From: Fibrobacter sp.
Lineage (GTDB): Bacteria > Fibrobacterota > Fibrobacteria > Fibrobacterales > Fibrobacteraceae
DNA: 64,000 nt
Assembly (NCBI GenBank): GCA_024398995.1
Contig: JAKSIE010000005.1
Coordinates: 1 to 64,000, forward strand
Direction: 5' to 3'
Below are positions 1-64,000 of this stretch, piece by piece. Position numbers and translations under genes: made by a program. The stretch's first letter is position 1. Every line of letters begins with the position of its first letter. Under the pieces are notes generated by a model, which was not told where the DNA came from, ran no database searches, and saw only the letters and a program-made list of their open reading frames with translations.

Positions 1-349
1 CAGAAACGCCCATCTTTTCCCAGGGCTTCTGAATGTATTCGGAAGGACGAACTCCAAGTTCAACAAGTCGAGTCAACTTGTCGCGAGAAATGCCTTCTTG
101 CTTTGCTTGCTGGAATTCCCACTGGGTAAGACCCATTTCTTCGTAATTGAAACCCTTCCATTCGTTGTCGGAAGCGTTAGCTTCACCGACAGATGCGGAA
201 CCTTCGTCAGCGGATTCTGCTGCGACGGATTCTTCGGTGGTTTCGGAGCCGTAGGAGTAGCTCTCTTCGGAAGATTCGTCATCAAACTGAGCGAAAACAA
301 AAGACCCGCAAAGGAGTACAGCCGCAATGGATTTACGCCAATTCAACAT
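1..349 (-). CDS. Secreted acidic protein, C-terminus cut by window edge
   Basis: The reading frame opens at the ATG at 349 (complement), preceded by an AAGGA ribosome-binding site about 8 bases upstream, and runs off the left edge with no stop, so only the first 116 codons are seen. The N-terminus is a typical signal peptide (basic MLNWRK start, hydrophobic core, cleavage after FVFA). The next 45 residues or so are rich in Glu, Ser and Ala and probably form a flexible linker. After that comes a more regular charged segment with short helical-looking repeats (EEMGLTQWEF, KLTRLVELGV, RPSEYIQKPW). I do not recognise the family. Export to the periplasm or surface is the only supported statement. 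Confidence 0.75.
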   Translation of the reverse strand, partial: MLNWRKSIAAVLLCGSFVFAQFDDESSEESYSYGSETTEESVAAESADEGSASVGEANASDNEWKGFNYEEMGLTQWEFQQAKQEGISRDKLTRLVELGVRPSEYIQKPWEKMGVS

Positions 350-371
350 CTTTTATTTCCTTTTCCTTTAA

Positions 372-455
372 TGCCGGGGGAGGGAATCGAACCCTCACAG
401 AGTCACCTCTACCGGATTTTGAGTCCGGCGCGTCTACCAATTTCACCACCCCGGC
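372..455 (-). tRNA. tRNA-Leu (anticodon CAA)
   Basis: On the complement the sequence folds as a class II tRNA. It has a 7-bp acceptor stem GCCGGGG/CCCCGGC with discriminator A, an anticodon stem CCGGA/TCCGG enclosing the loop CTCAAAA (anticodon CAA), a long variable arm as expected for leucine, and a T loop TTCGATT. Length is 84 nt. The 3' CCA is not encoded. It lies 16 bases upstream of the ATG of no gene on its own strand and may share a promoter region with the flanking secreted-protein gene. Confidence 0.95.
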
Positions 456-532
456 TGGGGTTGCCACAAATATAGAACACTTTTCTTTTTTTTGTAGGCA
501 AAAAACTGAAAAAATACGGGTTTTATGTAAAA

Positions 533-1717
533 TTATTTCCTAAAAAGGGGCTGAAACTCCACTTTTAGGGGGGCGAGTTGCTTTGCTCCGTAGTCTACCG
601 CGGCATCTTTTGTTGCAAAACGACCGGTTTGAACAAGGTAAAGTGTCTTTTCGCCGCGGGGCTGTTCCACGATGTTTGCTTGGATCTTACGCTTCTTTAA
701 GGTGGAAACCAAAAGGTTTGCGTTGTTCTTTACGCCAAAGGCACCCAGCTGCAGGACCCAGTAGGGTTCGGATGCGTCGGTTGGGTCGGCCTTAACCACG
801 GGTGCTGGTGCGGTCTGTGCAGGAGCAGGTTGGGCTGTGGGTGCTTCCGGGGCGGATGCTGCTTGTGCGGGAGTTGCAGGAACTGCCTGTGCGACAGGTG
901 CTGCGGGTGCAACGGGAGTTGCTTGTGCAATAGGTGCTGCGGATGCAATAGGTGCTGCTGCGACACTGCTGGAGGATTGAACCTTAGGTTGTTCCGCTGT
1001 CTTGGAGGCGACGGACTGTGCTGCTGCGGAACTGGATGCCGGGGCCGCAACGGGTTGAACCGGTGCTGCAGGCTGAGCAGCCGCAGCTTGTGCGGGAGCC
1101 GCGGGCTGAACGGATACTGCAGAGCTGGAAGACTGGGCTGGGGCGGCTGCGGTTGCTTCGGGCTGTGCTGATGTTGCAGAGGTTGCGGTCTGTACAGAAG
1201 TTGCGGTCTGTACAGGCTGTTCAACGGGTTGAGGATTCTTCAAACTTTCACAACGCTCAGCCAAGTTTTCGTTGTGAACCTTAGTCTTGACTGCGCTGCA
1301 AACTTTCTGGAGCACCACATTGTGATGGGGCTTGGATGTCTCGATGGCATGGATCAAGTCTTCAGCAGCCTTGTCGTACTTACCTAGGTATAAGCGGAAC
1401 TGGGCGCTGGTCATCATCAAGTCGGCGTAAATATCTTCCTGAGGGTTGACTTTCTGCACCAGGCTGTCAAGGCGCTTGCCTGCCTTTTTGAAGGAGGCTG
1501 CTTCACCGGTTTGGGAAAGTGCCAGCACATTCCAAAGCAAACATTCCGGTTGCTTTTCCTTGGGCTGCAGGGGGCAGGCCTTTTCGTATGCTGCGGCAGC
1601 AACTTTCCAATCACCACTGACGTAAGCCTTCTGGGCGTCGGCCAATGCAGAGGCGGCGTCCTGGGCGCTTGCGAATGCGGCAAGCATTGTAGACAAAAGA
1701 ATAATGGCGCGTTTCAA
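533..1717 (-). CDS. Exported TPR-like protein with C-terminal SPOR domain
   Basis: 394 residues. A signal peptide (residues 1-18, MKRAIILLSTMLAAFASA) is followed by a helical TPR-like region (about 20-160). A long low-complexity linker of Ala, Pro, Gln, Ser and Val (about 165-310) leads to a C-terminal SPOR domain (about 318-394; WVLQLGAFGVKNNA opening, LYLVQTGRF core). SPOR domains bind glycan strands of peptidoglycan lacking stem peptides, usually at the septum, so a periplasmic role in cell-wall remodelling or division is likely. The start is a TTG at 1717 with GGAGA six bases upstream; no ATG fits as well. It sits 32 bp downstream of miaB on the same strand and may be co-transcribed with it. 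The linker is the source of several long but meaningless frames on both strands. Confidence 0.85.
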   Translation of the reverse strand: MKRAIILLSTMLAAFASAQDAASALADAQKAYVSGDWKVAAAAYEKACPLQPKEKQPECLLWNVLALSQTGEAASFKKAGKRLDSLVQKVNPQEDIYADLMMTSAQFRLYLGKYDKAAEDLIHAIETSKPHHNVVLQKVCSAVKTKVHNENLAERCESLKNPQPVEQPVQTATSVQTATSATSAQPEATAAAPAQSSSSAVSVQPAAPAQAAAAQPAAPVQPVAAPASSSAAAQSVASKTAEQPKVQSSSSVAAAPIASAAPIAQATPVAPAAPVAQAVPATPAQAASAPEAPTAQPAPAQTAPAPVVKADPTDASEPYWVLQLGAFGVKNNANLLVSTLKKRKIQANIVEQPRGEKTLYLVQTGRFATKDAAVDYGAKQLAPLKVEFQPLFRK

Positions 1718-1749
1718 TTTATTTCTCCAAAAGTCTTAGTCGTCAAACG

Positions 1750-3075
1750 TTAATCCAATAATGTTCCGCGCAAAGTCCATCCGCGGATGTCGTCGATCTT
1801 TACCTTCACATAGTCGCCGGGCTTGATGATGCGACCTTCGGAAGGCTTGAAGATTACCTTCTTGAAGTTGTCGGTCTTGCCCATGAATTCGTTTTCGTCG
1901 CGGCTGGAGCAGCCTTCCACCAGGAGCGTCTCGGTGCGGCCGATCATCAGCTCGTTACGCTTCTTGGTGATGCCGTTCTGCAGTTCCACCAGGCGGGTGT
2001 GGCGGGCCAGCTTTTCTTCGGCGGTGAGGGTTTCCGTTTCCTTGTAGGATTCGGTACCCTTTCGCGGACTGTAGATGAACATGAAGGCATTATCGAACTG
2101 GCAGGCTTCAAAGGCCTTCATGGAGTCTTCGAAATCAGCGTCTGTTTCGCCGACGAATCCGCAAATCACGTCGGTAGAAATACCATACAGCGGGTCCTTG
2201 CTGCGGAGTTGCTCGATGACGCTCATGTACTGTTCCATGTTGTGCTGGCGGCGCATCTTCTTCAGCATGGCGTCGCTACCACTCTGGATAGGAATGTGGG
2301 CGTAGTGGCAGACCTTGGGATTGTTCAGCAGCACGTCGATTAGTTCGTTGGTGTAGTGCCTCGGATGAGGGCTGGTAAAGCGGATACGCTGAATGCCGCC
2401 AATCTCGGACACGCGGGTGAGCAGGTCTGCAAAATTGTGGTCGCCGTTCTTGTAGGCGTTTACCGTCTGGCCCAAAAGCATGACTTCCGTAATGCCCTTG
2501 TCTGCGGCCTTCTGAACTTCCGTCAAAACGTCGTCCATGTCGCGGTACTTTTCGGGGCCGCGGAGGTAGGGCACAATGCAGTAGCTGCAGCGCTTGTTGC
2601 ATCCACGCTGGATGGTAACGAAGGTGCTGAAGTCGTGCTTCACCTTGGCGTAATCGCCGATGTAGTTCTGGGTGATGTCTTCGTCCAGGAACATGCGGTG
2701 GTGAGTCTTGTGCAGCGGGCTATCGGGGCCTGCCAACAGCAACTCGGGAATATTCTTGTACTGGTCCGGACCTACGACGTAGTTCACCACCTTCAGTCGC
2801 TTGAGAATTTCCGGGCCGCGGTTCTTGGCCATGCAACCGCAAACCACCACCTTCAAGTCCGGGTTAGCTTTTTTCAGCTTGCGGTACTTGCTGATGTTTG
2901 CAAATGCGGTGTCCTCTGCCTTTTCGCGAACGGAGCAGGTGTTGACGATAATGAAATCGGCTTCGGTAATGTCGCCTGTTTCCATGCAGCCTTCCATGTC
3001 CAGCTTCTGGGCAATGAGGGCCGAGTCATATTCGTTCATCTGGCAGCCGTATGTGGCCAAGTAATATTTCTTCAT
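1750..3075 (-). CDS. miaB: tRNA-2-methylthio-N6-dimethylallyladenosine synthase MiaB
   Basis: 441 residues, the usual family length. It is a radical-SAM methylthiotransferase that adds a methylthio group to i6A at position 37 of tRNAs reading UNN codons. The N-terminal UPF0004 domain carries the auxiliary [4Fe-4S] ligands Cys11, Cys47 and Cys81. The radical-SAM CxxxCxxC motif is Cys159, Cys163 and Cys166 in GCNKRCSYC. A TRAM domain closes the protein (about 375-441). RSKDPLYGISTDVICGFVGET is the usual radical-SAM core element of this family. The ATG at 3075 has no clear ribosome-binding site. All cluster ligands are intact, so activity is expected. Confidence 0.96.
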   Translation of the reverse strand: MKKYYLATYGCQMNEYDSALIAQKLDMEGCMETGDITEADFIIVNTCSVREKAEDTAFANISKYRKLKKANPDLKVVVCGCMAKNRGPEILKRLKVVNYVVGPDQYKNIPELLLAGPDSPLHKTHHRMFLDEDITQNYIGDYAKVKHDFSTFVTIQRGCNKRCSYCIVPYLRGPEKYRDMDDVLTEVQKAADKGITEVMLLGQTVNAYKNGDHNFADLLTRVSEIGGIQRIRFTSPHPRHYTNELIDVLLNNPKVCHYAHIPIQSGSDAMLKKMRRQHNMEQYMSVIEQLRSKDPLYGISTDVICGFVGETDADFEDSMKAFEACQFDNAFMFIYSPRKGTESYKETETLTAEEKLARHTRLVELQNGITKKRNELMIGRTETLLVEGCSSRDENEFMGKTDNFKKVIFKPSEGRIIKPGDYVKVKIDDIRGWTLRGTLLD

Positions 3076-3291
3076 GAGGATCGCGGTTTGCTTATGGTTT
3101 TAACGGTGGGTAAGATAGAAAATTTCAGGGTGTGGGCTGCTGCGCGGGGTGCTTGCGAGGGACTTTTCTGCGGAGGATGAGGTGTTTTCCCGAAAAATGG
3201 GCTCCATTGGATGGGAACGTTGAAATTTGGAGTTTATGATTTTGAATAAATTAGTTGAAAATGGGGCGGTTGAGTAAACTGTAGGCCGGAC

Positions 3292-3304
3292 ATTGGACTC
3301 CAAT
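3292..3304. promoter_or_regulatory. Palindromic box ATTGGA-C-TCCAAT
   Basis: Perfect 6-bp arms around a single central base. It matches the box at 3407-3419 in its inner ten positions. Probable operator half of a pair; the factor is unknown. Confidence 0.5.
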
Positions 3305-3406
3305 ATGACCAATATTGTTTATTTGGAGTCTATATAAATACCCATAACACAAAATATACTATAGACAAAGTAATTTTATGGGATCCATTTACCTACTAAC
3401 TGACGA

Positions 3407-3419
3407 TTTGGAGTCCAAA
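3407..3419. promoter_or_regulatory. Palindromic box TTTGGA-G-TCCAAA
   Basis: Perfect 6-bp arms around a central G, 115 bp downstream of the first box and about 70 bp upstream of the predicted -35 element of the nuclease-like gene. Likely bound by the same dimeric factor. Confidence 0.5.
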
Positions 3420-3487
3420 AATCACCGAAAACTCATTTTGCAACCATGAAAATGTGCTTCTTGCGGGCTGACTTTTGTAAATTCATC

Positions 3488-3516
3488 TTGTGCGTGAGTG
3501 CGCACTGTTTTGTATA
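3488..3516 (+). promoter_or_regulatory. Putative sigma-70-type promoter with palindromic spacer
   Basis: TTGTGC (3488-3493) and TGTATA (3511-3516) are separated by exactly 17 bp. The spacer holds the palindrome AGTGCGCACT (3497-3506), which could serve as an operator. The promoter would start transcription about 17 bases before the ATG at 3539. Confidence 0.45.
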
Positions 3517-3538
3517 TGGCCCATAACCAAAGGTTTTT

Positions 3539-4372
3539 ATGAAGACTTTGGAACTTTTACCGCCAGATACAATTCTGGCGTCAGTCCAGAAACGTGCAGA
3601 AGAACTGTACTCCATTATCGAAGAAAAGAAGCGCTCCTTAAGTAAGGCGCCTGCGGGGCGAATCAAGCTGATTCGTCGAGGAGGGAACATTCACTGCTAT
3701 CATGTGACAAGTTCTGCAAAACCTGCCGGCAAGTACATTCCCGTTTCGGAGCAAAAATTCATCAAGGCGCTTACCCAGAAGGAATACGATCAGGCGGTTT
3801 TAGCGGAACTGCAATACCAGCTGAAACTGATAGATAATTTCATAAAGAAGTATAATCCCTCTAAGGTGCGAGAAATGTTCGGATCCCGCGGAGAATTGCG
3901 TCGCGGTTATATCTCTCCGGTGACGCTATCCGATGAGGAATATGCGGCCCGCTGGCTTGCCCAATCATACAAAAGCAAATCATTTCGTGAAGGGGAGCCT
4001 GAATTTCTCACCAGTCGCGGGGAACGTGTCCGCTCCAAGTCTGAGATGATTATTGCAGACATCCTGGCGAAACATGGTGTGCCTTACAAGTATGAATGTC
4101 CTCTGCGGTTGGAGGCTGGCGAAGGTTCTGGTGCGTTGACGGTCTATCCAGATTTCACCTGCTTAAACCTCCGGACTCGTGAACAGTTCCTGTGGGAGCA
4201 TTTTGGCCGTATGGACGATCCGGAATATTCCCACAAGACGGTGGCAAAACTTCGGGGCTATCGTAAAAACGGATTTATCCTTGGAAAAAATTTACTGATT
4301 ACTATGGAGAGCGACGGCTTGCCCTTGGACCGCAAGGACGTGGAATCTCTTGTAAAGTACTTTTTGCGGTGA
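3539..4372 (+). CDS. PD-(D/E)XK nuclease-like protein, solitary
   Basis: 277 residues, ATG preceded by AAAGG five bases upstream. The N-terminal half (about 1-120) is helical and charged. The C-terminal half has the layout of a restriction-endonuclease-like fold: a conserved helix with SKSE (Glu169), then YPDFT (Pro204-Asp205), then LWEHFGRMDD (Glu220). These three acidic positions fit the catalytic site of PD-(D/E)XK enzymes, although the lysine normally two residues after the last Glu is Phe222 here. No methyltransferase or other restriction gene is next to it. Related uncharacterised proteins occur in gut anaerobes. A DNA-cutting role is inferred from the motif order only. Confidence 0.6.
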   Translation: MKTLELLPPDTILASVQKRAEELYSIIEEKKRSLSKAPAGRIKLIRRGGNIHCYHVTSSAKPAGKYIPVSEQKFIKALTQKEYDQAVLAELQYQLKLIDNFIKKYNPSKVREMFGSRGELRRGYISPVTLSDEEYAARWLAQSYKSKSFREGEPEFLTSRGERVRSKSEMIIADILAKHGVPYKYECPLRLEAGEGSGALTVYPDFTCLNLRTREQFLWEHFGRMDDPEYSHKTVAKLRGYRKNGFILGKNLLITMESDGLPLDRKDVESLVKYFLR

Positions 4373-4412
4373 CCTGCAACCCCGACTTCAAAGACATTCT
4401 TATATTATAGCC

Positions 4413-5069
4413 ATGGCTCGAATTGTTATTGGATATTTCGTTGTGTTGGTGTTAGCCTCTGCATCTATGTTGTGGGCAAATCCATCAGATAGTGTAGAAT
4501 ATCAATCCCGGATTTACAAAAAAATAGATGGAACACTTCGATCTGGTCCTCACGATGAATGGGTCTTCTTGGAAACACCATATTCCAAAATCACCCTTTT
4601 TCATGATCTAGATATTTTTGACGACACTAGCTGTGGCTTAGATACGTTTGCTGTTTTTTTATACAATAATATTTCGATAATCGAAAAAGAATTCAAGTTG
4701 TATCAGCAAAGAAAAGAGGAAGATAGATATGATTTTAGCTTGGATATAGATAGTCTTGGAAAAATTCGTTATCTTTCTCTAAATACGACGACATTCTGCT
4801 TTGACTGCAATGAGGAAAAGGATCCAGATTCATTAGAGGACCAAATTCAAGAACTGTTAAAGAAGGAAGAATGGGTAAGGTCAAGAACGAAAAAACTTGA
4901 AATTATTGGTTCGATTACTTCGCAGGAAGCTGAGCGTAAAGCAAATGAATGGCTAAAAAAAAGAGAGGAAGAAGATCGTAAAAACTGCAAAGAAACCGCA
5001 CAACCTTACAATGATTCTATTGTATATAGAACATTAAGGACTATTGAAATTCCTGTTTTTACTAAATGA
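4413..5069 (+). CDS. Secreted protein of unknown function
   Basis: 218 residues with a clear signal peptide (MARIVIGYFVVLVLASASMLWA). The mature part is charged, rich in Asp, Glu and Lys, with a helical Lys/Glu-rich C-terminal third (about 140-195). It has a Cys-x-x-Cys pair (FCFDCNEEKD, about residues 129-132). No family is recognised. Codon use is more A/T-rich than in the surrounding housekeeping genes, which hints at acquisition from elsewhere. The TATATT hexamer at 4401-4406 lies exactly six bases before the ATG and there is no ribosome-binding site, so the transcript may be leaderless. Confidence 0.65.
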   Translation: MARIVIGYFVVLVLASASMLWANPSDSVEYQSRIYKKIDGTLRSGPHDEWVFLETPYSKITLFHDLDIFDDTSCGLDTFAVFLYNNISIIEKEFKLYQQRKEEDRYDFSLDIDSLGKIRYLSLNTTTFCFDCNEEKDPDSLEDQIQELLKKEEWVRSRTKKLEIIGSITSQEAERKANEWLKKREEEDRKNCKETAQPYNDSIVYRTLRTIEIPVFTK

Positions 5070-5078
5070 TTTTTTTAA

Positions 5079-5930
5079 CTACACTAAATCCTTAATATGC
5101 CCGACGGTGTATTTGGGTTCCAAGGGCAAAAGATTTTCGGGACGGCCGAAACCTTCCAGGCAAATAATGCTGTCGATGCCGGCGTTCTTGGCTGCCATCA
5201 CGTCGGGGGTGTCGTCGCCAATCATTACTGCCTTTTCGGGAGCGACATTCAGTTCTTTCAAAATGGCGTAGATGCCGCCGGGGCCGGGCTTGCGTTCTGG
5301 TGTGGTGTCGCCACAAAGGTAGTAGAAAATCTTGTCGGCGTCGCGGCTACTTTCCGCGCAGTGACTAGCGGCGTTTGCATTGCTCAGCAGTCCAAATTTT
5401 TCCAAAATCTTTTTTGCAGGTGCCACAGGCTTGTTGGTCAGCATGGCGGCCACTTTCTTTCCTTCGCCGCGGCTTTCACTTCCGCAAATCCAGTCAATAA
5501 ATTCCAGGACACCTTCGTAAGGTTCTGTTTCTTCGGTGCAGTGTTCCCAGTAATAGCCGGAGTAAGTTTTCAGGACCTCGTCAACCTTGGCTTCGTCAAA
5601 GCCTGCGCCTTCTAAAATCGCATTTACCGCTTCCTTGTCGCGAACGTCCAAGTGGTCAGCGGGATTCTTTGAACCGTCCGGTTCGCCGGCGGTCTTGCCT
5701 GCGCCGTACATAATGCCCGAAGCCACAGACCTGCGGATCAGATTCCTTGACCCGTTCCCGATGCAACTTCTCACGTTGTCCTTGGAAATTTCCTGAATGC
5801 CGAACTGCTTTAACGCATAATTCACTGCCGGAGCCAAGTCCCCCAGGCTGTTGAACATGGTACCGTCCAGATCGAAAATGAACAGTTCCTTGCGGGCCAA
5901 TAATTCTTTCAGTTCTTCGCTGCTAGTCAT
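5079..5930 (-). CDS. HAD-family phosphatase, phosphoglycolate phosphatase-like
   Basis: 283 residues. All four HAD motifs are present: DLDGT with nucleophile Asp20 and Asp22, LTNK (motif II Thr), the motif III lysine in ERKPGPGG, and GDDTPDV (motif IV). An alpha-helical C1 cap lies between motifs I and II. The closest architecture is phosphoglycolate phosphatase/Gph, but the insert of about 25 residues in the cap (around 80-105) makes the substrate uncertain. Its ATG overlaps the stop of the acetyltransferase gene by four bases (5927-5930), so the two are translationally coupled. Confidence 0.85.
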   Translation of the reverse strand: MTSSEELKELLARKELFIFDLDGTMFNSLGDLAPAVNYALKQFGIQEISKDNVRSCIGNGSRNLIRRSVASGIMYGAGKTAGEPDGSKNPADHLDVRDKEAVNAILEGAGFDEAKVDEVLKTYSGYYWEHCTEETEPYEGVLEFIDWICGSESRGEGKKVAAMLTNKPVAPAKKILEKFGLLSNANAASHCAESSRDADKIFYYLCGDTTPERKPGPGGIYAILKELNVAPEKAVMIGDDTPDVMAAKNAGIDSIICLEGFGRPENLLPLEPKYTVGHIKDLV

Positions 5931-6559
5931 TTCAAAAGCTCTTTGATTTTTTCTTTGACGATTTCGAGATTGTTGTTGGTAAGAATGGGTATCAAACTAT
6001 TGATTTCTTCAATGGATTTGTCCCACCATTTCCATTCTAGCATCAGGTTGATGAGTTCGTCGTCAAAACGTTTGCGGATGGGTTTTGCTGGGTTCCCTGC
6101 GACAATGGTGTAGGGGTCTACGATTCCTGAAACAACACTGCAAGCTCCGATGATTGCGCCATCCCCAATTTGTGTTCCCGGGAGGATTGTCGCATTCTGA
6201 CCAATCCAAACGTCGTTGCCGATGACTGTATTCCCCTTGAAGGGCATGTCCTCTGGCTTTGGCGGAGCCATATCCCACCCTTCAAGAGTGTAGAAGGGGA
6301 ATGTGGACACGGAGTTCATTTGATGATTGGCGTCGTTCATGACAAACTCAACACCCGCTGCAATCTGGCAGAATTTTCCGATAATCAACTTATCTTTGCT
6401 CCAGGGGTAAAAATGGGTGACATGACTTTCGAATTCAGAATCAGCTATATAAGTAAAATCCCCAACGATGATGTTTGGATTCGGATTCATATCAGCTATC
6501 AAAAATAAAAAACTATTTTTGCATCCATCAAAGGCTGCTTGGTTTATGTCTAAATTCAT
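5927..6559 (-). CDS. Vat/CatB-type hexapeptide acetyltransferase
   Basis: 210 residues with a left-handed beta-helix fold. NPNIIVGDFTYI opens the domain, IGKFCQIAAGVEFVMNDANHQM carries the conserved His79, and GNDVWIGQNATILPG, IGDGAIIGACSVV and VAGNPAKPIRKRF follow the xenobiotic acetyltransferase (streptogramin/chloramphenicol) family closely. Members transfer acetyl from acetyl-CoA to hydroxyls of antibiotics or sugars. Whether this one confers resistance cannot be told from sequence. The N-terminal 25 residues before NPNIIVG match the family's usual lead-in, supporting the ATG at 6559. It is upstream partner of the HAD gene, with a 4-base overlap. Confidence 0.85.
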   Translation of the reverse strand: MNLDINQAAFDGCKNSFLFLIADMNPNPNIIVGDFTYIADSEFESHVTHFYPWSKDKLIIGKFCQIAAGVEFVMNDANHQMNSVSTFPFYTLEGWDMAPPKPEDMPFKGNTVIGNDVWIGQNATILPGTQIGDGAIIGACSVVSGIVDPYTIVAGNPAKPIRKRFDDELINLMLEWKWWDKSIEEINSLIPILTNNNLEIVKEKIKELLK

Positions 6560-6730
6560 AGATTATATAGCCTTCCAGTTCGGAAATCCCCGAGGTTTTG
6601 TGGGAAAGGTTTGCTGCCGTTTCATCCGTCAACAGGTGGATTTTGAGAATCACCAGGTCTAGGATATTGTAAAAGGCAAAAGCTTTGTGGTTATTTACAC
6701 CAAGACGTAAAAAGTTTGTATATTCATGCC

Positions 6731-7474
6731 ATGAAGAAATTTTTTAGTACCCGCGCAATTATCGGCGCATCCATTTTTGCTTCGGCCCTTGCTACCGCTG
6801 CATTCGCCGTTGATCCCGTTGTTTTTGCCCCGGCAGTTTACCCCATGGGTGAAGTAAACCAGGGCGATGTGAAACACTTCGTTTTGAAGGGTGCCAATGT
6901 CTCTGGCAAGACCATCAATCTTGAAACCGTCATGTGCCAGGGCACCGGCTGCTCCAACTTCAAGTATCCGACCTCCGTCGCCAACAATAGCGCTATTGTC
7001 GTTGAATTTGACATGGACTTCTCCGGAATGGAAGGCCCGGTCAACGCCACGGTAGTATTGGTGGGGACTGATGGTAAGCCTTATACCGCAAACTTGGAAG
7101 GTATGGTAAAGGCTCCCATCTTCTTTGGCGAAAAAATGTTTGATGCTGGCTACTATGCTGCTGGCGAATCCCGCGAATGGACCTTCTACGTGTGGGAAAC
7201 CGACAAAAAGGCGCGCCCCGATCTGGCTCTTTCTGACGAATCTGCCAAGGATTTCTCTATCAAGACCAAGAACGTGAAGGTCAAGGTGGACGAAAACGGC
7301 AAAATTACCGAAGGTGGCAAGATTCCGGCCCTCAAGGTCACTCTCAGCACCAAGGGTATGTCTCGCGAGGGTTGGGAACTTAAGCAGAAGAGCCTGCGCA
7401 AGATAGTCTCCTTCAAGAGTAAAAAGTTCCCCAAGGCAACTCCCGAGGTGTTGATTATCGGCTATTGGAAGTAA
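6731..7474 (+). CDS. Secreted DUF1573-like beta-sandwich protein
   Basis: 247 residues from the ATG at 6731 (MKKFFSTRAIIGASIFA). An ATG five codons earlier would only lengthen the basic end. The signal peptide ends at about AAFA. The mature part starts with PVVFAPAVYPMGEVNQGDVKH, followed by an Ig-like core with a Cys pair (CQGTGC). This resembles the DUF1573 pattern of a beta-strand, a G-x-V-x-x-G turn and a CGCT-like site. A second all-beta half (about 125-247) may be another domain of the same kind. It is presumably periplasmic or surface-exposed. TATATT at 6719-6724 sits six bases before the ATG and no ribosome-binding site is seen. Confidence 0.65.
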   Translation: MKKFFSTRAIIGASIFASALATAAFAVDPVVFAPAVYPMGEVNQGDVKHFVLKGANVSGKTINLETVMCQGTGCSNFKYPTSVANNSAIVVEFDMDFSGMEGPVNATVVLVGTDGKPYTANLEGMVKAPIFFGEKMFDAGYYAAGESREWTFYVWETDKKARPDLALSDESAKDFSIKTKNVKVKVDENGKITEGGKIPALKVTLSTKGMSREGWELKQKSLRKIVSFKSKKFPKATPEVLIIGYWK

Positions 7475-7563
7475 TTGGTTGTAAATTTTGACTTTTTTTG
7501 GGGTTTTACCTTGCAAAAATTGAAAATTTAACTACCTTTGGTCTACTCTTTGAAAAAAGACCT

Positions 7564-7637
7564 CGGGATGTAGCTCAGCCTGGTAGAGCGCTTGAATGGG
7601 GTTCAAGAGGTCGCTGATTCGAATTCAGTCATCCCGA
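7564..7637 (+). tRNA. tRNA-Pro (anticodon GGG)
   Basis: Acceptor stem CGGGATG/CATCCCG with discriminator A, D arm GCTC/GAGC, anticodon stem CTTGA/TCAAG with loop ATGGGGT (anticodon GGG), and T loop TTCGAAT. The C1-G72 pair is typical of bacterial tRNA-Pro. Length is 74 nt with no encoded CCA. It is followed at once by an intrinsic terminator. Confidence 0.95.
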
Positions 7638-7640
7638 TAA

Positions 7641-7672
7641 AAAAGCTCGCAACGAAAGTTGCGGGCTTTTTT
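7641..7672 (+). terminator. Intrinsic terminator after tRNA-Pro, bidirectional
   Basis: The stem AAAAGCTCGCAAC/GTTGCGGGCTTTT around a GAAA tetraloop is followed by T residues. The A-run on the other side means it can also stop transcription of the diguanylate cyclase gene coming from the right. Confidence 0.85.
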
Positions 7673-7717
7673 GTTCTAAAATTTGCTGCGGGTTTTAGTC
7701 GTAAATTTATGCTCTAG

Positions 7718-9535
7718 TTACTTGGATTCGTCTTTAAAGGAAATAGTGACCTCGTCGGGAGTCGTGTTTCCTTCAATTGCCTTCATGGCCTGAGTTTCCT
7801 TATTCTTCTTGGCTTCTGTCATTTCGATTGCGGCGGCTTCGTAGTCGGCTTCTGTAACCCACTCGGGCTTCCAGATGACAACCTGATTACGTCCGTTTTC
7901 CTTACCTTGGTACAGGGCCTTGTCGGCCAGCTGGATGCTGCGGTCGGCGCCCAGGCGATGGTCAAAACGGGCAACGCCCAAGGTTACGGTCACATTGATG
8001 GCGTAGTCTGCATAATGGACTGTCATCATTTCGATCTTGCGACGGAAACGTTCGGCAACAATGGTTGCGCCTTCCAGGTCGGTTTCCGGCAGAAGCGTCA
8101 GGAATTCTTCACCGCCGTAGCGGGCGAATATGTCGTACTTACGCAGGAGGCCGCGGATGGTCTGGGAAACAGACTTTAGAACCACGTCGCCGCAGGCGTG
8201 ACCATAGGTGTCGTTGATGGACTTGAAGTGGTCAATATCGATAAAGATAAAGCAGAACGGTTTCTTGGTTCGCTGGCATCTTCCAATTTCGTTTGCGATA
8301 GTTTCGTTCATGTCGCGACGGTTGGGGAGTCCGGTAAGTTCGTCGGTCCTGGAAATGAGGTCCAACTTTTTGTTGGCTTCTTCCAATTCCTTGGTGCGGT
8401 CTCGGACTTCCTGTTCCAACATGTTCCTATGGGCTTCCAGTTCCTTCATTTGGCGCTGGATGGTGCTGTGCATCAAGTTGAATGCCTTGGACAATGTGCC
8501 GATTTCGTCCTTGCGACGGCCCACGTGAATTTGTTCAATATCGAGGTTTCCGTCACTGATCTGGCGGATGTGGCTGGTCAGGCGGTTCAAGGGGAGACCC
8601 AACTTCAGGAACATCCAGGCGGCAATGGCCAAAATAATCAGGATCGCCGCAATCAGGATAATGATACTGCTTTGCTTGATGGAAGCTGCAAGTACGTCAA
8701 TTTCACTTTTGGGCTGGAAGGTGAAAATACCAAAGTCGTAGTTGGAGTCGTAAACATAATTGATGAGGTAATAGTTCTTGTCAATGAGTTTTACGAACCG
8801 AGGAGTCTTCGTTTCAAAATTACGAGGATCTACATCCACCAGGCCCAGCTCTGAAATCTTATGGGTTCCGGAGAGCCACTGCTTGAGGTCCGGGTGGTAG
8901 AGGATTTCTCCCTGGGTGTTTACTGCCACCAAAAATCCTTCCTTGCCTATCTTGTAGTCGGCAAAATACTTCCAGAGTCTGCGGAGGGAGAAGGAGGCTA
9001 CCAGGCTTCCGTCGCCAGAAGCTCTGTTGGTAATGTTTATGCCGAACATTCGTTCGGGAGCAGCATCATTTTCACCTCTGAACCAAGGTGTAATGTAAGG
9101 ACGGTGGGGAGTGATTCGAGAAAAGTCAATAGGGTATTTTGCTTCTGTTTCGATGCCAACCATGGAGTTGTTGCACAGTAGCTGCCCTTGTCTGTCGTAA
9201 ATAGAAACGGTTTCGCCAGAAATGAAAAGCGTGGAAATGTTGTAGCTCTTTAGGTAGCTGGCAGCCGTGTTTTGAACCATGCTCTGGATTTCAGAGGTCT
9301 TTGCCAAAAGGGACAGACGATCTCCGAACTGTTTCATCTCGTTGCTGGCTGTGGCGGCAATCTGGCTAAGCTGTGCGGCGTTGTTGTTGAAGTTCCATTC
9401 CAGCATCAGCTTGGTTTGCTTTTGCGTGTAAATGTAGATGCCGCCAGCGACCACAAAGGTCATGGCAATCGTCAAGATGAAAATGGACTTGACGATGATG
9501 CTTCGAGAGATTCTTACAATTGCGGAGTCTTTCAT
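7718..9535 (-). CDS. Membrane diguanylate cyclase (periplasmic sensor-HAMP-GGDEF)
   Basis: 605 residues. TM1 lies at about 14-34, an extracytoplasmic sensor (Cache-like) at about 35-286, TM2 at about 287-309 and HAMP at about 305-358. A coiled coil at about 355-395 leads to the GGDEF domain (about 395-555). The active loop is GGEEF (residues 474-478), and the inhibitory RxxD site (RKYD) lies five residues before it. Both synthesis of cyclic-di-GMP and product inhibition are therefore expected. The C-terminal 45 residues are polar. It lies 15 bp downstream of a solute-binding protein gene on the same strand, which suggests the binding protein feeds the sensor. Confidence 0.92.
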   Translation of the reverse strand: MKDSAIVRISRSIIVKSIFILTIAMTFVVAGGIYIYTQKQTKLMLEWNFNNNAAQLSQIAATASNEMKQFGDRLSLLAKTSEIQSMVQNTAASYLKSYNISTLFISGETVSIYDRQGQLLCNNSMVGIETEAKYPIDFSRITPHRPYITPWFRGENDAAPERMFGINITNRASGDGSLVASFSLRRLWKYFADYKIGKEGFLVAVNTQGEILYHPDLKQWLSGTHKISELGLVDVDPRNFETKTPRFVKLIDKNYYLINYVYDSNYDFGIFTFQPKSEIDVLAASIKQSSIIILIAAILIILAIAAWMFLKLGLPLNRLTSHIRQISDGNLDIEQIHVGRRKDEIGTLSKAFNLMHSTIQRQMKELEAHRNMLEQEVRDRTKELEEANKKLDLISRTDELTGLPNRRDMNETIANEIGRCQRTKKPFCFIFIDIDHFKSINDTYGHACGDVVLKSVSQTIRGLLRKYDIFARYGGEEFLTLLPETDLEGATIVAERFRRKIEMMTVHYADYAINVTVTLGVARFDHRLGADRSIQLADKALYQGKENGRNQVVIWKPEWVTEADYEAAAIEMTEAKKNKETQAMKAIEGNTTPDEVTISFKDESK

Positions 9536-9550
9536 TGGCTATTAAAATCA

Positions 9551-11077
9551 TTATTTCCGCTTTCTGCGGAAGTTGAACAGGAACCCGAGGATCACCATGA
9601 CGGCGAATACGAAGGGTGCCTTGGAAAGGTTGCTTCTAACGACGGCGTCCTTGTCACTGGAGGCTGAACCAATGGTTGGCTTTACTCCGTGGACATGGAT
9701 CTTTTCATTGAAAATTTTTTGCCACAAAGCATTGAATTCTGCGAATGTCAAGATGTTTGTGGACGGATAGTTCAGGGCCTTGTTGATTTCCAAAGTGTAT
9801 TGCTTGAAAATATCGTACAGTTTTTCTTCAGAGTAGAGAGACTGGATCTCCATCATTTCCCAAACAGTGCTGAACATGGAAACCAGAAGTTGTTCCATGG
9901 AGCCCCATTCAGGAATGGTAGGGTAGGTTCTGCCTGTTTCAAGAGCCTTCACCAGTTCGTTGTAATCTTCATCTTTAGCCCATTCTTCAAGAACTTTTTT
10001 GGAAGTGGGAAGAAGACCGATCTGCTTGGTGTAGGCGTCCAGGTTCTCGTCGTTCACCAGGAAGAGGAGCAAATCCCTAGCTTCGGGACGGTTGTTCTTG
10101 GCGGGGATTGCAAGGTTGCTACCGCCGATGAAGCTAACGCTACCTGCTGCGCCGCGAGGGATGGGAATGACCATGACGCTGTCGAGGCCGATCTTTGCGT
10201 TGGACAAGCCTCCTATGGCTCCGTCATAACGGGTCTGCATTACGATTTCGGAGGTGCTGACAATAAAAGCCAATTCCCCGTTGTTGAAATGCTGGGCAAC
10301 TTCGGCGGTGTTGGTCTGGAGAACCTCAGGTTGGACCAGGGTGTCAATTACAAAGTGAAGATAGCTGGCAATGCCCATGACGGTTTCTTCAGAAAGAATG
10401 TTGGCGCGCCACTTGCCGTTGTCATCCTTCTTGATGAAAGAACCGCCATTGCTCCATACCCAGGGGGCGAAGTTGTGGGGAATGTTCCAGTCGCTCTTGC
10501 CAGGGAAGGCGTAGGCGTGGATTTTTGTGCCGTCTTCCAAGGTTTCGCCGGCGTGCTCAATTTTCTTGACGGCATCCACAAAACCACGATAGGTGGATAC
10601 AGTTTCCTTGGTGATGCCGTATTCCTTAAGGATTCGCTTGTTTCCAAGAACGGGGCGGATATCGATGAACCATGGAACAGAATAGATGACGGTGTCGCCG
10701 TCAAGGTGGGTTGTGTTCCAACTGACGGGAACAAAACGATCAGGCTTAATTTCCTTGAGCCAGGGGTTCAGGGATTTGATTTCGTTGCGTGCGGCAAAAT
10801 AGGGAACCCACGTGGTGCCCAGCTGAACGATGTCCGGAGCCTCCTGGGAGCCGTTCAGAGCCTGGGAAATTCTATTCCACGCTTCACCCCAGTCCAAAAC
10901 CTGGACCTGCGTGGGAATGCCGGTTTTCTTGGTGAAAAGTTCAAGACGCTGTTCCAGTTTTTCCTGAGGGGAGGCTCCGTTGGGCATGATCCAAACGGTC
11001 AATGGCTTTGTTGCTGCCAGAGAGGCCGTAACGGCAAGGGCCGTTGCTAAAATGGATTTTTTGATCGCACCCACCAT
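9551..11077 (-). CDS. Membrane-anchored extracellular solute-binding protein (family 1-like)
   Basis: 508 residues from the ATG at 11077, chosen because AGGAG lies eight bases upstream and a signal peptide follows directly (MVGAIKKSILATALAVTASLA). The body matches sugar-type ABC solute-binding proteins: TVWIMPNG start, LEQRLELFTKKTGIPTQVQV, APDIVQLGTTWVPYFAA, and FIGGSNLAIPAKNNRPEA. The C-terminus ends in a hydrophobic helix and basic tail (FAVMVILGFLFNFRRKRK), so the protein is anchored in the inner membrane. No lipobox and no permease or ATPase genes are nearby. Paired with the diguanylate cyclase downstream, a sensing rather than transport role is inferred. Confidence 0.85.
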   Translation of the reverse strand: MVGAIKKSILATALAVTASLAATKPLTVWIMPNGASPQEKLEQRLELFTKKTGIPTQVQVLDWGEAWNRISQALNGSQEAPDIVQLGTTWVPYFAARNEIKSLNPWLKEIKPDRFVPVSWNTTHLDGDTVIYSVPWFIDIRPVLGNKRILKEYGITKETVSTYRGFVDAVKKIEHAGETLEDGTKIHAYAFPGKSDWNIPHNFAPWVWSNGGSFIKKDDNGKWRANILSEETVMGIASYLHFVIDTLVQPEVLQTNTAEVAQHFNNGELAFIVSTSEIVMQTRYDGAIGGLSNAKIGLDSVMVIPIPRGAAGSVSFIGGSNLAIPAKNNRPEARDLLLFLVNDENLDAYTKQIGLLPTSKKVLEEWAKDEDYNELVKALETGRTYPTIPEWGSMEQLLVSMFSTVWEMMEIQSLYSEEKLYDIFKQYTLEINKALNYPSTNILTFAEFNALWQKIFNEKIHVHGVKPTIGSASSDKDAVVRSNLSKAPFVFAVMVILGFLFNFRRKRK

Positions 11078-11191
11078 AAAAAACACTCCTGGAAAAAATA
11101 AGCAGAGGGGACAGTACGTCCCATACACCCTAGTTTTGTAATTTAATAAAAAAAACGCCCAAAAATCAAAAAAAATGGAGGAGAGGGGGCA

Positions 11192-11563
11192 ATGCTAGCC
11201 GTTTCTGGAATTGTTGTGAAAAAGGGTCGCGTCCTTTTGTGTCGTCGCAGAACAGGTCTCGGAAGGGGGACCTGGGAATTTCCCACCTTTGAAATCGAGG
11301 ATGGTGAGACTGCAGAGGATTCACTGGAAAGGAATTTTTTTGACAGTTTCTCCGTGAGGGTATCGGGGATGCAAGGGTACGGTGCCCGCACGATGGATGG
11401 ACCTCCTTTTGTAAGAATTTTTTTGTATGGTGCCCAAATCAGTGGAAAAATGGATTTTGACGGTGCATATGACCATTGTAAATGGTTGAGTATTAAGGGC
11501 TTAGCGCGTTTTCGCCAGTCTCCGGCTTGTGTGACCGCAATCAAAGGCTTGGAAAGTTTATAG
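11192..11563 (+). CDS. Nudix-fold protein with degenerate Nudix box
   Basis: 123 residues resembling MutT/8-oxo-dGTP-type Nudix proteins (VSGIVVKKGRVLLCRRR, GTWEFPTFEIEDGE). The Nudix box G-x5-E-x7-REUxEExGU is badly degraded. The first Gly region reads TF, the GE glutamate is kept, but the RE and EE metal-binding glutamates are replaced (RNFFDSF). Pyrophosphohydrolase activity is therefore doubtful. It may be a binding protein or a decaying gene, although the frame is intact. GGAGAGGG lies about five bases upstream of the ATG. It is transcribed away from the solute-binding protein gene. Confidence 0.7.
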   Translation: MLAVSGIVVKKGRVLLCRRRTGLGRGTWEFPTFEIEDGETAEDSLERNFFDSFSVRVSGMQGYGARTMDGPPFVRIFLYGAQISGKMDFDGAYDHCKWLSIKGLARFRQSPACVTAIKGLESL

Positions 11564-11573
11564 CGACGGCTTG

Positions 11574-11600
11574 TTGACAATCTTTTTTTTTAATTATATT
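11574..11600 (+). promoter_or_regulatory. Promoter of the DUF3332 lipoprotein gene
   Basis: A perfect -35 TTGACA (11574-11579) is followed by a T-rich spacer and TATATT (11595-11600) at 15 bp. A shifted -10 would give 17 bp. The leader then carries a strong AAGGAG site before the ATG at 11648, so high expression is likely. Confidence 0.6.
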
Positions 11601-11647
11601 TCCACCCGTCGCGGATGCGATAACTCAATCCTTAAGGAGTATAACAA

Positions 11648-12085
11648 ATGAAAAAAGCTATCATCACTCTCGCTTGCGCAAGCATGATCGTTCTCACCGG
11701 CTGCTATGGCTCTAACGCTTGCTTCAACAAGCTCCACAAGTGGAACGGTACTCTTGGTAACAAGTGGCTGAACTCCATCGTTCACTTCTTCCTGAGCATC
11801 TTCCAGGTGTACAACATCTGCCTCGGCCTCATCGACGGCCTCATCCTCAACACTGTTGAATTCTGGACTGGCTCCAATCCGCTCGCTGGTGGCGACTCCT
11901 ACTATGAAAAGGACGCTCAGGGCAACGAAATTGCTGCTGTTAAGAATGCAGACGGCACCATGTCCGTTGAACTCACCACCGCTGCTGGCGAAAAGGCTAG
12001 CCTGATCCTGAAGCGCGACGAAAACGTTATCCGCGCTCTCGACATGGAAGGCAACGTTGTTGCTCAGCGCGAACTTGCTAAGTAA
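11648..12085 (+). CDS. DUF3332-type lipoprotein
   Basis: 145 residues with a lipoprotein signal: MKKAIITLACASMIVLTGC, lipobox LTGC with Cys19. A hydrophobic segment (about 40-72, SIVHFFLSIFQVYNICLGLIDG) and the ending pattern LILKRDENVIRALDMEGNVV match the DUF3332 family of small lipoproteins. Function is not known. It has its own promoter, a strong ribosome-binding site (AAGGAG, seven bases before the ATG), highly biased codon use and a dedicated terminator. Together these suggest an abundant envelope protein expressed as a single-gene unit. Confidence 0.8.
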   Translation: MKKAIITLACASMIVLTGCYGSNACFNKLHKWNGTLGNKWLNSIVHFFLSIFQVYNICLGLIDGLILNTVEFWTGSNPLAGGDSYYEKDAQGNEIAAVKNADGTMSVELTTAAGEKASLILKRDENVIRALDMEGNVVAQRELAK

Positions 12086-12112
12086 TTCTTTTACTTACTG
12101 AAATCGATTTCG

Positions 12113-12147
12113 GAGATCCTCGCCCTTTGGCGGGGATTTCTTTTTTT
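12113..12147 (+). terminator. Intrinsic terminator
   Basis: A 12-bp stem GAGATCCTCGCC/GGCGGGGATTTC (with G-T pairs) and a four-base loop are followed by seven T. It closes the single-gene DUF3332 unit. Confidence 0.88.
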
Positions 12148-12187
12148 ATGTGCATAAATTGAAAATTTTTATGTATTTTGTGAACGT

Positions 12188-12913
12188 ATGAAGATTGTTT
12201 TGGGCAAAAAAATCCAAAAAAACGCAAAAGTGCTCTTCAAGGCGATGGCAGTTCTAGCTGTGGCCTGTCTTTGTGCTTGTGTAGAGGATGACGTTGCCCG
12301 CGGAAACAAGGCTCTTCGTATTGGGGACTACAACCGAGCCATCGTAAACTTCAACAAGGCTCTGGATCAGGATCCGGCACATCGCGATGCCCGTTATGGT
12401 CTTGCCCTTTCGTACTACGCCCTTGCCGAAAGCGAAGAGCGCTTGAATGTTTCCTCCTTTGACTTGTGGGAACGTGCTTCCCGTGAATTTGATATTCTGT
12501 CTAAGGTGGATAGCAGTGGTCAAATTGATGCCAACTATTCTACTTGCTTGTTCTACTTGGCCCGCGCTATGATGCAGGCCGGCAACAGTGATGTGCTCTC
12601 CATGCTGGACAAGTCCATCCGGCTGGATAGCCTGAACTTCTTTAGCTATAACCTAAAGGCCCTGCTGCTTGCGGGCCTGGGCCGTTCCGACGATGCCAAG
12701 AACATTTTCGTCTACATTGTGACCAAGGAACCGAAGTTCAGTTCGGCTTACTTGAACCTGGGCAATATTTACTGGGGCGAAGGCGATATCGAATCTGCAT
12801 GGGACATATGGTCCATGGGTCATGAGGCTCTGCCTAAGGATGCCGCGTTGGAACATTGGACCAAGGTGGCTGAAGATTCTCTAAAGGCAAAAGTTCTATC
12901 GGAAGGCTTATGA
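12188..12913 (+). CDS. TPR lipoprotein
   Basis: 241 residues. The signal peptide ends in LCAC, so Cys31 would be lipidated. Tetratricopeptide repeats follow (about 35-70 NKALRIGDYNRAIVNFNKAL, 130-165, and 185-225 with SAYLNLGNIYWGEGD). TPR lipoproteins act as scaffolds in envelope complexes. Its stop overlaps the start of the kinase gene by four bases (12910-12913), so the two are made together. This makes it the probable extracytoplasmic partner of the kinase. The start has no good ribosome-binding site. Confidence 0.85.
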   Translation: MKIVLGKKIQKNAKVLFKAMAVLAVACLCACVEDDVARGNKALRIGDYNRAIVNFNKALDQDPAHRDARYGLALSYYALAESEERLNVSSFDLWERASREFDILSKVDSSGQIDANYSTCLFYLARAMMQAGNSDVLSMLDKSIRLDSLNFFSYNLKALLLAGLGRSDDAKNIFVYIVTKEPKFSSAYLNLGNIYWGEGDIESAWDIWSMGHEALPKDAALEHWTKVAEDSLKAKVLSEGL

Positions 12914-14082
12914 GCCGTAGCACCGTCAGTTCCAACTCGTTCCTTGACATTGCCGAGGACTGCTGCCTTCTTCACTCTGGTGGAGAGGCCGATGTGTACA
13001 AGGTTTCCGTTTCGGGTAAGGACTGCGTCTTAAAGTGGTACAAGTCCGGCTGCTCCTTTGATGCTGCTGTTCTGGATGTTGTAGCCAAGTCCCGTAATTG
13101 CGGGCATTACCAGTTGCGCGAGTATGGAACCCGAAAGGGAAAGTCTGGTGATACGCCTTATCTTCTTTACGATTTTATTGAAGGTATTGCGTCGGATCAA
13201 TTCCAGAAGTTGTCGGTCCTTGTGGCGCTCTACTCTTTACGCCGTCTGGTTTCTACGCTTTCGGACCTGAGAAAAATTCAGGTTTCCCACGGGGATTTGG
13301 CGCCCTCCAATATTGTGTTTGCGGTGGCAGAATCCAAGACATCCAAAGACCTGCAGCCAGTGGTCATTGACTTTGGCATCGTGGGGCCGGGCGCCTTAGC
13401 CTACGCCGCTCCCGAACGATTCCAAGGCCAGGCTCCTTCCGAAAAAAGCGACCTGTTCAGCCTTGGTCTTTTGCTGTACCGCTGGATTGCCGGCACGAAC
13501 TTGATTGCCGCCAAGGATTTCGAGGAATATGCCGCTGCGAGTTCCTCCATCGACTGCTCCAAGGTGTCCGAAGCGTTGTATGTAAGTGGGGGCTTTTCCG
13601 CCCAGGAATTGAGTGCCTTGGAACCTCTTTGGTCAGGCTTGCTCAACGCCGATCCCGAAGACCGTTTGGAGGACTTTGACGAACTGGACGAACTTTTGGA
13701 AATTGCGCTGGATAAAATTTCCGGTGGCCAGGTATCCTTGGTGGCACAGTTGCAAAAGTTCGTTGCCCAGTTGGAACAGGAAAAATTGGGAGAAATCGTT
13801 CCGACTCCAGAAAAGTGTGAACTGCCTTACAGACTTTTGGGCCAGCCGAAGAAATTGGGATTAGGCAAAATCTTTGTTTTTGCGTTTTTTGGACTTATAT
13901 TGTTGATTGTAGCCCTGTGGTTTGCCGTTGGTTCTAAAGGAACTGATATCGATGCCATGGGAGCCATGCTATTGAAACAGTCGAGAAGCCTGGAAATGGA
14001 TTCGGTCGGAGCCACTCCCGCAGAGGATGTGCCGATGGATGAGATTCTCCAGGATCTTCCTGTACCGGTTTCTGGTAACTAA
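12910..14082 (+). CDS. Membrane-anchored Ser/Thr protein kinase (PknB-like)
   Basis: 390 residues. The kinase domain spans about 18-275, with glycine loop SGGEADVYKV (24-29), ATP-site Lys42, catalytic loop HGDLAPSN (Asp129, Asn134), DFG at 154-156, and APE-like AYAAPERF. The HRD arginine is Gly and the usual Lys after Asp-Leu is Ala, as in some tyrosine kinases and sugar kinases; the essential Lys, Asp, Asn and DFG residues are intact. After a linker, one TM helix (about 320-341) precedes a short periplasmic tail of about 45 residues. The gene sits between a TPR lipoprotein (4-base overlap) and a sigma-54 activator (8-bp gap), so it probably signals envelope state to that activator. Confidence 0.88.
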   Translation: MSRSTVSSNSFLDIAEDCCLLHSGGEADVYKVSVSGKDCVLKWYKSGCSFDAAVLDVVAKSRNCGHYQLREYGTRKGKSGDTPYLLYDFIEGIASDQFQKLSVLVALYSLRRLVSTLSDLRKIQVSHGDLAPSNIVFAVAESKTSKDLQPVVIDFGIVGPGALAYAAPERFQGQAPSEKSDLFSLGLLLYRWIAGTNLIAAKDFEEYAAASSSIDCSKVSEALYVSGGFSAQELSALEPLWSGLLNADPEDRLEDFDELDELLEIALDKISGGQVSLVAQLQKFVAQLEQEKLGEIVPTPEKCELPYRLLGQPKKLGLGKIFVFAFFGLILLIVALWFAVGSKGTDIDAMGAMLLKQSRSLEMDSVGATPAEDVPMDEILQDLPVPVSGN

Positions 14083-14090
14083 GATTTTGA

Positions 14091-15557
14091 ATGAGGTCGC
14101 TCTTGAAAACTGAATCTATGATCGCCACAGAAAAGATGTTGGATGTGGTAAAGATTCTTCTTGACGAAGATCAGCCGGGAACCCTGTTTCCGAAGATTCT
14201 TGAAGTTGCCAAGAGCGTTCTCCGTGCAGATGCTGCCGTCTTGGATATTGCCGGCGACAGCCAGTTGCATTTGAGCAATCCTGAACAGGTTGCTATTTCT
14301 ATTTCCGCAGTAAAGCAGGCCAAGTCCGAGAACAGGGCTGTTATCTGGAACCAGGTGGACGACGATTCCGTTGACCTTTCCAAGTCCATTGTTCAGAACC
14401 AGCTGACAAGCATTATGGTTTCTCCCTTCAGAACCAAGGATTCTGAATCCGGCTACCTGTATTTGCAACGTGCCGCCCGCGAAGAGCCCTTTACTGCCGA
14501 GGATGTTGAGCTTTTTGATTCCTTTGTGGCTGTGTGCGAAAAGTTCGCCATTGCCGCTTCGGACCGCTTTCGTGACAGGCAGTCCCTGGACGTGCTTAAA
14601 AATGTTGTCCGCAAGGATGGTGTGGTATATTCTTCTAATGTCATGGCGGAACTGGTGGCCTTGGCCGACAGGCTTGCCCCGCTGCCTATGCCTGTGATTA
14701 TCCGTGGCGAAACCGGTACAGGCAAGGAAGTATTTGCAAAGTACATCCACAAGCACAGCCCCCGCGCAGACAAGCCTTTTGTTGCTGTGAACTGCGGCGC
14801 CATTCCCGAGAACCTGATGGAATCCCTTTTGTTTGGCCATGCCAAGGGTTCTTTTACTGGGGCAATCGATAACCGTAAGGGCTTTTTTGAAGAGGCTGAC
14901 GGTGGTACCATTTTCCTGGATGAGATTGGCGAACTGCCTATGAACATGCAGGTGAAGCTTTTGCGTGTTTTGCAGGAAAAGCACATTACCCGTGTGGGCG
15001 ACAACCGCGAGATTCCTGTCAACGTCCGAGTGATTTCTGCAACCCATGTGGACCTGGAAGAAGCCGTTAAGGAAAAGCGCTTTAGAGAAGACTTGTACTT
15101 TAGACTGCAAGTGATGCCTATGGTGCTGCCGGCCCTGAGAGAACGTGGTCAGGATGTTGTTCTGCTTGCCGAGGAATTCTTGACCAGGTATGGAGCGGAA
15201 TATGGCCGAGGCAAGTGCCATATGAGTCGCAATGCTGAAAAGGCCCTGCTTGGCTATCATTGGCCGGGCAACGTCCGCGAACTTGAAAACAAAATCCAGA
15301 AGGCTTTGATCCTGGCTGTTCATGGAGTCATCCAGCCGGAAGACCTGGGGCTGGGCGATTTGCAGAGCCGAGCCAAGGAATCTCCCAGGACTCTGAAGGA
15401 AGCCCGCGAAGCCGTGGAACGCGAAGTGATTGGTCGCGCCTTGAAGGACAGTAACGCCAACTTGACGTTGGCTGCAACCATTCTGGGCATTGACCGCAAG
15501 GTTCTCCGTGAGATTATGGAACGCCTTGAAATGAAAAAGGAAGATTTTAAAAACTAG
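14091..15557 (+). CDS. Sigma-54-dependent transcriptional activator, GAF-AAA+-Fis type
   Basis: 488 residues. An N-terminal GAF-like sensor (about 10-160) has no receiver Asp. The AAA+ domain (about 185-415) has Walker A GETGTGKE (about 206), the sigma-54 contact loop GSFTGA (about 253; canonical GAFTGA with Ala to Ser), Walker B IFLDEIGE (about 274) and the arginine finger region FREDLYFRL. A Fis-type helix-turn-helix follows (about 450-485, NLTLAATILGIDRKVLREIME). It should remodel closed RNA polymerase-sigma-54 complexes. The next gene downstream has a sigma-54 promoter, its most likely target. Absence of a receiver domain fits control by the adjacent Ser/Thr kinase or by a GAF ligand. Confidence 0.93.
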   Translation: MRSLLKTESMIATEKMLDVVKILLDEDQPGTLFPKILEVAKSVLRADAAVLDIAGDSQLHLSNPEQVAISISAVKQAKSENRAVIWNQVDDDSVDLSKSIVQNQLTSIMVSPFRTKDSESGYLYLQRAAREEPFTAEDVELFDSFVAVCEKFAIAASDRFRDRQSLDVLKNVVRKDGVVYSSNVMAELVALADRLAPLPMPVIIRGETGTGKEVFAKYIHKHSPRADKPFVAVNCGAIPENLMESLLFGHAKGSFTGAIDNRKGFFEEADGGTIFLDEIGELPMNMQVKLLRVLQEKHITRVGDNREIPVNVRVISATHVDLEEAVKEKRFREDLYFRLQVMPMVLPALRERGQDVVLLAEEFLTRYGAEYGRGKCHMSRNAEKALLGYHWPGNVRELENKIQKALILAVHGVIQPEDLGLGDLQSRAKESPRTLKEAREAVEREVIGRALKDSNANLTLAATILGIDRKVLREIMERLEMKKEDFKN

Positions 15558-15634
15558 GGTATTGGAATCTAATAGCGAGGACCGTGCATCAGAAAAAAAC
15601 GGGATTGGCAATTTTTGGGATATTTTGTCACATT

Positions 15635-15648
15635 GGAACCTAGGTTCC
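15635..15648. promoter_or_regulatory. 14-bp palindrome GGAACCTAGGTTCC, candidate activator site
   Basis: It is perfectly self-complementary and centred about 132 bp upstream of the predicted sigma-54 transcription start. That is within the usual -80 to -150 range for enhancer-like sites of sigma-54 activators. No T-run follows, so it is not a terminator. Confidence 0.5.
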
Positions 15649-15706
15649 CGAAAAAATATACCCGGATTAAGGTTGTTTTTTTATATTAAATGAGAGAATA
15701 ACCGAA

Positions 15707-15727
15707 ATTAGACGAAAAACGTCTAAT
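15707..15727. promoter_or_regulatory. Inverted repeat ATTAGACG-N5-CGTCTAAT
   Basis: Perfect 8-bp arms with a five-base A spacer, centred about 57 bp upstream of the predicted start. It could be a proximal activator site or a site for a second factor. No T-tract follows. Confidence 0.5.
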
Positions 15728-15746
15728 GGATCGCCAAAACGGATAG

Positions 15747-15763
15747 TTGGCACGGAATTTGCA
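15747..15763 (+). promoter_or_regulatory. Sigma-54 (-24/-12) promoter
   Basis: TTGGCACGGAATTTGCA matches the consensus TGGCACG-N4-TTGC(A/T) at every conserved position, with GG at 15749-15750 and GC at 15761-15762 in correct spacing. Transcription should begin near 15774. Confidence 0.9.
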
Positions 15764-15775
15764 AAAACTGAAGGC

Positions 15776-16198
15776 ATGAAGACAAAAATGAGAAATATTG
15801 GTTTAGTGTCCATTTTCTTGATGATGACGGCAACTGCGTTTGCCGGCGAGTCTTCTTTGCGTCCGGAGTCTTCTATCCCGACCCCTGCCGAAAAGTCTGG
15901 AATTTCTCAGGAAACTCCTACCTTAGGTGCAAAGGAAAGTGAAGATTGGAAGAAACTTCGTGAAGAACGTCGCCAGGCCCGTGAACAGATTTTGTCGGAC
16001 CTGCGTGCAAGTTCTGCTGCCGAAAAGCAGTCTATCCGTCAGGAAGTCTCGAATAAACCACGCTTCGAAGGGGAAATCCCCAACAATTCTCGCGAACGTC
16101 GCCCCAATGCTGAAGATAAGAATCAGCAACCCACTGGCCCGTGGCGAGATCCTCACTTCGGTCCTCATATTCCTCCTGGGGATCCGTTTTTCCGCTAA
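15776..16198 (+). CDS. Small secreted protein under sigma-54 control
   Basis: 140 residues: signal peptide (about 1-23, ending TAFA), a Ser/Pro-rich segment, a charged coiled-coil-like stretch (about 55-90, EDWKKLREERRQAREQILSDL), and a Pro/His-rich C-terminus. No known family. The sigma-54 promoter predicts transcription start two bases before the ATG at 15776. Either the message is practically leaderless or translation begins at the ATG at 15788 (fifth codon, MRNIG), which keeps the signal peptide. Its stop touches the ATG of the next gene without a gap, so both form one unit. Confidence 0.75.
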   Translation: MKTKMRNIGLVSIFLMMTATAFAGESSLRPESSIPTPAEKSGISQETPTLGAKESEDWKKLREERRQAREQILSDLRASSAAEKQSIRQEVSNKPRFEGEIPNNSRERRPNAEDKNQQPTGPWRDPHFGPHIPPGDPFFR

Positions 16199-17479
16199 AT
16201 GTATAGGCTGGCAGTAGTTGCTATACTATTGCTTTCTTCTCTTCTTTGGGCTGAAACCCAGGAAGAGGTTTATTATCGTGCCATGAAGGCCGAGGAGTCC
16301 GGGGATATTTCTCTGGCGGTTAAGACTTTTGAGGAGGCTGTGGCCTTGCCTGGCCCTTATACCGAGGAACTCAAAGAAATTTTAAAGAACTATTATGAGG
16401 CCCTTGGAATCAAGGGGGAAAGTGAATCCAGTCCCTGGTCTTTCCGTTTTGGAGGTGACGCCGGTTTTAATGGCCTGAAATATAACGAATCGTCACTTAG
16501 CGCGGAAGCCCGTGAATATGGCGGGGATTTGTTCCTTTCGCTGACTCCATTCCTGGATTATTCTTCCGGGGATTGGCTTCATTCTTTTGGCCTGGAAGCT
16601 ACGGGCGACTGGTTCTTGATGAACGATAATATGCCTGCCTTGGATACCAGCGACTGGACCTTGTCTCTTGGGGTGGATTACTCTCTGATTGGAACCGGCT
16701 TGATCTTGAATGTCGGGGCGAATGTTAACTTATCTGAAAAAGAGGATTTGTCCCTTTCGCTTTTTGGCTGGTTTCAGAAAGAGTTTTATAGAAATGGCAA
16801 GAATAGGTTTGGTGCGGCTTTATGGGCCTACTACAGGAATGATGGCCCTTTGTCCTCTGCGCTGTATGCCACCTGGAATCGTTCAGCGACCCATGGGTGG
16901 AATGGCTCGGTTTATTTAGGCGCTCGCTTCGAGGCTGATTCCGTTATGGATTACAAACGCTATGTCGCCGATTACAACAAGCAGTTGGATGAACTTCTTG
17001 ATAAGGCTGTTGAAGAGGCTTCCAACATGATGGGGGCTTATGATTATTGCTGGCAGAACTTTGGTAGCAACTGTTTGGGAATGAGTTCCGATGAAATTGA
17101 TTCTCTTTATTGGGAAAAGCTGGTGGATGACGCTATCAACTCGGTATCTGCAAAGCCAAAGTATAGCTATGGAATGTGGCTTGGACCTGCGCTTCGATCC
17201 AGGGTTTTCTACAAGTTTAAGACAGACATTACCTTGGAAGCTAAGGTAAACTTGTTCTACGGATTTGTCTTGAACGGCCCGGACAAGGATTACGAAAAGA
17301 TTCAAAAGTTTACGGGCACTTTCGGAGGCATGATGTACTGGAAACCCAGTTTCTGCAAGCTGTACCTGGGGATTGAACAGATTTATCGGTACTATAACCT
17401 ACCGGAATACTATAAGGATGTTTATCCGGAGAGCGGTGTGCTGACCCAGCTAAAGGCTGGCGTCAAGTGGGAGATATAA
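16199..17479 (+). CDS. Outer-membrane-type protein with N-terminal TPR segment
   Basis: 426 residues. A signal peptide (MYRLAVVAILLLSSLLWA) is followed by a short TPR-like helical pair (about 20-65, EEVYYRAMKAEESGDISLAVKTF). The rest is a long stretch of alternating amphipathic strands rich in Tyr, Trp and Gly, consistent with a beta-barrel. A helical insertion (about 255-315) contains two Cys residues. Family not recognised. It begins directly after the stop of the small secreted protein and shares its sigma-54 promoter. The TPR element echoes the TPR lipoprotein at the head of the locus, which suggests the products meet in the periplasm. Confidence 0.75.
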   Translation: MYRLAVVAILLLSSLLWAETQEEVYYRAMKAEESGDISLAVKTFEEAVALPGPYTEELKEILKNYYEALGIKGESESSPWSFRFGGDAGFNGLKYNESSLSAEAREYGGDLFLSLTPFLDYSSGDWLHSFGLEATGDWFLMNDNMPALDTSDWTLSLGVDYSLIGTGLILNVGANVNLSEKEDLSLSLFGWFQKEFYRNGKNRFGAALWAYYRNDGPLSSALYATWNRSATHGWNGSVYLGARFEADSVMDYKRYVADYNKQLDELLDKAVEEASNMMGAYDYCWQNFGSNCLGMSSDEIDSLYWEKLVDDAINSVSAKPKYSYGMWLGPALRSRVFYKFKTDITLEAKVNLFYGFVLNGPDKDYEKIQKFTGTFGGMMYWKPSFCKLYLGIEQIYRYYNLPEYYKDVYPESGVLTQLKAGVKWEI

Positions 17480-17506
17480 AAAGACGACCGATGGGCCGTC
17501 TTTTTT
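17480..17506. terminator. Intrinsic terminator, bidirectional
   Basis: Stem AAAGACGACC/GGCCGTCTTT with one mismatch, loop GATG and a run of six T on the plus strand. It ends the sigma-54 unit and, read the other way, follows the 3' end of tRNA-Ala. Confidence 0.75.
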
Positions 17507-17507
17507 A

Positions 17508-17580
17508 TGGAGGTAGGGAGAGTCGAACTCCTGACCTACAGATTGCGAACCTGCCGCTCTACCAACTGAGCTATACCCCC
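17508..17580 (-). tRNA. tRNA-Ala (anticodon CGC)
   Basis: On the complement: acceptor stem GGGGGTA/TACCTCC with the G3-U70 pair that identifies alanine tRNAs, D arm GCTC/GAGC, anticodon stem GCAGG/TCTGT with loop TTCGCAA (anticodon CGC), and T loop TTCGACT. Length is 73 nt with discriminator A and no encoded CCA. Confidence 0.93.
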
Positions 17581-17628
17581 GTAGGTGGCTGGAATATAGA
17601 TTTTGGCCTCTGGTTTGGCAACCGGTTA

Positions 17629-17657
17629 TTGAAAACTATTCAAATGTTCACTATATT
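17629..17657 (+). promoter_or_regulatory. Sigma-70-type promoter of uvrA
   Basis: TTGAAA (17629-17634), 17-bp spacer, TATATT (17652-17657). The ATG at 17664 follows the -10 hexamer after six bases, so the start of transcription and the start codon should coincide. Confidence 0.65.
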
Positions 17658-17663
17658 TGTGTC

Positions 17664-20600
17664 ATGACAAAGTCCATTGATATTCGCGACGCCCACGAGC
17701 ATAACCTGCGCCATGTTAGCCTGAATATTCCCCGTGATTCCATTGTGGTTGTTACCGGTGTCTCAGGTTCCGGTAAGAGCAGCCTTGCCTTCGATACTGT
17801 TTTCCAGGAAGGCCAGCGCCGCTTTGTGGAATCTCTTTCTGCCTATGCCCGCCAGTTCATTGGCCGCATGAAACATCCCGAGGTGGAAAGCGTTCGCGGT
17901 ATTTCTCCCACCATTAGCATTGATCAGAAGACGGTGAACCGCAATCCCCGCAGTACGGTGGGTACGGTGGTCGAAATTCTTGACCATTACCGTTTGCTGT
18001 TTGCCCGACTGGGTGTGCCTCATTGCCCGGAATGTGACCGCGTGATCCAGGCCCAGACGGTGGACCAGATTGTAGATAACCTTTACGCAGGCGATGGCGA
18101 AATCAATGGCGTGCCTCGTCAGGTGACGGTGATGGCGCCTATCGTGCAAGACCGCAAGGGCGAATACCGTAAGGAACTGGCGGAGCTTAAGGAAAATGGT
18201 TTTGTCCGTGCCCGTGTGGACGGCGAAATCTACCGCCTCGAAGACGTTCCGCCTCTGGTTCGTTACGAGAAACACACGATCGAGGCTGTTATTGACCGCT
18301 TGACTTTGGAACGTAAGAACATGAGTCGCCTTCGCGAAGCCTTGGAAGGGGCTTTGAAACTTACGGAAGGTAAGCTGGTAAGCTTTTTATTTGGCGACGG
18401 GGAATACCGCCTGCAGGGTACTTTGCTGGCATGCCCCAAGTGCGGCATTTCTATTCCGGAACTGGAACCTAGGTTCTTTAGCTTTAACGATCCCAAGGGA
18501 CGCTGCCCTGTATGCAAGGGCATGGGCGAATCCTGCGAATTTGACCTGGACCTGATTATTCCCGACAAGACGCTGTCCCTGAAGCAGGGCGCCTTGGCGG
18601 TGCAGAAAAAGGATACGGGAACTTTGCTGTTCAGCGACTATGGCTGGCGAAACCTGCGTGCCATTGCCTCCGAGATGAAGTTTACCATTGATACGCCTTG
18701 GAACAAACTGAAACCTGCCCAGCAGCACGCCGTTCTGTACGGCACACCCAGTGGTAGCGAACGGGGCGTCATTGATATTATCCAGGAACTGTGGGACATG
18801 TGGCACATTTTCCACTTCCGCAAGTTCATGCAGATTGGCGTTTGTCCGGAATGTAAGGGAACCCGCATTAACCGTACTGCCAACGCGGTAAAATTCCACG
18901 GTCATAACTTGACCGAAATGACGGAATGGTCCGTAGAGGAATCTGTGGATTTCTTTAACAAGCTGGACTTGAACGAAAAAGAACAGCGAATTGGTCGTGA
19001 AATCCTGAAGGAAATCCGAGGCCGACTGAGTTTTTTGAACGCGGTGGGACTTGGCTACTTGAATATTTCCCGAAAGGCTTCGACGTTGAGCGGCGGCGAG
19101 GCGCAGCGTATTCGCTTGGCTAGTGCAGTGGGCGCTGGGCTCCAGGGTGTGCTTTACGTTATGGACGAACCCAGCATCGGCTTGCATCCCCGTGATAACG
19201 ATAAGCTTTTGGGTATGCTGGAACATTTGCGCGCCCAGGGCAACAGCCTGATTGTGGTGGAGCACGACGAAGATACCATGCGTCATGCGGACTATGTCAT
19301 TGACGTGGGCCCTGGCGCAGGTGTTGAAGGCGGCGGCATTATTGCTGCGGGTACCGTGGAGCAGTTGGAAAAGAACAAGGATTCCCTGACTGGCGCTTAC
19401 CTGAGTGGTCGCAAGGCTATCGAGGTTCCGGCACAGCGAAAGAAGATTACAGCGGAAACTCCTAAAATCAAGATTTGCGGCGCTGCCGAAAACAATCTGA
19501 AGAACATTGATGTGGAGATTCCGCTGGATGGCGCCTTGACTGTTGTTACCGGTGTTTCCGGCTCCGGCAAGAGTACCTTGATAAACCAGATTCTCCGTCG
19601 CGAACTGGCTCGAGTCTTTTTCAATTCCGAAGAGCCGGTGGGCAAGTTCGACCATCTGGAAGGTCTTGAGAATATTGACAAGGTCATTGAAATCGACCAG
19701 ACGCCTATTGGCCGCACTCCCCGTAGCAATCCTGCCACGTACACAAAGATTTGGGACGATATCCGCGACCTGTTTGCTGCCATGGAAGAAAGTAAGATCC
19801 GTGGTTATACCAAGAGCCGTTTTAGCTTTAACGTAAAGGGCGGTCGATGCGATGCCTGTGAAGGTGCCGGCGTCAAGGAAATCGATATGCACATTTTGCC
19901 CAGTGTGCAGGTGACTTGCGAAGTTTGCAATGGCAAACGTTTCAATGACGCAACCCGCGAAGTCTACTTTAAGGGAAAGAATGTTTCAGAAATTCTGGAC
20001 ATGAGCATTAGCGAGGCTGCCGAATTCTTCAAGGACATTTCAAAGATTGCGCAGCCCTTGAACCTGCTTTGCGAAGTGGGCTTGGGTTACTTGACCTTGG
20101 GGCAGCCTTCTACGACCTTGAGCGGTGGCGAAGCTCAGCGAATTAAGATCGCGTCGGAATTGCGCAGGCCCGGTACCGGCAGGACCTTGTACTTGTTGGA
20201 CGAACCTACCACCGGCTTGCACTTTGAGGATATTCGCAAACTAATGGATTGCCTGAATCGTTTACGTTCCCTAGGTAACAGTATCGTTATCATCGAGCAT
20301 AATCTGGACGTTATCAAGTGCGCCGACTGGATTGTGGACCTGGGCCCTGATGCGGGTGTTCACGGCGGTAAGGTTATTGCGGCTGGAACTCCGGAACAGA
20401 TTGCCAAGTGCAAGAAATCCGAAACTGGACGCTACCTGGCTCCAGTTCTTGCAAGAGCAAAGAACAACTACAAGCCCATAACCACCTTGATGGGTAACCT
20501 TGCAGAAAATAAGGCCCGCTACAACGCAATTTCTGCCCAGATGGCGGCGTCCATGAAAAAGAATAGCGATGGCCCGTCCCTGGATATTGAAGTTCGCGGC

Positions 20601-23000
20601 GCCCGCAAGCATAACCTGAAGAATATTGATGTCACCATTCCTCGCCATAAGCTGACGGTGGTGACTGGCGTTTCGGGCTCTGGTAAATCCAGCCTGGCGT
20701 TCCATACCCTGTTTAGCGAAGGCCAGAGGCGCTTTGTGGAAACCTTGAGCACCTACGCTCGCCGTTTCTTAGGCCGACCGGATCGTGGTAGCATTGATTC
20801 GATCTCTGGTCTTGCTCCGGCTATTGCCATTGACCAGAAGTCTGCCAGCAAGAGCCCCCGCAGTACCGTGGCGACCTTGACTGAAATTTACGACTACTTC
20901 AGAATTTTCTGGTCCCGTGTGGGTACGCCTCACTGCCTTCATTGCGGTAAGCCTGTGGATTCCTACGCAGCTGGCGACTTAATGCAGCTGGCCTTTGACC
21001 GCGATGCAGGCAAGATGGTGACGGTCCTTGCGCCTTTTGAGGTGAAAGACATCTTGAAGCTTTCCAAGATCCTGACGGAAAAGGGATACCGTAAGGTTTA
21101 CATGGGCGATAAGCTTGTGGACCTGCCGCTGCCCAAGGTGCCTACTCGCGAAAAGAAGGTGCTTGCCGTTGTGGACCAGGTTGTTGTGAAGGAAGAAAAT
21201 CGCGCTCGCCTGGTAGAAGCCTTTGAAAGAGGCTATCGCGACGGCAACGGAATACTCTATGTGGATTGCGAAGGTCAGGAACGACTTTCTGCCAGCGAAA
21301 AGCCGGGCTGCCCTGAATGCGGCTGGTACATGGACAGTGCCTTGAATCCAAAGCTGTTCAGCTTCAATACCCATTGGGGCGCCTGTGAAACTTGCCTTGG
21401 CCTAGGTGTCCTTAAGGATTCCAAGCGCGAATCGGGAAAGATTTGTCCGGCTTGCCACGGGGAACGCTTGAAGCCTGAGTATCTGGCAGTTCGAATTGGC
21501 GGAATGAACATTATGGATGTTCACCATATGAGTATTGACTCTGCCCGCGATTGGTTTGCCAATGTGTCTTTTGAAGGCGAAAAGAATGGGGTTGGTAAGG
21601 CCAAGATTGCAGAACCTCTGCTTCGCGAAATTATCGGCCGTTTGGATTTCTTGAAGAGCGTGGGCCTGGGCTACATCGGGCTGGATCGTTCCGGCGATAC
21701 TTTGAGCGGTGGCGAATCCCAACGAATTCGTTTGGCAAGCCAGATTGGTAGCGGCTTGGAAGGCGTGCTTTATGTTCTTGATGAACCTACGGTTGGCCTT
21801 CACGAAAGCGATACTGCAAAGCTTTTGGATACTTTGTATCGCCTTAGAGACTTGGGCAATACCCTTGTGGTGGTGGAACATGACATGAAGATGATGGAGG
21901 CGGCCGACCATATCATCGATATGGGCCCCGCCGCCGGTGAATTCGGCGGCGAGGTAGTAGCCGAAGGCTCCCCGGCCGCCTTGGCAAAGCCTTATGCACT
22001 TCAGCAATTCCCCCGCAGCGAAACGGTGAAGTTCCTGACCCGAAGTAATCCGATTGCAAATCAGATTGAGGCAAAGTCGATTACTGAAGACACTGAATTT
22101 TACGAGTTCAAGAACTTGTCGAAAAACAACTTGAAGAACATTTCCGTAAAGTTCCCAAAGGGTGCCATTAGCGTGGTTTGCGGAGTTTCCGGTTCGGGCA
22201 AGAGTTCCATGGTCATGGACGAAATCTATCCTGCCCTTAAGCGAAAGTTCCAGGCCCGCGGCAAAAAGAAACAGTCCGGCGAAGTTCTGCTGGTGGACCA
22301 GAGTCCTATTTCTGGAACTCCCCGTAGTACTCCTGCCAGCTTTACCGGAGTCTTTGATGACATTCGAAAGCTTTTTGCCAAGCTGGAACAATCTAAGATC
22401 AAGGGCTTTGACTATGGTCGTTTCAGCTACAACCTTGCCCGTGGCCGTTGTGCCGCTTGCGAAGGCCGTGGCGCCATCTCTGTAGAAATGCACTTCCTTT
22501 CTGATGTATGGGAAGTTTGTGAAGCCTGTGGTGGCAAACGCTATAATCAAGAGACTTTGTCTGTAACTTTCAAGGGTAAGAATATAGCCGATGTCCTGGA
22601 TATGCGTGTGGCTGAGGCCTGCGAATTCTTTAAGGATCAGCCAAAGATTTTGCCTAAGCTGGAAGCCCTCCGCGATGTGGGCCTGCCTTACGTAAAGCTT
22701 GGCCAACCGGTGACCACTTTAAGTGGCGGTGAAAACCAGCGCTTGAAACTTGCCGCAGAACTTGCCCGCAATAACGCCCCAGAAATGGTTTATCTCCTGG
22801 ATGAACCGACTACAGGCTTGCATCTGAAGGACATTCAGACCCTTTGGAACCAGTTGCGCAAACTATCTGCCCGTGGAAACACGGTGATTGTAATTGAACA
22901 TCACCCCGATATTATCCGATTGGCCGATTGGAAGGTGGAATTGGGCCCCGTTGGAGGCGGAAATGGTGGTCATTTATTGGAAATGGGCTGCAATAAGTAG
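17664..23000 (+). CDS. uvrA: Double-length UvrA, excinuclease ABC subunit A
   Basis: 1778 residues, about twice a standard UvrA (about 940), formed by two complete UvrA units in tandem with four ATPase domains. Walker A motifs lie at about 31, 629, 1001 and 1506 (all GVSGSGKS), ABC signatures at about 475, 819, 1347 and 1686 ([32 protein letters not shown]), and Walker B as DEPS/TxGLH in each. Zinc-finger cysteine clusters are kept in both halves. UvrA recognises bulky DNA damage as a dimer and loads UvrB; here one chain supplies both protomers. Similar fused UvrAs are known in Chlamydia. The halves have diverged clearly, so the duplication is old. Confidence 0.95.
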
Positions 23001-23066
23001 TTTTAATATTATCTTTGTAAGAAATGGGGGCGCTTTGCGTACCTATGCGTGCTTATAGGAGATATG

Positions 23067-25532
23067 ATGTCCTTTAAACGATTGTTGCTGCTTTTGTTGA
23101 TTGTTCCGACATTTTTGATTGCCGGAAACGACAAACTGTTTCAGATTGCTCCGGATCAGTACAAGGAAGGCGTTCTTTTGGAAAAGAGCGAAAAGTTCGC
23201 TATTGTCCACGAAGGTCTTAATTCCGTCTCCGAATTGCCGGAACTACCTCTTCGCGCTCATACCTTCTATATGCGTCATAAGCGTGGCCCGAAGGAGTTT
23301 TTCTGGTATGTAGGTAAGGTTAACGATGAAAACTACGGCAAGCTTCACGCCTTTAGCATGAAGGAAAACCACTTGAAACCGGCCGAAGTGATTTACACTC
23401 GATTCTATGGCTCCCAGAAATTCAAGGCCTTCCAGGACGAAGCCGATATCTACTTCGATAAGGACTACATCTACTCTAGTCGTATTGCTACCCTTTATTT
23501 TATGAAGAACGGTCGCTGGGAACTTTTGAAGGAAACAGACCGTCCCAGTATTATTTCCATTGATACTTCCGTAGCCAATTTGCAGATTACTTCCTTGACC
23601 AAGCGTTTGAAGCGTAAGGTTAGCAAGATTTATCCCACAAAGCCGGGTTTGTACGCCTTTGATTTTGCGGCTCCTGGTTATCTGCCTTATGTGGATGTGG
23701 TGGACGTCCAAAAGTCCGAAATTGTCAATGTTGTTCCGCAAATGGTGGTTCTTGGCACGGATTCTGTGATACCCTATGAAACGGATTTGACGGTAGATGC
23801 TGTTAAAAACGCAGAAAGTCTAGAAGACGTCGAAGTTCTGTTTGATAAGTTCACCAGTGAAGTTAAGCCTATTCTTTCTTTGGTGGATACCAACGCCTTT
23901 GAAAAGAAATATCCGGAAATGAAGACTGCGGCCGCATTGAATGTTCCCGAGGATTTGCCAGAATATGTGGCTTACGTGGAACAGTACAATAACCGTCGTG
24001 CAGAGTCCAAGAACTTGTGGCGTACCAACAAACTGGGCGTTGTAGGTGTTTTGGACAAGAGCCTCCGTGATAAACTTGATGAATTCCAGCAGGAGACTCT
24101 CTCTGGCACCATAGTTCCCGAAAAAATTGAACCAATTTTCGAAGCGGTTCCTGGCTCCGAGGAAAAGAGGATTTCTGCAATTCGTTTGACCTTTGGTAAG
24201 GAATTGGAACGCTTTGACGTGGCTTGGGTTGGTAACGCAGAAGGCGTTGTTCCCGACACCCTGTATGCCATTCTTGACGCTGCCGCTTCTGTAGCTGCCC
24301 ACTTGACTTTGGCAAACAACAAGCCTGTCTGGATTTACAAGGATGGAGAGCTGGTGAGCCGTCATCATTACCGCTACACCAAGTTGAAATTGATTATTGA
24401 CGACCAGACCTACGTTTGCCAGGGAGAATTTAAGCTGCCGTCCTACATTGCCGATCAACCTGAAGTTCAGGAATGGATGAAACAAAATGCAATTGCCCCT
24501 GTGGATACTGCTGCGGTCGTTCCTGTGGATACAGCTGTCGCTGCGGACTCCGTTGCTGCGCCTGTTGATTCCGTGGTTTCTCCTGTTGATACTGCAGCTG
24601 TTGCCCCTATGGATACGGCTGCGGTCGTTCCTGTGGATACAGCTGTCGCTGCGGACTCCGTTGCTGCGCCTGTTGATTCCGTGGTTTCTCCTGTTGATAC
24701 TGCAGCTGTTGCTCCTGTGGATACAGCTGTGGTGGAACCGGTCCAGACTACTCCGGCCCAGCCTGCCGCTGTCGCCAAGCCCGAAGACGATGATGACGAT
24801 GAAGACGCCGTTCCTGGTGAAAAGGCTCTGCCTCGCATTTTGAAGGATGTTGCCCGTGGCACAGTGGCCTTGATCGATTCTGGTTCCTTCCGTTACAAGG
24901 GTAAGGTCGTTTCCTTGTCGCCTTTTGCAATCCATACTACAGAAGTCACTCAGCAGTTCTATCAAGAAGTGATGGATCGTCGCAAGGAAAGCGAACGCCG
25001 CAAGGACCGCTCCAGTTTTGTGGATCCCCAGAAACCGGTTCACAACATCTCCTGGTACGATGCCCAGGAATTCTGCCTTGCTATTGGTGGTGATCTTCCG
25101 ACCGAAGCACAATGGGAATTTGCCGGTCGCGCCGACAACAACGAAGGTGCCCTTTGGAACCTGGATGAAAATCCCGACGCCGGTGTCTACGCCGTCTACC
25201 GCGAAAACTCCTACAAGGAATTGGAGGGAACTCCTGGTTATGGTCCCCAGGCTGTTGCAAGCAAGAAGCCTAACGAATGGGGCATCTATGATATGTCCGG
25301 TAACGTGGCTGAATGGACCAAGGACAAGTACTTTATGTTCTCCCTGTATGTTGAAGCTTCCAATCCCACCGGTGCCTGGATGGGTTCCCATAAGGTGTAC
25401 AAGGGTGGCTCTTGGAAAGACAAGGAAAAGTACCTGAACTTGACAACCCGTGACGATGAAGATCCTCGCTACTGGTCTAATGGCATTGGTTTCCGTTGCG
25501 CTTTCCCGCGAAGTGCTTTTGAGGGCAAATAA
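23067..25532 (+). CDS. Secreted protein with formylglycine-generating-enzyme-like (FGE-sulfatase) domain
   Basis: 821 residues from the ATG at 23067, five bases after AGGAG (an ATG at 23064 is too close to it). A signal peptide (FKRLLLLLLIVPTFLIA) leads to a large N-terminal region of unknown fold (about 20-470). A low-complexity Pro/Val/Asp/Ala linker (about 475-585) contains a 36-residue unit twice. The C-terminal FGE-like domain (about 600-815) shows FAIHTTEVTQQFYQEVM, PVHNISWYDAQEFC, LPTEAQWEFA, GIYDMSGNVAEWT and GFRCAF. Such domains in bacterial envelope proteins are often binding modules rather than sulfatase-modifying enzymes; the paired active-site Cys of true FGE is not evident. Its stop overlaps the next start (TAATG). 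Confidence 0.85.
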   Translation: MSFKRLLLLLLIVPTFLIAGNDKLFQIAPDQYKEGVLLEKSEKFAIVHEGLNSVSELPELPLRAHTFYMRHKRGPKEFFWYVGKVNDENYGKLHAFSMKENHLKPAEVIYTRFYGSQKFKAFQDEADIYFDKDYIYSSRIATLYFMKNGRWELLKETDRPSIISIDTSVANLQITSLTKRLKRKVSKIYPTKPGLYAFDFAAPGYLPYVDVVDVQKSEIVNVVPQMVVLGTDSVIPYETDLTVDAVKNAESLEDVEVLFDKFTSEVKPILSLVDTNAFEKKYPEMKTAAALNVPEDLPEYVAYVEQYNNRRAESKNLWRTNKLGVVGVLDKSLRDKLDEFQQETLSGTIVPEKIEPIFEAVPGSEEKRISAIRLTFGKELERFDVAWVGNAEGVVPDTLYAILDAAASVAAHLTLANNKPVWIYKDGELVSRHHYRYTKLKLIIDDQTYVCQGEFKLPSYIADQPEVQEWMKQNAIAPVDTAAVVPVDTAVAADSVAAPVDSVVSPVDTAAVAPMDTAAVVPVDTAVAADSVAAPVDSVVSPVDTAAVAPVDTAVVEPVQTTPAQPAAVAKPEDDDDDEDAVPGEKALPRILKDVARGTVALIDSGSFRYKGKVVSLSPFAIHTTEVTQQFYQEVMDRRKESERRKDRSSFVDPQKPVHNISWYDAQEFCLAIGGDLPTEAQWEFAGRADNNEGALWNLDENPDAGVYAVYRENSYKELEGTPGYGPQAVASKKPNEWGIYDMSGNVAEWTKDKYFMFSLYVEASNPTGAWMGSHKVYKGGSWKDKEKYLNLTTRDDEDPRYWSNGIGFRCAFPRSAFEGK
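24505..24720 (+). repeat. 108-bp in-frame tandem repeat (two copies)
   Basis: Two nearly identical 108-bp units (for example GCGGTCGTTCCTGTGG at 24513 and again at 24621) encode the 36-residue Pro-Val-Asp-rich linker repeat. The near-identity at DNA level points to recent duplication or gene conversion. Confidence 0.85.
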
Positions 25533-26134
25533 TGAGTGACAACACGACGAAAAAAAATAAGGACGAAAAGGCTTTTAGCCTGTTTAAGAAGATTACTGCA
25601 CTTCCGTATTTGCTGGTGATTTTTGCATTGCTTATGCCTCTGGCTAACGTGTCCTGCAGTGAAGACCAGGTCATTGCTGCTCCTAACGTGTACGAACTGG
25701 CTTCTGGCTTGGATCTGGAACAGTCATTGAAGGAACCTGCTCTGGGACTGTTGAAAAAAATGGAAGCCGGGAATCCCGCCGCCATTGAAAAGTTCCGAGT
25801 GAATATGCCCAATTTCCCGAAACTGGAACCCATGCCCGCACTCTACGCTATTTTGTTGGGCGCGTTCCTTGCCGCAGTCTTTGCCTGGATTTCTCCCTTG
25901 GGCTCCATAGCCATGGGCATGTTGACCATGGTCGCCATGGGGGCTTTCTTTATGAAGATTACCGAGATTCTCTCCAATATGGGCATTCCGTTGCTTTCAG
26001 TAGGGACGGGGCTTGGATACAGTGCGGCGGTTATCTTGATTTTCATTGGTACCGCAATGAACCTGGCGACAATTATCAGGCCTATTGTTATTGAGCTGAA
26101 GGCACGAAGAGCTCAGAAAAAACTTAAAGGTTAA
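25532..26134 (+). CDS. Four-helix inner-membrane protein of unknown function
   Basis: 200 residues with four predicted TM segments (about 22-43, 96-120, 124-148, 152-182), a charged Lys-rich N-terminus and a basic C-terminus. The loop between TM1 and TM2 (about 44-95) is probably periplasmic and has one Cys after the first helix. The ATG overlaps the stop of the FGE-like gene by one base, so translation is coupled and the two products may work together. Family not recognised. Confidence 0.75.
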   Translation: MSDNTTKKNKDEKAFSLFKKITALPYLLVIFALLMPLANVSCSEDQVIAAPNVYELASGLDLEQSLKEPALGLLKKMEAGNPAAIEKFRVNMPNFPKLEPMPALYAILLGAFLAAVFAWISPLGSIAMGMLTMVAMGAFFMKITEILSNMGIPLLSVGTGLGYSAAVILIFIGTAMNLATIIRPIVIELKARRAQKKLKG

Positions 26135-26140
26135 GGATTA

Positions 26141-26176
26141 AAAAAAGACCCGTGGTTTTGTGCCGCGGGTCTTTTT
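26141..26176. terminator. Intrinsic terminator, bidirectional
   Basis: Stem AAAAAGACCCG/CGGGTCTTTTT with an 13-base loop. Its A and T runs allow use by both converging genes (the membrane protein and ychF). Confidence 0.85.
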
Positions 26177-26193
26177 CTATTTGAGGCTGTTGC

Positions 26194-27291
26194 TTACACG
26201 TTGAAGCGGAACAGCATGATGTCACCGTCCTGCACCACGTATTCCTTACCTTCGGTACGGAGCACGCCGGCTTCCTTGGCGGCGTTCCAGCTACCGTACT
26301 TGACGAAGTCGTCGTAGCTCAGGGTTTCGGCGCGGATAAAGCCGCGTTCGAAGTCGGAGTGGATGACGCCTGCGCACTGGGGAGCCTTGAAGCCAGCTTC
26401 GAAGGTCCATGCACGGCATTCCTTTTCGCCTGCGGTGAGGAAGGTGCGAAGGCCGAGGATTTCGTAACCCTTGCGGACTACGGCGTCCAAACCGGATTCC
26501 TTGAGGCCAAGGTCCTTCAAGAATTCCACCTTGTCGGCAGGTTCCATCTGGGAGAGTTCTTCTTCGATCTTACCGCTGATCATGATCACTTCGTGGCCGT
26601 TCTTGGCGGCGTATTCCTTAAGAGCTTCTACATAAGCGTTGCCGGTGAGGATGTCGTCTTCCTTCACGTTGGCGCAGTAGAACAGAGGCTTTGCTGTGAG
26701 CAAGGCCAGGTCCTTGATGATCTGGTCCATTTCTTCGCTTTCGCCGGCGAGACCGCGGGCGGCCTTACCTTCCTGGAAGGCGTCGCGGAGCTTTTCGCAG
26801 GCGGCCAAGCGAGCCTTGGCTTCGGCACCACCCATACGGGCATTCTTGGCTTCGGTAGCCAAGCGCTTTTCCACGGATTCCAGGTCCTTCAGGATCAGTT
26901 CTGTTTCGATGATTTCGACGTCGCGGACCGGATCCACGGAGCCGTGGACGTGAACGATATCGCCGTCGTCAAAGCAGCGGACCACTTCCATAATAGCCTG
27001 GCATTCACGGATGTGGGTGAGGAACTGGTTGCCAAGGCCTTCGCCCTGGGCAGCGCCCTTTACAAGACCTGCAATGTCCACGAACTCGGTAACGGCAGGA
27101 ACGATGGACTTGGGATTGTAAACCTTGACCAGTTCGTCCAGACGGTAGTCGGGGACGTTCACCATGCCCACGTTGGGGTCGATAGTGCAGAAGGGGTAGT
27201 TGGCGGCTTCGGCGCCTGCATTGGTGATTGCGTTAAAGATGGTGCTCTTACCGACGTTGGGCAAGCCTACGATACCACATTTAAAACCCAT
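26194..27291 (-). CDS. ychF: Ribosome-binding ATPase YchF
   Basis: 365 residues, normal length. An Obg-type P-loop domain (GLPNVGKST at 8-16), switch regions with DIAGLV (about 72), the NxxE-type nucleotide-specificity motif in place of NKxD (CANVKEDD, about 209-216; this family prefers ATP), a coiled-coil insert (about 130-200) and a C-terminal TGS domain ending [28 protein letters not shown]-like. YchF binds the 50S and 70S ribosome and is linked to stress responses and leaderless translation in E. coli. The ATG at 27291 is preceded by GGAG. Single-gene unit. Confidence 0.96.
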
Positions 27292-27403
27292 GATAATCTC
27301 CGTTTAAGGGGCGGTTTGTTCCGCCTTGTAATTTTTGCGTTGTAAAGTTAGTAAAAATGGACTTTCCGCGCGGTTCCGAAAATTCTATTTTACCCGCCCG
27401 AAT

Positions 27404-28762
27404 ATGGCAAATGCAAAGAACATGGACTTGCTCTCGGGCTCGATTTGGGATAAGATCCTTATGTTTGCCATGCCCTTGGCGGCCAGTTCCATTTTCCAGC
27501 AACTGTTTAATTCGGCTGACGTGGCTGTGGTTGGTAAGTTTGCTGGCGATGCGGCCCTGGCTGCGGTGGGGGCGAATACCTTTATAATTAATCTGATGGT
27601 TAATCTCTTTGTGGGGCTTTCCATCGGTGCCAATGTGGTGGTGGCTAATGCGTTAGGTGAACGTAGTACCAGGGTCGTGTCCAGAGGCGTCCATACGTCG
27701 ATTGCGGTTTCTATTGTGTGCGGAATTTTGCTTTCGGTGGTGGGAATCGTTTTTGCAAGATCCATCCTAAGTGCCATCGCTACACCCTCCGACATTCTTG
27801 ACGCCGCCGTACTTTACTTCCGCATCTACTTTGTAGGTATGCCCTTTATTATGTTGTACAACTTTTGTGCGGCAATCCTTAGGAGTAAGGGCGATACCAA
27901 GCGGCCGTTTTACGTATTGCTGGTTTCTGGTGCTATCAATCTTGCTCTGAACATTATCTTCGTCGTGGGATTCCATATGGATGTGGACGGCGTGGCCATT
28001 GCTACCGTCATAGCCAATGTCATCAGTTCCCTCGCGGTTCTTTACTTTTTGATGCACGAAGTGGGCCCCTTCAAGTTTGAATTCTGGAAACTTCGTGTTA
28101 CGCCTTTCATTCTTAGTCGCATCATAAAAATCGGACTTCCCGCCGGTGTGCAGGGCGCGCTATTCTCCTTTAGTAATGTTTGTATTCAATCTGCAATTAA
28201 CAGCTTAGGTTCTACTGCGGTGGCTGCATCCGCGGTAGCCATGAACCCCGAACTGATTGTGTATTTTTGGCTCGCCTCCTTTGGCCATGCCTGCGTCACG
28301 TTTGTGGGCCAGAACTATGGCGCACGTAACTTGGAACGTTGCCGCAAGGTTGTCCGTTGGACAATTTTCCTTTCGGGATTGTCTACCTTTACTTTGGGTG
28401 CCTTGACCTGCCTTTTCTATCATCCCATCCTTTCTATTTTCACCAACGACGAAAGTGTGATTGCCACCGGAGCCTACCGCGTATTCATTGTCATCGGCCT
28501 GGAATTTATCAATGTCCTTATTGACGTTACTTCTGGCGCCCTCCGCGGAATGGGCAAGTCTATGCTTCCCACCCTGATCTGTGTCTTTGGCATTTGTGGC
28601 GTGAGAATTTCCTGGGTGTTCTTCATGTTCCCCAAATTTGGCACATTCAAGGCTCTTATGCTCTGCTATCCCATAAGCTGGCTTACTGCAGGGACCATCT
28701 TGGTTTGTGTTTACATGGTATTTGTGCGGAAAACGCGAATGGAGTGGGCGAAAGATTCTTAG
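27404..28762 (+). CDS. MATE-family multidrug/Na+ antiporter
   Basis: 452 residues with about 12 hydrophobic helices in two homologous halves. Hallmarks are IWDKILMFAMPLAASSIFQQ at the start, LFNSADVAVVGKFAGDAALAAVG, ALRSKGDTKRP-like loops (AAILRSKGDTKRP), and the second-half counterpart GLPAGVQGALFSFSNVCIQSAINSLG. It exports cationic compounds in exchange for Na+ or H+. The ATG at 27404 was chosen over an upstream frame extension because the protein proper starts with MANAKNMDLLSG. A lipoprotein gene follows after 20 bp. Substrate unknown. Confidence 0.92.
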   Translation: MANAKNMDLLSGSIWDKILMFAMPLAASSIFQQLFNSADVAVVGKFAGDAALAAVGANTFIINLMVNLFVGLSIGANVVVANALGERSTRVVSRGVHTSIAVSIVCGILLSVVGIVFARSILSAIATPSDILDAAVLYFRIYFVGMPFIMLYNFCAAILRSKGDTKRPFYVLLVSGAINLALNIIFVVGFHMDVDGVAIATVIANVISSLAVLYFLMHEVGPFKFEFWKLRVTPFILSRIIKIGLPAGVQGALFSFSNVCIQSAINSLGSTAVAASAVAMNPELIVYFWLASFGHACVTFVGQNYGARNLERCRKVVRWTIFLSGLSTFTLGALTCLFYHPILSIFTNDESVIATGAYRVFIVIGLEFINVLIDVTSGALRGMGKSMLPTLICVFGICGVRISWVFFMFPKFGTFKALMLCYPISWLTAGTILVCVYMVFVRKTRMEWAKDS

Positions 28763-28782
28763 GGAGTTTTATATATTTCCTA

Positions 28783-30024
28783 ATGATGAAAAGTTTTGCA
28801 AATAAAATTATGTTGTTTAGCTTGGCTTCTCTTTGTTGCCTTGCTATGACAGCTTGCGTTTATGAACCGGAACAGTATATTGCCAAGGAATCTGGCAATG
28901 ATTCTGGGGATTCCGAGACTTTGGATGTGGGTACTATCTATGCAGTGAACCAAGGTTACCAGATTTGTAACCCCTCCATTAGCCAGGATCTTGATAAATA
29001 TCCCGGGGCCATGTTGTGGTTGAATTTTAGTGGTTCTCTGGGTGTAAAATCCGACGATTCTACTTACAATGTAAAGAAGGCTGGCGAACACGATCGCTTA
29101 ACCGTGTCGGACTCTACCAATAAGGTGCTTTGGTTTGTCAAGATTGATACGGCCAATGGTGACTGTGAATTCCAGGATCCGGAATGGAGTACCCATGGAA
29201 ATTATATTGCCGCACTTCGTGCCTTTGACAGAACTGGCGGAAAATGCAAAAGTGAAAACCGTGAATTCGGCATTATTGCAATCCGTATGAGCGATAAGAA
29301 AAGATTCACGTTCTATAGCGAGGGAATCAGCAGTGAGGCAACTCCTCATTTGTGGATTGATCCTTCCGCTAAGCTGAATCCCGAAGCTGATGATTCTACC
29401 ATCGAAGGTTTCTTTGGTACAAATAACGTTCGCCTGACCTATGTTGCAGAAGACAAGCAGAATGTTCTGTTCGTGGATTTTGCTGATGTAAAGTCTAAGA
29501 AGGACTTGGAAAAGGCTTTGGCCAACCCGAAGAAAATGAAGGGCCCTGAAGACACTAAGGATGGCTACATCGAAAGCCAGCTTTTCTCTCCTGATGGAAA
29601 GTTCGTGGTTTACAACGTCATTGAAAATTCCATGACCGGCTGGAACGCCTATATTCAGGAAGTGTCCGAAACATCTTCCCCGATCCGAATCGAAAAACTG
29701 GACGGAATGATGTCTGCTCCTGCACAACCTCACTGGTTCCAGTACGACGGTCGTTTGTTCGTGACTTGGGCTGAGTTCCCCAATGGCGAAATCATGACGG
29801 GCCAGCAGAAGAATCTTCTTGATAAATCCATGCATGATGGCTCTGGTGGAAGGACTGCAATGCGTGAGGTGTCATTGCTTGAAGGAGCTCCTGCGGATCT
29901 TGCGGTTACCTGGATCGGCGACGTGCGACAGATTTCTCCCATCCCCACGATTGGTGGACGTTCCTCTGATGGCCGTTTCCTTGCGACTGGCGATAGCAAG
30001 GCTTTCTTGATTAAACTTCCGTGA
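28783..30024 (+). CDS. Lipoprotein with TolB-like beta-propeller character
   Basis: 413 residues; ATG at 28783 or 28786. The signal peptide ends in MTAC, so Cys25 would be lipidated. The mature part has repeated WD/TolB-like elements: NGDCEFQDPEWSTHGNYIAA, ESQLFSPDGKFVVYNVI and SAPAQPHWFQYDGRLFVTWA. These suggest a beta-propeller, probably a binding or assembly platform in the periplasm. It overlaps the next gene's alternative GTG start, with the outer-membrane protein ATG nine bases after its stop. TATATT at 28772-28777 is five bases upstream of the first ATG. Confidence 0.75.
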   Translation: MMKSFANKIMLFSLASLCCLAMTACVYEPEQYIAKESGNDSGDSETLDVGTIYAVNQGYQICNPSISQDLDKYPGAMLWLNFSGSLGVKSDDSTYNVKKAGEHDRLTVSDSTNKVLWFVKIDTANGDCEFQDPEWSTHGNYIAALRAFDRTGGKCKSENREFGIIAIRMSDKKRFTFYSEGISSEATPHLWIDPSAKLNPEADDSTIEGFFGTNNVRLTYVAEDKQNVLFVDFADVKSKKDLEKALANPKKMKGPEDTKDGYIESQLFSPDGKFVVYNVIENSMTGWNAYIQEVSETSSPIRIEKLDGMMSAPAQPHWFQYDGRLFVTWAEFPNGEIMTGQQKNLLDKSMHDGSGGRTAMREVSLLEGAPADLAVTWIGDVRQISPIPTIGGRSSDGRFLATGDSKAFLIKLP

Positions 30025-30032
30025 GGCTTAGA

Positions 30033-31160
30033 ATGAAAATGAATTCGAAGAAAATTTGCGGAATGTTTGCCCTGACTGCGGTTTGCACTGTGGCCCTTGT
30101 TGCTGGCTTTAAGGCTCCTGTCGAAGTGGCTACCCCGTGGGAATCCATTGGCGGTTGCGGTGCTGGCGGCTCTGGCGGTGGTGCTGGTGACGGTATCAAG
30201 TGGATTGGTCAGGGAGTGTCTGGCGGTTACCTTGAAGTGGAAGCCTTTACCAAGTACACTGTGGGTCAGAATTTCTCTGGGGTGACCTTGACTCCTCATT
30301 TGTCCATGAAGCCCACCTGGTCTACAAAGCTAGGGCTAAGCATTCCTTGGATGAGCCATCGCGGCGAGGTACAGTATCGTACAAACCAGGTTCCTGCGGA
30401 TCGTTCTACCGGTGGCCTTGGCGATGTGTCCTTTGACTTTAGCAAGACAATCGGTAGCGGAGGCGCAGCCTCCCTTTCTGCAAGTCTTTCTTTGCCGACG
30501 GGGCAGTACGACATTAAACGTGGTACAGACGCTGCCCAGTTGATTTTGCCCAGTAGTTTCCAGAAAGGTTCTGGCTTGTACAGCCTTACCTTAGGCTGGG
30601 ACTACAGCCGTGATACGGATAAGGGCATTTGGCTTTATGGTTTGACTTACACTCATCCTTTCGCGATGCACTTGTTCTCTGGCGAGAACGAATTTAACGA
30701 CACCTACTGGAAGAATATTGAACGTAAGGGAGACCGATTCAACTATCGCTTTAAACCCTATGGTGAAAACGACCTAGGCGCCTATACGCCGCCTACGGTG
30801 GGAGGCTCCATTGCTTATGGTTATCGCGGTCGTCAGGGAATTGTGCAGTCCATCGGTTTGAATTTCTCCGCACCTCTTGGCGTGGCCTGGATTTCTTCTG
30901 AAAAGACTGGTACTTATGACCCTCGCCCGGACCCGGATCACAAGGCCTGGTCAGCAGCCATCGCCTACGGTATTGAATTCTCTAATGCGGATTATCCTGT
31001 GTTCTTGGCTTTGTCCATTCCTATTCATGATAAGGCTAACGCACCGAACCCGGATAACGAGTATGACGAAAAGCCAATGAGGGCGTGGAACGCTCCCGAT
31101 TGGAGTGACATCGGCCAGCAGTGGACGATTGCTGTGGGCGTCAAGGGAAGTTTCTTCTAA
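30033..31160 (+). CDS. Outer-membrane beta-barrel protein
   Basis: 375 residues from the ATG at 30033, six bases after GAGG; a GTG at 30021 is in frame but less likely. Signal peptide (MKMNSKKICGMFALTAVCTVALVAG), then a Gly-rich segment (CGAGGSGGGAG, about 44-56), then a long series of amphipathic strands typical of a transporter-like barrel (LTPHLSMKPTWSTKLGLSIPW, GGLGDVSFDFSKTIG, SLSLPTGQYD), ending with an aromatic residue (GSFF), as outer-membrane proteins usually do. It resembles proteins of the phenol-degradation meta-pathway transporter type. Probably co-transcribed with the upstream lipoprotein. Confidence 0.75.
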   Translation: MKMNSKKICGMFALTAVCTVALVAGFKAPVEVATPWESIGGCGAGGSGGGAGDGIKWIGQGVSGGYLEVEAFTKYTVGQNFSGVTLTPHLSMKPTWSTKLGLSIPWMSHRGEVQYRTNQVPADRSTGGLGDVSFDFSKTIGSGGAASLSASLSLPTGQYDIKRGTDAAQLILPSSFQKGSGLYSLTLGWDYSRDTDKGIWLYGLTYTHPFAMHLFSGENEFNDTYWKNIERKGDRFNYRFKPYGENDLGAYTPPTVGGSIAYGYRGRQGIVQSIGLNFSAPLGVAWISSEKTGTYDPRPDPDHKAWSAAIAYGIEFSNADYPVFLALSIPIHDKANAPNPDNEYDEKPMRAWNAPDWSDIGQQWTIAVGVKGSFF

Positions 31161-31199
31161 TGACGCAAGGGGGCTCCTCCCCCCTGGACCCCCTGGCCT

Positions 31200-31244
31200 G
31201 AAACTTACTTTGTAAGTTTCTAGGGTGTAGGGGGCACGGCCCCC
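31200..31244. repeat. Pair of short perfect inverted repeats
   Basis: GAAACTTAC-TTT-GTAAGTTTC (31200-31220) and GGGGGC-ACG-GCCCCC (31230-31244), both perfect with 3-base loops. No T-run follows either of them. Base composition is extreme compared with the genes on both sides. Confidence 0.75.
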
Positions 31245-31322
31245 TTCAACCTACCCCCGTCAACATATAAGAACCGCATGTTCGCCATAGGTTTTGCGGG
31301 ATGTCTCTCGCCCTATCGTAAA

Positions 31323-31778
31323 GTTCCAAAGCTCTCGAAAAAAGGTTCCCGCAAAAATTACAGAAGGCAGTGCTTTTGGACGCCTTCTTTTTTTTGTTTC
31401 CGAAGAGTTGGGGCGAGTCGGGCGGTTTAAGATTTGAGTAGTATAAGATTCGGGGCGATTTGGCGAGCTTTGGAATGCTGTCCTGTCGGGAGGCTCCGCC
31501 CTAACGGGCTACACCCGCTTCGCGGACTCCCTCCAGTCCAGTTCCAAAGCTCTCGAAAAAAGGTTCCCGCAAAAATTACAGAAGGCAGTGCTTTTGGACG
31601 CCTTCTTTTTTTTGTTTCCGAAGAGTTGGGGCGAGTCGGGCGGTTTAAGATTTGAGTAGTATAAGATTCGGGGCGATTTGGCGAGCTTTGGAATGCTGTC
31701 CTGTCGGGAGGCTCCGCCCTAACGGGCTACACCCGCTTCGCGGACTCCCTCCAGTCCAGTTCCAAAGCTCTCGAAAAA
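31323..31778 (+). repeat. 218-bp direct tandem repeat, two copies plus 20-bp third start
   Basis: The unit begins with GTTCCAAAGCTCTCG at 31323, 31541 and 31759, giving a period of exactly 218 bp, and the two full copies look identical. Each unit contains a terminator-like hairpin (GAAGGC...GCCTTC followed by eight T) and an internal inverted repeat (TTCCAAAGCTC near its start, GAGCTTTGGAA near its middle). The G/C-rich end reads GGAGGCTCCGCC. The third copy breaks off after about 20 bp. Confidence 0.93.
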
Positions 31779-31907
31779 TCGCTACTTGATGGAATTGAGA
31801 AGAAGACGTTCGCCAGGACGCCTTCTTTTGTTTCGAATAATCGGGACGAATTTAGGGGTAGGGGCCCCCTGAGTAGGGAGTTTACTCCTCCCCATACGGG
31901 GACCAGC

Positions 31908-32108
31908 CACACTAAGGAACAAGTTCCTAAGTGTGTTGCAGCCACTCAGACACGAGAAAAAGTCTGGGTCTTGGGCACGAACTTTTGTGAGTTGGGGTTC
32001 CAGGCTAATGAACACTTAGGGCTTCAGCCCTTAGTGAGAATTGTCCTCACAGAGGACAAGTCTTTGTAAGTGCTAAAGCACTAACAAATGCTTCATCCAC
32101 TCTGTGGA
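31908..32108. repeat. Array of short hairpins upstream of the recombinase 3' end
   Basis: Inverted repeats at 31908-31935, 32013-32036, 32041-32059 and 32063-32088, plus a weaker one at 32096-32108. Three of them share a geometry: an inner 6-bp stem closed by a 2-base loop, one symmetric mismatch (A-A or T-T), then an outer 4-6 bp stem. Examples of arms are CACACT-A-AGGAAC, CACT-T-AGGGCT and TTTGT-A-AGTGCT. Confidence 0.75.
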
Positions 32109-32131
32109 CGCGCAAAGCCCCTTGCATCATC

Positions 32132-33061
32132 TTACGCTCGGGGGTGTGTCTTCTTGAATGCTTCCCTTAGTCTTTCGGCGCTGACGTGGGTGTATACCTG
32201 CGTTGTAGAAATGCTTTCGTGCCCCAGCATTTCTTTGACGCTCATGATTTCTGCTCCGTTCTCCAGCAGGTGCGTTGCGAAGCTGTGACGTAGAACGTGG
32301 GGGCTAGCCTTGCCCTCCCACCCGATGTCTCGGAGCAGGTCATGGATGTCGTTGCGCAAGGTTCTTAGACCAAAGGGCTTGCCGTCTTGGCTCAAGAATA
32401 CGTAGCCAGTAGGGGAGGGCAAGTGACCCGCTTCCCGTTGTTTTTCCTTGAATTCATCGATGCGGGCCAGCATTGATTCAGTAACGGGAACGATGCGTTC
32501 CTTGTTGCCTTTACCGATGACGCGTACCAGGTGTTCTTTCTCTTGAATCTGGTTCCAGCAGAGCCCTTGGCATTCCGAGATTCGCAGGCCGGACCCGTAG
32601 ATAAGTTCAAGCAGAAGTCGAGCGCGCAGCTGGGGCAGGGTAGGGTTTTCAAGCTCTGGAAATTTTTCCTCGGCCAGGTCTTTTTGACTCATGAAATTCA
32701 CCAGGCGCTTGGGGCGCTTGGGCATGGGTACGTTCCCTGCAGGATTCGTAGACAGGACCTTGGAACGGACTAGGTACTTCCCGAAACTTTTAAGTGCCGC
32801 AAGATGTTCGCAGATGCTTGTGGGGGCAAGGCCCTGCTTAATCTTCATGTTCCAAACAAAACTTTTCACGTTGGTTTCGGTGAAGGCCTCCAGAGCCGGC
32901 GCGGAACTTTTAGCGGTACCTTCGGCGGATCCTCCACTGTTGCCTAGATGCTCCGTAAACTTATCAAGGGACTTTCGATAGGTGTCCACGGTACGGGGCG
33001 AGAAGTGCCGCTGTACTTCGAGATAGGTTAAAAAGTGCTGGATTTGTTCAGAAAGGTCCAT
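32132..33061 (-). CDS. XerC/XerD-type tyrosine recombinase
   Basis: 309 residues, normal for the family. N-terminal SAM-like DNA-binding domain (about 5-110), catalytic domain with the full set of residues Arg160, Lys184, His255, Arg258, His281 and nucleophile Tyr290. Sequence matches chromosome-dimer resolvases (LRHSFATHLLENGA, VKEMLGHESISTTQVYTH). It most probably acts on dif, although no dif-like 28-mer was seen in the window. The stretch at 40-60 (Gly/Ser/Ala-rich) is a short insertion. Whether it is XerC or XerD cannot be decided without the partner gene. The repeat-rich region lies just beyond its stop. Confidence 0.9.
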   Translation of the reverse strand: MDLSEQIQHFLTYLEVQRHFSPRTVDTYRKSLDKFTEHLGNSGGSAEGTAKSSAPALEAFTETNVKSFVWNMKIKQGLAPTSICEHLAALKSFGKYLVRSKVLSTNPAGNVPMPKRPKRLVNFMSQKDLAEEKFPELENPTLPQLRARLLLELIYGSGLRISECQGLCWNQIQEKEHLVRVIGKGNKERIVPVTESMLARIDEFKEKQREAGHLPSPTGYVFLSQDGKPFGLRTLRNDIHDLLRDIGWEGKASPHVLRHSFATHLLENGAEIMSVKEMLGHESISTTQVYTHVSAERLREAFKKTHPRA

Positions 33062-33073
33062 TTATGTATATTC

Positions 33074-33102
33074 TTGAAATATTGGTACTCCAAAAATAAT
33101 CT
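33074..33102 (+). promoter_or_regulatory. Putative promoter of the PorV-like gene
   Basis: TTGAAA (33074-33079), 17-bp spacer, TAATCT (33097-33102), within the 58-bp divergent interval between the recombinase and the PorV-like gene. The spacer includes TTGGTACTCCAA, loosely similar to the palindromes at 3292 and 3407. Confidence 0.45.
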
Positions 33103-33119
33103 ATCTTGAAAGTCAAGTT

Positions 33120-34442
33120 ATGACATTGACAGGAAAATTTTTCTCTTTTGAAAAGCGAGGGGTCTGTGGTCTTCTCGTTGCTCTCCTGTTGTCCAACGTC
33201 TCCTTTGCTGCCGACCGCGTGGTTGGTGCAAACTCTTCCCTTGAAGTTAATCCCGGTGCCCGTTCCGCGGCGTTGGGTTCCGCAGCCATGGCTGTGGATG
33301 GAGATTACCTCGGCCTTACAGCCAATCCTTACCAGTTGTCCAACGTGAATTACGCCTGGGCATCCCTTTCCCATACGGAGTATTACGAGAATACCAAGTT
33401 TGACTATGCTTCTGCAGTTGTTCCTCTTGGAAAGGACCAGGGCCTCGGTATTTCTTTCGCACGATTTGGCGCCAACGATATTCCATACATCAAAGATGGT
33501 GAACCGCTTCCGGAGGGATTCCTTTACAATACCCTTTCCATTGCGGACTGGATGTTCTCCGTATCCTACGGCAGAAAGCTTTTTGAACGGTTCGATGTGG
33601 GTGTTTCTTTCCACGGTCTGTATCGAGACTTGGACCAGTCCGGCTTTGGCTTCCGCAGCGATATTGGTGTGCGCTACCACGTCATTGACCAGCTTTATGT
33701 GTCTGCTTTGCTGAAGGGCTGGACTTCCTCTGCCACTGCCTGGGGTTCTGGCGAGTTTGAATATACCTCTCCTGAAGTCTACCTGGCAGCAAGCTACGGT
33801 CTCGACGTTCCTTACCTTTACGGTAAGCTGGGGATGTACTGGCAGAGTGCCGGTCTGTTCCACCAGGAATCCAGGGAAATGGGATTTAGTAACGACGACC
33901 GTGGCGGCCGCATTTGGGAAAGTCCCTTGGACTGGCTTTCCGGTGGTCGCGGTGGCCTGGAAATGATATTTGACTTTGGGTTGTCCCTTCGCTTGGGCTT
34001 GAGCAGCTTTACCACGTTCCAGAGCGTAACTGCAGGTGCGGGTATTGTCATTGCCAAGTTCCTTAAGATAGACTACGCCTTTGAGTCCCATCCGGTCCTT
34101 TCGCCGGTTCATCGCATCAGCGTAAGCTTTAGCCCCTACTTGTTCTCCAAGAAGCCTCGTCCGGGTACGCCGGAGGCCCAGTCCACAGTCCGTAAGCCCA
34201 CGCTCCTGACGGAGGAAGTGGAGGAGGAAGAGGTAACTGTAGCCCAGATTCCCGAAATCGTGGAGGAAAAGGCCGAACCGGAGTCCTCCGCAGAACCTGT
34301 TTCCCCGTCTAAAGCAGAAGCTCAGTCTGTAGTTGAACCTGTGGAATCCACCGACAATCAGGCTGTCCAGCCGCAAAAAAATGCTGAACCGGCACCTGCC
34401 GCAGGCATGATTGTGGAAACTGATGATGAAATTTTGGAGTAA
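33120..34442 (+). CDS. PorV/UPF0164-like outer-membrane protein
   Basis: 440 residues. A signal peptide (ending about SFAAD) is followed by the family opening VNPGARSAALGSAAMAVDGDYLGLTANPYQLS. This corresponds to the GARxxGMGGA...NPA motif of FadL-like PorV/PorQ proteins. A barrel of amphipathic strands follows to about 350, and a long acidic, Pro/Glu/Ala-rich tail (about 355-440) is unusual for the family. PorV-like proteins act with surface-protein export or as lipid/hydrophobic channels. It heads a same-strand series of envelope genes. Confidence 0.8.
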   Translation: MTLTGKFFSFEKRGVCGLLVALLLSNVSFAADRVVGANSSLEVNPGARSAALGSAAMAVDGDYLGLTANPYQLSNVNYAWASLSHTEYYENTKFDYASAVVPLGKDQGLGISFARFGANDIPYIKDGEPLPEGFLYNTLSIADWMFSVSYGRKLFERFDVGVSFHGLYRDLDQSGFGFRSDIGVRYHVIDQLYVSALLKGWTSSATAWGSGEFEYTSPEVYLAASYGLDVPYLYGKLGMYWQSAGLFHQESREMGFSNDDRGGRIWESPLDWLSGGRGGLEMIFDFGLSLRLGLSSFTTFQSVTAGAGIVIAKFLKIDYAFESHPVLSPVHRISVSFSPYLFSKKPRPGTPEAQSTVRKPTLLTEEVEEEEVTVAQIPEIVEEKAEPESSAEPVSPSKAEAQSVVEPVESTDNQAVQPQKNAEPAPAAGMIVETDDEILE

Positions 34443-34512
34443 AATACCCTAAAAAAGGTTATTTTACGTGATGAACCTCACTTTCTGCAAATAAATAGGC
34501 TATATTTTTAGC

Positions 34513-35157
34513 ATGCCTGAATTGAAGAATTATCGCGAAGTTGGAAATTTTGATTTGCTTTCTGCACCCCTCAATCCGATTGGGGCCTTTGATGCTGAAC
34601 AGTTCAAAAAGCAGGTTCGCGACCTTCTAGCCGAAAAACAGGATGAAAAGTTCATTGCTGTGGACCTGGCTGGTCTGGATTTCGTGTACAGCGATGCTTA
34701 CAACGCATTCATCATGTTCCAGCAGGAAATGTCCAGCCGTGGCGGTATGTTTGCCGTTCTCACCAACAACAAGATTATTGTTGATGGCTTGAAAAAGGCC
34801 GGTCTCGACAAGACGATCAAGGTTTTCGCCTACGAGGCTGATCTGATGTCTTTCTCCTTGCACGCTCCGGCCACTGCCGAAGAATCTTCCGAACATGCCG
34901 AAGTAGAATCCGGTTCTGTTGCTTCTCAGAACATCAGTGCTGAGATCAAGTCCGCTTCCGCAGACCGCCACACGGGTTCCCATCGCCGCTTCACCAAGAG
35001 CTTCAACGCTATTGCCAAGGAAGAAGAAAAGAAATCCCAGAAGAAGGGCCTGGACATGCCGTTCGAGGAAGAATCCTCTTCTGCACATATCGTCATTATC
35101 GTCATCGTGTTGCTCTTGGCTGTGGTTGGCGGCATCCTGGCATTCCTTTTCCTTTAA
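34513..35157 (+). CDS. STAS-domain protein tethered by a C-terminal TM helix
   Basis: 214 residues. An N-terminal STAS domain (about 8-110) has the beta-alpha pattern KFIAVDLAGLDFVYSDAYNAFIMF, in which SDAYN stands where anti-anti-sigma factors have the DSSG phosphorylation loop. A polar, charged linker follows (about 115-188), and a single hydrophobic helix lies at the very C-terminus (about 190-214). Free STAS proteins are usually cytosolic, so tail-anchoring is unusual. It may localise a signalling or polarity function to the membrane. TATATT at 34501-34506 lies six bases before the ATG and no ribosome-binding site is seen. Confidence 0.75.
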   Translation: MPELKNYREVGNFDLLSAPLNPIGAFDAEQFKKQVRDLLAEKQDEKFIAVDLAGLDFVYSDAYNAFIMFQQEMSSRGGMFAVLTNNKIIVDGLKKAGLDKTIKVFAYEADLMSFSLHAPATAEESSEHAEVESGSVASQNISAEIKSASADRHTGSHRRFTKSFNAIAKEEEKKSQKKGLDMPFEEESSSAHIVIIVIVLLLAVVGGILAFLFL

Positions 35158-35163
35158 TTTCCG

Positions 35164-36084
35164 ATGTCCGTTGAATTCCAGGAATACAAGGGCAAACGGA
35201 AAAAGATCAAAACAACACATAAGTTTCCGTTAATTCGCCTGCTTCTGGTTGCAGCAGCGGCTTTTTTGGTGTTCCAATCCGGTCTGATCCGTACCATCGT
35301 TGATGCGTTGCCCTTGCCGGGTAATGAGGATGTTGCGGTGGTGGACAACTGGGAAAACCGTTGCCAAAACTATAACGGAACTCCATTTACTTTGGAGAAC
35401 GGCCTGGCCCAGTGCTCCTGGATCCTGAACGATTCTTCCGTTGTGCAGAATCTTCCCAATACCTTTTTACGTTACGTGGCCTCCCTGCGGAAGTCCGATG
35501 TATCGAAACTGCATTGGGTGGCTTCTCTCGAGGATTTCTCCAATGCCCGATTCGTCCTGCATGAAGACGGCGGTCCCTACGTGTATTTGCACATGATGGC
35601 CAAGGATTCCAGCTATGTCTGGATTTCCAAGAATACGGGCTGTCGCTTTCCCGGCATCTGTCCACAGCTGCCTATGGAATCGTCCGCACTGCCTATTTCG
35701 GATGGCTTTGACTTCGAAGGTCAGGAGTCCCTGCTTGCCATGGACGTTTTCAGCGGAATCGGTGAAGCTCCCATCCAGTCGGTGCTGCCTGGTATCGTGA
35801 TAGCCTCGGGTAAGGATTCCCTGGGCTACTTCGTGGAAATCGACCACGGTTTCAACGTGACTAGCAAGACCTCCGGCATTGGTTTCCCTGTAGAAAAACT
35901 TTCTGTGGGCGATTCCATCAAGGTGGGTTCCAATATCGGTCGCCTGTCACCCCAGGATAGTTCCGCATTCTACCTGACGGTACGCCAGAATGGCCTGTTT
36001 GTCCGCTGGGATGACTTCTATGCTGCCGCACATCCTGTTCCTCAGGATCAAATCAACGAATTTGAAAAGTCCCTGGGATTTTAA
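35164..36084 (+). CDS. Membrane-anchored M23-like (LytM) protein with degenerate active site
   Basis: 306 residues: basic cytoplasmic N-terminus, one TM helix (about 24-40), a periplasmic domain with three Cys (about 58-185), and a C-terminal lysostaphin-like fold (about 195-295). The fold is recognised from VLPGIVIASGKDSLGYFVEIDHG, KLSVGDSIKVGSNIGRL and the position of the last strand. The zinc-binding HxxxD and HxH of active M23 endopeptidases are missing; the HLHFE element reads FYLTV. It should be inactive as a peptidase, like EnvC- or NlpD-type activators of cell-wall amidases. It starts six bases after the STAS gene, so the two are one unit. Confidence 0.7.
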   Translation: MSVEFQEYKGKRKKIKTTHKFPLIRLLLVAAAAFLVFQSGLIRTIVDALPLPGNEDVAVVDNWENRCQNYNGTPFTLENGLAQCSWILNDSSVVQNLPNTFLRYVASLRKSDVSKLHWVASLEDFSNARFVLHEDGGPYVYLHMMAKDSSYVWISKNTGCRFPGICPQLPMESSALPISDGFDFEGQESLLAMDVFSGIGEAPIQSVLPGIVIASGKDSLGYFVEIDHGFNVTSKTSGIGFPVEKLSVGDSIKVGSNIGRLSPQDSSAFYLTVRQNGLFVRWDDFYAAAHPVPQDQINEFEKSLGF

Positions 36085-36103
36085 TTATTTGTAGTTTTAC
36101 ACT

Positions 36104-37222
36104 ATGTCCGGCAATTTTCAAAAAAGAATGTTTTTGGTATGCGCAAGCCTTTGGCTGGTGCTCCTTTCCCTTGCCGGTTGTGAATACAGTTCCGATGGTC
36201 CCTTGAAGCCCTCCAGCAGTAATTTCGAGGTAGAAGGGAAGGGCTTTTTCCTGGAAGCATCCTTGGACTCCGGCAGAACCATCCACTTATCCTCGGATAC
36301 GCTTTTTTTGGGCTTGCAAAAAATTTGGTCCTTCTCCAATTGCGCCCTGAAGTCTATTGACCTTAACTACGAAAAAAAAGATTCAACGCTTTGGATTGCT
36401 CCAACCATTGTCTATCATGCTACTGAGGAGGAATGCCCTGCTCCGTACTACAGGCCCGATACGGTTTTCAAGGAAGTGCTGGATGACGATGCCCTGAAGG
36501 GCGTTGGCCAGATCAAGGTGAAGAACGACAAGGATTCCACATTGGATTCCATCTTTGTTCGTCGCGGAACCTTTGAGCTTGACACTTTCATGGTTTATGT
36601 GGATTCCTCCTTTGGGGACGCCAGGAATTTTCCGCTAAGGACAAAAACGAAAAGACATGGGAAGCACACGGGCTCCATCATGATGGTCCTGGATTCCTTG
36701 ACTCCTCGTGTGTTCTACTGGCGCACCATGAAATCCACTTGTACCAATCGCGTGGACTTGTGTGACGACGTTGTTGCCGATACGATTTATCCTACCACGT
36801 GGAACATCTCAGACACTAATTTGGTGCCGGTGCACTATGCATGTGCCGATACGAACTTGACTTATTGTATTAACAGCAAATGGCAGAACGATTCCTCCGC
36901 CCTTGGGAATTTGCAGCAGCGTCCGGACACCATCTGGAACTACAGCACCTACTATGTGGAAGACGTTCCCCAGTGTGCTACTTTTGATGATTTCGGATAT
37001 GTCAACGTTGCTCCCGGGTGGACATCCAAATTTATTCGTAGAATGTTTGTTCCTGGTGAAGATGAAACGTTCTGCGGCCCGTCCTCTTCTAGGAAAAAGA
37101 TGATTTTCAAACTGCCTGGCGGAATGGTTTTGGATAACGATTCTGTGAAGGTGGTAGATGGTTTGCTCGAGGCCTGGGACGAGGCTACGGTTGCTCCTGA
37201 TACTTTGATTTCCAAGGATTAG
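36104..37222 (+). CDS. Lipoprotein of unknown function
   Basis: 372 residues with a textbook lipoprotein signal (SLWLVLLSLAGC, Cys26). The mature part is Asp/Ser-rich with several Cys (for example CALK, CPAPYYRPD, CTNRVDLCDD, CADTNLTYC), probably disulfide-bonded in the periplasm. No domain recognised. The hexamer TAGTTT lies six bases before the ATG, with no ribosome-binding site. It is followed by the Nudix gene after four bases. Confidence 0.75.
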   Translation: MSGNFQKRMFLVCASLWLVLLSLAGCEYSSDGPLKPSSSNFEVEGKGFFLEASLDSGRTIHLSSDTLFLGLQKIWSFSNCALKSIDLNYEKKDSTLWIAPTIVYHATEEECPAPYYRPDTVFKEVLDDDALKGVGQIKVKNDKDSTLDSIFVRRGTFELDTFMVYVDSSFGDARNFPLRTKTKRHGKHTGSIMMVLDSLTPRVFYWRTMKSTCTNRVDLCDDVVADTIYPTTWNISDTNLVPVHYACADTNLTYCINSKWQNDSSALGNLQQRPDTIWNYSTYYVEDVPQCATFDDFGYVNVAPGWTSKFIRRMFVPGEDETFCGPSSSRKKMIFKLPGGMVLDNDSVKVVDGLLEAWDEATVAPDTLISKD

Positions 37223-37226
37223 CAAG

Positions 37227-37949
37227 ATGATCGAATATTCCTTTGCGGCAGAAATTGCAGAAGCTGACAAGTCCATTCTTTTGAATTCCAGAATCTACAA
37301 GGAATGGCTGGAAAAGTCCGAGGAAAAGTTCATCGTCAAGAAGGTGCATTTTGCTTCGGCTGATTTTTTGCTGAAGGGGCGCCAGCCTTTGTTTATCAAG
37401 CTTGAGGCCACGGCCACGCTGCCTGACGGTCGTCCGGTTCATGGAATCGTTCTGGTTCGCGGTAATGCGGTTGGTGTGCTGGTGGTGCTTCGTTGCGAAG
37501 GCAAACCTTATCTGCTTTTGGTGCGTCAGCCCCGTTTTGCCATTTCAGAGCAGGCTTCCCTTGAAATTCCCGCAGGCATTCTGGACTGGACCGGAGACTA
37601 CCGCAAAGTGGCTCTTTCCGAACTGGAAGAAGAGGCTCAGATTGTTGCCGACGATTCCGAATTGATTGACCTGACGGATTTCTGGTACCAGGGTTCCTCC
37701 GTTGGCTTTGCCGGTAGCTGCGGCCTTTTGGATGAACGTATTCGTTTGTATGCAATCGAACGCGATGTGACTTGCGAAGAGCTTGAGGCTATGGACGGTA
37801 AGGACCAGCAGTACACCGAGGAAATTGAATGGATCAAGACAGAGGTGCTACCTTACGAAGAAGCCGCCCGCAACTTTGTGGACGGCAAGAATCTCATTGC
37901 GTTGTTCATGTATGAACGCTGGCTAAAGGCTCAGGGCAGGACTCTGTAG
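37227..37949 (+). CDS. Nudix hydrolase, ADP-sugar pyrophosphatase-like
   Basis: 240 residues. The Nudix domain spans about 75-215 with EIPAGILDWTGDYRKVALSELEEEAQI. The metal-binding ELEEE glutamates are present, the first Glu is Asp and shifted by one position, and the Arg is Ser. LVRQPRFA upstream and AGSCGLLDERIRLY downstream match ADP-ribose/sugar pyrophosphatases. The N-terminal 70 residues form an extra beta-rich lead. It follows a lipoprotein gene by four bases but is probably cytosolic. Substrate uncertain. Confidence 0.82.
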   Translation: MIEYSFAAEIAEADKSILLNSRIYKEWLEKSEEKFIVKKVHFASADFLLKGRQPLFIKLEATATLPDGRPVHGIVLVRGNAVGVLVVLRCEGKPYLLLVRQPRFAISEQASLEIPAGILDWTGDYRKVALSELEEEAQIVADDSELIDLTDFWYQGSSVGFAGSCGLLDERIRLYAIERDVTCEELEAMDGKDQQYTEEIEWIKTEVLPYEEAARNFVDGKNLIALFMYERWLKAQGRTL

Positions 37950-37970
37950 TCTGCTCCGGAAATACGCTGC

Positions 37971-38189
37971 CTAGAAAATGAGGGTATTGATGGTGAGACC
38001 CAGGAAAAACAGGGTCAGGTATCCGTACCATAGGGCTGTCAGGGCATAATTCAATACTCGCTTGTATTTCTTGGGTTCGTTCTTGTTCTTTTCGCGAATG
38101 ACGAGAACGTTCTTTCTACAGAAATAAGCACAGCCAGCAAGGCCGATAAGGGAAGCGAGAATAAGTAGTACGTATGCCATAACAGCCAT
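37971..38189 (-). CDS. Small two-helix membrane protein
   Basis: 72 residues (an ATG at 38180 would give 69). TM1 (about 4-24), a short basic cytoplasmic loop (about 25-47, REKNKNEPKKYKR), TM2 (about 50-71). No family recognised. It faces the Nudix gene tail-to-tail with 21 bp between stops. The clean hydrophobic-charged-hydrophobic pattern supports a real gene, but there is no clear ribosome-binding site. Confidence 0.55.
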   Translation of the reverse strand: MAVMAYVLLILASLIGLAGCAYFCRKNVLVIREKNKNEPKKYKRVLNYALTALWYGYLTLFFLGLTINTLIF

Positions 38190-38353
38190 AAAATAGCATT
38201 TAATGCTGCCAAAAGTGAAAAATACCCCGACAAAAGGGGTTAATCTTTAAAGGCGAGTTGCCCGTGCCCCGTTTTTTTTCTCTATTTGGTCTTGGTTTAA
38301 GACTGTCCGTGGTCGTTGCCTTTACCTTGAACGAGTTTTCAGGTGAAGCGGCG

Positions 38354-38369
38354 GCCGTTAGCGGACGGC
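38354..38369 (+). promoter_or_regulatory. Hairpin with T-rich tail in the rimP leader
   Basis: GCCGT-N6-ACGGC is followed by AATTTTTATAT, 22 bases before the rimP start. This is a weak terminator-like structure that could act as an attenuator for the rimP-nusA-infB operon. Confidence 0.4.
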
Positions 38370-38391
38370 AATTTTTATATAAGAGGTTTAT

Positions 38392-38838
38392 TTGGCTAAC
38401 CAAAAGTTGGATTCGCTTATCGCCGAAGCATGCGCTGCCGCTGGTGTAACGCTGGTGGAACAGGATATGTTCCGCGCAGGCAAGCGTAAGACATTGCGCC
38501 TTTACATCGACAAGCCCGAGGGTGTGTCTATTGACGACTGCACCACCGTGAGCCATTTCCTGTCTGACGCGTTGGACCTCGACCCCGAAATTATTGAAGG
38601 CGCCTACACCCTGGAAGTATCTTCTCCGGGATTGGACCGCCCCTTGAAGTCGGACGCAGACTTCATCAGAAACAAAGGCCGCTTTATCCGCGTGACCAGA
38701 CCTGCAGGTAAGCCTGTGGTGGGTCAGCTGATTGATGTGGACGAAAAGAATTTGACCCTGGCACTTAAGGGAAGCAAAGCAGAAGAGATTATTCCCCGCG
38801 AAGAAGTGCTTGTGGCTAAAGTGGATGTACAAATCTAA
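38392..38838 (+). CDS. rimP: Ribosome maturation factor RimP
   Basis: 148 residues, standard length. Two-domain fold: the N-terminal domain contains LRLYIDKPEGVSIDDCTTVSHFLSDALD and the family signature YTLEVSSPGLDRPLKSDADF; the C-terminal SH3-like domain has GQLIDVDEKNLTLAL. RimP assists 30S subunit maturation. The start is TTG at 38392 with AGAGG five bases upstream. It stands in its conserved place before nusA (15-bp gap). Confidence 0.95.
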   Translation: MANQKLDSLIAEACAAAGVTLVEQDMFRAGKRKTLRLYIDKPEGVSIDDCTTVSHFLSDALDLDPEIIEGAYTLEVSSPGLDRPLKSDADFIRNKGRFIRVTRPAGKPVVGQLIDVDEKNLTLALKGSKAEEIIPREEVLVAKVDVQI

Positions 38839-38853
38839 TAGGAAGGTCATGTT

Positions 38854-40029
38854 ATGAAGAACGAACCGAAAGAAAACTTGCTTGACGTGCTTAAGAAGGT
38901 TGTCGAAGCTAAGGATATGGAAGACTCCCTGGTGCTCAACGCACTTAAGGAAGCCCTGATCACTGCAGCTCGCAAGTACCTGCACATCGAGAAGAAAATC
39001 GAAGTTGATTTCGACGAAGAAGCCAACGAAGTGCACGTGTTCCTCCGCGTGGCCGTTGTGGATGACTATCCGGACTACGACCCGAACATGACTGCCGACG
39101 AAGTGGAAGAACTGGACAAGGGTTACATGCTGGTTGAAGAAGCTCGTGACTTCAACGAAGATGCTCAGCCCGGTGACTTCCTGGAAATGGAAATTCCTAT
39201 TGCAGCATTTGGCCGTCAGGCAATCCAGACCGCTAAGCAGCTCCTGAACCAGCAGATCCGCGACGCAGAACGTCAGAAGATCATGGACACCTACCGTAGC
39301 CGTATCGGCACCATGGTAAGCGGCGAAGTGGTTCGTTTGGAACAAAGTAACATTATCGTACGCCTCGGCAAGCAGACCGAAGCCATGATCCCGTACCGCG
39401 AACAGATCAAGCGCGAACGCTGGGCTCAGGGTAACTCTATCAAGGCTGTTATCGCCCGCGTCGAAGAATCTTCCAAGAACGGAGCTCAGGTTATCCTGTC
39501 TCGTTCTAACGGTGATTTCCTTAAGGAACTCTTCCGCCAGGAAGTTCCCGAAATCTACGAAAACACTGTTGAAATCAAGGGCGTTGCTCGTGAACCGGGC
39601 TTCCGCGCTAAGATTGCTGTTTACTCTCGCGACGAAAAGATCGACCCCGTTGGCGCATGCGTCGGTATGAAGGGTGCTCGTGTTCAGACTATCGTCCGCG
39701 AACTGGGTAACGAACGTATCGATATCGTTCAGTGGAATCCGGATCTGGATGTGTTCATCCAGCGTGCTCTGGCTCCGGCAAACGTGATCAAACTGATCCA
39801 CGTGCCCGAAACCCGTCGTACCGTTGTCATCATCAGCGATGAAAATCTCGCTCTTGCTATCGGTAAGAACGGCCAGAACGTTAAGCTGGCTGCTGAACTG
39901 GTTCAGCGTAATCTCGATGTCTTTGGTGAAAAGGAATGGTCTGAAAAGGACGACGAAACCAAGGCTAAGATTACCACTCCGTCCAGCGCTGATTTGAACC
40001 ACGCAAATGGCCGCAGGGCAAGCCGCTAA
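38854..40029 (+). CDS. nusA: Transcription termination/antitermination factor NusA
   Basis: 391 residues. N-terminal RNA-polymerase-binding domain (about 1-130), S1 domain (about 136-205, RIGTMVSGEVVRLEQSNIIV), and KH1/KH2 domains (about 205-360, with EKIDPVGACVGMKGARVQTIV and GKNGQNVKLA). It lacks the C-terminal acidic repeats of the E. coli protein, as in many bacteria. NusA controls pausing, termination and antitermination. AGGAAGG lies about 10 bases before the ATG. Part of the rimP-nusA-infB-rbfA-truB-ribF block. Confidence 0.97.
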   Translation: MKNEPKENLLDVLKKVVEAKDMEDSLVLNALKEALITAARKYLHIEKKIEVDFDEEANEVHVFLRVAVVDDYPDYDPNMTADEVEELDKGYMLVEEARDFNEDAQPGDFLEMEIPIAAFGRQAIQTAKQLLNQQIRDAERQKIMDTYRSRIGTMVSGEVVRLEQSNIIVRLGKQTEAMIPYREQIKRERWAQGNSIKAVIARVEESSKNGAQVILSRSNGDFLKELFRQEVPEIYENTVEIKGVAREPGFRAKIAVYSRDEKIDPVGACVGMKGARVQTIVRELGNERIDIVQWNPDLDVFIQRALAPANVIKLIHVPETRRTVVIISDENLALAIGKNGQNVKLAAELVQRNLDVFGEKEWSEKDDETKAKITTPSSADLNHANGRRASR

Positions 40030-40044
40030 CCAGAGGCTATACTA

Positions 40045-40067
40045 GGCCCACACAAGGGGTGTGGGTC
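40045..40067 (+). other. Strong hairpin in the nusA-infB gap without a T-run
   Basis: GGCCCACAC/GTGTGGGTC forms a 9-bp stem with a 5-base loop. The absence of a T-tract argues against termination. RNA processing or protection of the 3' end of nusA RNA is possible. Confidence 0.55.
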
Positions 40068-40107
40068 TCGAAAGGTTTGAAAATAGGAACATTGGAACAG
40101 GCAATTC

Positions 40108-43100
40108 ATGGTAAGTGAAAATCAAATTAAACCTACAGATTGGGCAGAATCTCACGGCGTTAAGGTAGACGTTGTGATGAAATTGCTTCGCGACGCGGGC
40201 GTGACCGTCCGTACTCATATGTCCAAGGTGGATGCAAAGGACTATGAGAAGATTGAAGCAGCTGCAGAAGCCGAAAGGCAAAAGGCAGAGTCCCGTAACA
40301 AGAATCTGAAGAAGAATTCTTCTTCTGATGCTCCTAGCACAACTGCAAGTAAGGCCAAGGCTGGCGTTACCATTGGTGGCCGTACTCTCAAGGCTACCTT
40401 GATCAAGGGTGCAAATCCCGCTGCAAAGACTAAGGCAACTGTAAAACCCGCTGCAAAGACTGATGACGCCGCTGCCGCAGCACCTGCCGCCGCTCCCAAG
40501 GCTGCTGCTCCGAAGGTTGATCCCAAGCCTGTTGTAAAGCCGGTGGAAGAAAAGCCCGCTGCTCCTGCCGTCGAAAAGCCGGTGGAACCGAAGGTCGAAG
40601 CGCCTGCCGCAGCACCTGTTGCTCCCAAGGCTGAACCTAAGCCGGTCGAAGCAAAGCCTGCTGCTCCGAAGGCAGAGCCTAAGCCTACAGCTCCCAGTCC
40701 TGAATCTGCTCCCAAGCCTGCGGTTGCAAAGCCTGTTGCACCTGCCGCAGCTCCCAAGGCAGATTCCGCATCCGGTGTTTCTAACGTGGAATTGAAGCAG
40801 CCTCCCATGAAGGCTCAGGTGTTCAAACCTGATGCAGCAATTCTTGCCCGTATCCAGAAGTCTCAGCAGCAGGCTCAGCAGAGCCGCGGCGGACATCGTG
40901 GTCCTGGTGGCAACCGTGGTGGTAACGGTGGCAACCAGCAAGGCTATACCGGTACCTTCGGCCGTTTGAACAATGGCAACGGTCAGGATAACCGTAATGG
41001 CGGCAATCGTCGTCCGGGCCAGGGTGGTCCGGGTGGTGACCGCAATAACAATAACGGCGGTCGTACTTTTACCGGTCGCACTAGCGGCTTTACTGGCTCC
41101 TCTATGCAGGATGCTTTCAACGCTAGCAACAGTGCTGCTCAGGGCGGCTTTGGCGCAGGCCAGGGCGGTAAGGGCGGCAAGGGTGGCCAGCAGAATGGTC
41201 GTCATGGCCAGAACGACAAGAACCGTCGTGGCAATGGCAAGGACCGCATGGAACAGCAGAGAGAACAGCAGCAGGAAGCAGTTCGTCAGAACGTTTCCCG
41301 TGTGATGGCTGACCTCTCCAAGAAGCCCGTCAAGAAGGTCTACCGTAAGGAAAAGGCCGAAGGCGATACTGGCGACGAAAAGAAGATTTTGAAGACCTCT
41401 GACTTCATCACTGTCGGCGAACTGGCAGGCTTGATGGAACAGATGCCTGCTCGCGTTATTGCAAAGTGCATGGAAATGGGCATGATGGTGACCATCAATG
41501 CTCGCCTTGACTTTGAAACCATCCAGCTTTTGGCTGACGAATTCGGCTTTGAAGCTCAGTTGATGGAAGAATATGAAGAAGAAGCTCTGGGCGTGGAAGA
41601 GGAACAGGAAGAAAACCTGCAGCCTCGTCATCCTGTGGTTACCGTCATGGGCCACGTTGACCACGGTAAGACTTCTCTCTTGGACTGGATCCGTAAGACC
41701 CACGTTGTGGCTGGCGAATCCGGCGGCATTACCCAGCATATCGGTGCATACGAAGTTACCACAAGCCAGGGTAAGGTTACCTTCCTGGATACTCCGGGTC
41801 ACGAAGCATTCTCCGCAATGCGTGCCCGTGGTTCTCAGGTGACTGACGTTATCGTGCTGGTTGTGGCTGCTGACTCCATGGTCATGCCCCAGACCGTTGA
41901 ATCCATCGAACTTGCCAAGCGCGAAAAGGTTCCGATGGTGGTCGCTATTACTAAGATTGACCTTCCCACTGCAAATCCGGACAAGATCCGTGCCCAGCTT
42001 GCCGAACGCGGCGTAGAAGTGGAACAGTGGGGTGGTAATACTAGCTGTATCGAAGTTTCTGCCCGTACCGGTCAGGGTATGGAAGAACTTCTTGAAACTC
42101 TCGCTCTCGAAGCTGAAGTTCTGGAACTTAAGGCTAACCCGGATGCTCATGCCCGTGGTGCCGTTGTGGAATCCAAGCTTGACGTGGGTAAGGGTTCCAT
42201 GGCTACCATTCTCGTGCAGAACGGTACTCTCCATGTGGGTGACCCGTTCGTCTGCGGTATCTACGCAGGCCGTGTCCGTGCTATGATGAATGAACGTGGC
42301 GAACAGCTTAAGGAAGTTCCGCCTTCCGCACCTTGCCAGGTCCTGGGTTTCGATGGTACTCCGCAGGCTGGTGACGACCTTATCGTGGTGGAAGACGAAA
42401 AGACCGCACGTGAAATCGCCTCCAAGCGCCGTATGGCTGCCCGTGAACGCGACCTCCGCGCTCGTAAGACTGTATCCCTTGAAAATACCTTCAACGAAAA
42501 GAAGGATGGTAAGCTCTCTGAACTCAACCTCATCGTCAAGGCTGACGTGGGTGGTTCTGCCGAAGCTTTGGCCGCTTCTCTCGAAAAACTCACCAACAAG
42601 GAAGTTCGTGTCAACATCATCCGTAAGGGTGTTGGCACTATCACTGAATCTGATATCCTTCTTGCAACTACCGCTCAGGCTATCATCGTTTCCTTCCACT
42701 TGATGCCGTCTCTCGCAGTTCGCGAAATGGCTCAGAAGGAAGGCATCGAAATCCGCAACTACCGCGTGATTTACGACTGCATCGAAGATATTACCAATGC
42801 TGTGGAAGGCCTCCTGAAGCCCACTCTCCGCGAAGAACTCAGCGGCGAAGCAGAAATCCGTCAGGTCTTCAAGGTTCCCAAGGTTGGCCTCATCGCTGGC
42901 TGTATGGTTACCGACGGCTCCGTGGACCGCGAAAGCCATGTCCGCGTATACCGCAACGGCGTAGAACTTGGTACTACCGTGGTTCAGTCTCTGAAGCGCA
43001 TGAAGGACGACGTCAAGTCCGTTGCCCGCGGCTTTGAATGCGGTATCGGCCTTAAGGGTTACGACGATATTCGTGAAGGCGATAGCTTGATCTTCTTCAA

Positions 43101-43194
43101 GGAAGTCTCTGTCGCCCGTACCTTGAAGGACGTTGCCCGCGAAGAAGCTGAAGAAAAGGCTAAGAAGGCTAACGAAGAAAATAAGGAAGCTTAA
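40108..43194 (+). CDS. infB: Translation initiation factor IF-2
   Basis: 1028 residues. An N-terminal IF2N element (about 10-45) leads to a very long Ala/Pro/Lys-rich linker (about 100-230) and a Gly/Asn/Arg-rich linker (about 255-380). A second IF2N-like domain (about 430-490) precedes the G domain, with P-loop GHVDHGKT at about 515, G3 DTPGHEAF and G4 TKID. Domains II, III and IV follow to the end. IF-2 brings initiator tRNA to the 30S subunit and drives subunit joining. The Gly-rich linker with RGGHRGPGG-type runs is more extensive than usual. Its stop overlaps the rbfA start (TAATG). Confidence 0.97.
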   Translation: MVSENQIKPTDWAESHGVKVDVVMKLLRDAGVTVRTHMSKVDAKDYEKIEAAAEAERQKAESRNKNLKKNSSSDAPSTTASKAKAGVTIGGRTLKATLIKGANPAAKTKATVKPAAKTDDAAAAAPAAAPKAAAPKVDPKPVVKPVEEKPAAPAVEKPVEPKVEAPAAAPVAPKAEPKPVEAKPAAPKAEPKPTAPSPESAPKPAVAKPVAPAAAPKADSASGVSNVELKQPPMKAQVFKPDAAILARIQKSQQQAQQSRGGHRGPGGNRGGNGGNQQGYTGTFGRLNNGNGQDNRNGGNRRPGQGGPGGDRNNNNGGRTFTGRTSGFTGSSMQDAFNASNSAAQGGFGAGQGGKGGKGGQQNGRHGQNDKNRRGNGKDRMEQQREQQQEAVRQNVSRVMADLSKKPVKKVYRKEKAEGDTGDEKKILKTSDFITVGELAGLMEQMPARVIAKCMEMGMMVTINARLDFETIQLLADEFGFEAQLMEEYEEEALGVEEEQEENLQPRHPVVTVMGHVDHGKTSLLDWIRKTHVVAGESGGITQHIGAYEVTTSQGKVTFLDTPGHEAFSAMRARGSQVTDVIVLVVAADSMVMPQTVESIELAKREKVPMVVAITKIDLPTANPDKIRAQLAERGVEVEQWGGNTSCIEVSARTGQGMEELLETLALEAEVLELKANPDAHARGAVVESKLDVGKGSMATILVQNGTLHVGDPFVCGIYAGRVRAMMNERGEQLKEVPPSAPCQVLGFDGTPQAGDDLIVVEDEKTAREIASKRRMAARERDLRARKTVSLENTFNEKKDGKLSELNLIVKADVGGSAEALAASLEKLTNKEVRVNIIRKGVGTITESDILLATTAQAIIVSFHLMPSLAVREMAQKEGIEIRNYRVIYDCIEDITNAVEGLLKPTLREELSGEAEIRQVFKVPKVGLIAGCMVTDGSVDRESHVRVYRNGVELGTTVVQSLKRMKDDVKSVARGFECGIGLKGYDDIREGDSLIFFKEVSVARTLKDVAREEAEEKAKKANEENKEA

Positions 43195-43547
43195 TGAGTC
43201 GTAGAACCGACAGATTAGACGAACAGTTCCGCGAGGAAATCTCCAAGATGATGCAGAAGGGTCTCAAGGACCCTCGCGTCAGCTCCCTTGCCAGTATCAC
43301 CCGTGTGGAAATCACCGATGACCTGAGCTATGCAAAGATCATGGTTTCTGTTATGGGTACCGACAAGGAAAAGCGTGATTCTATCATTGGTCTCAAGAAC
43401 TCCGCAGGTTATATCCGCACCGTTCTTGGTAAGGCCTTGAAGATCCGCAAGATTCCCGAGTTGAACTTTGTTCTGGATGAAAATCTGGAACACGCCATGC
43501 ATATTGAAAGCATTCTTGCAGAACTGAAGCAGAAAGGGGATTTGTAA
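43194..43547 (+). CDS. rbfA: Ribosome-binding factor A
   Basis: 117 residues, a single KH-like domain (RTDRLDEQFREEISKMMQKG, then DPRVSSLASITRVEITDDLSYAKIMVSV, ending IPELNFVLDENLEHAMHI). RbfA helps 16S rRNA 5' end maturation in the 30S subunit. One-base overlap with infB and none with truB. The order infB-rbfA-truB is conserved in many bacteria. Confidence 0.96.
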   Translation: MSRRTDRLDEQFREEISKMMQKGLKDPRVSSLASITRVEITDDLSYAKIMVSVMGTDKEKRDSIIGLKNSAGYIRTVLGKALKIRKIPELNFVLDENLEHAMHIESILAELKQKGDL

Positions 43548-44489
43548 TTGTCCAACTCTGGCTTCGTCCTGTTAGACAAGATTGCTGGTGAAACTTCTTT
43601 TAAGGCCCTTTTCCCTCTGAAAAGGGTCTTTTCTACTAAGAGGGTTGGACACGCCGGCACCTTGGACCTTCGTGCCTCCGGTCTGATTATCGCAGCTACC
43701 GGTCGTTGCACCCGTTTGCTGCCTTTCGTGGAAGCGAAGGACAAGTGCTATAGTTTTAGGCTTCATCTGGGCTACCAGACCGATACCCTGGAATGGGACG
43801 GTGAGGTGGTGGAACAGGATAGCAGGTTCGAGGTTCCAGGTTCGAGACTCGAGGAATCGCAGGCAATAGACCGCACCGCTTTGGAAGCTGTATTGCCTCA
43901 GTTCACTGGTGACATTGAACAGATTCCTCCCAAGTATTGCGCCGTAAAAATCAACGGTGTCCGTGCCAGCGACTTGATGGAACGAGGCCGTGATATTGAA
44001 TTGAAACCCCGCAAGATTCATATTGCATCCCTGAAGGTGACTGATGTGGTGGCGAACGATGCCACAGAAGGCTGCTCCGGTCGCTCCATTGCAACTTTTG
44101 ACTTGATTTGTGAATGCTCCAAGGGTACTTACATCCGAGCCTTGGGCCGCGACATTGCCCGCGCTCTGGGAACCGTAGGTTGTGTATCCCATATTCGTCG
44201 TCACCGTATAGGTAACGTGACTTTAGACAAGGCGGTCCGTGGGGAAGACTTGACTCGCGAACATCTTTTGCCTGTGGACCAAATTTTGGATTTCCCTGTA
44301 GTGCGTCTGGATGATACCCAGGTGGCTGTGATCCGTCAGGGAAATTATCTTCCCTGGAAAACTCCCATCGAAGGTGTTGACGCCGAGGGAAATGTTTTTG
44401 TGGCAAATCTGCAAGGCGAAGTTTTGAGCTTATGCCTTTACGAACCGGGCCGCATTAAACCCAAGTTCTACTTGGCTGCAGACGAATAG
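43548..44489 (+). CDS. truB: tRNA pseudouridine-55 synthase TruB
   Basis: 313 residues. The catalytic Asp lies in GHAGTLDLRASGL, followed by the family elements YSFRLHLGYQTDTLEWDGEV, QIPPKYCAVKINGVRA (substrate tyrosine and KINGxRA motif) and CSKGTYIRALGRDIARAL. It makes pseudouridine 55 in the T loop of tRNAs. The start is TTG at 43548, preceded by GGGGA seven bases upstream, directly after the rbfA stop. A low-conservation insert lies at about 90-108. Confidence 0.95.
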   Translation: MSNSGFVLLDKIAGETSFKALFPLKRVFSTKRVGHAGTLDLRASGLIIAATGRCTRLLPFVEAKDKCYSFRLHLGYQTDTLEWDGEVVEQDSRFEVPGSRLEESQAIDRTALEAVLPQFTGDIEQIPPKYCAVKINGVRASDLMERGRDIELKPRKIHIASLKVTDVVANDATEGCSGRSIATFDLICECSKGTYIRALGRDIARALGTVGCVSHIRRHRIGNVTLDKAVRGEDLTREHLLPVDQILDFPVVRLDDTQVAVIRQGNYLPWKTPIEGVDAEGNVFVANLQGEVLSLCLYEPGRIKPKFYLAADE

Positions 44490-44509
44490 TTTAGACAAGA
44501 GACGAGAGA

Positions 44510-45403
44510 ATGAAACGCGCTGTTACCATGGGAAATTTTGACGGTTGCCACTTAGGCCACCAGGCTCTTTTCCGTTCCTTGAAGGCGGTTGCTGAAGCGA
44601 ATAATCTGTGTCCGACTGTAATCAGTTTTGAACCTCATTCTAACTACGTGCTTCGCGGTCCCGGAAACCCGTTGCTGTTGACTACTACAGAAGAAAAACG
44701 GGAATTCATTGAAAGTCTCGGTTTGGAATTTGTGGTGCTGCCTTTTACCCGCGAATTGGCCAAGCTGCCTTTTGACGAGTTTATCCGAAAGGAACTTATT
44801 GAAAACTTGAATGTAAGTTCTATGTTCTTTGGTCACGACCACAACTTTGGTGCCGGTGGCAAGGGTAACTACGAAACCATTACGGCGGCTTTCCCTGAAC
44901 TCTCTACCCAGATGCTTTCCATCGTTCTCCACAAGGGCGAACGAGTCAGTTCCTCAGCCGTGCGCACAGCTTTAGAGATGGGCGATGTTGAACGCGCTCA
45001 GACGTATTTGGGTCGTCCCTACCGTTTGACTGGCAATGTGGTGGTTGGTAAGCAGATGGGCCGAACCTTGGGCTTTCCCACGGCGAACTTGCAGGTGAAC
45101 GAATACAAGTTCCTGCCTAAGGGTGGCGTGTATGTCGCCAACGCCCGACTTGCCGATGGCCGTATTTTCCGTTCTGTGTTGAATATCGGAACCCAGCCCA
45201 CAACGCCGGGCTCCCACTTTATGGCTATTGAAGCCTACTTGCTGGATTTCAACGAAGACATTTATGGCCAGCATCTGGTGCTGGACCTGATGGGCTATTT
45301 ACGCCCTGAACAGAAATTCGCAAGTATTGAGGATCTTGTCCGTCAGATTGGAATGGATGCTGATACCGCCCGTAACTACAACGGTAATCATTGGGCTGAG
45401 TAA
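44510..45403 (+). CDS. ribF: Bifunctional riboflavin kinase/FAD synthetase
   Basis: 297 residues. N-terminal FMN adenylyltransferase domain (about 1-160) with the nucleotide-binding MGNFDGCHLGHQ and VSSSAVRTALEMGDV; C-terminal flavokinase domain (about 165-297) with GKQMGRTLGFPTANL and GGVYVANARL. It converts riboflavin to FMN and FAD. Position after truB is widely conserved. The ATG follows AGACGAGAG. Last gene of the translation block. Confidence 0.96.
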   Translation: MKRAVTMGNFDGCHLGHQALFRSLKAVAEANNLCPTVISFEPHSNYVLRGPGNPLLLTTTEEKREFIESLGLEFVVLPFTRELAKLPFDEFIRKELIENLNVSSMFFGHDHNFGAGGKGNYETITAAFPELSTQMLSIVLHKGERVSSSAVRTALEMGDVERAQTYLGRPYRLTGNVVVGKQMGRTLGFPTANLQVNEYKFLPKGGVYVANARLADGRIFRSVLNIGTQPTTPGSHFMAIEAYLLDFNEDIYGQHLVLDLMGYLRPEQKFASIEDLVRQIGMDADTARNYNGNHWAE

Positions 45404-45412
45404 TCTTTGATC

Positions 45413-45432
45413 GAGGCGAACGGACGCCTGGA
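45413..45432. other. Small hairpin between ribF and the helicase gene
   Basis: AGGCG-N6-CGCCT in the 29-bp convergent gap, with no real T-run. A weak terminator at best. Confidence 0.35.
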
Positions 45433-48400
45433 TTAAATCACACTGTTGTCCAAGCCGAAAACTTCGCCAAGGTCGGCGTCGCTCAGGTCTGCAATCCAGG
45501 TTTCGCCCGCATTTACGGTAAGTTCTGCAATTGCCTTCTTGGATTCCAGGAGGGCATTGATTTTTTCTTCGAAGGTTCCCTTTGTAATAAAACGGTGAAC
45601 TTGCACGTTCTTGGTTTGGCCGATACGGAAGGCGCGGTCGGTGGCCTGTGCTTCGATGGCTGGATTCCACCAGAGATCGTAATGAATGACCTGGCTTGCT
45701 GCGGTTAGATTGAGGCCCGTGCCTGCAGCCTTCAAGGATAGAATAAGAATCTTGGATTCCGGACTTTCCTGAAAGTCCTTCACCATACGGTTACGCTGAG
45801 TCTGGGTGCAGCCACCGTGGTAGAAGTCGGGACAAATGCCCAGTTCCTTTTCGATGGAACTTTGCAGCATCTTGCCCATTTCAGTAAACTGGGTGAAGAT
45901 GATGGTCTTTTCTTCTTGGGCCAGGATAGACTTGAGCAAGTCCATAAGCATCTGCAACTTGCCGGATTCCAGGGCCGGGCCGGTTTCCCCTTCGGCTGAA
46001 ACTGCGTCGCCTGGGACATTGCGACCAAGCTTGAGGTAAGTTGCGGGGTGGTTGCAAATTTGCTTCAGGGCAAGAATCATCTGAAGAATAATGCCCTTGC
46101 GCTTGAAGGATGAATTGCCTGCGCCGGAACCTTCGCCGACTCCTGCGGTGGCTGCGGCTTGCTCGCGCATCATTTCTTCGAGCTCCAGGTCGGCCATGAA
46201 CTTGTCCAAGGTAGTCTTGTACAATACGGCCTGGGACTTGGTCAGTTCTGCGTACTCGTCCTGAATAATCTTGTCGGGCAAGTCACTGATGATGGACTTG
46301 TCGGTCTTGAGGCGGCGCAGCATAAAGGGCGCCGTGATCTTGCGGAACTGCTCTGCCACAGGCTGGCTGCCGTTCTTCTGGATAGGAATTTCAAAGCGCT
46401 CGTGGAATTCGGAAGCACGGGGCAAAATACCGCGGTTGCAGAAATCCATAATGGTCCAGAATTCCATCAGGCGGTTTTCTACAGGAGTACCGCTCATGGC
46501 AATTTTCATGGGCGCCTGCATGGAGCGAAGCAAACGGCTCTGGTCACTGTCTGCGTTTTTGATGTTCTGGGCTTCATCGATGATGATTGCCTGCCACTGC
46601 CTTTCCTTAAGTTTGTCAACGTCTTTGCGGAAGGTGGCGTAGGTTGTGAGCAAAATGTCGGCATTGAACTTTTGAAGGTCTCTTGTTCCGCCGTGGTAGG
46701 GCATGAAGGTTAGTTCCGGGGCGAACTTCTTGATTTCCATTTGCCAGTTACAGAGTAGACCTGCGGGCAACACCACCAGGGCCTTGTTTTCGTCAAGCTT
46801 GCCTTCTTGCTTGATCTTCAGAAGGTAGGTGATGACCTGCAATGTTTTACCTAGGCCCATGTCGTCGGCAAGAATACAACCGAAGCCCATGTCCAAATTC
46901 TTGTACATCCAGGAATAACCGCGCAACTGGTACGGACGTAGTGTTGCGTTCAAGTTGACAGGCAAGTCAATTTCTGTTTCGCCTCGCCATGCTTCCATCT
47001 GACTCTTCATTTGGTCCGTCAGGGTGACGCTTAGATTTTCCCCTTCTTCGTTTTCGCATTTGCCAGTAAGGCAGGCCTGCACCAGTTTTGCCTGAGTAAT
47101 TTCTTCGACTGCTTCGCCGGTGGCCTTTTTCTCCACCTTTTCTCTAAGCCTCTGTAAATCGTCATCGGTAATGCGGATGTACTGGGACTTGTACTTCAAA
47201 AGTCCTTCGGCGTCCTGAGCCAATTTTAGAAATTCTTCGGCGGAAATTTCTTCGTCGCCAATGGCGACTTCCCAATCGAAATCCAGAAGGTCCTGTGCCT
47301 TGAAAGCGCCAAAACTCATGGTGCCTTGCACGCGCATTTGGGTTTTGGGGCGAGCCACGTTCAAAAGGGACTTGGGCAGTTCTGCCTTGATGTCCAGGAC
47401 TTCCAACTTTTTGAGGGAGTTCTGCAAAAAGTCCAGAAGCTCCGCACCATGCATAACGATGGAGCTGCCCGCCTTTCGCTCCAGGTACTTTTCCATGGGC
47501 TTGAAGGTTTCGGCGATTCCGTTCAAGATGCTGAGAATGGAGAGTAGTCGGGAATCGTTACTTTCAAAAAGTTGTGCCAGGGGAACCCGTCGAGCGTCGG
47601 GACCTTCGCCATCTAAGACGAATACATCCAGTGCAATATCCTTGCCCAGTTCGGAACAGACAAAAAGAATCTGTGCGCGGAAATCCAGCGAACTATAGAC
47701 GGAGAACCATTGCTGAATTTTTCCGGGAATGGCGTGGGCGTTGTTGGCAAGCTTGCCGGAAATGCAGTTGAAGAAAAAGACCAGCAGGTTTTCGTGCTTG
47801 CTCTTTTGGGCCTGGGGCTTGAACTTGCGGGCAAATCGCAGCAGCTGGCTAATGAACAGCGAAAGAATGTGCTCGGCAGGAGATGCCAGAAGCAAACGGT
47901 CTTCGTCGTTATCCATGAGGGCGATGTTTGCGGGTGCGTACTTTTCAAACTCGGCGACGAAGGCCAATACGTCGGGCAGCATTTCTGCAGGGAGCCAACG
48001 CATCTGGGCAACGTCTTTGCCGATCCAGAAAACCTGGGGGTAGATGGCGCCGGTCTTTACAAGGTAGAAGGCCGCCATCAATGCGCGGTGCAAGAATCGC
48101 ACCGTCACGTGGTGCATAAAGAAATTGCCCTGGCTAAGAGCGCAGAGGGCGCCCATGGCTGTTTCTACGGAGAGGTCTGAACTAATGACCTGCCCATCTT
48201 TGGCCTGAATAAAGTGCCACTTCCAGCCATTGGAATGAATCACCTGGAGGGATTCTCCCTCCATCATGAATGTCTTGTTGTGATAGAGCCTGAACTGTTC
48301 TGCGAAATCGTAGAAACTGTCGAATTCGGAATAGTACTTGCGGCAGAATTCCATTTCGTCGGCAAAGCTTTTGCGAAAATTGCCGGCGGGGCAAAAGTCC

Positions 48401-49077
48401 GGGAAGTTCTGCAGCATGGCGGGAAGGATCCTGGAGTAGTCGTGCCACTGCTCAAAATCTATTTCGGGGATTCTGCCTGTGGAACTTTCCTCGGACAGCT
48501 TATCGCTTGGGACGTGGATGCCGTGGACCAGGGCGCTTTCGTAGGGCGCTTCCATGACCTCGGACTGTTCCTGCTTGAAATCCTTCAGGAATTCGATATC
48601 CATGCCGTGGATCTTGAAAAGCACAAAAGGATTGTCCACCATCTCCTTGGCGATGCCCAGGAATGTGGTGACGATGTACTTGCACGGAGTAGGATCCTTG
48701 CAATCGCAACCCATCTTTACGTCGTCGGGCAGGTCAAAGAGGGTTATGCCGCACTTTGCCAGCAAAAGTTCCAGGGACGGATTCAGCGTGTCGTTGGACA
48801 ATGCACGAAGTTCTGTGGGCTGCTGCTTGAGCAGGCTGACCAGAACGTCGGTCTTTTCCTTGGAAATCTTGGGGAAAACAATGTAATTGTCGTGGGAACC
48901 TCCGTTAGGGCCCCTCACATGGGAAATAATCCGGTTGTCTGTGATTTCAAGGGAGGTGAGCTGGCCTCGACTGTAGTAACGAAGGGCCGTAGTAAGGGTA
49001 TCGCTCTGCACGTTTTGCAACAGAGTTTCCAACCATTTTTTGCTCCACCAAGTATTTCCGGAATATCCAAAATCCAT
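45433..49077 (-). CDS. SNF2-family DNA-dependent ATPase with N-terminal SWIM-like domain
   Basis: 1214 residues. A SWIM-like zinc motif at about 120-135 reads CDCKDPTPCKY (the final His is Tyr, so metal binding is uncertain). A large non-catalytic region follows (about 140-690), then SNF2_N with Walker A DDMGLGKT (about 745) and DEAQ box (about 835), a helicase C-terminal lobe (about 1060-1185) with GTGLNLTAASQVIHYDLWWNP and the arginine-finger motif QATDRAFRIGQ. Bacterial SNF2 proteins (RapA/HepA relatives) remodel RNA polymerase or DNA-protein complexes. It is a lone gene, opposite in direction to its neighbours. Confidence 0.93.
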   Translation of the reverse strand: MDFGYSGNTWWSKKWLETLLQNVQSDTLTTALRYYSRGQLTSLEITDNRIISHVRGPNGGSHDNYIVFPKISKEKTDVLVSLLKQQPTELRALSNDTLNPSLELLLAKCGITLFDLPDDVKMGCDCKDPTPCKYIVTTFLGIAKEMVDNPFVLFKIHGMDIEFLKDFKQEQSEVMEAPYESALVHGIHVPSDKLSEESSTGRIPEIDFEQWHDYSRILPAMLQNFPDFCPAGNFRKSFADEMEFCRKYYSEFDSFYDFAEQFRLYHNKTFMMEGESLQVIHSNGWKWHFIQAKDGQVISSDLSVETAMGALCALSQGNFFMHHVTVRFLHRALMAAFYLVKTGAIYPQVFWIGKDVAQMRWLPAEMLPDVLAFVAEFEKYAPANIALMDNDEDRLLLASPAEHILSLFISQLLRFARKFKPQAQKSKHENLLVFFFNCISGKLANNAHAIPGKIQQWFSVYSSLDFRAQILFVCSELGKDIALDVFVLDGEGPDARRVPLAQLFESNDSRLLSILSILNGIAETFKPMEKYLERKAGSSIVMHGAELLDFLQNSLKKLEVLDIKAELPKSLLNVARPKTQMRVQGTMSFGAFKAQDLLDFDWEVAIGDEEISAEEFLKLAQDAEGLLKYKSQYIRITDDDLQRLREKVEKKATGEAVEEITQAKLVQACLTGKCENEEGENLSVTLTDQMKSQMEAWRGETEIDLPVNLNATLRPYQLRGYSWMYKNLDMGFGCILADDMGLGKTLQVITYLLKIKQEGKLDENKALVVLPAGLLCNWQMEIKKFAPELTFMPYHGGTRDLQKFNADILLTTYATFRKDVDKLKERQWQAIIIDEAQNIKNADSDQSRLLRSMQAPMKIAMSGTPVENRLMEFWTIMDFCNRGILPRASEFHERFEIPIQKNGSQPVAEQFRKITAPFMLRRLKTDKSIISDLPDKIIQDEYAELTKSQAVLYKTTLDKFMADLELEEMMREQAAATAGVGEGSGAGNSSFKRKGIILQMILALKQICNHPATYLKLGRNVPGDAVSAEGETGPALESGKLQMLMDLLKSILAQEEKTIIFTQFTEMGKMLQSSIEKELGICPDFYHGGCTQTQRNRMVKDFQESPESKILILSLKAAGTGLNLTAASQVIHYDLWWNPAIEAQATDRAFRIGQTKNVQVHRFITKGTFEEKINALLESKKAIAELTVNAGETWIADLSDADLGEVFGLDNSVI

Positions 49078-49154
49078 TATCGGGGGGCAATATAGAAATA
49101 ATCAGGTGCAAAAAAATGACATAGACTTGCTTTTTTGTGCACTATGAAATTGGC

Positions 49155-49183
49155 CGGACCTGGGATCGAGGTCCGTTTTTTTT
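49155..49183 (+). terminator. Intrinsic terminator without an upstream gene on its strand
   Basis: CGGACC-N9-GGTCCG followed by eight T. Nothing on the plus strand ends before it, because the helicase gene reads the other way. It may insulate mraZ from read-through or end a short RNA starting in 49080-49150. Confidence 0.65.
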
Positions 49184-49213
49184 GGGTTCTGAAAAAGAAA
49201 AAAAACGAGGTGG

Positions 49214-49290
49214 TGGGGAAAGGTGGGAAATGGGTGTAATAAAATGGTAAAGAATATTGCCAAAATGGGTAAAAGTGGGTATATTTGGGT
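49214..49290 (+). promoter_or_regulatory. MraZ-type binding boxes (TGGG repeats) upstream of mraZ
   Basis: Three TGGGT boxes at 49266, 49276 and 49286 are spaced exactly 10 bp apart, with an earlier pair TGGGG (49214) and TGGGA (49224), also 10 bp apart, and another TGGGT at 49231. MraZ is known to bind such TGGG direct repeats and repress its own dcw operon. Confidence 0.8.
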
Positions 49291-49296
49291 TGTGTG

Positions 49297-49302
49297 TATA
49301 AA
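49297..49302 (+). promoter_or_regulatory. Putative -10 element of the dcw operon
   Basis: TATAAA sits seven bases after the last TGGG box and 38 bases before the mraZ ATG. The boxes overlie where the -35 region would be, so MraZ binding should block the promoter. Confidence 0.5.
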
Positions 49303-49340
49303 TTCCATGTGTTGTGTAAAGTGTTAATGGAATAATTGTG

Positions 49341-49817
49341 ATGAACAAACCGAATCGTTTTAGAGGTCAGGGCCGCTCGGCCATCGACGGAAAGGGAAGG
49401 TGTGCCTTCCCTAGGGAACTCCGTTGTCAGCTGACTGAAGAAGACGGTAAGGAATTCATGCTGACTCTCTGGGCAGACGGTAGACTCCGTTTGTTTGTTA
49501 TGTCAGAATATGACAAGTTCATGGATCGGTTGGATAGTAATCCGGACCGCGAATCAGCAGAACAATTCCGACTGGGTCTGCGTTCAGTTCAGGTAGAACT
49601 GGATGGTCAGAACCGCATTTTACTCCCTAAGGATAAAATCCAGTACGCTGGACTTACGAACAGTGTAACGTTCGTAGAATACCAGGGTAAGTCTTTGGAA
49701 TTGTGGAACACAGACGCTTACGAAGCCAAGATTGCAGCTATTATGCAGTCTTCGGACAAGTTCAATAAGATGTGCTTTGATGCTGGTTTTGCGGGAGGAT
49801 CTAGTGGCCAAAAGTGA
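49341..49817 (+). CDS. mraZ: Transcriptional regulator MraZ
   Basis: 158 residues from the ATG at 49341 (a GTG at 49338 is in frame). Two SpoVT/AbrB-like MraZ repeats each contain a DxxxR motif (DGKGRCAFP and DGQNRILLP). MraZ forms rings that bind TGGG repeats ahead of the dcw operon and controls division and cell-wall genes. It is first in the cluster as usual. Its last 14 bases overlap the rsmH start. Confidence 0.95.
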   Translation: MNKPNRFRGQGRSAIDGKGRCAFPRELRCQLTEEDGKEFMLTLWADGRLRLFVMSEYDKFMDRLDSNPDRESAEQFRLGLRSVQVELDGQNRILLPKDKIQYAGLTNSVTFVEYQGKSLELWNTDAYEAKIAAIMQSSDKFNKMCFDAGFAGGSSGQK

Positions 49818-50889
49818 TCCTCAAGTAATTCAGCTGCATACAAATGAAATTTTGAATAGCGTCGGTGGCGCTGTTCGTTCTTGCACTGTTGCCGCAACTG
49901 CGGGCGTTGATGGTGAAATCTTCTATCACGACCCCGTGATGCTTCACGGCTGCCTCCAGGGTCTACGTCTTGAAAGCGATGCCGAACTGAACAAGTCTGG
50001 CGAAATTCTCGCTGATGGTACCTTTGCCGACTGCACTTTGGGCGGTGGCGGCCATTCTTACGCTATTGCAACCCGCCTTTCTTCTGCAGGCACTTTGCAC
50101 GCCTTTGACCGTGATGATGACGCGGTTCAGTTTGCCTCCAAGCGCTTGGCTAATGTGGCTCCTAAGTTTGTAGTGCATCCGGTTCCTTTTGCTGAATTGG
50201 GTAACGAAATAGCCGCTGGTACTTTGGATGGTGTTCTTTATGATTTGGGTATCAGCAGCCATCAGGTAGATGACTCTTCCCGTGGCTTTACCTTCGTTGG
50301 TAACAATCCGCTGGATCTCCGCATGGATCGTCGCGAAGACGTTTCCGCACAGGAATGGCTCCGTTCTGTAAGTGCCGACGATCTTGCCGTTGCCCTCCGC
50401 AAGAACGCTGATATGGATCGAGCATTCAAGCTTGCAAACCGCGTTGTTGAAATTGCCGCAGCCACCGCCAAGGATGGCCGCGACATTCTTCCTAGCGACA
50501 TCAAGGATGCTGTAGAAACCGTCTTCCCGGACAAGCGTCGCGACGCCAACAGCCTCATGGCCCGCGTGTTCCAGGCGGTTCGTATGGAAGTGAATGGGGA
50601 ACTCCGTCAGATTGAAGTGAGCATCCGTTCTGCAGTGGATTGCCTCAAGGTTGGCGGTCGTCTGGTGGTCATGAGCTACCACTCTGTGGAAGACCGTTGC
50701 GTCAAGGATGTTTGCGCCGAATTTGAAAAGGCCTGTATTTGCCCCGAACACCTGCCCGTATGCATGTGCGGCGGCAATCACCAGCGCCTCAAGAAGGTGA
50801 ATCGCAAGCCGATTCTCCCCACTGAACAAGAAATTGCAATTAACAGCAGGGCACGCTCTGCGAAACTTAGGGTGTACGAAAGGGTATGA
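49804..50889 (+). CDS. rsmH: 16S rRNA (cytosine-1402-N4)-methyltransferase RsmH
   Basis: 361 residues from the GTG at 49804, selected because GGAGG lies five bases upstream. SAM-binding motif FADCTLGGGGHSYAI, DGVLYDLGISSHQVDDSSRGFTF and the C-terminal GGRLVVMSYHSVEDR are all present. An N-terminal extension of about 35 residues before the conserved YHDPVML is longer than in most homologues. RsmH methylates C1402 of 16S rRNA. It overlaps mraZ by 14 bases and ftsL by four. Confidence 0.95.
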   Translation: MAKSDPQVIQLHTNEILNSVGGAVRSCTVAATAGVDGEIFYHDPVMLHGCLQGLRLESDAELNKSGEILADGTFADCTLGGGGHSYAIATRLSSAGTLHAFDRDDDAVQFASKRLANVAPKFVVHPVPFAELGNEIAAGTLDGVLYDLGISSHQVDDSSRGFTFVGNNPLDLRMDRREDVSAQEWLRSVSADDLAVALRKNADMDRAFKLANRVVEIAAATAKDGRDILPSDIKDAVETVFPDKRRDANSLMARVFQAVRMEVNGELRQIEVSIRSAVDCLKVGGRLVVMSYHSVEDRCVKDVCAEFEKACICPEHLPVCMCGGNHQRLKKVNRKPILPTEQEIAINSRARSAKLRVYERV

Positions 50890-51200
50890 GTGAATCTTTG
50901 GACAAAGCTCGTGTCTTCTACTCCAACCGCACCATTGTGCGGGGTTTCGTCATTGTTGTGCTGATGGTGGGTTTCAACGCCATGCTGCCTTTGTATATGC
51001 AGAACCGATTGACTCGTCTGTACCAGAAGTCTCGTGAAATGTCCAATCAGGTTGGAAAATTGGAACGCCAGATTCTTTTGCAGGAATCTGAAATCAATAA
51101 GCTGACCTCCTTGGATAATCTCTCTGGCTTTGCAGAAGACGCAGGTTATGGTTTGAACTCCGTACCTACCAAGGTACGCCTTTCCGGGGGTGTGAAATGA
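50886..51200 (+). CDS. ftsL: FtsL-like cell division protein
   Basis: 104 residues: short cytoplasmic N-terminus, one TM helix (about 17-37), then a periplasmic coiled coil (about 42-75, SREMSNQVGKLERQILLQESEIN). Sequence conservation of FtsL is always low, so the call rests on topology and on position between rsmH and ftsI. Four-base overlaps on both sides couple its translation to the neighbours. FtsL joins FtsB and FtsQ in activating septal synthesis. Confidence 0.82.
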   Translation: MSESLDKARVFYSNRTIVRGFVIVVLMVGFNAMLPLYMQNRLTRLYQKSREMSNQVGKLERQILLQESEINKLTSLDNLSGFAEDAGYGLNSVPTKVRLSGGVK

Positions 51201-53065
51201 AATGGTTTAATTTCACGAATCCCCTGTTCATTATCAAGATCGTGGTTTATTGCATGATCTGTGTGATGGCTTTGCAGACTTTCCTGATTCAGGTTCCGAA
51301 CCGCGAAGTTTATCAGGCTGAAACCAAGGGCATGGCGATCCGCGCCAAGAATATCTACGCAGAACGTGGCCAGATTATGGACCGCAACGGTGTCCCCTTT
51401 GCCGACAATCTCCGCGATTCTGTAAATGTGGAAGATTATTCTCGTATATTCCTTCAGGGCAGCGTTGCTTCCAAGATCGTGGGCAAGGTTGGTAAGGATG
51501 GCAAGGGCAGCGAAGGCTTGGAAAATGTCTTCGATGAACGTCTCCGCGGTAGTGAAGGTTTCAGCGTCGGCATGTTTGCAGAAAAAAGCAAGTTTGGTGG
51601 CCGTGAAATTTTTGGTCAGTCTGAGAAGGTTGCCGAGGCTGAACCCGGCAAGAATCTAGTGCTGACTATTGATCGCAACATGCAGGAAATTGTTGAGAAG
51701 GAGTTGAAGGCTGGTGTTGCAGAATTCAAGGCCACAAGCGCAAGTGCTGTGGTGGTGGATCCTTACACTGGTGAAGTTCTTGCCATGGCAAGCTATCCGG
51801 CTTACGGAAAGAACGATATCGTGGGTATGTCCTACGAACCGGGCTCAACTTTCAAGGTGATTACCGCTGCAGCAGCTTTGGAAAATGGTGTGGTTTCGCC
51901 CGATTCCGTTTTTGCAAACGAAGGCAAGTGCTGGAAGTGGAGCGAAAAATCTGAAAAGATTTGCGACACTCATATTTATGGTGATATGGATATGGCCGAA
52001 GCAATGGTGCAATCTTCCAACATTGTATACGGTAAAATTGCTGATAAGATTGGTGCGGAAAAACTTTATCACATGGCTGCGCATTTTGGCTTCGGCATGA
52101 AAACTTCTGATGAATTCTATGGTGAAGAATCCGGCAAGCTCCTTGAACCCCACGACTTGACCCGTGATGATCGAACCTTGAAGACCATGGGCTTTGGCCA
52201 TGCATTGATGGCGACTCCAATCCAGTTGGTAATGGCCTACTCTGCAGTAGCCAATGGCGGCAAAATGATGGTGCCTATGATTGTCAAGGAATGGCGCGAT
52301 TCCAAGGGTAACCTTGTTGAAAAGAAGGAACCGATAGAACTTCGCCGCGTGATTTCTGAAAAGACTGCTGCGGATATTCGTCAGATGCTTCACCGCGTAG
52401 TAAACAATGGTACTGCAAAGAAGGTGATGAGCAAGAAAATTCCTGACGTGGTATTCGGTGGCAAGACGGGTACTGCTGAAAAGTATAATGCGGAAACCCG
52501 TAAGTATGACCGCGATCATCAGGTGGCTTCTTTCATTGGTCTTGCTCCCGTAGAAAACGCCCGCTTTGTTTGCATGGTTCTGGTAGATGATCCTCAGACC
52601 GCACAGAAGCACGGTGGTAATACTGCAGGTCCGATTTTCCGCCGCATTATGGAAGGTATCTACTACCATCCGGAACTGTCCCCAGCTTCTTACAACTTGG
52701 CAATCGTGAACCCCAAGGGCGGCTGCGATGCTGATTTCGTTGGAATGAAGGCAGATGCTGCAAAGGCTTTGGCAGACTCTAGAAATTGCAAGGTTCAGTT
52801 CGAAGGTGAAGGCAATCGCGTGATTTCCAAGCGTAAGGATAGAAGCGATAGCCTGGGCATCACCTTGATGCTTGGCGAAATGGTTGCAGGCAAAATGCCC
52901 AACCTCAAAGGCCTTTCCTTGAAGGATGCTCTGGAGATTGCCGGAAACATCCGCATGAATGTTGAATATACAGGCAAGGGTCGCGTTGTTGCCCAATCCC
53001 CGAAAGCCGATGAAGAATTACGTAAAGGGCAGATTTGCAAACTGACGTTGAAGGAGAAAGGCTAA
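51197..53065 (+). CDS. ftsI: Penicillin-binding protein FtsI with C-terminal PASTA domain
   Basis: 622 residues. N-terminal TM helix (about 12-32), PBP dimerisation region (about 45-150), transpeptidase domain with SxxK at Ser217 (STFK), SxN at 273-275 (SSN) and KTG at 423-425, and a C-terminal PASTA domain (about 555-620). It crosslinks septal peptidoglycan with FtsW. A PASTA domain is common in Gram-positive PBPs (PBP2x, SpoVD) but less usual in a Gram-negative FtsI. One-base overlap with murE. Confidence 0.94.
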   Translation: MKWFNFTNPLFIIKIVVYCMICVMALQTFLIQVPNREVYQAETKGMAIRAKNIYAERGQIMDRNGVPFADNLRDSVNVEDYSRIFLQGSVASKIVGKVGKDGKGSEGLENVFDERLRGSEGFSVGMFAEKSKFGGREIFGQSEKVAEAEPGKNLVLTIDRNMQEIVEKELKAGVAEFKATSASAVVVDPYTGEVLAMASYPAYGKNDIVGMSYEPGSTFKVITAAAALENGVVSPDSVFANEGKCWKWSEKSEKICDTHIYGDMDMAEAMVQSSNIVYGKIADKIGAEKLYHMAAHFGFGMKTSDEFYGEESGKLLEPHDLTRDDRTLKTMGFGHALMATPIQLVMAYSAVANGGKMMVPMIVKEWRDSKGNLVEKKEPIELRRVISEKTAADIRQMLHRVVNNGTAKKVMSKKIPDVVFGGKTGTAEKYNAETRKYDRDHQVASFIGLAPVENARFVCMVLVDDPQTAQKHGGNTAGPIFRRIMEGIYYHPELSPASYNLAIVNPKGGCDADFVGMKADAAKALADSRNCKVQFEGEGNRVISKRKDRSDSLGITLMLGEMVAGKMPNLKGLSLKDALEIAGNIRMNVEYTGKGRVVAQSPKADEELRKGQICKLTLKEKG

Positions 53066-54501
53066 TGCTGTCTGAAACTTTGATGAAGAACTTGAATGTT
53101 CAAGGTTTGTGCGACGACTCCCGCCGCGTGAAGACCAATGATTTGTTCTTCTCTATTCCTGCTGTAGGCGCAGATGAATTTGCTCGCAACGCTATTGCTG
53201 CCGGTGCTGTTGCTGTTGTTGCAGAAACCACCGCTCCTGAGGGGCTCACTTCCATGTGGATTCAGGTTTCTGATGTTCGCGCCGCTCGCCTGGAAGCCGC
53301 AAAGATTTTCTACAAGGATCCTTTCTCCAAGCTGGCCTGCCACGCCATTACAGGCACCAATGGCAAGACCACTAGCGCTTTCCTCATGGACGCTATGTTG
53401 ACCGCCGCTGGCCACAAGGTCGCTTTGCTGGGTACCATCAAGAATAAGGTAGGGAATGTTTCTGTTCCCGCAAACCTGACTACCCCGGGCCTCTTGGATC
53501 TGTTTGCATTTGCTGCTAAGGCTGTAGAAGTGGGTTGCACTGACTTGGTCATGGAAGCTTCTTCCCATGCACTCCATCAGGGGCGTGTAGCAGGCATTAG
53601 CTACAAGAGTGGTTTGTTCAGCAACCTGACTCAGGATCACTTGGACTACCACAAGACAATGGAAGCCTACTTTGAGGCAAAGAAGCTTTTGTTCACCAAG
53701 TATCAGGCTGCTGATGGCGTTTCTGTCATTAACGTGGATGACGAACATGGTGCAATGCTTTGCGAAGAATTGAAGAAGGCTGGCCGCAAGGTGGTTGGCG
53801 TTTCTCGCCTGGGTTCTACTGCTGCCGATGTTAAGCCCAATGGTGTTGTCGAAAATACTGAAGATGGACTTAAGTTTGACTTGGCTGGCTTTGGCGCCTC
53901 CGTCGCAGAAACGCATTTCGAAACTGCACTTTGCGGCGACTTCAACGTGGATAATGTGATGCTGGTTCTTTCCTGGGCGAAGGCTATTGGACTTTCCAAG
54001 GTAGCCATGGATAAGGCTCTCGCAGAAGTTCGCGTGCCTGGCCGTTTTGAAAAAGTCTGGAACAAGAACGGCGTTCACGTTGTTGTGGACTACGCCCATA
54101 CTCCCGACGCTTTGGAACGCGTGCTGGCAACTGCCCGCTCCCTTTGCCGCGGCAAGCTCTCTACCGTATTTGGCTGCGGCGGTGACCGCGATAAGACCAA
54201 GCGCCCCATTATGGGTTCCATCGCCGAAAAGATGGCAGACAAGGCTTGGCTTACCTCTGATAATCCCCGTACCGAGAATCCTACGGAAATCATCAATGAT
54301 GTCCGCGCCGGTATGAATACCGATAGGTTTGAAGTTGTAGAAAACCGTGCCGAAGCTATCGCTCGCGCTTGCGCAGAGCTTAAGGATGGCGACTGGCTGG
54401 TTGTTGCCGGTAAGGGTCACGAAGACTACCAGATCATCGGCAGGACTAAGCATCATTTTGACGACCACGAAGAAGTGGTGAAGGCAATGGCAAATGTTTA
54501 A
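53065..54501 (+). CDS. murE: UDP-MurNAc-L-Ala-D-Glu:meso-DAP ligase MurE
   Basis: 478 residues from the ATG at 53065 (AAGGAG nine bases upstream). Three Mur ligase domains: ATP loop ITGTNGKTT, carbamylated-lysine region, and the DNPR motif at 399-402 that selects meso-diaminopimelate over lysine. The peptidoglycan should therefore be of the DAP type, as in diderms. Overlaps ftsI by one base and murF by eight. Confidence 0.96.
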   Translation: MLSETLMKNLNVQGLCDDSRRVKTNDLFFSIPAVGADEFARNAIAAGAVAVVAETTAPEGLTSMWIQVSDVRAARLEAAKIFYKDPFSKLACHAITGTNGKTTSAFLMDAMLTAAGHKVALLGTIKNKVGNVSVPANLTTPGLLDLFAFAAKAVEVGCTDLVMEASSHALHQGRVAGISYKSGLFSNLTQDHLDYHKTMEAYFEAKKLLFTKYQAADGVSVINVDDEHGAMLCEELKKAGRKVVGVSRLGSTAADVKPNGVVENTEDGLKFDLAGFGASVAETHFETALCGDFNVDNVMLVLSWAKAIGLSKVAMDKALAEVRVPGRFEKVWNKNGVHVVVDYAHTPDALERVLATARSLCRGKLSTVFGCGGDRDKTKRPIMGSIAEKMADKAWLTSDNPRTENPTEIINDVRAGMNTDRFEVVENRAEAIARACAELKDGDWLVVAGKGHEDYQIIGRTKHHFDDHEEVVKAMANV

Positions 54502-55876
54502 GCTTGATTTGACAATTAAGAAATTACTTGAAATCCTGGAGACCACCGCGGTGGGCGTCAATGGACGTACCATGAACCGCAAGGTGAATCTTTGCATGGA
54601 TTCTAGAGAACCGGCCAAGGGTGTTGTATTTTGGCCGATTAAGGGCGCACGTTTTGATGCCCACCAGTTTGTACCTCAGATGGAAAAGGATGGAGCGCTG
54701 ATGAGCGTTGTAAATCAGGATGCCGCAGGCATTGAAACTTTCAAGATGTATGCACCGGTGGACGATACCACCAAGGCTCTGTTGAAGCTTGCTAAAGGCT
54801 ATCAGCGTGGCTTTAAGGTTAAGAAAGTTGCCATTACCGGTAGCAACGGCAAGACCACTACTAAGGAAATGGTCAAGACTGTTCTTTCTGCAAAGTACAA
54901 TACTCATGCTACTGCTGGCAACTTCAATAACCACATTGGCGTACCTATGACTTTGTTCCAGCTGAAGCACTCTCACGAGGCTGCTGTTGTCGAAATGGGT
55001 ACCAGTGGCCCAGATGAAATTCGTCCGCTGTCCTTGGCAACTGAACCCGATGTTGCCGTGATTACCAACATTGGCGCTAGCCACTTGGAACGCCTTGGCG
55101 ACTTGGACGGCGTCTTTGCCGAAAAGAAAACTATTACCGCAGGCCTCAAGAAGGGCGGTCTTCTCATTGTGAATGCCGATGATCCTCGTCTTTGCAAGTG
55201 CCGTACCAACACCAGCTACAAGGTTGTAACCTTCGGCATCAAGCGTGGCATCTACAAGCCCGAAAAGTTGACCTATAACGAAGACAACTGCGCAACATTC
55301 TACTTGGGTCGCACCAAGTTCACCTTGAATGTTCCTGGTATCCACAACGTTTATAACGCTCTGGCAGCAATCGCCGTGGGCGAGGCCTACAAGATTTCCA
55401 AGACCGAAATCGCAAAGGCTCTGGCTAGCTTCCGTTCTACCAATATGCGTATGGAACTGAAGAAGGCCAACGGTTTCCAGGTTGTTTCCGACTGCTATAA
55501 CGCAAATCCCTCTTCTACCAAGATGGCTTTGCAGACCATCGGCAACATGAAGGTTTCTCGCCGCATCGCCATTCTGGGCGATATGTTGGAACTTGGCAAG
55601 TTGACCGACCAGCTTCACCAGGAAATGGGCGAAATGGTCCCTGAAATGAACTTTGATATGCTCTTTACCGTGGGTGAAAAGGCAAAGCTCTATGTGAAGG
55701 GCGCAAAGTCCAAGGGTATGAAAAAGGCTTATCACTTTGATTCCGTGCAGGCTTTGATCGACAGCCTCACCGAAGTTGTTGCTGAAGGCGACGTGCTCCT
55801 GATCAAGGGCAGCCGCGGAATGCACATGGAACAGGTTGTCGATGCGATGCTCCGTCTCACTTCTGTAAAGGCATAA
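54494..55876 (+). CDS. murF: UDP-MurNAc-tripeptide:D-Ala-D-Ala ligase MurF
   Basis: 460 residues. Typical Mur ligase with ITGSNGKTTTKEM, ATAGNFNNHIGVPMTLFQL, EMGTSGPDEIRPLS and DCYNANPSSTKMAL. It adds D-Ala-D-Ala to make UDP-MurNAc-pentapeptide. In most bacteria mraY and murD follow murF; here ftsW follows directly after 14 bp. Confidence 0.96.
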   Translation: MFKLDLTIKKLLEILETTAVGVNGRTMNRKVNLCMDSREPAKGVVFWPIKGARFDAHQFVPQMEKDGALMSVVNQDAAGIETFKMYAPVDDTTKALLKLAKGYQRGFKVKKVAITGSNGKTTTKEMVKTVLSAKYNTHATAGNFNNHIGVPMTLFQLKHSHEAAVVEMGTSGPDEIRPLSLATEPDVAVITNIGASHLERLGDLDGVFAEKKTITAGLKKGGLLIVNADDPRLCKCRTNTSYKVVTFGIKRGIYKPEKLTYNEDNCATFYLGRTKFTLNVPGIHNVYNALAAIAVGEAYKISKTEIAKALASFRSTNMRMELKKANGFQVVSDCYNANPSSTKMALQTIGNMKVSRRIAILGDMLELGKLTDQLHQEMGEMVPEMNFDMLFTVGEKAKLYVKGAKSKGMKKAYHFDSVQALIDSLTEVVAEGDVLLIKGSRGMHMEQVVDAMLRLTSVKA

Positions 55877-55890
55877 GGACTTTAGACTTA

Positions 55891-57063
55891 ATGGAAAATT
55901 CTGTTCAAAATGGCGGCATGAACAAGATCCTCTTAGTAGTGACCTTGTTACTGATTTGCTTTGGTGTGGCAGAGGTGTATACCGCCTCCGCTCCCTTGGC
56001 TATCGCCAATGGTCAAACAGCAGAATTTTACATGATTAAGCATTTCCAGAAGGTTATTCCGGGACTTTTCTTTATTTTCGTGTTCAGTTTTGTGGATTAT
56101 AAGCACTGGCGCTGGCTTGGAAGACTTGCGTTTGGTGTGGGAGTTGTCTTGACTATCGCAGCACTTGTGTCTGGCCATGGCGTTAAGGGCGCAAGCCGTT
56201 GGTTCCTTGGTATTCAGCCTTCTGAAATCATGAAGCTTGGCATGTTTGTCCTGTTGTGCGAAAAGCTTTCCTTGGCAGGCAACAATATTAAGACTTTGAA
56301 GTGCTCTGTGATCCAGCCTGCGGTTCCTGTGGGTATTACAGCAATTCTTTTGGCTTTGCAGCCTAACTATTCCATGATGCTCATCATCCTGATTATTGTG
56401 GGTTGTGTTATGCTGACTGCCGGCGTGAACTTGAAGTATATGGCATATGCTGTTGGTGCGGCAATTCCTGTGATTCTTGTTAAGTTGATGACATCCCCGC
56501 ATTCTCGCGCTCGAATTCTCGCATTCTTTGCTGACGAGGGCGAAATGGCTGCTTCTAGCTACCAGAGTGAGCATGCTTTGCAGGCACTGGGTAATGGTGG
56601 TCTCTTTGGAACAGGCTTTGGTCAGGGTGTCTTGAAGTGGGGTTATTTGCCGGAAGCTCACAAGGATGTGGTTTATTCTGTAATTGGTGAAGAACTTGGA
56701 TTTGTTGGAACGTTCACTGTGCTGGTGCTGTTCACCTTGCTTTTCGCTCAGGGCTTTAAGATTGCACAGCATGCCTCTACTCGCTTTGGCAAGTATCTGG
56801 CTTTGGCAATGACTCTTTCCATTTTCATGAATTTTGCAATTCACGTTTGCGTGAGTGTGGATCTTGGCCCGACGACTGGTCAGCCGCTGCCCTTCATTAG
56901 CTTTGGCGGTACAAACCTGATCTATTCGTCTGTAGCCGTTGGAATTTTGCTGAATATCTCTCGCCCGAATTCCGGCCGCCTGATTAAGGAACCGTATGCC
57001 GGAAGATCCTCGCTTGAAACCAGCGTATTTAGAAATGTCGAACTTACAAGGAGTGGCGTATGA
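55891..57063 (+). CDS. ftsW: Septal peptidoglycan polymerase FtsW
   Basis: 390 residues of SEDS type with about ten TM helices. Family landmarks: GVKGASRWFLGIQPSEIMKL (with the conserved Gln-Pro-Ser-Glu), ALQALGNGGLFGTGFGQGV, SVIGEELGFVG and GQPLPFISFGGTNL at the end. FtsW polymerises glycan strands at the septum with FtsI. A four-base overlap with murG. Confidence 0.95.
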   Translation: MENSVQNGGMNKILLVVTLLLICFGVAEVYTASAPLAIANGQTAEFYMIKHFQKVIPGLFFIFVFSFVDYKHWRWLGRLAFGVGVVLTIAALVSGHGVKGASRWFLGIQPSEIMKLGMFVLLCEKLSLAGNNIKTLKCSVIQPAVPVGITAILLALQPNYSMMLIILIIVGCVMLTAGVNLKYMAYAVGAAIPVILVKLMTSPHSRARILAFFADEGEMAASSYQSEHALQALGNGGLFGTGFGQGVLKWGYLPEAHKDVVYSVIGEELGFVGTFTVLVLFTLLFAQGFKIAQHASTRFGKYLALAMTLSIFMNFAIHVCVSVDLGPTTGQPLPFISFGGTNLIYSSVAVGILLNISRPNSGRLIKEPYAGRSSLETSVFRNVELTRSGV

Positions 57064-58130
57064 AGAAGTTTCTTTTCGTATGCGGAGGAACCGGTGGTCA
57101 CATTTTCCCGGCAGTAGCTATTGCTGATAGCCTTAAGAAGATGGGCGTGACCGACATTACTTTTGCAGGTCGTAAGGGTTCTATGGAAGAACGCTTGGTT
57201 GCCAAGAACTGGCCCTACGAATACATTTCTGCAGAACCTCTGCATCGCGGTCCGTTCCTTAAGAACTTGGCTTTGCCCTTTAAACTGACCAAGTCCCTGG
57301 TTCGCGCCAAGAGCGTTATCAAGAAGGTAAACCCGGACGTTGTGGTGGCTACTGGTGGCTATGTTTCTCTGCCTATCGTTTTGGCTGCAGGCTCCATGGG
57401 TATCCCTGTTTATCTGCAGGAACAGAATGCTGTTGCTGGCATCGCCAACAAGGTTGGCTCCCGTTATGCAAAGACCGTGTTTGTAACTTCCGAAGAAGCT
57501 GGCAAGTTCTTCCCCATTGAAAAGATCCGCATTCTGGGCAATCCTGTTCGTGAATTGCCTAAGGAAGACTCTCTGCCCCGTCCTGCTGAATTTGCAGAAG
57601 GCAAGAAGGCTGTGTTTATCGTTGGCGGCTCTCAGGGTGCTTCTGGCATCAACATCAAGATCGAAGAAAGCATCAAGGCAATTACCGCCCGTGATGATGT
57701 TTCCGTAGTCTGGCAGGTTGGCGTAAAGAATGTTGACGCTATCAACTCTCGCGTTGGCGAACTGCCCAACGTTGCTGTGCGCGGCTTCTTGGACGGCATC
57801 TACTCCTACATGAAGCACGCCGACTTGATTATCAGCCGCGCTGGTGCTTCTGCCCTTGCAGAAATTCTTGCCTTCGGTAAGCCCTCTATCTTGCTTCCGT
57901 TCCCGCACGCTACCGCTAACCATCAGGAACACAACGCTCGTGTGGTGGAAAAGGCTGGTGCTGCTCTGGTTGAATTGGATGGCGAAGCAAATCATTTGTG
58001 GGAAAAGGTGGAAACCCTTTTGGCCGACGAAAAGCGCCTGGCCGACATGGCCGCTGCAGCAAAGACTTTGGGTATGCCCGATGCTGCTGACCAGATTGCT
58101 CAAATTATCCTGGATAAGGAGAATGGCTAA
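57060..58130 (+). CDS. murG: UDP-GlcNAc:lipid I transferase MurG
   Basis: 356 residues. GT-B fold with the GGTGGHIFPA loop at the N-terminus, the second G-rich loop (VGGSQGASGIN) and the nucleotide site ISRAGASALAEILAFGKPSILLPFPHA. It makes lipid II from lipid I at the inner face of the membrane. Its substrate is made by MraY, which is not in this cluster. Overlaps murC by one base. Confidence 0.96.
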   Translation: MKKFLFVCGGTGGHIFPAVAIADSLKKMGVTDITFAGRKGSMEERLVAKNWPYEYISAEPLHRGPFLKNLALPFKLTKSLVRAKSVIKKVNPDVVVATGGYVSLPIVLAAGSMGIPVYLQEQNAVAGIANKVGSRYAKTVFVTSEEAGKFFPIEKIRILGNPVRELPKEDSLPRPAEFAEGKKAVFIVGGSQGASGINIKIEESIKAITARDDVSVVWQVGVKNVDAINSRVGELPNVAVRGFLDGIYSYMKHADLIISRAGASALAEILAFGKPSILLPFPHATANHQEHNARVVEKAGAALVELDGEANHLWEKVETLLADEKRLADMAAAAKTLGMPDAADQIAQIILDKENG

Positions 58131-59512
58131 TGCAGCTGAATGATTGCAAACGTGTTCGTCGCTTACATTTCGTGGGCATCGGTGGCGCCGGTATGTCCGG
58201 TATTGCCGAAGTGCTTCATGCCAATGGCTTTGAAGTCAGTGGCTCCGATATGAGCGAAAGCACCGTTGTAGAATATTTGAGAAACTTGGGTATCCGCGTG
58301 GATCCCAGGCATGACGCAAAGAATGTTGAAGACGCTGACCTGGTGATTTATTCCTCTGCAGTTCCCTTTGATAATCCGGAACTGGTTGAAGCTCGTAACC
58401 GCCGTATTCCCGTAATCAAGCGCGCAGAAATGCTGGGCGAATTGATGCGTATGAAGTACACCCTGTCTATTGCTGGTACTCACGGCAAGACTACCACTAC
58501 TTCTATTGTTGGTGAAATTTGGGAAGAAGCTGGATTGGATCCCACCATCATCGTAGGCGGTGTGGTGAAGGGCCACGGCAGTGGTGCCAAGGTGGGTAAG
58601 GGCAATTACCTTATCGCAGAATCCGATGAGTTTGACCGTAGCTTCCTTTCTATGATGCCGTCCTCTGCCATCATTACCAATATTGATGCCGACCATCTGG
58701 ATACCTACGAGAATATCGAAGACATTAAGGACGCTTTTGTCCAGTTTGCCAACAAGATCCCGTTCTATGGCCAGATCATCCTGTGTCTGGACGATCCCAA
58801 TGTGCAGCAGATTCTTGCTCGCCTGAAGAAGCCCGTGATTACCTACGGTTTCTCCCGTCAGGCAAAGTACCGCGTGGACAACCTTCGCTTTGAAAAGGGT
58901 TTCCCCGTGTTTGAAATTTTGAACGATGGCAAAAGCTTGGGCGAATTCCGCCTTAAGATTCCTGGCCGTCACAACGTGCTGAACGCCACTGCCGCTGTTG
59001 CTTTGGCTGTTGAAGAAGGTATCTCTGCTGACATTGCCCGCAAGGCTGTAGCAGCCTTCGAAGGTGTAAAGCGCCGCTTTGAATTTATTGGTGAAAAGAA
59101 TGGTGTCATGGTTTTCGACGACTACGCTCATCATCCCACCGAAGCTACCGCAACCCTCCTGGGCTTCCGCGATGCTTTCCCGGACAAGCGTATCATCGTT
59201 GCTTTCCAGCCTCATCTCTTTACCCGTACCCGCGACCAGCACGAAGCTTTTGGTAGTGCATTTGCCAACTGCGACGTTCTGCTTGCAACCGACATTTATC
59301 CCGCCCGTGAAAAGCCCATCGAAGGCGTTACCGGAGCTTTGGTTGCCAATAGCGCCACTGCCCGCGGCCACCGCGATGCACGTTTCATTGGCGACCAGAT
59401 GAACTTGCTCCCCATTTTGAAGAAGGAACTTCGCGAAGGCGACGTTGTTGTTCTGATGGGTGCAGGCAGCATCTACAAACTTGGTGAAACAATTCTCGAG
59501 GAATGCATCTAG
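58130..59512 (+). CDS. murC: UDP-N-acetylmuramate:L-alanine ligase MurC
   Basis: 460 residues. N-terminal Rossmann motif HFVGIGGAGMSGIAEVL, ATP loop SIAGTHGKTTTTS, DEFDRSFL, and the C-terminal VFDDYAHHPTEATATL. It adds the first amino acid of the stem peptide. Starts with an overlapping TAATG after murG; ftsQ follows after 20 bp. Confidence 0.96.
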   Translation: MQLNDCKRVRRLHFVGIGGAGMSGIAEVLHANGFEVSGSDMSESTVVEYLRNLGIRVDPRHDAKNVEDADLVIYSSAVPFDNPELVEARNRRIPVIKRAEMLGELMRMKYTLSIAGTHGKTTTTSIVGEIWEEAGLDPTIIVGGVVKGHGSGAKVGKGNYLIAESDEFDRSFLSMMPSSAIITNIDADHLDTYENIEDIKDAFVQFANKIPFYGQIILCLDDPNVQQILARLKKPVITYGFSRQAKYRVDNLRFEKGFPVFEILNDGKSLGEFRLKIPGRHNVLNATAAVALAVEEGISADIARKAVAAFEGVKRRFEFIGEKNGVMVFDDYAHHPTEATATLLGFRDAFPDKRIIVAFQPHLFTRTRDQHEAFGSAFANCDVLLATDIYPAREKPIEGVTGALVANSATARGHRDARFIGDQMNLLPILKKELREGDVVVLMGAGSIYKLGETILEECI

Positions 59513-59532
59513 GCAAAATAGGAACGTAACAC

Positions 59533-60375
59533 TTGAAGCAGAAAGAAACCACATTATTTGGCCGCAGAATTGGCTACAACGAGCGCAAACGCAAGGAAGC
59601 TCGTGTTCAGAAGGTAAAGTCTGACACAGCTCGAATCGCTCGCTGGTTTAAGCGTGGTGGCTGGATTTTGCTCCTGCTCATCGTGGCTGGTGCTGCTGTC
59701 TTGTGGCATGAACGTTTCTATCTGCAGAGATTCAATCCTCTGGAACTTCGTCACTTGCAGTTTGTGGAAATCGAAGGTAACCGTATGCTTTCTTGGGAAG
59801 ACGTGATGCAGAACGCTCAGGTGGAAACCGGCATGCTCATGTCTGAACTGGACGCAGACTCTGTAGCAGCAAACCTGATGCAGATTCCGTTGATCAGTTC
59901 CGTGGAAGTAGAAAAGAAGTTCCCTTCTTCTTTGACCATCAGACTGCAGGAGTCCTCTCCGGTGCTCTCTGTTCTTTCCGAAGGAAAGGCAAAGGTGTTC
60001 TCCGAGAAGGGAATCTCCATGCCACTTTCCATGGCTACGGCTATGCGCTTGCCGGTGTTGGAAAATGGTTCTCTGGAAAAGGTTGAAGTGATTGCAACCT
60101 TCCTGGATACCATGAGAAAAATGAACAGTGCCTTGTATGAAGATGTTTCCCAGGTGGGTTGGGACGAACAGAACAAGGCAGTAGAAGTGTTTTTTCGAGA
60201 TGCAGGATATCGCGTCCTTTATCCGGCATCTGGATGGCAGAAAGAAGACTTCGCCCTTTATGAAGCATTGGGTGAAGGCTTTGCCAAGGACTTGCATTGT
60301 GCAGGCGAGGTGGACATGAGATTTCATGGCTTTGCTTATGTAAGGAATTTTGATAAGAGGTGCATCAATGGATGA
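59533..60375 (+). CDS. ftsQ: Cell division protein FtsQ
   Basis: 280 residues from a TTG at 59533 with AGGAACG upstream. Basic cytoplasmic N-terminus (about 1-36), one TM helix (about 38-56), and a POTRA domain (about 70-140, LQFVEIEGNRMLSWEDVMQN, SSVEVEKKFPSSLTIRL), then the beta domain. FtsQ links FtsL/FtsB to the divisome. It overlaps ftsA by eight bases. Confidence 0.9.
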   Translation: MKQKETTLFGRRIGYNERKRKEARVQKVKSDTARIARWFKRGGWILLLLIVAGAAVLWHERFYLQRFNPLELRHLQFVEIEGNRMLSWEDVMQNAQVETGMLMSELDADSVAANLMQIPLISSVEVEKKFPSSLTIRLQESSPVLSVLSEGKAKVFSEKGISMPLSMATAMRLPVLENGSLEKVEVIATFLDTMRKMNSALYEDVSQVGWDEQNKAVEVFFRDAGYRVLYPASGWQKEDFALYEALGEGFAKDLHCAGEVDMRFHGFAYVRNFDKRCING

Positions 60376-61609
60376 TAACAAGCAACCCATAAGGAAAGAA
60401 GATTACATCTTTGGCCTTGATATCGGGGCTTCTAAGGTGAATCTGTTTGTAGGTATTTCCGAAGGAAGTTCTGTCCGCGTTGTAGAATGCGGTGACTTCC
60501 CGTTGGCAAATGCGGAAGAGTTCGACCTGATCGTTGAAACTCTGCAGAAGGCTGCTTCCCAGCTGGAACTTTCCGCTGGCGTAGATGTACGCGATGTGTA
60601 CGTGGGCATTGCTGGTAAGAATGTCCAGTCTTACAGCTGTGACGGTATCATTACTTTGCCCACCGGCGAAGTTCGTGAAGAAGATATTGATAGCGTCCAG
60701 AAGCAGGCAAGTACCCTTCCTCCTTCTGCCGGAGATATTATTCATATTTTCCCCGGCGAGTATATGGTTGACGACGATGGTCCCATCCGTAATCCCAAGG
60801 GCCGTTCCGGTCGCCGTTTGAAGGCAAATGTTCAGGTGGTCACCTCCCGCCAGAACTCTCTGCAGAACCTGCAGAAGTGCATTCAGAAGGCTGGCCTCAA
60901 TGTGGCTGGATTCGTGCTGGAACCATTGGCTGCTGCAAGCGCTGTCCTTACCGATGACGAACGCGAATTGGGAGTCGCTCTAGTGGATATCGGTGCTGGT
61001 TCTGCCGACATTGCAGTTTTTGTTAACGACTCTGTTCGCTATACGGCTTCGTTGGACTTGGCTGGTAACGTCATTACCAGCGACATCAGCAAGTGCCTTA
61101 ATGTTCCTATTGCCCTCTCCAAGGCAGAGGACATCAAGAAGAAGTATGGCACCTGCGTTATCAGCAACTTGATTGAAGACGAAACCTTCCCGGTTCCCGC
61201 TGTAGGTGAACGCGGCGACGTTCCTTGCTCTCGCAAACTTCTTGCTCAGGTCATTACAGCTCGCGTTACTGAAATTTTCCAGTTGCTGGCAAAGGATCTC
61301 AAGAAGCACCAGATGGACTCCATTGTCAATGGTGGCATTGTCCTGACTGGTGGTTGCTGCGCCTTGGATGGTATTGAAAATGCGGCTTCCAAGGCATTTG
61401 GCAAGCCCGTTCGCATTGGCCGTCCCAAGGGCATGAGCGGTATTCAGGAAGCATACCAGAATCCGTCTTACGCAACAGGTATTGGACTTCTCTACTACGC
61501 AAATAAGCAGGCCCGTGAAAAGAAGAAGGGCGAAACCGGCACCCAGATTGCTGTTTCCGTCAAGAAGGGCTTCCAGCGTGTTCTTGAAGTCATCAAAGCT
61601 TATCTATAA
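60368..61609 (+). CDS. ftsA: Cell division protein FtsA
   Basis: 413 residues from the ATG at 60368, with GAGG seven bases upstream. Actin-like ATPase: phosphate loops GLDIGASKVNLFV and VDIGAGSADIAVF, the SHS2/1C insertion (about 85-165), LTGGCCALDGI, and a C-terminal amphipathic helix (about 399-413, KKGFQRVLEVIKAYL) that binds membrane. FtsA tethers FtsZ filaments to the inner membrane. Confidence 0.95.
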   Translation: MDDNKQPIRKEDYIFGLDIGASKVNLFVGISEGSSVRVVECGDFPLANAEEFDLIVETLQKAASQLELSAGVDVRDVYVGIAGKNVQSYSCDGIITLPTGEVREEDIDSVQKQASTLPPSAGDIIHIFPGEYMVDDDGPIRNPKGRSGRRLKANVQVVTSRQNSLQNLQKCIQKAGLNVAGFVLEPLAAASAVLTDDERELGVALVDIGAGSADIAVFVNDSVRYTASLDLAGNVITSDISKCLNVPIALSKAEDIKKKYGTCVISNLIEDETFPVPAVGERGDVPCSRKLLAQVITARVTEIFQLLAKDLKKHQMDSIVNGGIVLTGGCCALDGIENAASKAFGKPVRIGRPKGMSGIQEAYQNPSYATGIGLLYYANKQAREKKKGETGTQIAVSVKKGFQRVLEVIKAYL

Positions 61610-61646
61610 ACAACATCAACACTCAAACAATCAGGGAGATTAAATC

Positions 61647-63296
61647 ATGAGTGAATTCGAAAACATCAATTTTGAGGCAAAGTCTCGTATCACTGGAGAC
61701 GAAAACTCTTTCAGAAACGCTAAGGTCAAGGTGTTCGGCGTCGGCGGTGCCGGTGGTAACACTGTTAACCGTATGAAGCAGATGAATATTGAAGGCGTGG
61801 AATACTACGCTGTCAATACCGATATCATGGCTTTGGACATGAGCCTTGCTGATCACAAGATCGCCATCGGCGAAAAGACCACTAAGGGTCTGGGCGCCGG
61901 CATGGAACCGGAAAAGGCTTCCAAGGCTGTTGAAGAAAACATTGAAGAACTGAAGGAAGCCATGAAGGGCGCCGACATGGTGTTCGTGACTGCAGGTATG
62001 GGCGGTGGTACCGGTACCGGTGCAGCTCCCATCGTTGCAAGCGTGGCTCGCGAATTGGGTATTTTGACTGTTGGTGTTGTAACCAAGCCGTTCCGTTTCG
62101 AAGGTAACGCTCGTGCCAAGATTGCACAGGATGGTATCAAGAACCTCCGCGCAGCTGTAGACACCATCATCGTCGTTGAAAACAAGAAGCTCCTGACTCT
62201 TCTCCAGGGCACCAACGCCAAGGCTACCATGCAGGAAGCCTTCAAGATGGCAGACGAAATCCTGGGTAACGCAGTCCAGAGCATTTGTAACATCATGTTC
62301 CACCACGGTTTGGTCCATGTTGACTTTGCTGATATCCGTAAGGTCATGCTTAAGGGCGGTAGCGCTCTCATGGGTACCGGTTTTGCTCAGGGTGAAAGCC
62401 GCGGCATCATGGCTGCAGACATGGCTCTCGCTTCTCCGCTCCTGGAAGATATCGACGTCAAGGGCGCATCCGGTGTGCTCATCAACGTGGCTCACGGTGA
62501 AAACTACTCTTTGATCGAACATAGCGAAGCTATGGAACACATTTACGAAAAGGTTGGTGAAGAAGGCGATCCGAACATCATCATCGGCGACATCACTATC
62601 CCGGAAATGGGCGACAAGGTTTGCATTACCATTATCGCAACTGGTTGCGGTGGCACTGCTAAGGAACAGGCTCCGGCCGCACCCATGTTCAGCGCAGCTC
62701 AGACCATGCAACTCTCCGGCTTCGGCTCTACCGCAATGCCTACAGCTCAGACTGCTGCAGTTCCCTCTATTGCAACTGCTCAGGCCGCAGCTCCTGCTGC
62801 ACCCGCTGTTCAGCAGGCTACTCCGCGTCCCACTTCTTTGAACTTTGTTGCTCTGGCAACTCAGCAGATGCCCACAGCTCAGACCATGGCTCAGCCTGCA
62901 GCTCAGACTATGGCACAGCCCGCTGCTCCCGTGGCTCAGGCTATGGCACAGCCCGCTGCTCCCGTGGCTCAGGCTACTGTTCAGGAATTGCCGTCTCTCA
63001 CCGATTCTCAGGTGATGCGCGCCGTTGACGCAGCAATGTTCTCCAGCCCGGCCTTTGATGCAAAGGCTCCTGCAGAAGAATCTACCTTCCGTAGCTCTGA
63101 AACCTCTGAATTCTCTGCTGTTGCCGATGAAGATCGCTTCAACGATGGCCGCGGTGGCTTGGAAGTTCCGGCATACGTTCGTCAGCCTGTTTCTGCAGTC
63201 CATAAGGAAGAAGAAGAAGAATCCATCAAGCAGTCTGATGTGGACTACAGCATGCCCGCTTTCATGCGCATGTTCGGTGGAAAGGACAACTTCTAA
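61647..63296 (+). CDS. ftsZ: Cell division GTPase FtsZ
   Basis: 549 residues, longer than the usual 380-400. GTPase domain (about 25-340) with GVGGAGGNTVNRM and the tubulin signature GGGTGTG (about 119-125), followed by an intrinsically disordered linker (about 345-525) rich in Ala, Gln, Pro and Thr with repeats such as AQPAAPVAQAM, and a C-terminal peptide DYSMPAFMRMFGGK that should bind FtsA. GGGAG lies nine bases before the ATG. Last gene of the dcw cluster. Confidence 0.97.
   Translation: MSEFENINFEAKSRITGDENSFRNAKVKVFGVGGAGGNTVNRMKQMNIEGVEYYAVNTDIMALDMSLADHKIAIGEKTTKGLGAGMEPEKASKAVEENIEELKEAMKGADMVFVTAGMGGGTGTGAAPIVASVARELGILTVGVVTKPFRFEGNARAKIAQDGIKNLRAAVDTIIVVENKKLLTLLQGTNAKATMQEAFKMADEILGNAVQSICNIMFHHGLVHVDFADIRKVMLKGGSALMGTGFAQGESRGIMAADMALASPLLEDIDVKGASGVLINVAHGENYSLIEHSEAMEHIYEKVGEEGDPNIIIGDITIPEMGDKVCITIIATGCGGTAKEQAPAAPMFSAAQTMQLSGFGSTAMPTAQTAAVPSIATAQAAAPAAPAVQQATPRPTSLNFVALATQQMPTAQTMAQPAAQTMAQPAAPVAQAMAQPAAPVAQATVQELPSLTDSQVMRAVDAAMFSSPAFDAKAPAEESTFRSSETSEFSAVADEDRFNDGRGGLEVPAYVRQPVSAVHKEEEEESIKQSDVDYSMPAFMRMFGGKDNF
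62899..62975 (+). repeat. In-frame repeat in the ftsZ linker
   Basis: Direct repeats of about 33 bp (unit ATGGCACAGCCCGCTGCTCC, and onward) at about 62909 and 62942, with a related unit just before, code for the MAQPAAPVAQA motif. Confidence 0.75.
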
Positions 63297-63396
63297 TCCA
63301 AAAATATCAAGACCATTTGGCTTAGTTTCCGGTTGCTTACTGAAATTTTTTCAGTAGGCAATGCCGAATGCGTCTTAAAAGGAACACACACACACA

Positions 63397-63416
63397 GAAT
63401 GCGCGAGTGCGCATTC
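63397..63416. other. Perfect hairpin GAATGCGC-GAGT-GCGCATTC
   Basis: 8-bp arms, four-base loop, no T-run, 14 bp before the real terminator. It could stabilise the 3' end of the dcw transcript or bind a protein. Confidence 0.6.
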
Positions 63417-63429
63417 AACACAACACAAG

Positions 63430-63469
63430 GAACTGCCTGGGTCTCCCTGCCTGGGCAGTTCTTTTTTTT
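63430..63469 (+). terminator. Intrinsic terminator of the dcw operon
   Basis: GAACTGCC/GGCAGTTC stem with an extended, partly paired loop and eight T. The only strong terminator after mraZ, so the whole cluster from mraZ to ftsZ can be one transcript. Confidence 0.88.
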
Positions 63470-63511
63470 ACCGCTCGGCCACGGGCTCGGTAAATATTCA
63501 TGTGACAGGCC

Positions 63512-63623
63512 TTGCTCTCGTCGCCACGGCTGATTAAGATCAGCCGCTTGCTCCTCACAATTACCGCTCGCTCTCGTTGCCGTACTTGATTAATATCAGG
63601 GGCTTGCTCCTAACATTTTTACT
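63512..63623. repeat. Diverged 56-bp tandem duplication
   Basis: GCTCTCGT occurs at 63514 and 63570, and CTTGCTCCT at 63547 and 63603, both offset by 56 bp. Each copy has a GATTAA(G/T)ATCAG centre that is self-complementary. Intervening bases differ at many positions. Confidence 0.65.
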
Positions 63624-63634
63624 AAATTCGTTAT

Positions 63635-64000
63635 ATGAAGTTCTGTTCCGCAAAGAAAATGCTTTTGGGTGTTGCCGCGACGTTGCTTTCCGCGCCGTCC
63701 TTTGCTGCGGTGGTTCCGCCTGCAGTTTCTGTGGACAGTTCCGTTTCTGTGGAACAGTGGCGAAGCTCCCTTTGGCAGGATTCCTCCAAGTATAAAGGTT
63801 ATGTTCAGATTGGTACGGATTTTAACTTCGGATTCAGTGGCGGTCCAACGGCTTCTGTCTTTGCTGCAGATACTGCCGATCGTTTCGGCTCCAACTGGCG
63901 AGGCCTGCAGATTCCCCTGGAAACCGCCCGCAATTACGAAGACCGTATTGAACCTTTCTTCACGTTGAGTTTCCGTGCAGGTTACAAGAATTTCCATTTC
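63635..64000 (+). CDS. Secreted protein, N-terminal part only
   Basis: The frame opens at the ATG at 63635 and is open to the window end, giving 122 codons. Signal peptide MKFCSAKKMLLGVAATLLSAPSFA. The mature part is Ser/Val/Trp-rich, then Tyr/Phe/Gly-rich strands (YKGYVQIGTDFNFGFSGG, FFTLSFRAGYKNF), as in an outer-membrane or beta-sandwich protein. TAAATT at 63623-63628 lies six bases before the ATG with no ribosome-binding site, another leaderless candidate. Confidence 0.72.
   Translation, partial: MKFCSAKKMLLGVAATLLSAPSFAAVVPPAVSVDSSVSVEQWRSSLWQDSSKYKGYVQIGTDFNFGFSGGPTASVFAADTADRFGSNWRGLQIPLETARNYEDRIEPFFTLSFRAGYKNFHF

Follow-up and report, generated by a model that had tools for sequence, protein, structure and literature searches.

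A conserved sigma-54 promoter in Fibrobacter predicted to drive a leaderless mRNA for envelope proteins

Transcription by sigma-54 polymerase is switched by an ATP-driven activator, and sigma-54 promoters lying beside activator genes are well known. Leaderless mRNAs are also known, and their translation proceeds by direct recognition of the 5'-terminal AUG. Fibrobacter is a major cellulose degrader, and little is known of its regulation. In Sinorhizobium meliloti, 171 leaderless mRNAs have been mapped (PMC3616915). A conserved combination of sigma-54 promoter and leaderless mRNA was not found in the literature searched, with subscription journals mostly outside its scope; both classes appear in published start maps, that of S. 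meliloti among them, where overlaps may exist. The main text of a study of predicted sigma-54 regulons across bacterial classes (PMC12316311) makes no mention of Fibrobacter or leaderless genes, and a literature search on Fibrobacter sigma-54, RpoN, leaderless mRNAs or mapped starts returned nothing pertinent.

We analysed a stretch of 64,000 nucleotides from a Fibrobacter sp. genome, referred to here as the window. Positions 15747-15763 of its forward strand read TTGGCACGGAATTTGCA. The GG at -24 and the GC at -12 are both present at the correct spacing (TGGCAC-N5-TTGC), and the consensus sigma-54 site claimed in the preliminary description was confirmed as an exact match and the sole full -24/-12 match in the window. 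The pattern TGGCAYRNNNNTTGCW occurred once in the 64 kb, compared with 0.06 matches expected by shuffling, and 5 of 100 shuffled windows held at least one match. Across the 2.8-Mb genome it was found 21 times, against 4 for the reversed control pattern. One-mismatch variants were no more frequent in the window than expected by chance, and the case therefore rests on the exact match together with its conservation. The features of the locus are collected in Table 1.

Table 1. Features of the sigma-54 locus in the window (positions are those of the window; a point marks features without a strand)
Feature	Position	Strand	Basis
TPR lipoprotein-like gene, first in the conserved cluster	12188..12913	+	TPR families; kept in genus loci read
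Protein kinase-like gene, C-terminal membrane segment (by eye)	12910..14082	+	Pkinase, E 9.9e-09
Sigma-54 activator gene, GAF-AAA+-Fis HTH, GSFTGA loop	14103..15557	+	Domain search
Palindrome GGAACCTAGGTTCC, candidate activator site, about -141 to -128	15635..15648	.	Near relatives only
Possible -10 box (TATATT) of another promoter, sigma-70-type	15682..15687	+	Kept upstream of the site
Dyad ATTAGACG-N5-CGTCTAAT	15707..15727	.	Arms change together in near relatives
Sigma-54 promoter, -24 TTGGCACG, -12 TTTGCA	15747..15763	+	Exact match and conservation
Start codon A, predicted as transcription start to within about 2 nt	15776	+	Initiator position, fixed ATG spacing
Small secreted protein gene, 140 aa	15776..16198	+	Signal peptide (by eye), conserved blocks
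Porin-like outer-membrane barrel protein gene, 426 aa	16199..17479	+	Predicted structure, structure matches

The machinery expected around such a promoter was present. The gene upstream had been called a sigma-54 activator, and its product indeed matched Sigma54_activat (E 2.9e-72) along with the AAA lid and HTH_8 families; it has a Fis-type HTH, a weak GAF domain and a GAFTGA-type loop reading GSFTGA. It ends at 15557, which places the site 190 bp beyond the stop, in agreement with the earlier estimate of about 190 bp. The reading frame opens at 14091, and orthologues begin at the position matching 14103. Recoding through an in-frame TGA in some activator genes was considered and rejected, as the TGA sits just before the true start. 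None of the named activator equivalogs (NtrC, NifA, NorR and others) was reached, the best score being 360.7 against a cut-off of 502.6. Among close relatives of the GAF domain, 48 of the 49 named loci were labelled Fibrobacter, Fibrobacteraceae or Fibrobacterales, and the sole exception was a metagenome bin labelled Clostridiales. By the preliminary description, a genome lacking rpoN would have refuted the promoter; the genome carries one complete copy. This single rpoN encodes 571 aa (Sigma54_DBD, E 1.9e-45), including the RpoN box ARRTVAKYRE and an N-terminal region of the activator-interacting type (both by eye). The kinase-like frame contains HGDL..N, DFG-type and APE motifs (by eye).

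Perfect -24/-12 sites were also seen upstream of genes at eight further loci of this genome (L012, L013, L015, L022, L021, L020, L019 and L005). These genes read, by eye, as dnaK, grpE, a clp ATPase, groES, glutamate synthase, dapF, icd and spoVG; sigma-54 control of heat-shock and housekeeping genes is possible in Fibrobacter. Tandem series of sites occur at L114 and L115 (G053:C94, C12); behind every site lies the hairpin sequence TGTCCGGGAAACTCCCGGACAAA in nearly identical form, with mostly short or no ORFs downstream.

The two genes behind the promoter both point to the cell envelope. The small protein matched no Pfam or NCBIfam family. Besides a signal peptide (by eye), it carries conserved RPESSVPTPAE and W.K.R.ERR.AREQIL blocks, and its structural model showed a confident helical hairpin at residues 50-93 and low confidence otherwise. 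The larger protein was modelled as a 14-stranded barrel with N-terminal helices (mean pLDDT 88.6). Among solved structures it came closest to two monomeric porins, CymA and OmpG (TM-scores about 0.4-0.57), so that the term porin-like denotes the fold only. In all 10 fully listed loci the genes run from the TPR lipoprotein through the kinase-like protein and the activator to the small secreted protein and the outer-membrane protein. In other families of the class a similar order recurs (by eye): a kinase-like frame comes first, then a relative of the activator, and a small secreted protein of a different kind follows. Three of these families carry AGGCGC-N5-TTGC at the matching place, and the leader in these counterpart loci is about 40 nt (both by eye). 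A second cluster with paralogues of the small secreted protein (L069, L071, L073, L078 and L079) was found in G001 and in species whose main locus has lost the site; the paralogues follow a longer gene of repeat type, which has a sigma-54 site with a leader. Downstream in the window, a 1778-aa ORF (17664-23000) contains two UvrA interaction domains and repeated ABC modules, and is apparently two UvrA proteins fused in one gene.

The arrangement was widely conserved. The activator was present in 53 of 61 Fibrobacter genomes, including 28 of the 29 good ones, and the orthologous set comprised 54 loci from 53 genomes. A -24/-12 site followed the activator in 40 of these loci. Of those 40, 36 have the next gene's ATG exactly 11 nt past the last promoter base. 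Between activator stop and site, by contrast, the distance was anything from 1 to 247 nt. Mean identity among the 28 different 11-nt spacers was only 47%, and the 11 nt preceding the site were 46% identical between loci, compared with 86% for the promoter 16-mer. In the window the spacing is 12 nt, one more than usual. At three loci, from three species belonging to one clade, the ATG lies 33-43 nt past the site. In 13 loci of another clade the site is lost, and an AGGAG-type Shine-Dalgarno sequence precedes an ATG about 46 nt past the activator; in one further locus without the site, 7 nt separate the activator stop from the ATG. A single change on the activator tree accounts for the Shine-Dalgarno state and another for the leadered sigma-54 state, and the 11-nt geometry is distributed over all other branches. 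Most related gut and rumen species appear, from these comparisons, to retain the unusual start-codon geometry. The linkage of the promoter to the adjoining activator gene is well supported by the genomic comparison. As for the local control proposed earlier, the conserved order of activator, promoter and gene (40/54 loci) and the presence of rpoN stood, and the action of this activator on this site is suggested by the linkage.

The fixed spacing can be read against the initiator of other sigma-54 sites in six Fibrobacter genomes, which were hand-picked among the matches listed and include orthologous promoters that are not independent. At spacer positions 10 and 11 of these sites, a pyrimidine occurred in 76% and a purine in 90% (G in 71%), and A-rich sequence (AAAA) followed the Y-G initiator. 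After removal of close duplicates and leaderless cases, Y-G stood at these positions in 31 of 46 sites, while no column exceeded 12 in 5000 shuffles. In the 11-nt loci, each of the 28 distinct spacers has T or C at the first of these positions and the ATG's A at the second, so the start codon occupies the predicted start position of the promoter. The pair is displaced by one base in the window (C 15775, A 15776). Because the ATG spacing is fixed and the initiator position shared, the start was predicted at 15776; transcription most likely begins at the A of the AUG and yields a leaderless mRNA. The earlier prediction of about 15774 was moved accordingly, the ATG at the predicted start having been overlooked. 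No consistent Shine-Dalgarno sequence preceded the ATG in the 28 spacers read; GGAG or AAGG is found in some of them, but 5' of the predicted start.

An 11-nt rule for all Fibrobacter sigma-54 sites was not upheld, with only a mild excess once orthologues were removed (counts of 6, 16, 14, 16, 8, 4 and 9 for spacings 8-14). A strict Y-R initiator might fix sigma-54 starts throughout the genus and so give activator-gated leaderless mRNAs, at one conserved envelope gene and at scattered candidates; we put this forward tentatively, at slightly less than even odds.

The promoter, the activator gene, rpoN, the gene order, the fixed distance from promoter to ATG and the initiator position are all seen in the sequence. 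From these we infer, with a probability of roughly three in four, that the sigma-54 promoter gives a leaderless mRNA for the small secreted and then the porin-like protein, under the activator encoded just upstream. The TPR lipoprotein and the membrane-anchored kinase would sense an envelope cue and, judging from gene order, might act on the GAF-AAA+-Fis activator. The activator would in turn remodel the sigma-54 polymerase held at the site, a pairing suggested by the conserved linkage. Transcription would initiate at the A of the ATG, and the ribosome would bind the 5'-terminal AUG directly. On this simplest reading, the proposed circuit would run from an envelope signal through kinase, activator and sigma-54 to two envelope outputs on a leaderless mRNA.

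Several intergenic elements bear on other readings. Palindromes and dyads were common to near relatives only, and no genus-wide conserved activator site was found; the palindrome in Table 1 is perfect only in the window and in G024. The dyad is a possible terminator, RNA hairpin or binding site. Wherever activator and site lie 30 nt or more apart (30 loci), TATATT was present 5' of the sigma-54 site without exception, compared with 3.3 expected, so transcription may also begin at a second start of sigma-70 type and yield an mRNA with a leader. As a general promoter mark in the window, TATATT was uninformative (8 of 27 upstream regions, against 6 for its reverse complement). Main transcription could then come from this upstream promoter with a leader of about 80 nt that includes the dyad, leaving sigma-54 as a second, conditional start. 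The 30 loci and the covarying dyad between TATATT and the site speak for such an arrangement. However, no -35 box was seen by eye, loci with a gap of 1-2 nt leave no intergenic room for TATATT, and the strict 11-nt spacing past the sigma-54 site and the missing Shine-Dalgarno sequence would go unexplained. We consider it unlikely as the main source of transcript, although the two starts can coexist.

The remaining alternatives keep the site and question the leaderless start, or question the site itself. Translation might begin at a second in-frame Met, which the window (at 15788) and its nearest relatives carry 12 nt further on; the sigma-54 transcript would then have a normal short leader of about 13 nt. 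Most species lack this Met and depend on the ATG at 11 nt for their signal peptides, making this reading improbable. The fixed spacing might instead be coding, with an N-terminal extension that reads through the motif: the 27 nt from the start of the site to the ATG are nine codons in frame, and one clade has an upstream in-frame ATG. Yet an in-frame stop precedes any upstream start in 20 of the 40 loci, which already refutes this explanation for half of them; in two loci the spacer itself contains a stop, and with its 12 nt the window is off frame by one base. This reading is highly improbable. Equally little weight falls on a chance match to the consensus, with which the level of one-mismatch variants in the window would agree, but which is refuted by the conservation of the motif over flanks of 46-47% identity. 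The leaderless sigma-54 transcript remains the preferred reading.

Ordinary promoters in this genome lend support to the leaderless reading, as leaderless genes may also lie behind them. TATATT-N1..14-ATG occurred 334 times, compared with 104 for the control. In the 100 listed of these 334 cases, the spacing from TATATT to ATG peaked at 6-7 nt, and at that spacing a pyrimidine preceded the ATG in 34 of 38. This peak with its pyrimidine is the signature predicted for leaderless genes behind -10 boxes, and suggests that such genes are common behind sigma-70-type promoters in Fibrobacter. TATATT lies 6-7 nt before the ATG at 17664 (uvrA), 4413 and 34513 of the window, and also genome-wide. In the class Fibrobacteria, a published survey found Shine-Dalgarno sequences at 37% of genes (PMC10783764).

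A natural coupling of sigma-54 with a leaderless start would make selection for such a start testable, and contrast clades are at hand: one sister swapped in a Shine-Dalgarno sequence, and another a leadered sigma-54 promoter. Fibrobacter would also gain a concrete, proposed circuit from kinase through activator to envelope. Chaperone and envelope genes are among the predicted targets in sigma-54 regulons across bacterial classes (PMC12316311) as well. Like bacterial leaderless mRNAs such as those of S. meliloti (PMC3616915), the Fibrobacter transcript has a predicted 5'-terminal AUG, no Shine-Dalgarno sequence and a pyrimidine before the A; those are mapped, whereas the present case is predicted, lies behind sigma-54 and is conserved across most of the genus. 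The locus resembles classical -24/-12 promoters beside an NtrC-, PspF- or NifA-type activator in its consensus, spacing, rpoN, AAA+ activator and GAFTGA-type loop. It differs from those systems in that its ATG occupies the predicted start position, its output genes encode a secreted protein and a barrel, neither assigned to a named family, and its activator is linked to a kinase and a TPR lipoprotein.
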